48,216 nt of DNA from Parasitella parasitica (lineage: Eukaryota > Mucoromycota > Mucoromycetes > Mucorales > Mucoraceae), in NCBI GenBank assembly GCA_025201805.1, contig MU619359.1:31210-79425 (forward strand), read 5' to 3'. Shown here in pieces: positions 1-48,216 of the stretch (its first letter is position 1; each line of letters opens with the position of its first letter). A program made the position numbers and the translations under genes. The notes beneath the pieces were generated by a model. That model did not search any database. It worked only from the letters and a program-made list of their open reading frames with translations, and was not told the origin of the DNA.

Positions 1-637
1 AAAAAAAAAAAAAAAAAAAAAAAAAATCAGGCGCCTAAACTCTACGCTGGCTTCACACTTTTGAACCATTCCAATATCATGGTAAAGATGACAAATGTTT
101 GACTAATATAGAGAACCCAGCTTGGTACTTGTCTGACAAACTTTCTACACTACAAGGCGCCATATCAACTGATGCTACAAGAAAATGCCAAAGAAAAGGA
201 AACAATCAGCCACCAGGACAACACACTCATTCCTTAAAAATCATCTGTATAGAGTTTATGAAATCCTAAGGACATGAATGTGTTTATCTTTAACCTTGCT
301 CCCCGTTTCTGAATCCAATTAAAGGTTTTTGATCCAAACAACAGATACACTACACTCAAAATCAGGTACGTTTGTCGATAGACAACTGTAACCTTTTTTA
401 AAGGCTAGACCTTGAATTTAAAGATGTGATGTAGATAGCTTATTTCACAACGCATTCTCATTATAAATGAAACAAAGCAATTACTCTATTTCTCTAAATA
501 TGGAAATCTCTATCAGAAACCCTGTATATCACAAACACTGTGACATTTATGATTTACTTAATTTTTTTTTTTTTTCAGAAACCATAAAAAGACTGTAGCA
601 ACGAAATCTTGAAGACGCGTGCCAAATTTGTTTAAGA
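1..637. other. Left edge, no gene seen
   Basis: It begins with 26 consecutive A residues, followed by AT-rich sequence with no credible coding frame on either strand. It may include degraded flank of the Tc1-like element that follows, but I could not define a terminal inverted repeat. Confidence 0.4.
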
Positions 638-1262
638 ATGGTCTGCTGAAGGGATGCATTATACGCACAATTGCGTCTTCTTTGACAACTCTGGCGTCTA
701 CAAAATATGCGTCTTTCAAGAGCTTGGTCATGTCGAGGAACTAAGGCCGTATTGAATCACCCTCTGTCAGAGGGGGCTTCTCATACCGTTATCGGCGCGG
801 TATCAGCATTTGGAGTTGTATATCTGAGTATCAGGGATCCAGGAAATGTAAAGAGAAGAAAGGTGGTAGGAGCCACAAAGCGTAAGATACCTGGAGAGGC
901 GGCTTCAGCCATTCCTAAAGGTCTACAGCTGGTCATTATTTCCAGTTCATTAGCGACTCTTTGGATATCGTGGAAGAGCTCCCCAATATGAAGGGATTTC
1001 ACATTGTTATGGATAATGCCGCAATTTATAGCTATAGACTTGTGGATCCCTTGATTATAGAAAGAGGTTATGTACCAATATATTCACCTGAGCTTAACCC
1101 TATTGGGATGATTTGGAAAGTGTTAAAGGATAGGGTTAGACGAAGTAAACTGAGCAATTTAGAAACTTTTACAGCTAGAATTACTGAAGGCTGTTAAGAC
1201 GTTCATATTAAAATTTACAGAATTTTATCCAGCATTCTGTTAATGCTTTTCCCAAATGCTTG
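638..1262 (+). pseudogene. Decayed Tc1/mariner-type DDE transposase
   Basis: Fragments of a Tc1-like DDE transposase are spread over different frames. In order they are: a first-Asp region (CVFFDNSGVY, from about 690), a block reading LSRAWSCRGTKAV (from 710), VIGAVSAFGVV (from 785), a block around LDIVEELPNMKGFHIVMDNA (from about 957) holding the second catalytic Asp, the YSPELNPI block (from about 1080), and a C-terminal FIQHSVNAFPKCLN piece after a stop. The third acidic residue, normally the Glu of NPIE, is Gly here. Frameshifts, an in-frame stop and this change mark a dead copy. The block order and spacing are those of the Tc1/mariner family. I saw no intact terminal inverted repeats or TA target-site duplication. 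Confidence 0.75.
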
Positions 1263-1602
1263 AATAAACATTATGGGAAACTCCTTTTTTTCTTCAGTGC
1301 AATTTAACTTCAAAAAAATGGGCGGAAGCACAGTGCAGCAATGAATAACTCTCTCTCTGAACGAAACCAGAGTTTTATATTTGAGTGAAAAGCCATACAA
1401 CATGAATTCTTTATTCGCTGCGCATAATTTTCTCCATCATAGTGTGACATAATGCAATGCAGAAGGATTTAAACTATGCACGACAGATAATGATAAAAGG
1501 GGAACTTTCTTTAAAGATTTAGGAAAAAGGAGAACCATCGAATCCTATAAAAGCCTAGAGGTATCAGAAATTCTTTTCCTTTACGCACACTAATTGATAG
1601 AC
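1263..1602. other. Intergenic, upstream of the peroxiredoxin gene
   Basis: No coding frame or RNA gene recognised. It lies between the transposon relic and the peroxiredoxin start and presumably holds that promoter. I see no clear TATA box close to the start codon. Confidence 0.4.
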
Positions 1603-2290
1603 ATGGCACCTCACGCTTTACTTGATAAAGAAGCTCCTACAGGCATTACTTTAAAGGATCAGCATGATCAAGATGTCAACATTTCGGATCATATTGGCAA
1701 GTCGATTCTTGTCTTATTCTTTTATCCAAAAGATGGTACATTTGTTTGCAGTAAAGAGGTACTCATACGCTAGTTGATCATTAGTGTAACTGCTAGCACA
1801 CTAAGCTTTATTTGTCTATTTATGTAGGCTTGCGCATTTCGTGATCGTTTAGAGGTAACTGAACTTTTCAGTTTGTTTAGTTCATTATTAATATGAATTC
1901 TAGGATATTCAAAAACAAGGAGCCCAAGTCATTGGCGTGAGCGCTGACAGTGTAAAGTCTCACGAGCAGTTTGCAAATAAGCAAAAATTGCCTTATACTC
2001 TGCTGGCCGATACAGAAGGAGAGCTCCGCACTGCGTATCAAGTGTCAAAGTTACTGTTTGGCTTCCCGCAGTAAGTATATTATTATGGCATTCGAGAATG
2101 TACATAATGGCTCTATACTCATTTCACCACGATCAGGCGTACTACTTTTGTTATTGGTATAGATGGCATTGTTACAAATGTTTTTGAATCTTTTTTCAGT
2201 TATAACTATCATATTACAAATGTCTTGAAAGCTTTACAAAAAGATTCTAAAGTTGAGACAGAATTAGTCGAGCAAGTAGAAGACCAATAA
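1603..2290 (+). CDS. PrxQ/BCP-type atypical 2-Cys peroxiredoxin
   Basis: Thiol peroxidase that reduces hydrogen peroxide and alkyl hydroperoxides using thioredoxin. Model of four exons: 1603-1758, 1828-1854, 1904-2070 and 2137-2290, giving 167 residues, normal for the PrxQ/BCP family. The strand LVLFFYPKD is followed by the active site T-F-V-C49. A second Cys lies five residues on (C54, in KEACAFRD), the peroxidatic/resolving pair typical of PrxQ. One oddity is TFVC where most members have TPGC, so the proline of the usual T-x-x-C loop is missing. Exon 2 is only 27 bases, and both junctions beside it keep the conserved KEACAFRDRLE block in frame. The C-terminus carries a short acidic tail. 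No organelle signal is visible, so it is likely cytosolic or nuclear, like yeast Dot5 (inference). Confidence 0.9.
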
Positions 2291-2860
2291 GTGGAAGCAT
2301 AACAAGAGTTCATATCATTTACATACATATATTCTTGATGGCCTTAATAAATATCATTAATCTTGAAAATATCAATATCCAATGACTTTAAAAGTACCCT
2401 AATGCAAAGTGAAGTCAATCAATAGACCAAAATTTAAAAGAGACATGGTAATACAATTATAGGCTTTATTAATCCTCAAGGCAAAACTTACTCGTAAGAA
2501 CAGTAAATATGTGAGCATTTACATTAATTCAAGAAGCAGTGTGTACGTGTGTGTGTGCGAGAGAATACTTGAAAACTGAATTCATTTTTATGTGGGGAAT
2601 AATCAAATGGGTGAAAAAAAAAAGAAATAAATGTACATCTACATTCATAAAAATAGGATCCAGCCAGCCTAAATAGAAAATGATTAAATATATAGTTTTG
2701 ATTTGTATAAGTTGAAGTGTATGATGGTTGTATATGTCGTTTTTTTGTCTTTTCTTCTTTTTGGGTTGGTTTTTCTGAATGATTATTGTTTGATTATTGT
2801 CTGATAGAGGTTTTTATGTGCATTTTCTTTGTTCTTGATGTATTCTTTTGTATCCTTGAG
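2291..2860. other. Convergent intergenic spacer (peroxiredoxin / CNOT9 3' ends)
   Basis: AT-rich, with a short GT run near 2541-2556 and T-rich tracts near 2740. It holds the 3' untranslated regions of two converging genes. No gene seen. Confidence 0.5.
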
Positions 2861-4009
2861 TTAATTAGCACCTTCTGAAAGATTAATCAATAATTGGCCA
2901 AGGCAACGCTTCGTAGCGACATCATCCTTCAAGACTGGGTGAAAAGTAGAATCTCGAAGTGGTTCGGGAAGACATTGTCGCAAAGCTTCACGTGCTCTAA
3001 AATAAACCCACTCAAGTTACTCAAATGCCAACGTAATGCAGAATGTACATTGTAAATTTACCTTGGATTTTCAGAAAGTCGAAGATAACAGCGAATAACG
3101 TGCTTCAAAAGACGCATAGCTTGGTTATCTACAAGTTGATTAACCATATTGTGTAAAACAGTAGCTACGGCATAAAAGCGTTCATAGGTCTGACAAATAT
3201 AATACTTGAACAGCCTCATTAGTAATCGTTTCTCATTGTCTCCTTGAACAATAACTTACCAAACCAGTCTCATCTAAAAGGATCTTTTGAACCACAAATA
3301 TAGCTACAGTTTTGGATAATTCGCTACCAGTTTCCATGATACGAAGACAGAGAGGAATAATTTCAGTTGATAAAAGGAAACTGATGACTTCAGGATTGTC
3401 ATTCTAAAGTACTCAAAGTTAAAAATACTCCATTGTACTTATAGTTCTCCTTACCTTGACCAAAGCCCCAATAACACCTAAACTTGTCAATCTCAAGTAT
3501 TCAAAAGGCCGAGTTTTGCTTGTTGTATTCAAAAAGGGATAAAGGTAAAGAGGAATGTGTGCTTTTAAAAAGATGCTAAAGTTAGTACGTAATAACGAAG
3601 TATATTATCTCAAACAAGTATACCTTGGAGGAACAAACTTCTTGTTTCGTTATGATTAGCTACACATTGGAGGAGAGCAAGAGCATTACAGACTCGATTG
3701 GAGGCTCCACCACTCAATGTGGGAGGGGTTAACAAAGGATAAACTGTAACTATCTCCTGAAGTAATACAGGAATTACGCCTAATACAACCAATGATGAGC
3801 ATACCATTTTGTATACAATACAGTAGATATTACCATAAGAATACCATAAAACCAATGCTAAATCTTCATATTGCTCTCTCTTCTTGCTCAAGTCTAATAA
3901 AGCTTGCTCCCTCGAGGAAGGATTAAGCAAATCTAATACAAGTCCGTAAATTTTCTCCTCATCTAACTGTTGCATTTTTTGGGCAGCTTGGTGTTCTTGT
4001 TGCTGTTGC

Positions 4010-4042
<33 letters not shown>

Positions 4043-4287
4043 AAGACAAAATTGGCTGACATAGGTAGGGCCTGAGAGCCAACGCCATTGTTCATCATTT
4101 GAGCATATACAAAAGGGTCAGCATTGTTTCCCCCAGTGGCACGATTCATGGCTGGGAAATGTTGAGACAACGCGTTCATGTTGTTATTAGGACCAGGTTG
4201 AAGAGAAGAAGCTAGAGGGTTTCCACTTGCTCCTGACAACGAAGATTGTTGCAAATACTGCTGAATATTTCCATTATGTTGTTGCAT
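2861..4287 (-). CDS. CAF40: CNOT9/Caf40 (Rcd1) subunit of the CCR4-NOT complex
   Basis: Armadillo-repeat subunit of the CCR4-NOT deadenylase complex, which acts in mRNA decay and translational repression. Six exons on the minus strand: 4287-3834, 3779-3624, 3561-3455, 3403-3260, 3189-3062 and 2996-2861, giving 374 residues. The conserved core starts at [14 protein letters not shown] and runs through [57 protein letters not shown] and [19 protein letters not shown] to [17 protein letters not shown], the standard Rcd1 order. The first 100 or so residues are a fungal-type low-complexity extension rich in Gln, Asn and Ser, with a run of about 15 Gln coded by mixed CAG/CAA near 3992-4040. The start codon is the first ATG of the Gln-rich region. 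It is divergent from the kinase gene across about 760 bp. Confidence 0.95.
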
Positions 4288-5050
4288 GTCTTTTTTTGGG
4301 CTTTTTTTGTTTTTCTATCCGTTTTTAATTTTGTGGGCTTCGTTGTTTTTTTTTATTTTAATTTTTTGGGTTAAATAATATATAGTGTGTATTAATTAAG
4401 GATCAAAATAAAATATTATAGAAAAAAGAGAGGGAAGAAAAAATAAATAAATAAAAAAGCTAGTGTCGCATTCTGCGGCTAGTTTAAATTCTTTTGGATT
4501 GACGACGAACGGTAGCCAACTGCCATGAGGAAGTGAGCCAGTGAGAAATAGATTCAACCATGCTGATTTGAGGCAGTCAACTCCCCTGACTTCTGGCTTG
4601 AGTTATCAAAGTACTCTCTATACAACCGCATGCATCATATTTAGTGTCTTTATGTATTTTATAGCTTCGTTTCTTACAAGGTTGTTTTGATTTTTTTCAA
4701 TTCCAGAGAAGCCTGGCTCAAAACAAACTGATTTTTTGGTTGAGCTGCAAAACAGAAAACTCTTTCACATCTTTACCTCTCTCTCTTTTCATTTACATTT
4801 CCATACTATCAAACATTTTTCTGGGTCAACATCAAATATCACGACTACCACACATTTATTCTATTATCTTTAAAATCAAAATTTCTCGACGCACGATTTT
4901 TTCTCTCTATATTTCACATTAAATCCAGCCCTAAACCTCGTTATGTTGGGTTGGTAACTTTATTGAAGAAGAAAGATTATTTATATACATAAGAAGCAAC
5001 GAAAATACCCCTCTCACCCTTTTAATTTAAGGAGACCTCAAAGAAAAAGA
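4288..5050. promoter_or_regulatory. Shared divergent promoter region (CNOT9 / WNK-like kinase)
   Basis: No coding frame is supported. Two divergent genes start at its ends. Pyrimidine-rich tracts lie near 4780-4810 and 4895-4915, upstream of the kinase, which would suit fungal core promoters. No canonical TATA box is placed with confidence. Confidence 0.4.
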
Positions 5051-7065
5051 ATGATGGATAACAACATTTTAAAATCTAAAAGCGAAGAGTCTATCGATTC
5101 TGGAGTTTATAGCCCAACTGCAACGGCATATGAAAAAGAAGAAGATGCTGAGCAAAATACGACCAGTTCCCTGTCCCTTGTTCGTCAGCTTGCGGCTCAA
5201 TTCCCTGAATATGAAAGAAATCCACACATGGAGCCGTTTGGTTCGGTTTTAATGAACCCCAACGTTGAAATGGATGCGGAAAGATCAAAATTAGAAAGCG
5301 AAAGAGTCATTGAAGTGTCTAATAATGGCAGATATGCCAAACTCAACACATTCTTGGGAAAAGGCGCATTCAAGGTTGTTTATAAAGCTATTGATCGTGA
5401 GGAAGGCTATGAAGTTGCTTGGAACGTTTTACAGGTAACTATTTTGTGTACCTTTTTTTTTTTTTTTGCAATTTTATTTTACTAAATGGGTTTAAACATT
5501 TGTAGGTCACTCGCCAAGAAGTCAAGGCTTTGGGCCATGAAATAGAGATATTGAAATCTGTACGACATCCAAACATTATTACATTTCATGAAGCATGGTA
5601 TAACGAGTCAGAATTTGTCTTTATTACTGAACTGATGACTTCTGGTACGCTTCGCGAATATATTCGGAAGTTATCGCCTTTGCCAAATATGAAGATTGTG
5701 AAAAGATGGTGCCGTCAAATCCTAAAAGGATTGGTTTATCTGCATGGTCATCAACCTACTATCATTCATCGTGATATCAAGTGTGATAATATCTTTATCA
5801 ATGGCGCTCATGGGGAAATCAAGATTGGGGACATGGGCACTGCGGAAATGAAGGTGGATAAAAAGTATACTGTGATTGGCACCCCTGAATTCATGGCACC
5901 TGAAATGTACGAGGAAAAAGGCTATAGTGAAAAAGTGGATATTTATGCATTTGGCATGTGTCTATTGGAGATGGTTACTGGAGAATACCCTTATAATGAG
6001 TGTACCAACGCTGCCCAAGTCTTTAAAAAGGTAACGCAAACGATCCGTCCTGAATGTTTGTCTAGAGTCCAAGATCCCGAGGTTTTAACTCTGATTAACA
6101 ACTGCCTTGCAACCGAACATGAGCGTATGTCCGCACAAGAAATCCTGGAGCATTCATTTTTGGCCGTGGAGCCAGAGGTTGTCATGTTGGCTACTGATGT
6201 TGGGATGAAACAATTGACGCTACAAGTTGTGTTCAAGGGCATGGACAAGTTATCTGTCAAGTTCGAGTTCAACGCTGATACAGACACGGCTGAAGATGTT
6301 GTCGCAGAGATGATTGAGGAGCAAGTATTGCCTGAGCGATATCAACAGTTGATTACTGGCGACATCAATCGTCTTTTGCGTGATTTAACCAAGCAACAAA
6401 ATACGGCTGCTGAAAAGATTGAAGATGACCGCATGGTTTGGAGAAGGGAAAATGACATCCGCTCAGAATTAGAGCGTGCAAAGAATGAATTATTCACAAC
6501 GAGAGAAAAGATTGCTGATATTGAGAAAAAGTGCAACAGTTTCGAACAAAGAACTCAACTCGCAGAGGAAAGATACAAAGATACCATTACTGCATTAGAA
6601 CAAGCGAAGATTTCTGCTTTTGGTGAGCCTGAGTTGGAAGCAGAAAGCTTGGTTGCACCTACTACGACAACTACACCGATTACTAGTTCAGAAGAACATA
6701 TCCCCATTGATTCATCAGGTAATCATTCGTTTCTTTATGCAGTATGTGTTATTGTATATTCATAGCTTATTTTAGAATATCCTCATGATACCAGTATCGA
6801 AACATTTGTACTTGAAACTGCTGCTTCTACTAACCGTAATAAGGATAAGGCTCTTGAATGGGTCCGAAAACTTCAGAATCAAGACATCATGACTGTTGGG
6901 GATCTCCGAGATTTGCATGATGAAGATTGGGCCGGCATTGGTCTTACTGTATTTGCGTTAAGAGCTTTAAAAAATATGCTTGTCGGCAAAAAGCATCAGC
7001 AACGATCAAGAGCTACCTCAAGCGGCACGAATACACCAATTGAAGAGCAAGATCAATACCTTTAG
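5051..7065 (+). CDS. WNK: WNK-like protein kinase (with no lysine) with C-terminal SAM-like domain
   Basis: Ser/Thr kinase of the WNK family, which in animals controls ion transport through OSR1/SPAK. Exons 5051-5434, 5506-6718 and 6776-7065 give 628 residues. WNK hallmarks are clear: the usual subdomain II Lys is Asn125 (EVAWN), while a Lys sits in the glycine loop (LGKGAFK, K108). Then come TELMTSGTLR, WCRQILKGL, HRDIKCDNIF (catalytic D218) and GTPEFMAPEMYEEKGYSE. The DLG-type motif reads D237-M-G-T240 instead of the DLGL that binds chloride in WNK1. The activation-loop position matching WNK1 Ser382 is T250. After the kinase comes a PF2/OSR1_C-like block (residues about 285-340), a coiled coil, and a SAM-like helical segment (ALEWVRKLQNQDIMTVGDL). 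An alternative start codon lies one codon on. Downstream targets are unknown. Confidence 0.9.
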
Positions 7066-8527
7066 ATTATCCTTACGTTCTTATTTTGTATTAATACACC
7101 TTATATTCCCTTTTACCTTTGTCTCTTTTGCGTTTTTCAAATCGAAATGGTGAGTCTTCAGCTAGAACTATATATCATGGTTTTTTTTTTTTGGAAAATC
7201 TGTTAATTTGATTAATAAGCATGCAACTGCTTAAATGTTTGTTCTTATATCTCACGAATTCTAATGTGTCTCTTTTGTTAATATGCTTTACAAACAATAG
7301 CTGTTATAACTAGTGTGATGGAGTATAATTGTTTAGTAGGGTGTGTAGAACGATATATTATTATGTTAATGGCAAATGTTGGCGTTCCTCCAAAATATTA
7401 ACGTTGCTATTTAAGCCGATACTTAATACATAACGTACGTAAACATTACTAGCCAAGTGTAATTGGCAGTAATGTACGTGATGTGGGCAACTTGTTTATT
7501 ATAACTCCCGCTTTATAACTATAGTAGATCATCATTATTGATAGTTATAAATGTAATAGTAAAGTTTGATAAGGTTTTGTATAGTGTTAAGACAAGGGGA
7601 TATTTTCACTAAAAAGGTTTTAATATCTGTGCCTTTTAATATTAATGTGGACCCTGTATCTATAATAAAAAAAACGTCCTGTAATGTGAATCTTTACATC
7701 TGATGTTGTATTTTATTACACATTATTCCTCATTTTTTCTATAATAATTCTTCAAACTCTACTTCTTCTTCAAACCTCCTTTTTGACAACACATAAACCA
7801 AACATTTTTCATAATTTACTGATACACTGCGGTACTTGTTCGTAAGATATCAATTGCTAGATGTTGGGTATTTTCTGCATGAATATATTGACGTACGAGG
7901 AGATGGCCTATATACTTCACGCTGTTGATATTATTGTTGTTGGTATACTATTTGCTTGTATAAAATCTCAGCGATATAAACAGAAATTAAATAACGTATA
8001 CTAGCAAGAGAAAGCTCGTCTTTATTGAAGTAATATGGTTTTGATGTCTAATAGCTAAAATAACTTGACAACTGAAATCTTGATTCACCCCACAAGGTAA
8101 AGTCCCTTTATGAACCACTTCCATTTATGGCAGCATTACCAATTCCTTTTAAAATCTCACATCTGATACTCTGCGGTGCTCTTTTATGAATAAATTTGGG
8201 TTATTTGAATTTCTTGCAGTAAACAGGTCAAACCCGAGACTAATTCGACTGTTTTGCTGTTTGTTGTGCCAGTGTCAAAGGGCGCAGCGTAATGTTATGT
8301 AAATATTGTTTGTATAAAGTAATAAAGACTTTTCCGAATAAAACCAGATACAAAACTGAAGACTTTTATTGACATAAGATATGATCTCTATTTATACTAA
8401 AATATATCCCAATCAATGTTTATCCACATAACATCTGATGTTTGACAACAAGTGTCAAAATTAATATCATGATGCGTGCATTATGACTAAGTTAGATATG
8501 GCATATGTAGCTTTTATATGGATACAA

Positions 8528-8661
8528 CACATATCCCAATAGATCATGTTCCCTATTTATACTCAACATGATATGTTCATGGAGAATAGAAAAATCTACC
8601 ATTCCATTCTCTAAATCACACCGTGTCCCACATTTACACCTTATCTCCCATCAGTCCACTT
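8528..8661 (+). repeat. Dispersed repeat, copy 1 (matches 35975-36112)
   Basis: This stretch and 35975-36112 share long blocks in the same order: ATATCCCAAT, GATCATGTTCC, TATTTATA, CTCAACATGA, ATGTTCATGG, CATTCTC and CCCATCAGTCCACTT. By eye they are about 75-80% alike, with small gaps. A TATTTATA box inside is compatible with a solo LTR or other non-coding mobile remnant, but I could not define its ends. Confidence 0.65.
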
Positions 8662-10680
8662 GGATTCACTAATGTATAAACCATCATACTTTCCATGTAA
8701 TAAGCGAGATCTTTAGCTGATTAATTCACAACCGTTTTATTTGAATAATTTTTTATTCTAATAAATCACGTTGGGCGATTTCTCTACCTAAACTTATCTG
8801 CAAAAACATTTTTTATAATAAGGAAGGTTGTTGTAGTATATATTCTAACTTTACTTTCTAATATTATTTTTGAGAAAATCAGTTTCAATACTTCTCTTTA
8901 AGAACCTTACAATAGCAACCTCCTCAATTCTTCTTAATATGATCTTCCCTGTTTATTGTCAGCCAAATTTTCTAATTTTTTGTTTAAATTGCTCAGTATG
9001 GTAGTAAATAAAGATTCGATAAAAGCCTTGAAACAATCTTTATATTTTAATCATTTAGAGTATAAAGACGATGTCTAATTTTCCCTTGTCATAGCGCCAT
9101 TATATACAGTAATCACAAGCGGTTAGCATTCTAACAAAGATTAGCTGTAAGCGCAGGCATTTTCTGAAGAATATAATAAAACCTACGATAGTTCCTGATT
9201 AATAGTTGGCGAGACAATCAAAGTCAAATGTATCCCTTTATTTAACTTTTCATCTATCTATTAAAATAGTCTAATATTGTTTTTGAATGTTTTTAAAATC
9301 TCTAGCATTACTGGATTTCTGGCCTTCTTCCATCGCAATGTATGCTTTCGTGGATATTTATATTTATAATCTTCCAGCGTCAATAAAAGCACGATTCCGA
9401 AAGCGCTAGCCCGACCCTTTGTTTTAGTCTGATCTTGGTTCCAACGTCTACTCCGTAAAGGTTATAGCAATATATAATGTATAGTAATAGCTTATCATGT
9501 TTCTAAAAGTAATTATCATAAATAATAAACCACTAGTGTTCCTTTTGCCAATACTTGTCAAATATAAATTCGTCCTCCAGTGGTAGCAATGAGTAGAATG
9601 TTTGTATAATAGACTTTTTGCCTGCAATACGTAAGGAAATTTTTAAATGGTGGCATTGCCTGATCATCTACATAGAAACACATTTTCCGTAGATTATACC
9701 GATAAATGGCCAATATGCATGTGCTTTTGCGATTCATCATACATAAATCTAAACCTATAATTATAGTCGTAAGATTGCGATAATTGATATCAAATTTTGT
9801 CTATATAATGCTACTCCTATTACATGAGAGTTTTGATTTACGTTATAGACATATGCCATATATTTCATGTTAATTTTAACAAACGTGAATAGTGAATTAA
9901 AAGTGCAAAGTGTTTTATATAAACGACAACTATTTTAAGCGTATAGACATTGGATTTGTTACGAAAATTGGCGCATCAAATAATATCCACTTTTTGGACC
10001 AAGCAGATTGAATAGGAGGATTAATTTCAGATTCCTGTGATTACAGCTTAATAATATATTTCCAAGTATCTAAGTGATGGCTGGTGATGGCGATACTCTA
10101 CTAATAATCTTTGCAGTCGAAATGTTTTTTAATTACGATACAAACTAATAGTGAGAAAAATAGTTGCATTGTGGCCAACATACTTTACAATGATCTCACA
10201 ACTGCATCAGGAACACTATGAAACGTGCTAGGATGATGAGACTCATGCATTCGACTTTAGCTCATAAAGCCTATCGGATCCTGTATTTGCTATCCTCCCC
10301 TTCGCCTTTTGTAATGTCCTCTGTGTTACAAGAAATTGGAAAGACGGTAAAGGTGGCAAGTTAGAACATTGTTCATAATTGAGCCCGATAAAGATACACC
10401 GACTTTTATGATGAGCATATGTCGATCTTATATGCCACATCATTTGTATAGGTTTTTGTAGTCGATATTTGGCAAGTGTGTGTCATATCAATTTATTTAT
10501 TTCAGGTCCCATATCAATTTAAACGGGAAACGCTGGAAAAATGCTCCTTTCAGTAGCCTGCTTGCATCTAATTCGATGTTGTGATCATTAATTTCCCCTC
10601 ATTTGATGTTGGCCCACTACTGGTTGCCACTCCGTTTCAAAAAGATACCTACTACATCTAAACCAACGTGCAAGCACAAC

Positions 10681-10688
10681 TATAAAAA
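10681..10688 (+). promoter_or_regulatory. TATA box candidate for the membrane-protein gene
   Basis: TATAAAAA, about 150 bases upstream of the ATG at 10837 and followed by a CT-rich tract (10706-10745). This layout is common in fungal core promoters. Confidence 0.4.
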
Positions 10689-10836
10689 GCCAAGGATGCC
10701 GCTTCCTCTCTCTTTTTCGGTTTCTTTTTTCTTTTTCATATCGTCTCTATATTTTTTTTAGAATAAGCTTACAAAGCAGAGAAACCCGAAAAATCACACA
10801 TTTTAGCAATTGATCGACGTTTAGTTAGCAGCAGTT

Positions 10837-12288
10837 ATGATTCAATTGTCAGCATATGGAGAGAGAGTGGTGGATCGTATCAGTATGATTGGCATGTGGA
10901 TTGCAGTTATTGTTTGCGTTCGAAACTTTTTCGTCTGTCTTCGGCAATATCGTCGTACGCACGGGTTAATGTAAGGGTGGTTTAGCAATGGTAGTTATGA
11001 GCACTGGTTAATATATTTCATGTACAGCCATCTAATGAACATGGCACAAGTCGTGGTATTGTTTATTCATCGTTTTCTGTACGGACTTGTTCCGTTATTT
11101 GAGATTACAACATGCGCATTTTGGCCTTTGCTTGTATCGTAAGTATTGTTTGTTGTGTTTCGATCATGCCTTTTTTTTTTTTGTCATTGCTAACGCAGCT
11201 TACGTCTATAGTCTATGGCACTTGAGTAATGTACCATGAGGTCATACAATGTGTATCGAATTATACTTACATATTTTATATGAAATATAGATTATATCCT
11301 AATCTACTCTATCATGTTCAAAAGACTCGTTATATTGGAGTCAGATAGACATTCTTTTTGGATCAAGCTTACTGGCATCTTTTTGATTACACTTCGGTTT
11401 GCTGATTGGCCTTATGAATTGGCATTTCATACGTTGCAACAGCAGCTTATGTCACAATCAGTCGAATTTGGATCCAACTGCCTTGCACAATGGTAGGTTG
11501 ACTACTTGACATTGTGTATGTATTTATTCAAATATTTGCAATAGGGGCACTGGTGTTATTACACTAAACTTTGTAGCTGATGCGTTGGCCAACCTGTTTC
11601 TTAGTGGCATGTTTGTCAGAAGGTAAATACTGGATGTTTGCGCAAATATTTTATAATGGGGACTAAGTTCATACACAACATATTCTAAAGACTTTACGTG
11701 CATATCCGAAATTCTCGGACGGTAATGAGTCATAGAAACCAGATAATCGAGTACATTGCACGCAAATCACTTGTGTGCCTAATTTTGACGTTTGTTGTTA
11801 ATTTAGCTATGAATTTATTCAAAGCAACTAGGTTTATTGGCGATCGATCTGATGTAAGATTTTTCTTTTTTAGCAAACTATCCAAATATACACAAGAGAC
11901 TAATGTAGCATTTCAGTCATTTACAGTGTATTTCGAGATTATTGAATCAACTTTATTGGTGGAAGCATTGAGAGTTGATTACACTCGGCTTCCTGAGCAA
12001 AGCTTTTGCGAACACTGTGGAATGGTGCTCAACTCCTATGGCAACAACGAGCGCAAAAATTTACATCAGCAACAAATCAACGAACAAGTCAATAATCTCA
12101 ATATACCAGAGAGAACGTCTGCCAGATCTTTTACGCCATCTTCCATCTTTTTAGATGTTTCTTACAATTCAAATAACCATCAATTACAACAACAGCACCA
12201 TTCAGATAACTGTAGTTTAAATAACACCCTCTCATCGCATGCTCATATACCTTCAACAACTCGTATGAATGGAGAAGAAGAAGTCTAG
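10837..12288 (+). CDS. Polytopic membrane protein of unknown function
   Basis: I do not recognise this family. My model has seven exons: 10837-10970, 11028-11138, 11212-11225, 11291-11492, 11545-11622, 11691-11853 and 11917-12288, giving 357 residues. Translation shows about six hydrophobic segments, among them IGMWIAVIVCVRNFFVCL, VVVLFIHRFLYGLVPLF, WIKLTGIFLITLRF, VITLNFVADALANLFLSG and KSLVCLILTFVVNLAMNLF. A cytosolic-looking tail rich in Asn, Gln and Ser carries an F-C-E-H-C-G pair of cysteines. Exon 3 would be only 14 bases. It is needed because other joins meet stops, so this part is the least certain. The intron 11854-11916 is a multiple of three without a stop, so it could be retained (+21 residues). 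Start chosen as the first ATG after the TATA box and CT tract. Confidence 0.6.
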
Positions 12289-12781
12289 CTGCATTTTTAC
12301 AAAATTACTTTCATGCATAAATACCATAATTGACTTCAGCAGGCCCTGAAAAAAACAAGCAATTCATATATACAACTTTGTACACATATTATCCCCCTTA
12401 TTTCAACACTTCAACTATTACCACTATTACTATTCATTAGTTTTTATTACTGTTAATTTTAATTAAAGAACTTGTACGGTTTATTCAATAGTAATGCTAT
12501 CAGTTTCTATAAGGCGTTCTCTTATTGTAATACAAGTGCAACTCAATATCCCTTAAAGTATTTAATGATGCCATCCTCAAAGGTTATCTAGGGCGAAATG
12601 ATTTGTACCTTTGTATGGACCAAGGAGACTTATCGTCGGCTACACAGAGCCCACTACTAATAAAGTTTAGATATTACATCTATTGCGTTTGCGACTACAT
12701 TCTTAAAAATACATTTCCTCTTTGTTATTTTACTTGATTTATATTCTGTTTTCTTTTTTCAAAATATATTATACAGTAATC
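12289..12781. other. Intergenic, CotH-like gene promoter
   Basis: No gene seen. T-rich tracts at 12728-12765 lie just before the proposed first exon of the CotH-like gene. Confidence 0.4.
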
Positions 12782-14896
12782 ATGGGGAAAGTCTATCTAA
12801 TCCATAGTAAGTTTGATGTGACCACTAGCATATGTAAATACAACGCATAGAATAATAACAGATGTATACATGACAGTTGCAATTATGACTGCAGTTTATA
12901 GTAATAGCATCGTTCATGCTCAAGCTACACAAAACTACGATGTTTCGACTACCACATTCAGTGTCATACACTCACCAAACTTTTATCCAAATCGAACCAG
13001 CAACCGTCCTGACAACAAGATGGGAGTGAGACTGGAGGGCAATGACAAAATCTACCTCTTGGATAATGCCAATTCCACAGACAGTCTTCTCTACACTGGT
13101 ATTGCTGATGTACCTTTGCTATTTACCCGTTACAAGTATGTAGTTGTAAATTCTCGTAACAAAGAGGTGGACAGTGAACCATTCTATCGCGATTTGGAGC
13201 AGCACAAAAACGGGGCATTTACTCCGTATGAGTTTTATGGCCGTCATCGTGCCCAGATACAACAATATATCAGCCGCAAACAGCAGCATACATTACCACA
13301 AGTCAAATGGACATATAAGGATGCGCAAAAGGAGCACAGGTACAGCGAAGGCCTGGATCGAGGCCAAGTTCACCCTGTCAATGACATTCCAACATGGCAT
13401 ATTCAAGCAAATCCAGCAGATTTTGGAACTTTGACAGAGAACATTCTGCAAGATGTTGGTATCACTGCAAATGTAACTCGCGTCAGTTCAAGCCATATTG
13501 AGCAATTTCGAAATGTCAAGATTGAATTGAGCGGACAGACATCAAGGTTGTTTAAAAAACTGTCTTATAGCGTTCATATTGATAAAGAAGGCTCCATAAA
13601 TGGCTACCGACGTTTCAAGCTACGTTCATGTGCTACTGACCCTAGTTACATGCGAGAAAAACTGTTTTATGATATCCTGGACGCTTCCAAATTACCAACT
13701 GCAAAAGCTTCCTATATTAGGTAAATAAATAATAGCGCGTTGCTAATAATGAATGATTCGATTCAACGATTTGTATCCACAGATTATTCATCAATCAAGA
13801 ACCTCAAGGGCTTTATCTGGTCGTTGACAACTACAAAAACCCATTCTTGAGAAATGTATTAGGGAATGGAAAATCCAGCTACAAACACGGCGCATTATTT
13901 CAAGGAAGTATGCAAGAAAATCCATTAGCTGTTGGTAAGCTTCAATCAGGAGCAAATCTGGGCTATTTAGGCCCTTCCAGCAATGATTATATTGAAAGCA
14001 GCGTTAATTTGAGCTCCTACAAGGTACAAGAAATAGCCCATGGTGACAAATCAAAGGATAATTTAGCAAGTCTTGTATCTTTTATCAAGTTTATCCAAGA
14101 GACAAGCAAGCGCAAGCATGCCAGAAAGAGGGGTGAGAAGAAATTGACTGATGAATGGAATAAGCGATTCGATGTTTCCTTGTTCTTGAAGCAGTACGTT
14201 TTTAATTAGTACATATATGGCTGTTTACCTATTGATCTTATCGTTATTTATTGTGTAATTGCAAACAGTATTGTATTTGAGGTTTTGTTAGGTCATGGTG
14301 ATGGCTACATGGGAGCAGCACACAATTACATGCTCTACCAGGACCTAGAACAGCATGGAAGATTTGTTTGGTTAGCCTCAGATTTAGACCAAACAATGGG
14401 AAGCACGCTCAAGGCAAATAGGTCCACTCCTGCTCATTCAGCATTCCAACAGCTCGACCGCTTTGGCTTGTTTAGTCAAACAGCAAACCGACCCCTTGTT
14501 AACCAACTCTTTCAGATCAAGCCTTTTGCTGACAGGTTTTATCAGATATTTTCAGATGTCAACCACTCATTGTTCAAATCGAATGCAATCACAGACCATA
14601 TTATATACCTGCAAAATCTTATAGAGCAAGACGTGGAGTGGGACCAACATCTAGATGCTTACCGCCCTGATAACTTTATCAAGAACAAGCATGTCTACGA
14701 TGATCAGTTGAATCAAAAGGTGTTGCAGTTGCCGTTAGGCCGAGATTTCATAGATAGAATTAGCAGTAAATCTATCGGTTTTAGAGCGGCCATTGAAGGG
14801 CCCATTACAGGCCATCCTTCCATCACTTCGTTGTTTGCTTGGTTTACAGACGCAAGCCAATACCTAGACAAATTTGTCGAATCATTAAAGAATTGA
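12782..14896 (+). CDS. CotH-family secreted protein (CotH kinase-like domain)
   Basis: Member of the CotH family, secretory-pathway or cell-surface proteins related to the Bacillus spore-coat kinase CotH and expanded in Mucorales, where some members are surface invasins. Exons 12782-12806, 12862-13720, 13783-14193 and 14269-14896 give 640 residues. The N-terminus (ending near SNSIVHAQA) is hydrophobic like a signal peptide. If the tiny first exon is wrong, the start would be 12870. Family blocks: GYRRFKLRSCATDPSYMREKL, a helix with LPTAKASYIRLFIN, EPQGLYLVVDNY, and WLASDLDQTMGS, the usual late acidic motif. The protein ends soon after the domain, with no Ser/Thr-rich stalk or hydrophobic tail, so a GPI anchor is not predicted and it is probably soluble. 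Nothing here shows a role in invasion. Confidence 0.88.
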
Positions 14897-15029
14897 TTGG
14901 GTGACATTATTTAGCTAACCGATTTATGGTCATGATATTTGACCTCTTGTTTAACCAGGCCCCGCTGGTATTTTTCTTTCCTCTTTTACTCTTTCCTCTG
15001 GTTTATTTTGAACTGTTGTATTATAATAG

Positions 15030-15185
15030 ATGGCAAGCTTTTCTATTGAATTGAGTCAATAAAACAGCAACTAACATCCAGATACCCTTTAGTCTGCCAG
15101 AATCATAGCACAAATTGTCGTCTCTTTGGGTTCTGTTGTAACTAGAGCTTTCGTAGCTGCATACAAACAAGCCGCCGCCAGTAAG

Positions 15186-15219
<34 letters not shown>

Positions 15220-15688
15220 CATTATTATTACTGTGTGGGATAGGGATCACTTACGATCGCCATTGATAGATGCTGGTAAAAATGGAGGTGCACAGGCTGC
15301 ATCGGGCGGTAGAGCTGGTACCAGGGAAGGCGTTGTGGATGCTTTAACTCGCAAGACTGGCATGTCTATGGAAGAGGCCTGTCAAATTTTGAATATTACA
15401 AAAGAGGCTGATCTTACAAAACTGTCGAAGGCAAGTTGACTATTATGCTTTGCTGGGATTTGTCTAACCCATTGACATTTTCTACAGAATTACGACCATT
15501 TATTTTCAGCAAATGATCCAGCCAAAGGAGGCTCCTTTTACATTCAATCCAAAGTGGTGAGGGCCAAAGAGAGATTTGACATGGAGAAAGCATCAGAGTT
15601 AAAAACAAAGGCAACTGAAGAGGCAGCAGCAGCAGCAGCAAAAGCAGCCGAATCCCAGCAACCACCTCCACCTCCACCCAATGCTTGA
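15030..15688 (+). CDS. PAM16: PAM16/TIM16, J-like subunit of the mitochondrial import motor
   Basis: Pam16 pairs with the J-protein Pam18 on the matrix side of TIM23 and holds back its stimulation of Hsp70. Exons 15030-15032, 15093-15180, 15270-15430 and 15488-15688 give 150 residues. Exon 1 would be the ATG alone. The first intron (GCAAGC...TTTAG, with CTAAC near 15071) and the third (GCAAGT...ACAG) are GC-AG introns. This joining gives [15 protein letters not shown], then [14 protein letters not shown]. The J-like region follows ([34 protein letters not shown]), with the Pam16-type degenerate motif (the LSKNYDHLF region) in place of HPD. The tail is Ala-rich, then Pro-rich. Intron 2 contains a 30-T run (15188-15217). 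No in-frame ATG was found nearer to the conserved SARIIAQ block. Confidence 0.88.
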
Positions 15689-15833
15689 TCCGTTTTTGTT
15701 TTGATTTTTCAACTTATTACATACAATAAACCATAAAATAGATCCTTTTTTTTATTTATTTTATTCATGTAATAGTTATGTGGTTCTCTTATAGAGAGGG
15801 GATAGTTTGGATATTGATGATGGGAGGCGTATC

Positions 15834-16734
15834 TCAAGCTCTGCATGATCCAAAAGCTATAAAAGAGGGTACTTTATTAATGATGTATTCAAAGATGGCG
15901 AACAAACAAACGACTTACTGGGGAAACCACAGACAGATGCAGCGATAAAGTATGCAATCAACTACAAAAGATATTAAAAGGATATGTTGGCGATCGAATA
16001 AACTGAATTCACATGCTACTTACAAAGCAAACCAAACAAATCATGGCCATAATCTTGGTATTTTTCCACCACATGGCACGCTTCAAATGTGTGCTTCTCT
16101 TTTTAAAGGCAAATGCTTGCTGATTCAAATTATCAGTTTTGTCAACCAACAGCTCAATACGTTCACCTCTCTCCAAGACTCTTTCAATATTATGAACCAT
16201 CACATCCTTGACTTGCTCGATTTCACCATGAACTTGCTTCAAACGATCCGCATTTGGATTTGTTGAAAAGTATTCCATTTGTTTTTCGATCACTCGAGAA
16301 AACTCGTTCAGACCGTAAGGTGGTGCTTCAAATGCTCTGTTCTTACCATATGTGTTGAGGAACCTTTCTTTTAAATCTTGTAAAAAGATAAAGGGGATAC
16401 GGCGACCAAACGAATCATCAGCCATGCACATGTAAGTAATGCCATCTTCACAAATGTAATGAAACAGATATCTAAATATATACAGCCATGAATAACAGGG
16501 CAAGTCTGTACAGCCAATTGCTGCCTTACCTATCGTAAACATAGGTCAGTTTGGAGTTGTTTGGTGGGATTTTTTCAAGAATAGCTTGAGTCACTGCATC
16601 AGCAAGGAAAAAATATTAGTTGGTAGTTTTCAAGTTATTCAGTATACCTTACCCGTGGCGAAATTTCCGCTGCTATTGGTGTGCTCTGCCAGGATGGTTG
16701 ATCCACGAGCAACAAGGCCATAAATAAGCGACAT
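15834..16734 (-). CDS. VAMP7: VAMP7-type longin R-SNARE
   Basis: Vesicle R-SNARE for fusion with late endosome, vacuole or plasma membrane. Exons on the minus strand: 16734-16653, 16593-16530, 16471-16024, 15961-15919 and 15856-15834, giving 219 residues, the usual VAMP7 length. Longin domain: MSLIYGLVARGSTILAEHT, then YLFHYICEDGITYMCMADD and FLQDLKERFLNTYG. SNARE motif: QVHGEIEQVKDVMVHNIERVLERGERIELLVDKTDNL, split here as QVHGEIEQVKDVMVHNIERV and LERGERIELLVDKTDNL, with the central-layer Arg in LERGER. Membrane anchor: KIMAMICLVCF then LIAYFIAASVCGF across the fourth exon. The last 23-base exon, giving a TFGSCRA end, is the least certain. Reading through instead adds about 16 unrelated residues. 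Confidence 0.92.
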
Positions 16735-16809
16735 GTTTAGCGAAATAAAATGATGTAAAAAAAAAAGAGGATTAAAAAGAAAAGTGATACAACGAAGGGC
16801 AAGGCATGT

Positions 16810-17064
16810 CTATTTGTTAGTTAATGCTTCTACACGTGATAGATCCCCGACTATCGCCATCAATTTACTCATCACCAGCCGCTTGGAAAAAGATGGCTTG
16901 CCGTACAGTCTCCTATCATGACGTAGATTGGCCCAGTAAACAGAGCTGCGTCCCTGATACGTTTGATGGATCAGGATACAAACATGCTGTGTGAAGTCAA
17001 TATAAACAATAATGTATGCCTGTCTGTACAGCTGTTTGGCAAGCGTACACTGTAGAATTTGCAT
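16810..17064 (-). CDS. Possible small gene, unrecognised
   Basis: An 84-residue open frame with an internal block of alternating hydrophobic residues (QAYIIVYIDFTQHVCILIHQ) and a Lys/Arg-rich end. A separate upstream frame starting near 17168 (MAGTSYTYRNNKLLNAPK) could be a first exon, but the only splice candidate between them is 26 bases, too short for this genome. I cannot assign a family. It may be a broken or mispredicted gene between the SNARE and glucanase genes. Confidence 0.25.
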   Translation of the reverse strand: MQILQCTLAKQLYRQAYIIVYIDFTQHVCILIHQTYQGRSSVYWANLRHDRRLYGKPSFSKRLVMSKLMAIVGDLSRVEALTNK

Positions 17065-17425
17065 TGCTGTTGATGCAGCAATCTGCTGCTACCATTTATT
17101 GAAATCACTGGCTTTTGGTGCATTAAGGAGCTTATTGTTTCGGTATGTATAGGATGTTCCCGCCATTTCATAACCTACGGCAAATTCTGGCTCTGGAGTT
17201 TGTTTTTTCAGATATTGCTTTCGACACAGTCAATCTCCCAGCCATCTCTACAGCAAATCTAAATTTACTTCCAAGATTTCTATCCATAATAGGTCTAAGG
17301 GTCTTGGCACTCAAGTGGTCACCAAAGAACAGGGCCAATAAAAGAAACATGCGAAGCCCTTGTCTAGTGAATAGCCTTGCTTCTGAATCGTCTTTTTAAT
17401 GGCAGTGTCTCAGGATGGAAAGACT

Positions 17426-17433
17426 TATATAAG
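17426..17433 (+). promoter_or_regulatory. TATA box candidate for the GH17 gene
   Basis: TATATAAG lies 48 bases before the ATG at 17481, with a T-rich stretch between. This is a good core promoter layout. Confidence 0.5.
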
Positions 17434-17480
17434 GATCTGTATTTTCTCTTTGCGTTCACTTGCAAGGAACTTCTTAAAAA

Positions 17481-18405
17481 ATGTTGAATTTCTTGACACT
17501 CATCTTACTGTTTACTGCTTTGAGTTCAGTAGCAGGTGAAAACTACTTTTACGGTCTCAACTATGGCATCAATCAAAACGCTTGTCCCTCCTACGAAACC
17601 ATAAAGTCTGAATTCACGCAAATCAAAAAGTATACAAATCGTGTTCGCACGTTTTCTTTGTCTGTTTGCAATGAAGGTGCTTTGGCATTACAAGCAGCGA
17701 ATGAACTGGGCATGAACATCTATTTGGGCATGTGGATCGATCGTCCTGATACATTCGACGCCGAAATGGCAGCATTGAAGAACATCCTTGCCAACACGCA
17801 GCAAGAATCTTTGGACAAAGTAGATGCTCTTATTGTTGGCTCTGAGGTTCTCTACAGAAAAGATACTGATGCAAACTCATTGGCAAATTACATTAGCACC
17901 GTTAGAGATTTGGTAAAACCAAAGGGTATTAGCGTAACCACTGCCGATGTCTACTACGAGTTCCCTCCTGTAGTCGTTGAGAAATTGGACTTTTTAATGA
18001 TGTAAATTTATCTTTGTAATAAGAACATGTCATATGTCTAACTGTTTGAGTAGGAATGCGTTCCCCTATTGGGAAGGAGTAACTGCAGACCAAGGTGCTT
18101 CCACGTTGATGGCTCATTATGATTCCGTTGTACAAAAAGCTAATGGTAAACCTGTTCGTATTTCTGAGACTGGCTGGCCTTCGTCTGGTGGCAACTTTGG
18201 TGCTTCCGTTGCTTCACCAGCTAACGAAAAATTGTACCTGTCAAATGTTCTTTGTATCACTCGACAAAGAAACATTGACTTGATCTACTTTTCTGCCAGA
18301 GATGAACCTTACAAGGCCGGTGTAGAAGCCTACTGGGGTGTTATGTACTCTAATTTCACTCTAAAGAGTAACCTTCCCACCACGTTACTTGCAAATCCAT
18401 GCTAA
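17481..18405 (+). CDS. Secreted GH17 beta-1,3-glucanase-like protein
   Basis: Glycoside hydrolase family 17, whose members hydrolyse or remodel beta-1,3-glucan in cell walls. Two exons (17481-18001, 18054-18405) give 290 residues, the size of a single GH17 catalytic barrel. A clean signal peptide (MLNFLTLILLFTALSSVAG) is followed by FYGLNYGINQNACPS. The proton-donor region is VGSEVLYR (E122) and the nucleophile region ISETGWPSSG (E212), both with the expected Glu, so the enzyme looks active. After that come FSARDEPYKAG and EAYWGVMYSNFTLK. No GPI signal, transmembrane helix or carbohydrate-binding module is seen, so it is probably secreted to the wall. Targets in Mucorales, whose walls are mainly chitin and chitosan, are not obvious from sequence. 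Confidence 0.93.
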
Positions 18406-18521
18406 ATTCGATTTTGAATTGATCATTAAATAAAATTTATTCTTTTTCTTTTTTTTTTGTACAAATGGTCGTAGTGTGCCGAGGAAAAGAGTGCGTGTAT
18501 GTTTGTTGTTGATTACAATAT

Positions 18522-19393
18522 CTAAAGAGTCTTTTGTCTGTCATCCTCTGCTTCACTGATTAATATATCATCGATTTTGGTCATGGTTTCACTTTTGTTG
18601 GCTACAGCGCCAACAGTTACTGAAGGTGATGATTTGATCCACTCTTTGGGGAACTCTAGTCTCTGCTTAGGCTGTGGCAAATCAAGAGGAATATCAGCAA
18701 AAGTATCCTTGTGATCCTAACTCACTTATCAGCAAAAGTATCATTTACAACATTAGCGATGCTTATTACCTTTGCCTCCTTGATCAACTTTTGCAAAGTA
18801 TCAATCAAAAACTTTTTGTTTTGCTTGCGATGAGGGAATTTTTCGCTTGACATAGTCAATTCCTCCGTATTTACATTGTATCTAGGTCCACTCAACAATA
18901 AGAGTTTGTGCTTTTCTGTCTCGTTTAATCCTAGATCAGCAATCTTGACACTCAATACTGCTTTACGTTCTACAGGATGTCCTTCACCCAAGTAAGTATG
19001 CGACTTGAACCTCAAAATTTGATCATTTGCAGGTGCTTGAAAAGGTTTGGCATATGCTACAAATGATAAAACCAGGGGGGAGGTAGGGTTAAAACATCAA
19101 ATTGACAATGACAAATGTATAATATATATATGTTATTTTTTACCATTCAACTTGGGTAATTCAAATTCTGTTTTTCTCAAGTATTGACGAACCTGCCTGA
19201 TATTATCAAAGAGGTTATGCCCAACAGTGGTTTGGTCATCAAAGTTAAATTTTGGCATAAAGTCGACATCAAATTTCTTTTCGGCTTTTCTACGAGTGCC
19301 AGTTTGACGGCCTGCTAGTGCAATAGAGCTGGTTGAGAATTGTTTCATAGCAACCTTGCTAGTGCTGCTGATGTTCACTACTTGCTTCAACAT
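18522..19393 (-). CDS. MRPS35: Mitochondrial small ribosomal subunit protein mS35
   Basis: Structural protein of the mitochondrial small ribosomal subunit (mS35; Rsm24 in yeast). Exons 19393-19144, 19056-18770 and 18707-18522 give 240 residues. The N-terminus is Ser/Thr/Lys-rich without acids (MLKQVVNISSTSKVAMKQFS), a mitochondrial targeting type. The conserved core reads RKAVLSVKIADLGLNETEKH, KLLLLSGPRYNVNTEELTMS, KFPHRKQNKKFLIDTLQKLI and DTFADIPLDLPQPKQRL. The second intron carries a 16-base copy of the start of exon 3 (18727-18742 equals 18692-18707), described under findings. The ATG at 19393 is the first in frame with the targeting sequence. Confidence 0.9.
18692..18742. repeat. 16-bp direct duplication across an intron/exon junction
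   Basis: TATCAGCAAAAGTATC occurs at 18692-18707 (the start of mS35 exon 3, read on the minus strand) and again at 18727-18742 inside the preceding intron. The two copies are identical and 19 bases apart. Confidence 0.9.
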
Positions 19394-20501
19394 GTTTGAC
19401 AAGATTTTTGTTAAAAACAAAAAGAATACATTTCTATTTTACTAGGGCAAGGCCAACCTGCCTTCAAAACATTCAAACTCAAAAAGTAGCCCAATGTGAC
19501 GTGAGGACACTATCTACCTCAGTGTTCATCCAATGCCAACCACAATGATAGCAAACAGGGAAACCCTACCTCAACAGCATGTTGAGTTTTTTTTTCATTT
19601 TATAGCTTCAACATCTCGTAGTAGCCTAATCTAGTATTTTAGCATTCTCATTTAGCTTATCGTTGAACAATACTCTTAGTGAACGTTCCTTCTGGACTAC
19701 CTTACTAATCACAATCGACTACAAAGGCCATTGATTAAACTGAGGGCTTAGTATAACTTACACTATCACTACTATATTATGAGCGTTTATTGTTATTGAT
19801 ATCATTACCATGAAAGTGCTTTATAAAAGCTAAAACTTTACATCAATAAAAATCTAAGTTTTGATTTTTCCTTTTTTTTTTTTTTCTTGCCATTCAGCAA
19901 TTTAGTCAAAAATAATCAAGATTAACCTTTCTTTTCAAGAATAGAGGGTGATCTTACTATTCATCTGCAGAAGCAAAAATACACGTGTCGCAGGTTTGTT
20001 TCTTTATTTTCTAGTATCCATAAAAAAAGGTGTTTATAATGAAACATTTGAGATAGAATTTGATAAAAAACTTGGTTTTGATGTAAAAGTCTAAACTCCA
20101 AATCAATCTTTTGCATCTAAACTTTGATTTCATCCTACTGATATCAAAGCAATGGATAGCATATCCTTAAGAGCATTCGAATAATTTATATTGTATGTCT
20201 TCTTTGAGTGATAGTACTATTTTATATTTTTTTCTACATTTTTTACAATAAATGTGAGCTGCGTGTATGATGTACATGTACACTATTTAAGACTAAAAAG
20301 CTGCTCGTATTCGTGGAAACTATCTCAAGAAAATTCTATAAATCACTTGCCTTTGACGGAAAGAAATAAATTTCCAAAAACTGTAGATCATTAACTTTGA
20401 AAGCAAGAAGGACCTCTTACTCAGTGGTTTTGATTGAATTTTCAAAATGCCCAACATCCAATTGAACTAAATAATTGTGTAAGGCCTCATCATTGCCTCA
20501 A
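19394..20501. other. Intergenic, no gene seen
   Basis: AT-rich. It includes the mS35 promoter and T-rich tracts near 19868-19883. No coding frame with recognisable motifs on either strand. Confidence 0.5.
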
Positions 20502-20787
20502 ATGGCTTCATTAGAGTTGAAGAGAAATGTATCAGAAACTACTGGATCAAAGCGTAAAGTACAGATTGGCTCTTTGCAAAACGATATGGAATCGCTACCT
20601 CCTCATTTACATGACACGACAAACTTCCAGGTGTAAAAAACGATCTCCAGACCCAAAGCGCCTTCCACTTGAAATTTGGATCATATTCGCAGCATATACA
20701 TTATGCATGGTTGCATCAGCTCAGTTGATTGGTGTAGGTCTCACAAACTGCCAACGTTACGATATAATAATGTATACATTCGGATGA
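20502..20787 (+). pseudogene. Probable F-box gene relic
   Basis: An ATG at 20502 opens a short frame (MASLELKRNVSETTGSKRKV) that stops soon. A second frame carries DPKRLPLEIWIIFAAYTLCM then VASAQLIG, which resembles the LPxEIWxxIF start of an F-box. A GTGTAAAA...CGCAG stretch could be an intron, but no frame then continues beyond about 20787. F-box proteins are many in Mucorales. This looks like a truncated, frameshifted copy, and the assignment rests on one short motif. Confidence 0.4.
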
Positions 20788-21054
20788 TGACAATTGCGTA
20801 GTACCAATTTTTTCATGAACATGCATAATTAAAGCAAGATCTCTTAACCACAGCCAGAACAAGCAAATCGATGATGAAAAAGTTCAGATTAAACAGATTA
20901 TACACATACGTTCAGCAGTTTACAACAACAACAAAAACAAAACAAAAAATTTGCATCGTATACATGGATCTACAGGCTACTGAATCAAGTTTAGAATCAA
21001 ATTTCAAATCCAACATTTAATGTGCTTGTTGGGTCTCTACATTAGTAACTTTTT

Positions 21055-21609
21055 TTATTTTTTAAATAATCCCTTGACTCTATTCATAACCCCACGCTTT
21101 CTACCGTGCTCCTTTTCATGCTGTTGATTCTGTTTCTCATCTACTACTGGCTGCTGATTATCGCTTGTTGCTGTTGCGGACAACCCAGAGAAGCTAGACT
21201 GCAATTCTTGGATAGTTTGCATGTCCAGTTGAATACCAGCCGCCTGCATACTTTGAGCCAGTTTTTTAACATCTTCCTTGATTTCAGGGTCATTCATGAC
21301 CTTCATGACCTGCATAAAACTAGGTTGCTTCCCAGACACATCAACGCCTTTAGACTGAAGCAATTGAGTAAAATCTATAAGCTGCTGCATGATTTGAGGG
21401 TGCTGTTGAATTTTTTCGATGAGTGGATGCTGAGGTGGTGGAGTCTGTTGCCAGTCGTGCGAGGAAGCAAACAATTGTTTTGCGCTTGTGTGCATTCTGC
21501 TTCTAGTAGCAGTCAAGTAGATGCTGCGTTGACATTGGACACGAAATGTACTGAGGATAAGCTGGCGAGTGGTAGGTAAGGTTGCCTTTTGAATAATACG
21601 ATACAACAT
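21055..21609 (-). CDS. Small mitochondrial-type protein with STI1-like helices
   Basis: Intronless, 184 residues. The first 45 or so residues are rich in Arg, Thr and Ser without acids (MLYRIIQKATLPTTRQLILS), typical of a mitochondrial presequence. The middle holds helical blocks, HPLIEKIQQHPQIMQQLIDF and FMQVMKVMNDPEIKEDVKKL, with the N-P/H-P spacing seen in STI1/DP-type domains of co-chaperones. The C-terminus is Gln-rich, then basic (RKRGVMNRVKGLFKK). I know no named orthologue. A role with chaperones in mitochondria is an inference from these two traits only. Another open frame on the opposite strand (21106-21579) is Leu/Cys-rich and looks like a shadow. Confidence 0.65.
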   Translation of the reverse strand: MLYRIIQKATLPTTRQLILSTFRVQCQRSIYLTATRSRMHTSAKQLFASSHDWQQTPPPQHPLIEKIQQHPQIMQQLIDFTQLLQSKGVDVSGKQPSFMQVMKVMNDPEIKEDVKKLAQSMQAAGIQLDMQTIQELQSSFSGLSATATSDNQQPVVDEKQNQQHEKEHGRKRGVMNRVKGLFKK

Positions 21610-22198
21610 GGTTGGAAAGAAAACCTACCTATTGACGAAAAGAGAAGAGAGCAACAGGGTCATGAAAATTATGACACATTTTCTCTTGTACTAAATACAC
21701 TAAGAGTCACGTAGTTCAGCATTGAATGAGCTTGCTACACGGTTACCATAAATGAGGCAAGTGGCGAACAAGGAAAATGTAATAAATGAAATCAAAGGAG
21801 ACATCTACGGTATACTATATTGATTCATCCCTTGCTTGTCCCCTCTTTCAGGTCCCCTGTTTCAAAGGAACTGCGTGCTTGGCATCCACAACTAGGTTAT
21901 ATATACAATTTATTTCAAAATTGTACTCAATGCAAAGCATGTCTCGTATGATGTCTTCATGTTGTGTTATAAAGTGTATATATACATATATATAGGAGAA
22001 TGCCTGCCATGTAAGAACAAGTACATGATGTGTTATTTTGGGAAATGAAACCTAATCAAGGAAAGATCCTACTAATAAAACAGCTATTACGCCGTGATGC
22101 ATATCCTTGATTTTTATGGATATATAAAACACATTAGACATGCTCTTTCCTATTTTTCTTTGTTTCCTTCTTTCTCTCTATTAAAATAATATTTCGCC
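21610..22198. other. Intergenic between divergent genes
   Basis: Separates two divergently transcribed genes. No coding frame supported. It contains TATATAAA at 22121-22128, about 70 bases before the next start codon, and a CT-rich tract at 22145-22180. Confidence 0.5.
22121..22128 (+). promoter_or_regulatory. TATA box candidate for the gene at 22199
   Basis: TATATAAA followed by a C/T-rich stretch and then the ATG at 22199. Confidence 0.5.
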
Positions 22199-22903
22199 AT
22201 GAAGCATCAAATGCTGAACCGCTTATCTCGTTTATTTTCATCATCCTCTAATTCTACTGCGCCTAAATCCTCTTCTACTTCTACTAATACTACTTCTACT
22301 ACTACTACTACCACCACTACTACTACTAATACTACTGCCACTAGTGTATCATATGAACCATCTCATTATAACCATAGCACTTTAAGACAAAAGCAGACAT
22401 ATAGCAATAGTACGCAAAAAAAGAGCCGTTGGTCAACACTGGGCATTGGTAAAAGGGCGAAGCGTCAAGGCATTCCCGTTGGTGAATGGCTTCCACCACC
22501 ACCTCCTCCAATCGAAAAAGCAACAAAGAAACCAACAGAAAAAGATACAAACCGGGATTCAGTTATATCTTCAACTCCTAGCAATGTAGGGTGCTATTAT
22601 GATGAAAAAGTCGAAATTATTGTGCCCTCAGCATCGATCAACTCCTTTTTGTCAACCGCCAGTAATAATAGTGGTCATCAACACACTTCATTTTACTTTT
22701 CATCACCTCGTATGTCTCCACAACTAGAGGCTGATGAACATTTGCATACACCCAGAACATCCATTGATGACCAAGAGTCTCTTAAGCCCGAAAAGCCTTT
22801 TGCTCCGGTTCATGGCCTTGGAATTATGGTCAACCACATTTTGAAAGATGCATTTACGGTTGCGGATCATGATATATTTGATAAGGATGATTTTTATGAT
22901 TAG
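22199..22903 (+). CDS. Low-complexity protein of unknown function
   Basis: Single exon, 234 residues, unrecognised. The first 50 residues are Ser, then almost pure Thr (ACT-rich repeat at about 22268-22345), a region likely to vary in length between strains. Next comes a basic block (KKSRWSTLGIGKRAKRQG), a proline stretch (VGEWLPPPPPP), Ser/Thr-Pro sites (SSPRMSPQ, HTPRTS) and an acidic end (DHDIFDKDDFYD). There is no signal peptide or membrane segment. It looks like a disordered, phosphorylatable cytosolic or nuclear protein. A TATA box and CT tract support expression. Confidence 0.6.
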   Translation: MKHQMLNRLSRLFSSSSNSTAPKSSSTSTNTTSTTTTTTTTTTNTTATSVSYEPSHYNHSTLRQKQTYSNSTQKKSRWSTLGIGKRAKRQGIPVGEWLPPPPPPIEKATKKPTEKDTNRDSVISSTPSNVGCYYDEKVEIIVPSASINSFLSTASNNSGHQHTSFYFSSPRMSPQLEADEHLHTPRTSIDDQESLKPEKPFAPVHGLGIMVNHILKDAFTVADHDIFDKDDFYD

Positions 22904-23409
22904 ACAACTACAAAAAAGTGGCCTTGTACTACAAATATACCCAATTCATTTCTGCACATATACACGCAACACTTATGCTTATCATCCAATATTCATCACA
23001 TATTATTAGACAATTACATTCTATAGATTATCATTATCCTTTATCATTATAATAATAAAAAAAAAGTATTTACATATATGATTTCAAATATACACTCTCA
23101 TGACTATGCAATGCATCTGTTCCCTCTTTTCAACAAGTCAAAACTTACGTTTCATCATTCAGAAGAATGAGGCATTTTTATGTATGGTTTGTATCACTTT
23201 TGTGCAACTAACTTTTACGAAATGTCGGTAACGGTTCAACCTAAAGCTTCTAACGATCCTTTTTTTCTAAACTGGCTCAAGGGTATTGGCTCTATAGCTA
23301 CCAACACACTCCCCTTTCACGTTTCGTCGTAAACAATGAATATTTAATACAAAGGACAACGATATGCTCCAACACGAGATGCATGTTCATGTATATAGCC
23401 AAGATCACA

Positions 23410-23500
<91 letters not shown>

Positions 23501-23750
23501 TTTTTTTTTTTTCATCTTTTTGAACATTAAATTTTCGTGTAATTGCACATTTGGCATTGCGTTCTAATGTGATAGACGCACGAAAAAAGGGTCTTTTCTT
23601 CAAACAACCATATTATTTAGTTTATTATATCGTTAAGATAATTGGTATAAGTATAGTACTATCCTTGGAGAGTCAAAACATGTACACATTTGGATTTTTG
23701 TTAATACATTTAGTCTTTTGTCAGACGTATTAGACGCGCTTTTTAATCGA
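22904..23750. other. Intergenic with very long poly-T
   Basis: No gene. The open frames reported here on both strands are translations of the T/A homopolymer (poly-Phe or poly-Lys) and are not real. It holds the 3' ends of two converging genes. Confidence 0.6.
23412..23512. repeat. Poly-T tract, 101 bases with one A
   Basis: 87 T, one A (23499), then 13 T. This is far longer than the other homopolymers in the window. It could be the poly-A end of a retrotransposed sequence in minus orientation or an assembly effect. I see no element beside it. Confidence 0.85.
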
Positions 23751-24043
23751 TTAATACTTGAGAATGATGTAAAGAGCATGAACTAGTTGTGTTGCGCGGA
23801 TTAGAACTTCTCGATTTCCTCATCCTGTAATTATAGACTTACCGATTCCAGGAATGAAACCAAGACAGGTCAAGGCAACATTGATAGCGAGGTCGCAAGT
23901 ACAACCCCTCTCCCAGAAGACACCAAGAGGGGGCAAGACGACAGCTATAGGGTTGCTTTAATACAATCAAATCTACAATGAATTTTAATTTATATTAACT
24001 TACCAGCAATAATTTTACAGATATCAGAAGTAGTGAAAGCCAT
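23751..24043 (-). CDS. PMP3: PMP3/UPF0057 small membrane proteolipid
   Basis: Tiny two-helix plasma-membrane protein linked to membrane potential and salt tolerance in yeast. Three exons (24043-24004, 23944-23843, 23782-23751) give 57 residues, the usual length. Sequence blocks: MAFTTSDICKIIA, AVVLPPLGVFWERGC (family signature), INVALTCLGFIPGI and VHALYIILKY. The first helix lies in AVVLPPLGVFW and the second in INVALTCLGFIPGIVHALYI. Both junctions are fixed by keeping the signature and the final HALYIILKY in frame. With such short exons the gene is easy to miss. Confidence 0.93.
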
Positions 24044-25030
24044 TATAAATGTATATATATAACGAGATGAAAAAGATTGAAATGTAAAGAAATCATAGGC
24101 GCCCTTTTTATATTTTAAAATTGAATAAACGTTTTTTGTTTTCATGATATCATTGAATTTCCTTTTTCGATTTGAGTTGGCTTTCTTTTTAAGCCGTCTT
24201 TGTGAAAGAGTCGACCAATCATCCAGTTAACTGATCGTACGAAAATTTATAAATAACATGGCGGACATTTGTCATCCAAGTAGAAAAGACACTATACTAC
24301 CTGAAGGTCAATGCCTCTTGAAGCAAATCAGGCTGCATAGGTCATGTTGAAACTATTTTATAGACATGTCAAACTAGTTTGCTTGTCAAATCCATTTCCA
24401 TAGCAACGCCCTTAAAACTCAGTTCAGGTACAAGATTATATAAATCTAATCTGCACCATTGTGGAGTTTCTACGGTCGAATTGATGTAGAAGCTATTGTA
24501 GTTTTTTTTGGGTACTGACATTTGCATAAAAAATGGGTCGCAGGATTACACCTATTATTATAAAATTTTTAATGGGGTAAAAAGAAATCAGCTGCTTCAG
24601 AATGTACAATGATTCGACGGTATACATTACAAATGGGGCATGAGTTTTCTATTTCTATTGTATCATATGTCAAGAATATATACATTTAAAAATATATATA
24701 TGTACATAATTTATCCAATATGCTGAAGCGTCGACAGAAATGATAATAATGTTTGACAATAACAGCCAAAATGTGGAGATAGTAAGAATAACAAATAATA
24801 TGAAATTGTCAGTCTAGTACAATACAAATGCAATCAAGAAAAAATCTGTGCATACATATACATATACATATACATATGTTGCACATATCATACCAGCGAA
24901 CTGTAAATGAACGAATATTCATTCACTCTTTATTGGTCATGAGATGTAAGCATCTTACTATAGCTATAAATATATGTATTAGACAAGACAAGATATACCA
25001 AAGACAATGAAAACATGATGACGATCCTTT
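24044..25030. other. Intergenic, no gene seen
   Basis: AT-rich. Contains a short (ATATAC)n microsatellite around 24851-24877. No credible coding frame. Confidence 0.5.
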
Positions 25031-27429
25031 TTAGTTTTCTTGGAGACGGTAAGAGCCGTGAGCAAAACTAAGTGGCACCAGTTTTTCCAAATCAGCAGTA
25101 GCTAAAACTTGCAAAGATCCAGCATCCAAAACAAGTAAGAATGAAGTCGATTTAGCTGAATCCATGACCACACTGATTAATACACCTTCATCTTCACCGA
25201 CTTCATCTTCGGGACCGATCGAGGGTCTTGGTACGAATACGGCTTCACTAGGATAGCAGAAATCTTGATGCCATGAAGCCACAATCTGTTTTGTGTCCAG
25301 ATTCTAAAAATAAAAATAAAAGTTGGCGTGTATTTAATCTGAATGGATCAGTATACTTACTGTCTTAACAATACTATCCCAAATTGCACCATCCTTTAAT
25401 GAACTCGTAGCTGAAAAGCCAAGACCATACATGATAGAGTGCTTGTACATGTTATATCTTGGATTGATTTGAGGTAGCTCGATAGGGGGTTGAACGCGCT
25501 TGTCATATGAGGCAATAGGCATCCATGAATACCATTTATTCGCAACAGAGTCTTGGTTATTGTACTCTATGTCATTGGCAGAAGGTGCCTGTTTCCTACC
25601 AAAAAGACCTATAATACGAGTAGTAACGCTATTCTTGGATGGTATCGATGAACTATTTGCCATATAAGAGATTTTCTCTTCCTCGATGTTGGCAAGTAGA
25701 TAGCGTCTCACTTCAGATGCCACCAATCGAGACGGTTGCATTGTAGAGGGATTACGTAAATACTCCGTTGTGAGCTGTCGAGCAATTGTGTCATCAGGGT
25801 AACAGATCATGTCTAAATATACATTATCACGATCATCCTCAAAAGCGTTGATGTGATTAAATACAAAACAAGGATCAGAGCGATAGGTGGCTATAACATC
25901 GCCTTTTTCACGAGAAATGACATAGAATAATGTAGGTTCTGAGGGTCTGAATGAGAAGGAATCCATGATACTTTCGTTCCAATTGTACTTGACACCGCCG
26001 GCATTAGCTAAAATAGGGCAAATTACCTATATTGAGATTTAATAGCTTTTCCAGATAAACAAAAAGACGAACTCCAACTTACAAAAATGATATATTTGGA
26101 CGTAATTGAAAAGGTATTGACATAGGCCATAGGTGCAGTAATAGAAGCAAGAAGAGATCCTTTTGGATTCCTTTCAGAGATCGAAAAGAAATTATACTTT
26201 ACTGATTGATAGCCCACTTCCATTAAGTAGTTGATGTATTCTCCAGTGCGAGAATCGTATTTGCCGTTAGGACAAGAGCTTGTGCCTTTGAATTTAGGGT
26301 TGAGTTCGTTCCATTGAAGTACACGAGTGGGCTTCAAATCAAAAGGATCCAGTTCTTGTACATGATTAGCATGATTCAGAGCAAATAATCTTCCCTCTAA
26401 ACCTGGAATGTTGGCTAAAATGCGAGCACTGCAGGGCTCAGCATCAGGCTTTTTCACTTTGGACGATCCAAGAACTTTTGACAGCACCGTTTGGTTGGTA
26501 TCCGACATGTAAAGCGCGCTGGGATGTTGAGGTGCATAGCCGTGGTGCTCTCTAATCTTTTCTACTAGTTTACGACTGGTCGATCTGTGTCTGTAGGTAA
26601 CTGAATTTCTGGAGCCATTCAAATCAAATCTATTCACCAAGGGAAGACTTTTTATACTCATAAAATTTAGCCAAATTTTCTTCAGTCGATCTCCCATATT
26701 GACTTACGCATCAAACCAATGTCCAAATGTATAGAATGCACTAGCATTCTGAAGTTCGCCGTCAACTTCAACCTTACGAGTATACTTGATATCAAACGTA
26801 GAAGGACCAATGGTAAAATGCTCTCCAATCAACCACTCTGGTAATTGACCTGTTACGTTCAAATCATCGATTTTATCACTATCTTGGAAGTTTTGAAATC
26901 CCTACATGGTATAAACATGAAACACGATGAGAAACTGGACAATCTTAATCAAAAAATAAAAGCAAGGAAAACAAACCTTTGTAGCTGAAGTATCTTTGTC
27001 CAAATCTTCTTGAATGATAGGCTCGTTTTGGTTATCTATGTCAAATACAGTAGTGGTGGCAACCGGAATTGGGCCCTCTGTTTCATTCTCTTGCAATAGA
27101 GCATTATCTTCTGGTTGAGCAGCCCAAGGATCGTTATTCTCATACTCTTCCAACGATAATGAAGCGAGTGGATGTTCCTTTTTATTACTATCCCAATCCT
27201 CCTCCTCCTCAGCAACAGCGGCAGCGGCAGCAACAGCAACAGCAGAAGTTGTTGTAGTGATAATTGCTTCATCTTGTTGTTGGTCTTTCTCGGGCTCGAC
27301 AGCGTGTTGACGAACATTACCTAACAAATCAGTCGCTTCTGGTTGAATACCAACCGGCTTGTTTTGAACAAGAGCTGTTTGTTCTTCTTCGCTTATATCA
27401 ATTAATGAGACTCTATTTGTATCAGACAT
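25031..27429 (-). CDS. Carotenoid-oxygenase-family protein lacking three iron ligands
   Basis: Carotenoid cleavage oxygenases are seven-bladed propellers with Fe(II) held by four His. In Mucorales they act on beta-carotene on the way to trisporoid pheromones. Exons 27429-26977, 26901-26708, 26647-26083, 26026-25361 and 25303-25031 give 716 residues. An acidic low-complexity extension of about 150 residues precedes the fold, which starts at GQLPEWLIGEHFTIGPSTFD and HWFDALPLVNRFD. At the expected His sites I read N343 (CPNGKYDSRTGEY), N393 (MAYVNTFSIT), N461 (CFVFNHINAFED) and H708 (FAHGSY). Ligand spacing of 50 and 68 residues fits the family, and the nearby second-shell Glu (AFED) is kept. 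The frame is intact, so it is not an ordinary pseudogene. It is probably a pseudoenzyme. The adjacent H462 could partly stand in for the third ligand. Confidence 0.88.
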
Positions 27430-27546
27430 CTTGGGAAAAAAAAAAAAGGGAATAAGAAAGATTGAGAGGGCCAGAACAAAAATATGAAAGCCCAAAATCT
27501 GTAAGGGGGCTAAACCCAAAATATCCAACGACCGATTTTATTTATA

Positions 27547-28148
27547 TTATTGCATTTCTACTGACTTTTTCAAGGTTAAAAAGTGAAGATCTTTATCAAC
27601 CTTCAACATTTCAGGCCAAACAAAGGGGATGCGTTCACCTGTTTCTAAGAAACCAAGTTTCTTATACCAAGTCAATATTTCAGGTCTATTTTCTAATACA
27701 TGCATCATGGCAGTGTGATATCCAAGTCGAGGCATTTCTTGCATAGCTTGACGTACAAGCTTACCACCGATACCTCGAGATTGATGTGCAGGGCTGACAG
27801 AGAATAATCCAATTTCTGCTTCCCCAGGATGTTCAGGGGAATGTTGTATTTGAACCGTCCCAATAACTTGATCTTGGTCAAATGCAAACAAAAGTGTGTG
27901 AGGTTTACCGCTTTGAAGAATAAAATCTTGCATCATTTCAGCTGTACAACGTTCACCGCTGACAATATCTTTTTCCGTGGTCCAGCCCCCTATTTTTTCT
28001 GTGATTCAGTTGTCATGACAGTGAGATATGTCAATTTTCAGTACAAACCCTCTGAGCGGTAGGCAGCATTGACAACCTTGGCGGCTTCATTTTTGTATTT
28101 AACATCAGTAGTAACAACTGTACGAATATTAATGGTAGGTTGAACCAT
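27547..28148 (-). CDS. GNAT-family N-acetyltransferase (copy A)
   Basis: Acetyl-CoA-dependent acetyltransferase of unknown substrate. Two exons (28148-28049 and 27989-27547) give 180 residues. The N-terminus reads MVQPTINIRTVVTTDV, then VVNAAYRSEGGWTTEKDIVS. The acetyl-CoA loop is in HQSRGIGGKLV (Q-x-x-G-x-G), after VIGTVQIQHSP and IGLFSVSPA. The end ETGERIPFVWPEMLKVDKDL matches the neighbouring copy. The splice was chosen because it joins RSEG to GWTT as in copy B (RSDASWTNDR). It lies head-to-tail 125 bases downstream of copy B on the same strand. Confidence 0.88.
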
Positions 28149-28273
28149 ACTGATGATAAATCGACGACACAAAACAGCAGAAATAGAAAATAGAACAACG
28201 AAGAGGAAAAGATGAGATGAGTCTTGTAATTGGGTTTATTTTATTTTTTTCGCTAACATATAAATATAACCAA

Positions 28274-28819
28274 TTAGAGAATTGGATATCTCAAAACTGC
28301 CAATGGTGCTTCATCCACTATCAAAATATCACCATGGGGAAATGGGATCACTTCACCCTTATCCTGGAATCCCATACGAATGTACCAAGTGGTCAATTCA
28401 TGTCTAGATACAAACACATGCACTACAGCTTCCTTGATGGTAGGCATGTTTCCTTGAATATACTTCACCGACTCTCGGATAAGAAGACTCCCAACGCCGC
28501 GCGATTGATGAGTGGGACTGACCCCCAAACAATTTAAAATGGCCTCATTGCCTTGTATTAGAATATGAACGACACCTACTATTTGGTTCCCATCAAATGC
28601 GCATAAAAGTACATTGGGCTCATTGCATTTGAAATCAAATTCTGTTTCACCGCCTACAGGAATACGGTCAACATTTACAAATGCTCGATCATTTGTCCAA
28701 CTGGCATCAGATCGGAACGATACATTGATGATTTCATAAATTGTGTGTTTAAGTTCTTGATATTGTGATGGTTGAACAGCTTCGACTGTAATTTTTAAAG
28801 CATTATTAGCATTGTCCAT
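28274..28819 (-). CDS. GNAT-family N-acetyltransferase (copy B)
   Basis: Intronless paralogue of copy A, 181 residues. Shared features: FRSDASWTNDR, VVGVVHILI-type beta strands (here QIVGVVHILIQG), CLGVSPTHQSRGVGSLLIRE with the Q-x-x-G-x-G loop, TTWYIRMGFQDKGEVIPFPH and a hydrophobic end. The two copies are clearly diverged, so the duplication is old, and copy A has an intron where B has none. The substrate is unknown. Promiscuous small-molecule acetylation is typical of such fungal pairs (inference). Confidence 0.88.
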   Translation of the reverse strand: MDNANNALKITVEAVQPSQYQELKHTIYEIINVSFRSDASWTNDRAFVNVDRIPVGGETEFDFKCNEPNVLLCAFDGNQIVGVVHILIQGNEAILNCLGVSPTHQSRGVGSLLIRESVKYIQGNMPTIKEAVVHVFVSRHELTTWYIRMGFQDKGEVIPFPHGDILIVDEAPLAVLRYPIL

Positions 28820-28958
28820 TTCATTTGTTTCCAGTTGTAAAAAGAAAAAAAGAAAGGAAGGTTTTTTTCCTTGTATAATTTACACTTCATTTATAATAAG
28901 CGCTATCTGTACAATTCGTCATACGGAATCAAGTTCAGTCAATTACAAATGAATCACA

Positions 28959-29184
28959 GTACATTATATTTTCAATTTCGGGCAAGAAGTATGTTTGGGT
29001 ACTATTTTGCCTCTTTTTGCATTGCCTTGATTGAAGAGAGAGAGAAAGAGAGAAAGATAGGCAATAGGTATTTATTTATATTTTACTAATTATTATAAGG
29101 TGAATCTGGACAAAGAGGTGAACTACAAACATATATATCATCTGCTTCGGAAACACGAGAAGACAACTTTACCTTGACATTGTC
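28959..29184 (+). repeat. 226-bp inverted repeat, left arm
   Basis: Reverse complement of 31029-31254, the same length with only about two mismatches seen (at about 29115 and 29174). The arm holds the last codons of the decayed gene below and its 3' flank, including a GA-rich tract (29030-29060). Confidence 0.92.
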
Positions 29185-30284
29185 TGCCAACAAACGAACT
29201 AATCTTCTAACTTTTTCATAGCCATTAAGGCCTTCCTCCATAAGCCGTTTGTTTTTTTCATGGGATTTCTTGATCTTCTGCAATAATTCATGGGAATAGT
29301 CAATGCAAGTCTATTTTTATTTTAATTTTGATGTGAAATTAGTAAATAAATCTTGATAACTATAAGAATACGCTATTTTGTGTAACATCGCCAATAATCC
29401 ATATGCTGCTTTGACGTAGTCAGTTGTCTCACGTGTGATATCTTTTAAGCTAAATGGCCCTGTTGTCTCCAAGAGTGCAAGCTCCATATCAAAGCTCTTG
29501 TCAAGAATAATACCGTCTGCATTGCAATAATTCGAAGATAAAAGGCCACGACGCACCAATTCAAATTTATTACTTGAAGGCGAGTTTCACCTGGAATAAA
29601 CTTGCAATATAGTGTAAACATTTTGACAGTATCCATAAATCTCCAAATTACTTTATGATTGTAGATTGACTCTTGTTCCGCTATTTCAGGCGATGTGTAA
29701 ACTTGTGTGACACTTGGTGAAAAGAATAAGATTAATACATGTACCTAAAAGTTAAAAGAACCACAACTTACAATATCATAAAAAATTCGTAACGAAATGT
29801 AAGAGTAGGATCTTTTGTAGTTTTAACACATAAAGCATTTCTCAACAGCAAAGTGTGACATTTATCAATATCATTATTCTATCTCAAAAATGTTAATCGT
29901 TGGTAGAAGCACAGTTTTTTTTTACCAGCTTACCAAAGAGTCAATCCATTCCTTATAGTTACTGTTAAATTTTGAAAAAACGTCTGGCTTGCTTCCTTTC
30001 AATAGCTTATTAGTAGCTTGTGCTAATTCTTTTGGGTAAGTTGCTCGACTTTGGGTACTGCCTATATCTTCGCCAACTTGAACGATACCCAAATACTCTA
30101 AGCTAAAAAACAATTAGCATAATTTATTATCATGATGACTTTTAACTCACCTATAATGGTTGATGTCTAAACCATCAACCTCCCCTTGAAAAAACATGCC
30201 AAGAAAGTCAGTCCAGATTGACCAGATATTTCTTATTGTAGTCGATGATGCTTCAGAATCAGGTAAGCGAGTGGGTGATTTTTT
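29086..30284 (-). pseudogene. Decayed member of an uncharacterised gene family, cut by a LINE end
   Basis: Minus-strand exon-like pieces join well. 30284-30151 (SSTTIRNIWSIWTDFLGMFF, VDGLDINHY) joins 30102-29934 (LEYLGIVQVGEDIGSTQSRA, ATNKLLKGSKPDVFSKF). This joins 29878-29772 (IDKCHTLLLRNALCVKTTKD) and then a piece around YTSPEIAEQESIYNHKVIWR to FIPGETRLQ. At about 29565 the frame must shift to reach NADGIILDKSFDMELALLET and RETTDYVKAAYGLLAMLHKI. A stop follows, and the tail (KIKKSHEKNKRLMEEG to CSSPLCPDSPYNN) sits in another frame. The 5' end is gone: a LINE 3' fragment starts about 75 bases upstream. It resembles a large hypothetical-protein family I associate with Mucorales. The D-x(n)-E-x-x pattern near ADGII...LALLET hints at a PD-(D/E)XK-like core, unproven. 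Confidence 0.6.
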
Positions 30285-30361
30285 TCATTTTATTGGCCTT
30301 AAAAATTCAGATAGATTACTTGATACGGTAGAAATAAACTATTGACGATAAATTTTACTTA

Positions 30362-30780
30362 CGTCTCCCGCCAAAACTTTTGGTCTGGCGCGAGATGTTC
30401 CACACCTACATCAGCCCTTCCTTACTATCGGATGAGGATCTTATTCATTCATTACACCAGCTCTTACACTGATCCCCTATTCCTCAGGCTATAGAAGGTT
30501 CCTCCCTTCTTCCAGACCTTTCCTTACATCAACTTTTTGCGCGCACCTTGGTCACTATTTGGCAGGCTCACTGGCGCTGGATTTGCGGCCAAACACCGTT
30601 CCTCTCGACTTCATTAACACATTGCCTTACTCGTACTTTGAATCGCCTGGATGCTGAACTAAAACTAAATTTGTAAGTATATCGTTACTAGCCGTTTGAT
30701 TTCGCTACGCTCGATGACGGCGTCGCCCTGCGGGAAGATATAATTTACACTATAATAAAAATTTAGTTAAATCAAGCAAT
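30362..30780 (+). mobile_element. 5'-truncated LINE (non-LTR retrotransposon) 3' end
   Basis: From 30362 to 30676 a plus frame reads like the C-terminus of a fungal LINE reverse-transcriptase polyprotein: LLVWREMFHTYISPSLLSDE, an in-frame TGA, then SLLPDLSLHQLFARTLVTIW, QAHWRWICGQTPFL and TRTLNRLDAELKLNL followed by TAA. The W-x-x-HW...PF...LNRLDAEL pattern is what supports the call. The following roughly 100 bases are AT-rich like a LINE tail. Only the end is present, as expected for 5' truncation, and it contains a stop. The element lies where the gene on the other strand loses its 5' part. Confidence 0.65.
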
Positions 30781-30781
30781 C

Positions 30782-31028
30782 AAGCATTGATAATGGAGAA
30801 GTTTACAGAATAGTCAGGGGGAGGTATCCCCCTTGAACTTCCCACCCCACCCCCCTCTACTGGATATTCGCCTCTAGGGAAAAGCAAGACGTAATGAAGA
30901 GGCATGTGGGCAGCATGCGTTTCATTAATTCTTTTGAAAAGATCTTGAGCACCGGATGAGGAGCTATTTCGATATGCAATCAAAATATCTCTGAAACTCC
31001 TGTCAGCATATTCGTTGGCAATCTCGTT
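30782..31028 (-). mobile_element. Helitron-type helicase-like fragment
   Basis: Read on the minus strand: DIVNEIANEYADRSFRDILI, AYRNSSSSGAQDLFKRINET and HMPLHYVLLFPRGEY. The final LHYVLLFP-x-GE block is the hallmark of the Helitron-like N-terminal domain (Rep/helicase proteins). The frame then runs into unrelated Gly/Pro sequence and stops. Only this small piece is present, abutting the 226-bp duplicated gene tail exactly at 31028/31029. Confidence 0.6.
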
Positions 31029-31254
31029 GACAATGTCGAGGTAAAGTTGTCTTCTCGTGTTTCCGAAGCAGATGATATATATGTTTGTAATTCACCTCTT
31101 TGTCCAGATTCACCTTATAATAATTAGTAAAATATAAATAAATACCTATTGCCTATCTTTCTCTCTTTCTCTCTCTCTTCAATCAAGGCAATGCAAAAAG
31201 AGGCAAAATAGTACCCAAACATACTTCTTGCCCGAAATTGAAAATATAATGTAC
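31029..31254 (-). repeat. 226-bp inverted repeat, right arm (copied gene tail)
   Basis: Near-identical inverted copy of 28959-29184. Read on the plus strand it repeats the gene's last 35 or so codons (VSEADDIYVCNSPLCPDSP) and stop plus its 3' flank. One visible change turns Ser into Asn in this tail. Its left end touches the Helitron fragment and its right end the minisatellite. Confidence 0.92.
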
Positions 31255-31264
31255 GTATATTGGA

Positions 31265-31800
31265 TATGCTCCAGACGCTATATGCTTACTTAATTAAACT
31301 AATGCATTTTGACTTAACGTAGGCTTATTCGACTAATATTTGCTTATCTGACTAAACTTATGGGTAATTAAATTAAACTTACGCTTATTTAACTAAATTT
31401 ATGCTTATTTACCAGACTTACGCTTAATTAACTAAACTTATGTTTATTTGGCAAAACTAATGCCTATTTGACTGACGAATGCTTATTGAATAAGCTTATG
31501 CTTATTTAACTAAACTTATGCTTATTTGACTAGACAAATGCTTATTTATCAGACTTAATCAATTAAACTTATGTTTGTTCGACAAAACATATAATTTTTC
31601 GACTAAGTTTATGCTTATTTAACTAGACTTACGCTTATTTACCAGACTTATGCTTCTTTGACTAACTTGAGAGTATTTGACAAAACTTACGCTTGTTCGA
31701 CTAAACTTATAATTTTTCGACTAAGCGTATGCTTATTTGGCTAAACTTATACTTATTTGACTAAACTTAAGCTTATTAACTACACTCATCATACTTGACC
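31265..31800. repeat. Minisatellite of about 20 bp, some 26 degenerate copies
   Basis: Imperfect tandem repeats with consensus near ACTTATGCTTATTTGACTAA. Variants include GCTTATTTAACTAAACTTAT and GCTTATTTACCAGACTTA. It starts right after the inverted-repeat arm and stops near 31795. No coding frame. Copies differ at many sites, so the array is not freshly amplified. Confidence 0.85.
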
Positions 31801-32161
31801 AGACCAGTACTAAACCGAAATCAAAAAAATTAACTTTAACTCATGCTTTATTAATGGCTTTGTAGCATCTGTAAAAATATATACTACGACGAATATGAGA
31901 TATATCACTATCTTTTTATTGAAACTTTTATGATGAATTAGCGGATCATCCTCTCCAACTCGTATAATCAATCACTCACGGACTTTTTATAATGCAATCA
32001 ATGAGGGATGACGTATAAACAAACCAAATGGGTCAAACTGTAAATTTGTTTCTCCAGTCACCAAATTCACCCCCTGGTGTGTTTTTCAACAGCATTTTAT
32101 ATATTTCTATTCTTTCCTGTCCTTTTTAGTGCCCCACACTTTCTAAAACCAACTTTTAAAT
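31801..32161. other. Intergenic, promoter side of ATP synthase subunit f
   Basis: No gene seen. Pyrimidine-rich sequence (about 32103-32130) precedes the ATG at 32162. Confidence 0.45.
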
Positions 32162-32590
32162 ATGAGTGCCATTTTCCGTCGTGCCTACACCACCAAGACT
32201 CTTATTCCTCCTAATGTAGCTGCTGCTACTAGACTTTCTGGCTCTGCCAAGGATGGTCAAATATCTCAATTGGTCAGCTTCTACAAGGTTTGTTGCAAAC
32301 TCTTCGCTAAAATTTCGAGAAATTTATGAAAAAGAAAACATAGAAATTGCCCAAGGGTACCGCTGAAGCTCCCAAGCCCTCTGGTCCTTGGGGCCATTAT
32401 AAGGCTCGCTACATTGATGGTGACAACGCCTCTGTTACTCCCTTGATTCACCTCATCTTTGGTGTCTTTGCTATCGGTTATACTATCGATTATCACTTCC
32501 ATTTGAGTAAGTCGTCTTGTCTAATATGAATATACCAAGATACTGATATGATATTTTACAGAGCACCATAAGAACGTGGAACACCATTAA
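32162..32590 (+). CDS. ATP17: ATP synthase subunit f, mitochondrial
   Basis: Small membrane subunit of the Fo sector of mitochondrial ATP synthase, part of the dimerising peripheral region. Three exons (32162-32287, 32344-32506, 32562-32590) give 105 residues, the usual length. The N-terminus, MSAIFRRAYTTKTLIPPNVA, is a mitochondrial presequence. Conserved blocks: KLPKGTAEAPKPSGPWGHYK, ARYIDGDNASVTPLIHL, the single membrane helix IFGVFAIGYTIDYHFHL, and the short basic end KHHKNVEHH. The two junctions keep YKKLPKG and HLKHHKN continuous, as in yeast Atp17. Confidence 0.93.
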
Positions 32591-32847
32591 AGCGCTTTTT
32601 ATTTATTCTAGAAAGGAGCTGAACATTTCGAAGCAATAAAAAAACACATGAAATTATGTATTTACCTTGTATGCGATTACACTTATCAACAGAACTCGAG
32701 TTATTCGAAATAAATAAAAAATTGAAAAAAAAAGGATGAGAAACTCTTCTTTTTTTGGTTGCAATGTAGACGTTCATGTATTTTATTCATTCGAATCAAT
32801 ATTGTAAACGTCGTTAATTTGTATAAAGTCGTATTGTCTTCGTCGAT

Positions 32848-34089
32848 TTAAGCGTCATCAGAAGGGAACATAGCATTACCGTAGGCTATACTTTCCTTCA
32901 TAACACGCTTTGCTTTATCATTTAAATCTGACAGTGGAACAGTTGTTTCAAGATCTTTCTTAATCAGTCGATAACCAACTTCAGGGACCATAACTTGCTG
33001 TAAAAACTCCAAAGGTAACTGCAGTGAAACCAAATGATCATTTAAGTACCCTGTATCTAAATACGTTCTTGTTAGTGTCTTGAGAATAGCTGCAGCACCT
33101 TTTGGACCATAGTAACCGGGCAGAGTTGCAGTAAATCGATTCAATAAACTCATAGTGCTTCTTGCTTTTGTTTGGCCTTGCTCTTCGTATGCTTTTTCTG
33201 CTAGCTTGCGATAATCACTATCCACTCCTTTGCAAATGACTTCCTTAAGTTCTTTATCGAATGTTTTCATGGTCGATTCAATCTTTTCAAAATCGATTTC
33301 CCTTGGGTAGCCTTTCTTGATGCCCTGCGGCTTGATAACGAGTTCTAGTCTATGTAATTTGCAAAATTTATCTTTTTCTTCATTGGACACAGGTCTCTTG
33401 CTCTCAAAACCAACCGGTCTGCTAAACGAAGAAGATCCATTCATGTCGTCAAAATGTTGTTTCTGCTTTGTGGCGTATTCTTTGTCTTTTCCTTCTAGGG
33501 CCTTCAGTGCTTTGCTAATAGGCTTTGTGATTGGGAATAGAGACTCGCTACAGAATGGGCAAATTCTTTGGTCCTCTGTAATTTCACACTCGCCGTCTTC
33601 TATGGTCTTATCCCATGATTCTATAAGTATATCTAATTCTTTTGTATTTTCACCTGTCTTGTTCTTTTTGGCAGGGATTCTAAGCCCAGATGCAGCAAAA
33701 GGGTTTATTCTTTTCTTTGTATGAAGCTTCAAACCGTCAGTAGGTAAAGTTGCTGTGAGATTGTCGCTCTTGTTTGTGCTCCTCGTTGGTATAAGTTTCT
33801 TTCCGACAGTAGGTTTAAAGTGTTCTTCTGAATCTGACAATGGAGATAGTGGTGATGACGGAGATAGTGGTGACGATGACGACGATGGTGCTGGAGATAA
33901 TGATGTAGAGGAAGAGAGCCTAGATCTACGGTGTGGGTTGGCATTGACACTATACTCGATTTTTCTAGTTGGGGGTAATGTTATATTGTTGCGGCTACTA
34001 TCAAGGGCTCGAGCCAATTCCTTGGAGCTCTTTTTACAATTACTGAAGTGCTTCGTAGAAATACGCACCTTGCTAGTGTTTTTTTGCAT
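32848..34089 (-). CDS. RTC4-like domain protein
   Basis: Intronless, 413 residues. The N-terminal half is basic and disordered, with a Ser/Pro repeat (SLSPAPSSSSSPLSPSSPLS) that comes from a short GATAGTGGTGATGACG-type DNA repeat on the plus strand. A single zinc-like C-P-F-C (ICPFCSESLFP) precedes the domain, which carries KFCKLHRLELVIKPQG, GYPREIDFEKIESTMKTF and an end block TYLDTGYLNDHLVSLQLPLE. The order FC..H, then a Y/W-P-x-x-I-D-F, is that of the fungal RTC4-like domain (restriction of telomere capping 4). Molecular function is unknown in the family. A nuclear site is likely from basic patches. It is divergent from the gene at 34526. Confidence 0.75.
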   Translation of the reverse strand: MQKNTSKVRISTKHFSNCKKSSKELARALDSSRNNITLPPTRKIEYSVNANPHRRSRLSSSTSLSPAPSSSSSPLSPSSPLSPLSDSEEHFKPTVGKKLIPTRSTNKSDNLTATLPTDGLKLHTKKRINPFAASGLRIPAKKNKTGENTKELDILIESWDKTIEDGECEITEDQRICPFCSESLFPITKPISKALKALEGKDKEYATKQKQHFDDMNGSSSFSRPVGFESKRPVSNEEKDKFCKLHRLELVIKPQGIKKGYPREIDFEKIESTMKTFDKELKEVICKGVDSDYRKLAEKAYEEQGQTKARSTMSLLNRFTATLPGYYGPKGAAAILKTLTRTYLDTGYLNDHLVSLQLPLEFLQQVMVPEVGYRLIKKDLETTVPLSDLNDKAKRVMKESIAYGNAMFPSDDA

Positions 34090-34525
34090 TATATATGCTT
34101 TAAGAAAATACAGACAATAAAAGCACGTCTGTAGAACGTTTTGTAAATGTAAAATGAAAAAGCCACTAGAAGATTTTGCCTCGACAGTACGTCATTTATG
34201 TAATATTCAAGCCATTTCAGTTAGTTAGCTTTTGAAAGATCGAGGTTACATGTTTTTAAATATATTCCTAGCTCATGTTGATGATAAAACAGACTTCTAT
34301 TATGTATAGTTGTTGAAAAGCTGTGTTCAAAGGCAAAACCAAAATTTTACATTTTTTCAAATGGTTTATCAGAATTTCTTCAGGATGAAAAGTCAAAATA
34401 TCGCATCCCTCAGTTTCAGCTTTTTTGGCTAACATGCACATCAATGACGTAATCTCACTAGACAGATAAATATTGGTTAAATGTCCATCATTTTCATCTC
34501 TCTTCTTTATCATCCCTCGAATAAA
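34090..34525. promoter_or_regulatory. Divergent promoter region (RTC4-like / tubby-like)
   Basis: 436 bases between two divergent intronless genes. A minus open frame at 34268-34558 overlaps the start of the plus gene and has no supported product, so I left it out. No TATA box placed with confidence. Confidence 0.4.
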
Positions 34526-35707
34526 ATGAAACCAGATACCATCGATAATCAGACACAAAAACCAGATACCATAGACTCAGCAATTGTCTCTTATGACAAG
34601 CCAAATACATACGACAATGACGATGAGAAAATACCCCAAAAAAGTACTATTACGCATTTACCCCAGGAAGTCATTGACGATTTAATCGTAAGGGCGGAAT
34701 TTGTGGATGGCAAAAGGCCAGCAATCAGAACAGACGATGACGATGAAGACGAAAACGAAGACGCAGACAAGGACGAAAAGCTGCTAAGTACTCGATTGAC
34801 CGCCTCTTTGATATCCTATGTACCTTCATCAACAACTGTGCTTAGCACATATTCATCTAGCCCCGTCGTGGCAGTAAGTCCCAGCGCATCCAGCGTCAGC
34901 AGCAATAGCAGTAATACAAGTAGCGCCACAAGTAGACTTGCTCTACTACAAATCCTAAAACAGAAGCCAATGGAGGAAATGCTGAATTATGATCTACGCA
35001 AAGTTTCCTTACTAAGACCTCAGGAGCACGATATTTATTTCAAGGGAACGAAAGTCCTTGCTTACAAAAAAGTGCAGCCTCACTCTTACTCTTGGGGCTT
35101 CCAAAATATATTATACCGCATAGCACTTAATACAAACGAAAGAATCAAGGTTGCAGAGGCGAGAAGAAGAGCATTCAGAAAGGAAATCACTATAGAGTGG
35201 GGGGATTTCCCTGTAATTTTGAATGAAAAGACATTTGAGCAAGAGCGGGAGGCAGAGGAAGAAGAGAACGATTTTGATGATGAGTCGATTGTGACAACTT
35301 CAGGGACGGTTGATACAATAACATCCAATCAGCTGCACAATCGTACAAACTCACACTTGTTATTTACATACGATACCGAGTATGAAGGGTATCGTGTTTG
35401 CTGGAAAAGAGCAAGTTTGCTATCACATGATATGGTGTGCCAACTTCGCCCAGATAAATGTTTGGAGGAAGGAGATGCTGCTAGTCAGAAATGGCGTGTT
35501 ATAGCAGAATTCGATAGTCACCGTATGGGTTATCTCATTCATTTGGGTGAACTGATTATTGATAAAAATGCCTTGAAATTGGTGAAGAGGCCGGATCACT
35601 TGGAAGCACATATCATTGTTACCTGCTGCACTTTGATTGATTTGATGAGGGAAGTCGTAGAAAAGGCAGTTGGGCTAAACAAAGGTGGCGTAGTTGGTAG
35701 TGATTAA
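34526..35707 (+). CDS. Hypothetical protein, tubby/LURP-one-like C-terminal domain candidate
   Basis: Intronless, 393 residues from the ATG at 34526. An ATG at 34481 would add 15 hydrophobic residues. The N-terminus repeats KPDTID twice, then an acidic run (TDDDDEDENEDADKDEK) and a Ser/Val-rich linker. The folded C-terminal half includes EEMLNYDLRKVSLLRPQEHD, SWGFQNILYRIALN, WGDFPVILNE, LLFTYDTEYEGYRVCWKRAS, LLSHDMVCQLRPDKC, KWRVIAEFDSH and LEAHIIVTCCTLIDLMREVV. The pattern of a yR-x-W-K-R-x-SLLSHD strand, an aspartate-bearing strand, then a hydrophobic central helix suggests a tubby-like beta barrel around a helix. This is a fold guess from pattern only. Function unknown. Confidence 0.65.
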   Translation: MKPDTIDNQTQKPDTIDSAIVSYDKPNTYDNDDEKIPQKSTITHLPQEVIDDLIVRAEFVDGKRPAIRTDDDDEDENEDADKDEKLLSTRLTASLISYVPSSTTVLSTYSSSPVVAVSPSASSVSSNSSNTSSATSRLALLQILKQKPMEEMLNYDLRKVSLLRPQEHDIYFKGTKVLAYKKVQPHSYSWGFQNILYRIALNTNERIKVAEARRRAFRKEITIEWGDFPVILNEKTFEQEREAEEEENDFDDESIVTTSGTVDTITSNQLHNRTNSHLLFTYDTEYEGYRVCWKRASLLSHDMVCQLRPDKCLEEGDAASQKWRVIAEFDSHRMGYLIHLGELIIDKNALKLVKRPDHLEAHIIVTCCTLIDLMREVVEKAVGLNKGGVVGSD

Positions 35708-37593
35708 ACATCATTTATTCATAGAATACATAATAAAATCATTTTGCCGTGTAATGCATATTAGGTCGTTTTTCATGTATGCATATGCAAGGCGTCGAAT
35801 GACTTTTGGGTTGAATCAAGCGAATGTTTATTTATAAACATATGTGCTCATCATTAGTAGTAAAGACACGAATTTTTCTCAAGAAAAAGAAAACGGGGTT
35901 CAATCCTAGATGATGTGTCAATTTCCCAACCGGAAGTCAAACTCAAGTAAACTCAATCCTGAACACAATTCAGGAACATATCCCAATGGATCATGTTCCT
36001 TATTTATAACTCAACATGACATGTTCATGGACAATAGATACAATTTATCGTTCCATTCTCTTAATCACACTATGTCTTCACACTTGTATCTTATCCTCCC
36101 ATCAGTCCACTTAATAAACACATCATTCATCTTGTTACACTTTATTCACCTTGTTGGCTCTGTTTATTCTTGGTATACTCCTGGCTTCAACCCCGGGGAA
36201 GTAGCACCAAAAAAAGAACAAATAAGATGATTTTTTAAGTCTAGACATAGATCTTTTTATATAATTAATTTTATGCTACAAAATAACATACGTAAAAATG
36301 GCTTGAAATATATTTTCATGAAGTATTAGCATTAAGCAATAATAATATAAAATTAAATCGTAAATCTTCAAAAAAAAATTTCAAATTGAACAAAAAATAA
36401 CAAAAATTACCTAATTAGTGTGATTGTATTTATCTGCTTCTGGGCGTTTTTATGATGTTACTCTCAAGCAATATCAACAAGTGAAGGAGAGAAATACGAG
36501 AAATTGTACTGAAGGTATTTCACCAAAATTATGAAAAAAGTTACGTATAAATCGAAAATAGTATGACTGTAATCTGGGATATCTGAAGTATGCTAGTATT
36601 TAAATACGTTTGAGTCAAGTAGATCAAAACGAGAAAACGATGGGTTTTCTCATGTTTTATATAAGAAAATGGTCGGGACGACCTGCTTGTATATTTCAAA
36701 AAACGACGTTATTTACCAAAAAAGGTGATTCTTTAAGCTGTAAAAAGCGTTATGTATTACAATTAGTTAAGATATATAGCAATTGATATCGTCCACCATA
36801 ACAAAAACCAAGTCAAATATTGATCGAAACAAGATGCAATTACATAAATTTATTTGCAACAGATATTTATATATAAGCAACACATGTTTGCAACAGCAAA
36901 AAAAAAACCAAAGACCATCACCATTTTTTGCTTTAAAATATTTTGTAAATTGGGTTCATTCAATAATGTAGATCAAGGTTTATTGTTGAAATAAAAATAA
37001 GAAGCATGTAAATAAACTAGATTAAACAGAATGCGAGGTCATTTGTGTACATATCCATGTACACTTTCGTTAATAGTGTAATTGATCTCCCTCATAATCG
37101 TACACAGTGTACATGCAAAAAAACATGTATTATAGGCTTATGACTGGACTGTTGATTCGCTTTAAACAATGAATATAACAAAGAATACAATGAATTCTTC
37201 ACTGTAAACACGCCTCCTAACGCAGACAGCAAAGCTCCTTCCCTTCCTCCATATATTTTGACCCTCCTTATACTAATACATATATTTGATCGAATTTAGT
37301 TACTTTATGATTAATCAGATCTTAATACATACAAAATTGTGCATTTCATTGTTTTCTGATCAATTCATATCAAGTATAATGAGACTCTCATTTAAAAAAG
37401 AACAGATAACGTTGAAAATCTTTTCCAAGATGGCGTCGTAAAATGTGCGCTTTACATTGCGTTTGATATCAGAAAGCATCCCCTCTCTCTCCTATATTTT
37501 TTTTTTCTTTTCTGAAGCTGCATGATTATATAAAAATCCGAGTGGTGTCATTTTCATTATTGTACTCTTTTTCTTTTCAATCATATAAAAACA
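35708..37593. other. 1.9-kb intergenic region with dispersed repeat
   Basis: No gene recognised. Holds repeat copy 2 (35975-36112) within a wider possible mobile remnant (about 35900-36210). The rest is AT-rich, with A/T runs. The last roughly 100 bases are T/C-rich, leading to the RAS start. Confidence 0.5.
35975..36112 (+). repeat. Dispersed repeat, copy 2 (matches 8528-8661)
   Basis: Same orientation and block order as copy 1. Flanking features are GGGGTTCAATCCTAG at 35896 and TGGCTTCAACCCCGGGG near 36182. The second resembles a primer-binding-type site, which would fit a solo LTR followed by retroelement leader. This is an inference only, and no coding retroelement is nearby. Confidence 0.6.
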
Positions 37594-38439
37594 ATGTCCA
37601 AAGCAGCTACTGTCCTCCTTGAGTAAGAGAAAAGCTTGCAGCTTACAATATTTATTTGATCTTATATATTAATATGCTTGCGTAGATACAAAATTGCCAT
37701 GGTTGGTGATGGCGGTATATACATATAAATTTGATAGTCGTGTTTCGTTGCTCTAACATTATTCTAGGTGTTGGCAAATCTGCTATGACAATCCAGTTTA
37801 CTCAATCGCAGTTTGTGGATGAGTATGACCCCACAATTGAAGGCATGTTACTTGATTGCTATAATAATGATTCACCAGCTAACGCAAGTTACAGACTCTT
37901 ATCGTAAGCAATGCTTGATTGACAACCATAGTGCTATGTTGGATATTCTTGATACAGCAGGACAAGAGGAATACAGGTATATAGTGTAGTATATTACTCG
38001 CTTTGTCCAATGACCGACTCATCAACGGGTAGTGCTATGAGCGAACAATACATGAGAGACAGAAATGGATTCGTGTTAGTTTACTCCATCACCTCAATCC
38101 AGTCATTCGAGCGAATTAAGAAATTCTACGAAAAAATTGCCCAAGTAAAAGATGGCGAACCATTTACAGTGATTTTAATTGGAAATAAATGCGATTTAGC
38201 GCACCAGCGACAAGTTTTAAAATCTGGTATAGATAGTGTTTTATAAAGTACAACGAACCAAGCTGATTTTTTTCCTAGACGGTGACAAGTTGGCTAAAGA
38301 ATATAATTGTCGATTTTTGGAAGCATCGGCCAAACAGAGAATCAAAGTAGATGAGACGTTTTATGAATTGGTTCGCGATATACGAAATACAAAAGTGGAA
38401 GAGGAAAAGGAGGAATCATTCTGTTGCATTATTATGTAA
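37594..38439 (+). CDS. RAS: RAS-family small GTPase
   Basis: Membrane-anchored GTPase switch. Six exons (37594-37622, 37686-37714, 37768-37842, 37895-37976, 38033-38226, 38279-38439) give 189 residues, the Ras length. G1 is [15 protein letters not shown]18 sits where human Ras has Ala11, while both glycines of the loop are kept. The effector loop is EYDPTIEDSYRKQC, as in true Ras. G3 is [12 protein letters not shown]4 is IGNKCDL and G5 is EASAK. The end C-I-I-M is a CAAX box for farnesylation, with another Cys just before it for palmitoylation. The last residues before it are acidic (VEEEKEESF), unlike the basic hypervariable tail of many Ras proteins. Intron 3 uses a GC donor (GCATGT). The stop is 3 bases from the stop of UTP7 on the other strand. 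Confidence 0.95.
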
Positions 38440-38442
38440 ATT

Positions 38443-40226
38443 TTATTCAAAAATGTCGAGTGTAGTGAAAGGTTTGTCTCTATTTTGGTCCTTTGCATTT
38501 TTTGCCTTTTCTAATGCAATCTTCTCATCCATGTCAGCCTATTCCGGGTGGATTAATAATTAATATATATGCCAATTAATAAATAACCATAGATGTTTAC
38601 CATTTTATGATCAACCACGTTTTTGGCTTTCTTGCGCCTATGTCTCTTTAATGCAGAATTTCTGCCTCTCATTCTCTTCCTTTCTTTTTCTGGTGTATCT
38701 GGTGTGTTTGCCTCTTGCTCCTCTTCTCTTCTCTTCAATATATCGGCCTTTGTAAGCCTGTTGATTTTACCAATCTGTGTAGGGTCCAACATAATCATAT
38801 CAGGCTGAAGTTTATCCAATAACGTATGCACCTCAGTTTCTTGTCTCTGCCTCTTGGTTTGGAAGGGATTGGCCTCAAGTGTATCAAAGTTGGCTTCACC
38901 TGCTCCAGGAATAACAATGCTAGAGATACCTTTTTGATGGCCATAACCCAACACATCTTCAAAAGGCACAAATTTGAGATCTTGTATAGTTGACCCTGCT
39001 TCTAAATGTGACATGTAGGGCGATTGTTGTTTTGATCTAAATGCATCCTTCCAGACTTGAACATGTGAATTCAAGCCAACACCTAATAAGCCTGTGTCCG
39101 AGATATCTAATGATGAAGCTGTTCGCGGTGTATAATATTCTTGAAGACAGCCGTAAGTACGAATATCCCAAATCTTCAATTGCCCGTCTGCTCCAGATGT
39201 GGCCATGTAATTTCCCCCTCTATCGACTGCCATAGCTCGCAACGGTCCGCGATGGCACTGCATTTTCACTAAAGGCGCAGGCATTGAAGGTGACCAAAGC
39301 GTCACTGTGCCGTTTTGATGGCCAAGATGAATAACAGCATTATAACGATTCTGTGTCATAGTGTTGCATGGTCCAAGTTTTGTACGTTTCTCTGCAACAA
39401 GTTCACCAGTAGATGTATCTTGGTATTTGAGATATCCATTGCTGCCGATCGATGCAAGCAGATAATGATAGGGAAGAAATTCGAGTTTATCGACATAGGT
39501 ATGATTTTGCAGTCGATGAATTTCCAAGCCTGATTTATCGTAAATGTAAACATATTTCTTTTGCGCTACTGCCAGTAACGTTTCGTTATGGAGCCACGTA
39601 ACATCGCGCACAGTTTCATTGACATGTGTTTCGAAATGAAGTCCTCCAGTTTGCCAATCGAAGGCTGCAATATGGCCTTTATGGCCCCCAACCAACAAAT
39701 GACGGCCGTTACGGGTATAGTCAATCGAATAAGGTCCAAATTCTGGTAAATCAAGAGAAAAGATCTATCATCGAGATTGGTGTTGGTTGAAATACTGTGT
39801 CAACATTTTCGATACTATACGTTACCTTGCTGACAGTGTTGACATCAAGACTAGGAGCAAGTTGATCTTGTCGAAATTTAAACGTTTTTTCGAGACCTTC
39901 AGCCTCCAAGTAACCACCTTCTTCCTGCAATAGCATCTCAGCCCTAGCAGCTGCACGAGCAGCATCTCTATTGTTCTTTTCTTGGTGAGTAATTTTTGCT
40001 TTCAGCTTTCTATCGGCAATTTTCTATAATCAAACAGCTTAGTTTAATAACTGTAAACGAGCTTTAAAAAAGTCAAATTTACATTGGTTTCAGCAGCAGG
40101 AGCCACTCTCATATACTTTTCTTCGTTTTGAACAGGTTCCTCACTTTCCGCCATCTTTTTGATTTTGGGTAAGGTGTAAGTTCCGGGTGCTTTTTGTTTG
40201 ATGGTCTTGTTTTTATTCTTTGCCAT
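38443..40226 (-). CDS. UTP7: UTP7/WDR46, U3 snoRNP (SSU processome) WD-repeat protein
   Basis: Component of the small-subunit processome, needed for early 18S rRNA processing in the nucleolus. Exons 40226-40083, 40023-39826, 39764-38601 and 38538-38443 give 533 residues. Basic N-terminus (MAKNKNKTIKQKAPGTYTLP), a charged helix (ITHQEKNNRDAARAAARAEM), then FSLDLPEFGPYSIDYTRNGR and HLLVGGHKGHIAAFDWQTGG, both diagnostic of UTP7. WD repeats follow, including NGTVTLWSPSMPAPLVKMQC, HRGPLRAMAVDRGGNYMATS and GADGQLKIWDIRTYGCLQEY. The BING4-type C-terminus has GYGHQKGISSIVIPGAGEAN, NPFQTKRQRQETEVHTLLDK and a very basic stretch (RMRGRNSALKRHRRKKAKNV). The last exon (ADMDEKIALEKAKNAK) ends in TLDIFE. 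Confidence 0.95.
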
Positions 40227-41622
40227 GGTTTGTGATAATATGGTGAACCCACATTTAAAAAAATCTCGAGAGTTTTGTAAATCAAGTTCGCTAGTATAAA
40301 CAGTCGTTAAAAAGCAACCTAAAAGCCACGATTGTTTAGCATTGATGCATGAGATTGATCTGTATTAATATTTGATATGCTAGCCCTCATTATGAACTAG
40401 TCTTCAATAAATCATAGTAGACCACTGGAACTAAGTTATGACTTTATTCAGCTCCTTTTGATAGTTGGTTACACTTTAAATCTTCAAAATTCTTATGATA
40501 TTCTTCGTTTAGATCTTTTACTCTGCGGATGCCTCCTAAAGTGTGACTAAAATCAAATACCTATGCACATTATGAATGACCAGCAGCATACAGTACGGAT
40601 TTGCATTCAAGACAGGCACTTTATTATTTATTGCAAGAACAAGAAAAAGCTACTCTAGGCCCCCTTTTCATTCTTTTCGTTCTCGAAATGGCATTTAAGG
40701 GGAGGTCTGTTCTGTATAATCAGCTAGACGAAGGTACTTTTTTCTAGCTGGGATACTGTTGATTTTTATTTCAATTACATGATTCTTGCCTTTTTAACTT
40801 TCGAAATCACACTCATCTAGAGCAACTAGAGCTCGTTATTATCATCAGTTTCTCCTTCCGCATGATAATCGTGTTGTAAAAATTGTACCCGCCGCTGTCA
40901 AAAGTGATTGAGAGCTTGCATTGAGACAGTGTTGCAGGGGCCTTAAATAGCACCGTAGGCCTAAAACTTGGAAAATAAGATAAAGCTACAGAAAAAACGC
41001 ACTCAAAATACCGTCAAACAAAGTAAAAGTGCTATCAAAACACACAATAGAGGTGAAGACCCATTTAATGCCATATTTGCAAGGTTTATGCAGATTTTTT
41101 GCAGCTTTTTAAGGACAGGCTTCTTAGACTTTTTTTTGGGGGGGGGGGCCTAACTTTCAAAATCGGAGCGTGCATTATATAAGCACTCTACATGTGTATA
41201 AATACCATCATTAGAAAGCCAAGAAACAGGAAGACTTATATAGTATAAATTTGTATACCAATCTGTTGAATTGCCATAGGTACAGCCCTTTGAAGAAGCA
41301 CCTGTTTAAAATATCACGTCAAACTGGCCTTGAGCGCTGAGTTCCGAATCGTCCCAAAAATCAAGAAACTAGGATTAAACTGTTTCGTATATGACAATGG
41401 AAAAGGCTTCAAAATATCTTCTGCTGAGCGTCTGTAGGCTGTTTTTTTCAGTCTGCACTAAATATCAGCATTCCCAGCCTCGTACAATCAATTTGTACCT
41501 TCAATTTTGTAATCGTAGATAAACATGCGCCACTGCAGCTGTTAATATTTTTCATGAAACAAAGATCGGGTCCTGCCATTACAAGTGGGAAATAAATTGT
41601 TTATTATCAATAAAAAGAGTGT
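40227..41622. other. 1.4-kb intergenic region, no gene seen
   Basis: The left end serves as the UTP7 promoter. A 10-base G run at 41140-41149 and T runs are present. A short plus open frame (40968-41153) has no motif and no splice continuation. Possible transposon debris, not identifiable. Confidence 0.45.
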
Positions 41623-42623
41623 TTATTCAGTAGCCATCATAAGTTTAATCTTAGCAATAGCGGCACCAGGTTGAAGACCCTTGGGACAAGTCTTTGAGCA
41701 ATTCATGATGGTATGGCAACGGTAGAGAGACATTTTGTTTTGAAGCTTTTCACGACGTTGAGGACCGAATTGATCACGAGAATCGATCATCCAACGATAA
41801 GCTTGCATCAATACAGCAGGACCAAGGTATTCTTCTTGATTCCACCAGTAAGAAGGACAGGAGGTGGAACAGCAGGCACAGAGGATACATTCATACAAAC
41901 CGTCGAGCTTCTTTCTGTCCTCAATGGATTGCAGGTTCTCTTTACCATCGGTAGGAGGTGTTTTTTGCTTGAGGAAGGGCTCGATACTCTTATATTGCTT
42001 ATAGAAGAGGGTTAAATCAGGCACTAAATCCTTGACAATGTTCATGTGGGGCAAAGGGTAGATCTTGGCTGGCTTGGAAGTGTTCTTGTCAATTTTGGAG
42101 ATACAGGCCAGAGTGTTACCGCCCTCAATGTTCATAGCACACGACCCACAAATGCCTTCACGGCAAGAGCGACGGAAAGTCAATGTAGAATCTTGTTCAT
42201 TCTTAATCTTGATCAAAGCGTCCAAAACCATGGGGCCACAAGAATTCAGGTCGACCTTGTAAGATTGAAGCACAGGCTTGTCGGTAGGCTTATCAGGGTT
42301 CTAGTGGTATTGTGTACCTTTTAGTCATTTTTATCTTATCATGTTTACCGTATTAGTTAATATTTTGTTTTTCTTACCCAGCGATAGATTTCAAAAGTCT
42401 TGATCCTTGGCTCTGGGGCATCCGCAGCAGACGCCATCATAGAGGCAGGTGTGGTGTGCAATGAGCGAGTCAAAGGCTATCGATGAGAAACGTAAACAAC
42501 GCGCAATCAGTATCCGCAATGTGTATGTTTTCCTTGCACAAAAACAAGACTTACGACGGCAGCTGCAGGAATCCAACGTCTAGAGATGGAGCTTTTCACG
42601 GTTTGTAGAGCAATAGAAGACAT
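41623..42623 (-). CDS. SDHB: Succinate dehydrogenase iron-sulfur subunit
   Basis: Complex II subunit carrying electrons from the flavoprotein to ubiquinone on the matrix face of the inner mitochondrial membrane. Exons 42623-42555, 42476-42378 and 42300-41623 give 281 residues. Presequence [20 protein letters not shown]. [2Fe-2S] cysteines lie in [15 protein letters not shown] and NTLACISKI. The [4Fe-4S] site is [16 protein letters not shown]. The [3Fe-4S] and second site lie in [19 protein letters not shown]. All expected Cys are present. The start matches a typical targeting sequence, and the second exon holds the presequence end ([20 protein letters not shown]). The 5' flank contains a poly-G/GGT run near 42791-42829. 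Confidence 0.97.
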
Positions 42624-42790
42624 TTTAAGAAGGAAGAGTGGGGAGGGTGTTTACTGATTAATGAAAATGCGGGGAAAAAGCACAAAAAATGAAAAAAAGG
42701 GAGATTTGGTATACAGGCATTATTGTAACATTCGAGCAAAGAAAAATAAGCAGTACTAGGTACACATGTAAGACTTTGCTGAACCAACCA

Positions 42791-42829
42791 GGGGGGGGGG
42801 GGTGGTGGTGGTGGTGATGGTGGTAGTGG
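42791..42829. repeat. Poly-G / GGT microsatellite
   Basis: A G12 run followed by GGT/GAT/AGT triplets, about 170 bases upstream of the SDHB start. G-rich strand sequence here might form a G-quadruplex (inference). Confidence 0.8.
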
Positions 42830-42941
42830 AGGGGTGCGACGAGACAAGGATCAAAGGGTTTACCCAGTTGGGAATGATGGTTTATTTATTTACAAGGGAT
42901 TTGGTTTTTTTTTTTTTTTTCCGTATAATAATGTCATTTCG

Positions 42942-44489
42942 CTACATTGGTATATAGGCAGGCTCTTTGGGCCCTTCACAGACTACATTGAGCTTTTCTC
43001 GTGCATCTGCCTTTCTATTGGCAAACACGATTCGCATTGTCTTGTACAAATAGATACGCTTCTTTTCCGTTCGACAGATCTGTACATGGATGGCATACCG
43101 TAATAGCTGCTTTTTATCGTCGTCCTGATCTACTACATAAGATTTTTGTCGCAGAAACGTCTTTGTGTTTTTGGGCATGTCTGTTACGTTGTAAGGAATC
43201 AAGAATAGTTTGACAGCCGTCTTGTTTGGGTTCTTGACAACAACTTGCAACTGTCCTTTGGGCGGAATGCGGTAGCCGGGTTGCGGTTTTTTCTCCAAAT
43301 GCGTCGCTGCATACTCCCCAATATCCACAGTGCCGACATAGGGCGTCATGATATCGTCCTGAGGCAGCTTGTAGAACGTTGCTGGGAACACTATGGACCA
43401 ATGAGGGGGGCATTTTAACGATGGCTTACAATCGCCGTAGCCCAACACTCCAATTTGACTGTGAAACGTAATTGGCTTTGATGGCATCGATGACATTCTC
43501 CCCGAGAACAGCGATTCTTCAAAGCTGCCAACAAAACAGCCATGGTGCTGCTGATCTGTCAAGGAACTTCGTCGCTCCATGTTGATAGGATGGTCCAGAT
43601 AGGACAGAGGACTTGTAGGAGATAGCAAGTTGTTTGGTGATGTAGAGTAAGCAAACGTAGACCGAAGTCCAGAATGATGACTGCCGTGGTGGGTATATTG
43701 CATACGAGGTGACGGAATGGGTATAGCAAAAGGCGAATTCGTAATATTCTCTGGCTGGCTGTCATCTTCATCATCAATGGCAGAGAGGGATAGGCGAGAG
43801 AGCCTCCTGACAGCGATCATTGGTGCATTGTTGACGACGATTGCTGGTGATACAGCGGCTGTAGCTGTGGGAATATTAACCAGAGGGTGGATTTCTTGCA
43901 ACAGAGAGGGTTGAGGCTGTTGCATTTTCGACCAAGGCATGAATGAAGGACTTGACAGTGCCTGAAGCGAGATTGCTAACTTTTTTCTGGGGTTTTCGTC
44001 ATAGACTACTTCCAAGCTTAGACTCGGCAAATGGAACCGTTGCGCTTTTAGTTGAGCCTCTTGTCTGAACTCAATTCTATCTTGGCTTGAAGCATGAGAG
44101 TAGCATTGCTGATTCGGTGAGTTGTTGAAGCAAGAGATGGTGTACAGTGACTTGAACTCATTTGCAGGCATTTGATGAATGAAATCCTCGATGCTCTCGA
44201 TGAAATTATTCTTGTCGCTTGGACTCGCTTCTTCTGCAGCATCGAATGACATGATCCACCTCTCCAATAAAGCGTCAGACTCTTTCTGTAGAATATTGAT
44301 GACGATGCTTGCATTATCTATCTCTTCGCTTATCGATGAATCGATACATTGGCCATGGTTTTCGATGTTTAGACAATTGGCCTTTCCCTGATTTTGTAGT
44401 CTTGCCAGCAGAATAGAGTCGATTAGTTTGGAAAATACATGGTTGATTGTTGTGGTATTGTAATGGTACTGATTCACAGGAATGGGCAT
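42942..44489 (-). CDS. Atos-domain (DUF4210 / Chs_3-type) protein
   Basis: Intronless, 515 residues. The C-terminal half carries the two linked domains of the Atos/FAM214 family. First GCFVGSFEESLFSGRMSSMP with FHSQIGVLGYGDCKPSLKCP and WSIVFPATFYKL. Then PYVGTVDIGEYAATH, PGYRIPPKGQLQVVVKNPNK, VKLFLIPYNVTDMPKNTKTF, LRQKSYVVDQ and LLRYAIHVQICRTEKKRIYL. The NPNKTxVKxFxxxYDxxDMPxxxxTFLRQ run is the family signature. In flies Atos acts in nuclear transcriptional control. In fungi the domain has been linked to meiotic chromosome segregation. The N-terminal half is helical, then disordered with Ser-Pro sites (SPRMQYTHHG, SPTSPLS), suggesting phosphoregulation. Confidence 0.85.
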   Translation of the reverse strand: MPIPVNQYHYNTTTINHVFSKLIDSILLARLQNQGKANCLNIENHGQCIDSSISEEIDNASIVINILQKESDALLERWIMSFDAAEEASPSDKNNFIESIEDFIHQMPANEFKSLYTISCFNNSPNQQCYSHASSQDRIEFRQEAQLKAQRFHLPSLSLEVVYDENPRKKLAISLQALSSPSFMPWSKMQQPQPSLLQEIHPLVNIPTATAAVSPAIVVNNAPMIAVRRLSRLSLSAIDDEDDSQPENITNSPFAIPIPSPRMQYTHHGSHHSGLRSTFAYSTSPNNLLSPTSPLSYLDHPINMERRSSLTDQQHHGCFVGSFEESLFSGRMSSMPSKPITFHSQIGVLGYGDCKPSLKCPPHWSIVFPATFYKLPQDDIMTPYVGTVDIGEYAATHLEKKPQPGYRIPPKGQLQVVVKNPNKTAVKLFLIPYNVTDMPKNTKTFLRQKSYVVDQDDDKKQLLRYAIHVQICRTEKKRIYLYKTMRIVFANRKADAREKLNVVCEGPKEPAYIPM

Positions 44490-44590
44490 TTTTTTTTTAT
44501 TTATTTTTTATGGTAAAGAACGAAACAAAAAGGAAAAATGGAAACGAAAATTTTTTATTATTAATGCAGCAGCATCCAGCACCGGCAGCA

Positions 44591-44604
44591 CCACACACAC
44601 ACAC

Positions 44605-44639
<35 letters not shown>
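44591..44639. repeat. (CA)n microsatellite
   Basis: About 24 CA units with one CG interruption (44608-44609), between the Atos-domain and Arf-like genes. Confidence 0.95.
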
Positions 44640-44643
<4 letters not shown>

Positions 44644-44655
44644 AATGACTCAAGG

Positions 44656-45976
44656 TCACAATACTTGGTAATTGATGTTCAACTGGCTCCCTTTAAGATT
44701 CAACGAAGACGACCTAAACGCATTGGGCAAAGATTTCTTGTCAGGTGGCATGAACTCTTTGGTGGCTTTGTCTGAATTGAACAATCTGTATGTGTAATAC
44801 GTCTTCCAGCACTCTTGGTCTAATTGACTCTGTATTAAAAATGATTCAAAATCGTTGCTTTCGCCTTCCAGTAGCGGCGATTTCAACAATGCAAAGGACA
44901 CCATTTGGATCCAAAATAACGTCTGTGTTTCCGAGTATTGAATGGATTTAAAGGAATCAGTGTCTGATATAATGGATAGATTATATTCTAATTGCTCAAA
45001 CAGCGGTTGCATTGATTGGCGTTGCACCATATTTAGGTAGATGATTCGGATCAAACAGATGTGGTCAAAGAATAAAAATGCTCGTCCTTGATGAAACCAC
45101 ATATAAAATTCCTTGTCGTTAAAATGATGTGGATTTGGTACCTGATCCCAAGGCGTAATTGCATCTATTTGTTGATTTAATGACGGTGTGGGTGATATTG
45201 CTGGGACGGGACGATGTAAGCTTTGCTGGCTGGGTCGTGTTTGATTCAGCTTGAAGGTTATATAATCAAAAATGCTATCTAGGCCATCACCTGTCAAATT
45301 ATTGCATGAGAATATCCTCCAATCATGGCCATTCAGTAGATGCATAAGTGCCTCATCACTGACCCACAAATGGCCAATATCTTGAATGTCCATAGGCGGT
45401 TGCGTATCTTGCTTTGTTGCTACGGTGATGATAATAGCATTTTTTAATATTTTCTGATACGTTTCTAATAGCCACATCATATTTTCTTTTGATTTGGATG
45501 AAACAACTTCTCTGTCATAAGCAGTCGAGTCAATCAAGTAGATTATAACTCGAGTCTGTTCATTCAAATAGTTTAAACACGAGCTTATTTCTAATAAAAA
45601 GCACATTAAATCGTGTTAAAAAAATGTAGAAATGTTTGTCATTTGCTTTTTACCTGCAAAATCCCATAATTCAAACTGATTAGATTGATAGGATATCGTT
45701 TCAACGTTATGTGATGAGGTGGGCATTACATCAAAATGTGTGTCAGGACGATTTACATTATATTTGAAGTAGGATCTGTAAAGAAACGATGTTTTGCCAG
45801 AGCCACGAGGTCCCAGAATTGGTATACGGATAGGTGAATTTTTAACTTTTAAAGTTTTAATTAGTTTTACGTATGAGCAAATTTTGATATACAACCGAAC
45901 CTTCTTGTTGCAAATCTACGATTTTTTGATCATTTGGTTTAGTAGTTCGGGTGATCAAAGTTGAAAGACGCTTCAT
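44656..45976 (-). CDS. Divergent Arf/SR-beta-like GTPase with long C-terminal extension
   Basis: Exons 45976-45901, 45845-45654 and 45590-44656 give 400 residues, twice the length of Arf proteins. G1 is ILGPRGSGKTSFLYR (K43). A W-D-F-A at 86-89 takes the place of the WDxGGQ motif, and after splicing it continues as E-I-S-S, so the second Gly and the catalytic Gln of Arf are missing. Next comes RVIIYLIDSTAYDRE, the strand and Asp of small GTPases. G4 reads TKQD (Arf NKQD), and FSCNNLTGDGLDSIFDYI fits the last helix. Then about 200 extra residues of unknown type follow (DKEFYMWFHQGRAFLFF, MVQRQSMQPLFEQLEYNLSI). The first intron uses GTTCGG, so exon 1 is less sure. Role unknown. A membrane-trafficking or ER-receptor-like GTPase with weak hydrolysis is possible. 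Confidence 0.75.
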
Positions 45977-47203
45977 GGTATGTCAATAACGAAAAATAAA
46001 GAAAGAAATGCAAAAAGAAATAGAGGGGTATATAGTGTATTTTGGGGAAAAGAGAGAAGGAAGGAGAGAGAGAGAGGAAACGCAAGATATGATGTAGGAT
46101 CTTTTTTGGGAATCTATCCGCCAATCACTTGATGCTTAATTAAACTTGAAGTCTTTCATGTGCTTAAATTTCGTTGTCTAGGTGCAGGGTACCGCTTTAC
46201 TTGCTCCATATATCTAGGCTTGTCATGACGACTAGAGAAAAAAAGCCATCTAGAGAGAATCTTTTATTATTGAATAAAAAGACCAATGTTTATATCTATT
46301 TCTTGTATAGTCTGACGGATCAATCTTCGGTTTTCAAGAAACCATATAGTAATCTGAGAACTGGGGATTTCGGACTTGGGGCAAAGAGCACCTGCGATAT
46401 TTCCTTTTTTTTTTTTTTTTTTTTTTGTAGTAGAAGTAGTAGATTAAACTTTGATGCAAATAAATTGAAAATTGAACTCAAAAGTCAATGTATAATATCA
46501 TTTGATGAGATGAATTGTAAACCTAAAATCTAATTAAAACATTTAGGTACGCTTGTATTTAGTGCACGTTCTCGTATCACTTTAGTCTTCATGTCAGTCG
46601 CAATGCTGGATTTGTTAGAAACAATGCATTGTACACAGCTCGAGAACAAGACTGAAGTTAACGACTTTTAGTAAAAGTACAAGGTGCTAGTTCATATAGA
46701 CGCAAAGCTTTTATCTTTTTTGATTATTATGTATAAAACGTAAAGTACAGTCAACCTTTGACAAGTATTACAAGTACACAAATATTCAGTTATAGTTGCA
46801 TCATTATATTTGGAAATATTAAAAGATTTCTCTCATGCTTTTCAGATCCTAACTACTATTTCGTTCATTATATGTATGATTTGATCAGGTAATAGCAAGT
46901 ATAAATCAAAACAAAACCTATATCTATGGAAATCCTCAATGAGAAATCCAAACTGCTTCGATGTAGTCTAGCAATCTTTAATCCAATCCTTTACACGATC
47001 CGAATGATGACATTGAGTGTCAGTAAGAGGTTCAGCCACCTGATGCCTGACATCAGAGAACGGTAAGAACCTGATACGCGGTACTGTCCCTTTGAGGTAG
47101 TTGCTGTGGCAGCAAGTCAAGTCCGCATAAAACGACTCTAACCCTGTTCTTATGTGGAGAAATTTTTTCCTTCTTTTTCGCTTATAAACAGCAAAGTTTT
47201 GGG
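45977..47203. other. 1.2-kb intergenic region, no gene seen
   Basis: Contains a GA-rich tract at 46050-46080 upstream of the Arf-like gene and a T22 run at 46405-46426. No coding frame with support. The last 60 bases before 47204 are T/C-rich. Confidence 0.5.
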
Positions 47204-48091
47204 ATGCTACCGACGCTTAAGCTATTAAAAACCAGGAATCCCCAGACAGCCTTCTGTTTGCTTCGCGCTTTAGCAACAAAAAAAACAGCGTCTCCAAGGT
47301 CACTAGCAGGTCTTCAGCATGAAACTATACGCTCTATTCACACTAGAAAACCTTTGACTCTGATACTCTCTAAACGCCCGCAAAAAGAATCTTTGATGAA
47401 TACATACACGATGCAACAACGCCACTTCTCGCTTTGGAATATACCCCTTTCACTAATGACAGCATCACCTCTTAAACGCCGATTAACATTAGCAGCATTA
47501 GGAGGTGCTGGTTTGGCAGTTGCTGTAGTCTTGGGGCCATTTTTGTTGGTAGGTATTGGTGGAATTGCTGCAGTGATTGGATTTCGTATATGGAGGATCA
47601 AGAGAGACCTCCAAAGCGAATTGCAGCGAAGTGGCCAACCATTACAGGATTGGCCCGACTTTTTAAACGCTTTCCTGCAACAACAAGGGACAGGCGTGTT
47701 TGGGAATGACCAGCGTCAGGTCGAAACAGAAGCTGTGCGTCGTTTACAATTATGGGCGCAGTCGGAAAAAGGCAGGAATCAATTAATTGAGCACAGCATT
47801 AATCCAGAAAGGATTACTGACAATGTATCAATGCGAGGTTCGTCATACTCATCAACAAGTTCAGATGTCGCTGGCACAACCACCAAGATCAAAATTGAGC
47901 TGGATTTACGGAATTCGCCTGGAACTATCTTGATTGCGTCGGCTCAGCTTGACAAGAAGAGTAATACGTTGACTATCCTTGATATGAAACTGGTCACTGC
48001 CATAGGCCATGTATTGCCACTGCCATTATCCGTAAACCCGCAAAACCCGAATGGAGGAAGAGTGATAGAAGGGGAATTTTATGATGTTTAA
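47204..48091 (+). CDS. Probable mitochondrial inner-membrane protein, unknown
   Basis: Intronless, 295 residues. The first 90 are rich in Arg, Lys, Thr and Leu and almost free of acids (MLPTLKLLKTRNPQTAFCLL), a long mitochondrial presequence. Then one strong hydrophobic hairpin, LTLAALGGAGLAVAVVLGPF and LLVGIGGIAAVIGFRIW, followed by a soluble domain: DWPDFLNAFLQQQGTGVFGN, EAVRRLQLWAQSEKGRNQLI, TTTKIKIELDLRNS and ILIASAQLDKKSNTLTILDM. I do not recognise a named family. The layout of presequence, membrane segment and a small alpha/beta domain is like inner-membrane assembly factors such as Tim21 or Coa1, but no diagnostic residue is seen. The stop is 125 bases before the window end. Confidence 0.7.
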   Translation: MLPTLKLLKTRNPQTAFCLLRALATKKTASPRSLAGLQHETIRSIHTRKPLTLILSKRPQKESLMNTYTMQQRHFSLWNIPLSLMTASPLKRRLTLAALGGAGLAVAVVLGPFLLVGIGGIAAVIGFRIWRIKRDLQSELQRSGQPLQDWPDFLNAFLQQQGTGVFGNDQRQVETEAVRRLQLWAQSEKGRNQLIEHSINPERITDNVSMRGSSYSSTSSDVAGTTTKIKIELDLRNSPGTILIASAQLDKKSNTLTILDMKLVTAIGHVLPLPLSVNPQNPNGGRVIEGEFYDV

Positions 48092-48216
48092 AAATGCAGA
48101 TAGATAGAGTCTGGACCCTTTTTCTCGTTCGTGTATATGATAAAACTGTCAGTTTGTTTTATTTTTAGCTTTTTCATTTTGGCTTCATTGTGGTACATAG
48201 TAGTTTGAATAAAAAA

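Follow-up and report, generated by a model that had tools for sequence, protein, structure and literature searches.

We describe a gene of Parasitella parasitica whose product belongs to the carotenoid cleavage oxygenases, yet carries asparagine at three of the four positions at which these enzymes hold their iron with histidine. Taken together, sequence comparisons and a predicted structure suggest that it is probably an ancient, selectively maintained pseudo-oxygenase, most likely an intracellular binder of apocarotenoids or lipids that exists beside four-histidine paralogues.

Gene model and iron-ligand positions

On the reverse strand of positions 25031-27429 of the window (the whole stretch of 48,216 nucleotides analysed here), a splice model with five exons and GT-AG introns gives an unbroken frame of 716 amino acids, in agreement with the intact protein proposed in an earlier, sequence-only reading. 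The exons of this model are:

26977..27429, minus strand: exon 1, with the start codon and the N-terminal extension (residues 1-151), which is acidic and of low complexity
26708..26901, minus strand: exon 2, beginning of the beta-propeller; PF03055 match from residue 164
26083..26647, minus strand: exon 3, ligand positions 1 and 2
25361..26026, minus strand: exon 4, ligand position 3 and second-shell Glu587
25031..25303, minus strand: exon 5, second-shell Glu646, ligand position 4 and stop codon

The protein matches PF03055 with 280.1 bits against a curated cut-off of 27, which places it in the superfamily. Structurally, we relied on the predicted model of the orthologue P0001 (with 112 of 228 proteins) rather than of the Parasitella protein itself. 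It has an intact seven-bladed propeller, the fold expected from the sequence-only reading, and its nearest solved fold is 6vcf, a carotenoid cleavage dioxygenase (CCD) of Nitrosotalea devanaterra; pLDDT is under 50 for most of residues 1-137. The N-terminal extension had been thought unlike catalytic members, a view we do not share: four-histidine fungal relatives carry 50-356 residues there (one of those compared, P0063, is gapped at site 3), and the extension is thus rejected as a mark of a pseudoenzyme. The FDG motif, named as a feature of carotenoid cleavage dioxygenases in the part of PMC5643517 available, is replaced in the window protein by HWFDA (residues 212-216), but it is not diagnostic here because the four-histidine P0046 (Endogone) and P0057 (Calcarisporiella) read FDN and FDA.

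Ligand positions were assigned in three ways: by phmmer alignment to 6vcf, by alignment of a 112-homologue profile to solved chains, and by mapping from C. elegans BCMO-1, for which the available part of PMC8866865 gives the iron ligands as His175/237/308/522 and the second-shell residues as Glu143/407/464. The BCMO-1 ligands map to N343, N393, N461 and H708, and its second-shell glutamates to His308, E587 and E646. With coordinates from the exon model, and with row counts referring to clades A and B plus Umbelopsis as defined below, these positions are:

26266..26268, minus strand: Asn343 (AAC), iron ligand 1, BCMO-1 His175
26116..26118, minus strand: Asn393 (AAT), iron ligand 2, BCMO-1 His237
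25856..25858, minus strand: Asn461 (AAT), iron ligand 3, BCMO-1 His308
25058..25060, minus strand: His708 (CAC), iron ligand 4, BCMO-1 His522, the sole ligand left
25478..25480, minus strand: Glu587, second shell, BCMO-1 Glu407; Glu in 56 of 56 rows
25244..25246, minus strand: Glu646, second shell, BCMO-1 Glu464; Glu in 53 of 56 rows, Gln in one, gap in two

The protein consequently lacks the four-histidine set of an iron(II) carotenoid cleavage dioxygenase, and the asparagines at three of four sites given in the sequence-only reading hold under all three alignments, as do their codons in the splice model. A single-sequence phmmer alignment to RPE65 shifted the His1 region by two residues; this is settled by the unshifted profile alignment and by the four-histidine relatives P0046 and P0076, which have a single histidine in the motif. 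His462, raised earlier as a possible occupant of the iron site, is ruled out as ligand 3, since profile alignment and BCMO-1 mapping both identify Asn461 as that position; it is the residue after ligand 3 and is glutamine in 14 of 52 A and B rows. Sequencing error, the other concern raised, is excluded because orthologues from other, independent genomes share the ligand states. The earlier statement that second-shell glutamate is kept stands for E587 and E646, whereas the third position is His308. As this third position is not glutamate in four-histidine fungal relatives either, its absence does not set the gene apart.

Two further features of the alignment were seen. Compared with solved members, the fungal subfamily, four-histidine members included, seems to carry one extra residue just before His4. 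The column of His311 (exon 3) holds histidine in none of the 24 rows with four ligand histidines and in 69 of the 78 ligand-deficient rows ungapped at the four sites, across two lineages.

Ligand states across fungi and the order of their loss

Three protein searches provided 276 listed proteins, two of them giving the best 120 of 127 and the best 120 of 170 matches; in the first of these two, scoring was confined to the 8000 candidates with the most words in common, the second being limited likewise, and "clade" here denotes a sampled clade. The subfamily tree was built from 106 rows with the ligand columns masked, after P0054, P0058, P0069, P0084, P0086, P0087, P0244, P0246, P0250-P0253, P0255 and P0256 had been dropped; these were mostly fragments, P0244 being a full-length HHHN protein and P0256 a prokaryote-like HHHH protein, and none of the dropped Mucorales rows reads HHHH. 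Clade A (25 rows, support 98/93), which contains the window gene, and clade B (27 rows, 99/94) together form the Mucorales set (100/99), with Umbelopsis (4 rows) next to it (100/98). Sister to these 56 rows is the four-histidine Endogone protein P0046 (99/92).

Reading the four ligands in order, the 106 rows comprise 24 HHHH (three of them the prokaryote outgroup), 21 HHHN, 20 NNNH, 10 NNHH, 7 NNNR, 5 NHHR, 4 NHNR, 3 NNHR and 2 HHHS, with ten patterns occurring once each. Among the matches listed, no HHHH protein occurs in the 56 A, B and Umbelopsis rows, so that loss of the full set is clade-wide, and site 4 in these rows is His in 31, Arg in 22, Cys in one, a gap in one and Lys in one (the doubtful end of P0030). 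The sister lineages Endogone, Glomeromycota, Calcarisporiella, Kickxellales and Dimargaris keep the full set. A different state characterizes the 23 Mortierellomycota rows (P0064-P0068, P0070-P0074, P0230-P0234, P0236-P0241, P0243 and P0247), in which His4 is lost, to Asn in 22 and to Ser in P0243, while the other three histidines are kept except for a gap at site 1 in P0073. As judged from the sequences, this His4 loss is separate from the ligand loss in Mucorales; the total number of His4 losses is uncertain because support is weak deep in the tree around Calcarisporiella and Bifiguratus (89/35 and 95/41).

Several individual rows deserve mention. Bifiguratus P0245 has Ser at His4, and the chytrid Geranomyces P0254 reads I-H-S-H. 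In clade B, P0039, P0042 and P0043 (Rhizopus stolonifer, Blakeslea and Choanephora) have histidine back at ligand 1 with the other ligands still lost. Arbuscular mycorrhizal fungi (P0059-P0063, P0229, P0235 and P0242) keep a four-histidine subfamily member, with a gap at site 3 in P0063. This member is not of the tsp3/acaA kind, which the available part of PMC5238444 reports as missing in two R. irregularis genomes.

The order of change was reconstructed by parsimony on an 86-row tree that left out P0054, P0058, P0069, P0084, P0086 and P0087. Site 1 changed from His to Asn a single time, on the branch shared by Umbelopsis and Mucorales, with N>H and N>E once each thereafter; site 2 underwent H>N once or twice, N>H once or twice and N>Q once; site 3 underwent H>N five times, N>H twice and N>S once; and site 4 shows many H/R exchanges, with H>N once and H>C once. 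A one-time triple loss in this gene is ruled out by this reconstruction, under which the losses are stepwise and partly parallel across lineages. Histidine returned four to five times at sites 1-3, for which reason some members might still hold metal, and some retain two or three histidines (NHHR; HHHN).

All departures from histidine at sites 1-3 (7-8 of 7-8) go to Asn on the 86-row tree, against 42.0 of 254.9 departures in other columns, a rate at which seven of seven has a probability of 3e-6. On the 106-row tree the corresponding values are 54.8 of 312.0 and 5e-6; P0254, which shows H>I at site 1 and H>S at site 3 and lies next to the outgroup on a long branch, was excluded from the ligand-site count here. 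We read the bias towards Asn as a sign of constraint and not as proof of selection, since the calculation was made post hoc, by parsimony and without distinguishing between columns, and since H>N is the commonest departure at the non-ligand position 368 too (approximately 7.2 changes). Together with the surviving four-histidine sisters, this stepwise and partly parallel exchange for Asn documents with unusual completeness how a metalloenzyme may lose its metal.

Paralogues, neighbouring genes and conservation

A six-frame family search of the genome revealed four PF03055-family loci: the window gene (A), a locus on contig 31 (B), and four-histidine loci on contigs 6 and 2. Copy B (L009:1246-3405, 635 aa) reads NNNH and is thus a second ligand-deficient carotenoid oxygenase; by eye, three of the four introns of copy B coincide in position with introns of the window gene. 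Over long stretches, the window gene is 49% identical to copy B and 22-24% to the contig-6 and contig-2 loci, and by pairwise identity it is accordingly unlikely to be an orthologue of CarS/Tsp3 or AcaA. Presumably, the contig-6 and contig-2 loci are themselves of the CarS/Tsp3 and AcaA types. Among 108 proteins found with these two paralogues, 103 read HHHH and the other five are fragments of 322-339 residues.

Between Parasitella and the Mucor circinelloides complex (M. bainieri for A, M. ambiguus for B and the contig-6 type, M. circinelloides for the contig-2 type), identity is 89.9% for A, 90.6% for B, 80.0% for the contig-6 type and 91.9% for the contig-2 type. Seven further comparisons were made, with M. 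mucedo (M. saturninus for the contig-2 type), Blakeslea, Benjaminiella, Cunninghamella, Radiomyces, Phycomyces (which has no contig-2-type entry) and Umbelopsis (three species). A is closer than the contig-6 type in all seven, orthology of the latter being unsure in species with several copies, and further than the contig-2 type in all six with a contig-2-type entry, meaning that A changes faster than that paralogue. Judged by names in the listed matches and by the tree clades, A and B are both present in at least 17 species. The proposal of a maintained pseudoenzyme is thereby well supported, by clade-wide ligand loss, an intact predicted fold and conservation, at the protein level, from Umbelopsis to Mucor. 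Conservation of the tunnel positions, mapped by sequence and compared post hoc, is modestly above that of random sets; over A, B and Umbelopsis the gap is smaller (0.99 vs 1.17 bits). Positions in the helical cap are mapped with less certainty, and at one mapped tunnel position all 25 A rows carry Arg.

Seventeen window proteins, namely the product of the window gene and 16 ORFs, were scanned against Pfam. Five ORFs had no match, and the others matched GNAT, RTC4-like, WD40/BING4, Fer2_3/Fer4, DUF4210/Chromosome_seg, Arf-like, Rcd1-like, kinase, CotH (two) and synaptobrevin. On this content we reject a carotenoid gene cluster among the scanned ORFs around the window gene; exons outside the scan may hide other genes. 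The plasmid collection gave no match. Other features of the window are:

12870..14896, plus strand: CotH kinase-like gene, broken into two or more pieces; two ORFs match PF08757
27547..28819, minus strand: tandem pair of GNAT-type acetyltransferase-like genes, immediately upstream of the carotenoid-oxygenase gene (28274-28819 by Pfam match, 27547-28005 judged by eye)
41623..42273, minus strand: iron-sulphur protein with Fer2_3 and Fer4 domains, which we take to be probably the succinate dehydrogenase iron-sulphur subunit

Interpretation and comparison with known systems

We suggest that A and the contig-31 copy B arose by duplication at the base of Mucorales; their jobs probably differ, because both copies are kept in many species. 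The window protein would bind no catalytic Fe(II) and cleave no carotenoids: mutating any one iron histidine abolishes activity in several mammalian members (PMC7221588, in the part available), and one remaining histidine should therefore not sustain the known chemistry. The propeller axis would instead have become a metal-free polar core, with Asn at sites 1-3 and His or Arg at site 4 held by the two remaining glutamates, and the hydrophobic tunnel may have been retained to bind a carotenoid-derived or similar lipid, as carrier, buffer or sensor. Apocarotenoids are the first candidate ligands, as CarS and AcaA, enzymes of the four-histidine type in Phycomyces, make trisporoid precursors and presumably have their counterparts at the contig-6 and contig-2 loci. 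Should A and B be such binders, they become candidate components of trisporoid perception or transport and of feedback on beta-carotene. A narrower version, which we put forward tentatively and hold to be rather unlikely, is that both are metal-free apocarotenoid sensors in which the Asn/Arg core lets beta-carotene, trisporoids or their precursors bind uncut. If true, it would supply an intracellular readout for sexual signalling in Mucorales or end-product control of carotene synthesis, and the recurrent His-to-Asn change would be selected and not drift. The candidate trisporic acid receptors in the literature are GPCRs, for which functional tests were still needed according to the available part of the 2017 paper proposing them (PMC5705715).

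Other explanations must be weighed against a maintained binder. The protein could be an inactive partner that pairs with the cell's four-histidine enzymes to tune or block them, its own tunnel not being needed. Four-histidine paralogues do occur in the same genome (contigs 6 and 2) and in A- and B-bearing species such as Blakeslea, Benjaminiella and Radiomyces, but identity to the two Parasitella proteins is just 22-24% over long stretches. Moreover, although Mortierellomycota carry a ligand-deficient protein, that group is absent from the 108 contig-6/contig-2-type proteins found, so that the partner itself may be missing there; on balance we regard partnership as improbable. Somewhat less credence still is given to a changed enzyme, using another metal set or metal-free isomerase or hydrolase chemistry through the asparagines, His708 or Arg and the two glutamates. 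The states at the sites are indeed limited, largely to Asn at sites 1-3 and to His or Arg at site 4, and not random, Glu587 is invariant in the 56 rows, and His311 is found in most ligand-deficient rows and in no HHHH row, as described above. However, with one histidine left the known iron site cannot form, and states vary inside one orthologue clade (NNNH, NNHH, NNHR), which is unusual for a catalytic centre.

That the gene is a relaxed relic, an enzyme gene in slow decay after loss of function, might be thought from the one-by-one loss of ligands and from the Phycomyces A copy P0050, which is changed at all four sites, with a gap at site 3. Nevertheless, frame and fold are intact, both copies persist in at least 17 species among the matches listed, and identities of A range from 53.6 to 89.9% (Phycomyces and Umbelopsis to Mucor), above a four-histidine paralogue in each comparison, all of which makes decay very unlikely. 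We see next to no chance that misalignment or sequencing error creates the apparent asparagines: the two-residue offset of the single-sequence RPE65 alignment at His1 points that way, but profile and BCMO-1 mapping agree and orthologues from many genomes share the ligand states. Annotation is also affected: databases name P0007, P0016 and P0043 of the A/B/Umbelopsis clade as working beta-carotene oxygenases, and these names are probably wrong.

Compared with carotenoid cleavage oxygenases at large (PF03055, RPE65/CCD), the window protein shares the propeller fold, the tunnel positions and two second-shell glutamates, but differs in its asparagines at ligands 1-3, the absence of a third glutamate and FDA in place of FDG. 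The four-histidine subfamily members (Glomeromycota, Endogone, Calcarisporiella, Kickxellales, Dimargaris and Thamnocephalis) show, by eye, the same extra residue before His4 and differ in having the full HHHH set. CarS/Tsp3 and AcaA of Mucorales belong to the same superfamily, although their presumed counterparts on contigs 6 and 2 are distant from the window gene, at the low identity given above. Pseudoenzymes in general retain the fold and have lost catalytic residues; here, one and the same replacement arose repeatedly, at three sites and in several lineages.

CarS and AcaA cleave carotenoids in Phycomyces and yield trisporoid precursors, and of three additional CCD genes in Phycomyces blakesleeanus just one has the expected histidines (PMC5133782, in the part available). 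The two histidine-lacking Phycomyces proteins are, by sequence, very likely P0022 (clade B, NNHH) and P0050 (clade A, all four changed); the available section of that account specifies neither residues nor clade, and mentions neither a duplication nor the order in which histidines were lost. In the accessible parts of the open-licence literature we found neither the clade nor its A/B duplication described, nor any account of stepwise loss or of the state in Mortierellomycota. Within that literature, histidine-lacking CCDs in Phycomyces were thus already known, and these four elements would be what our analysis adds.
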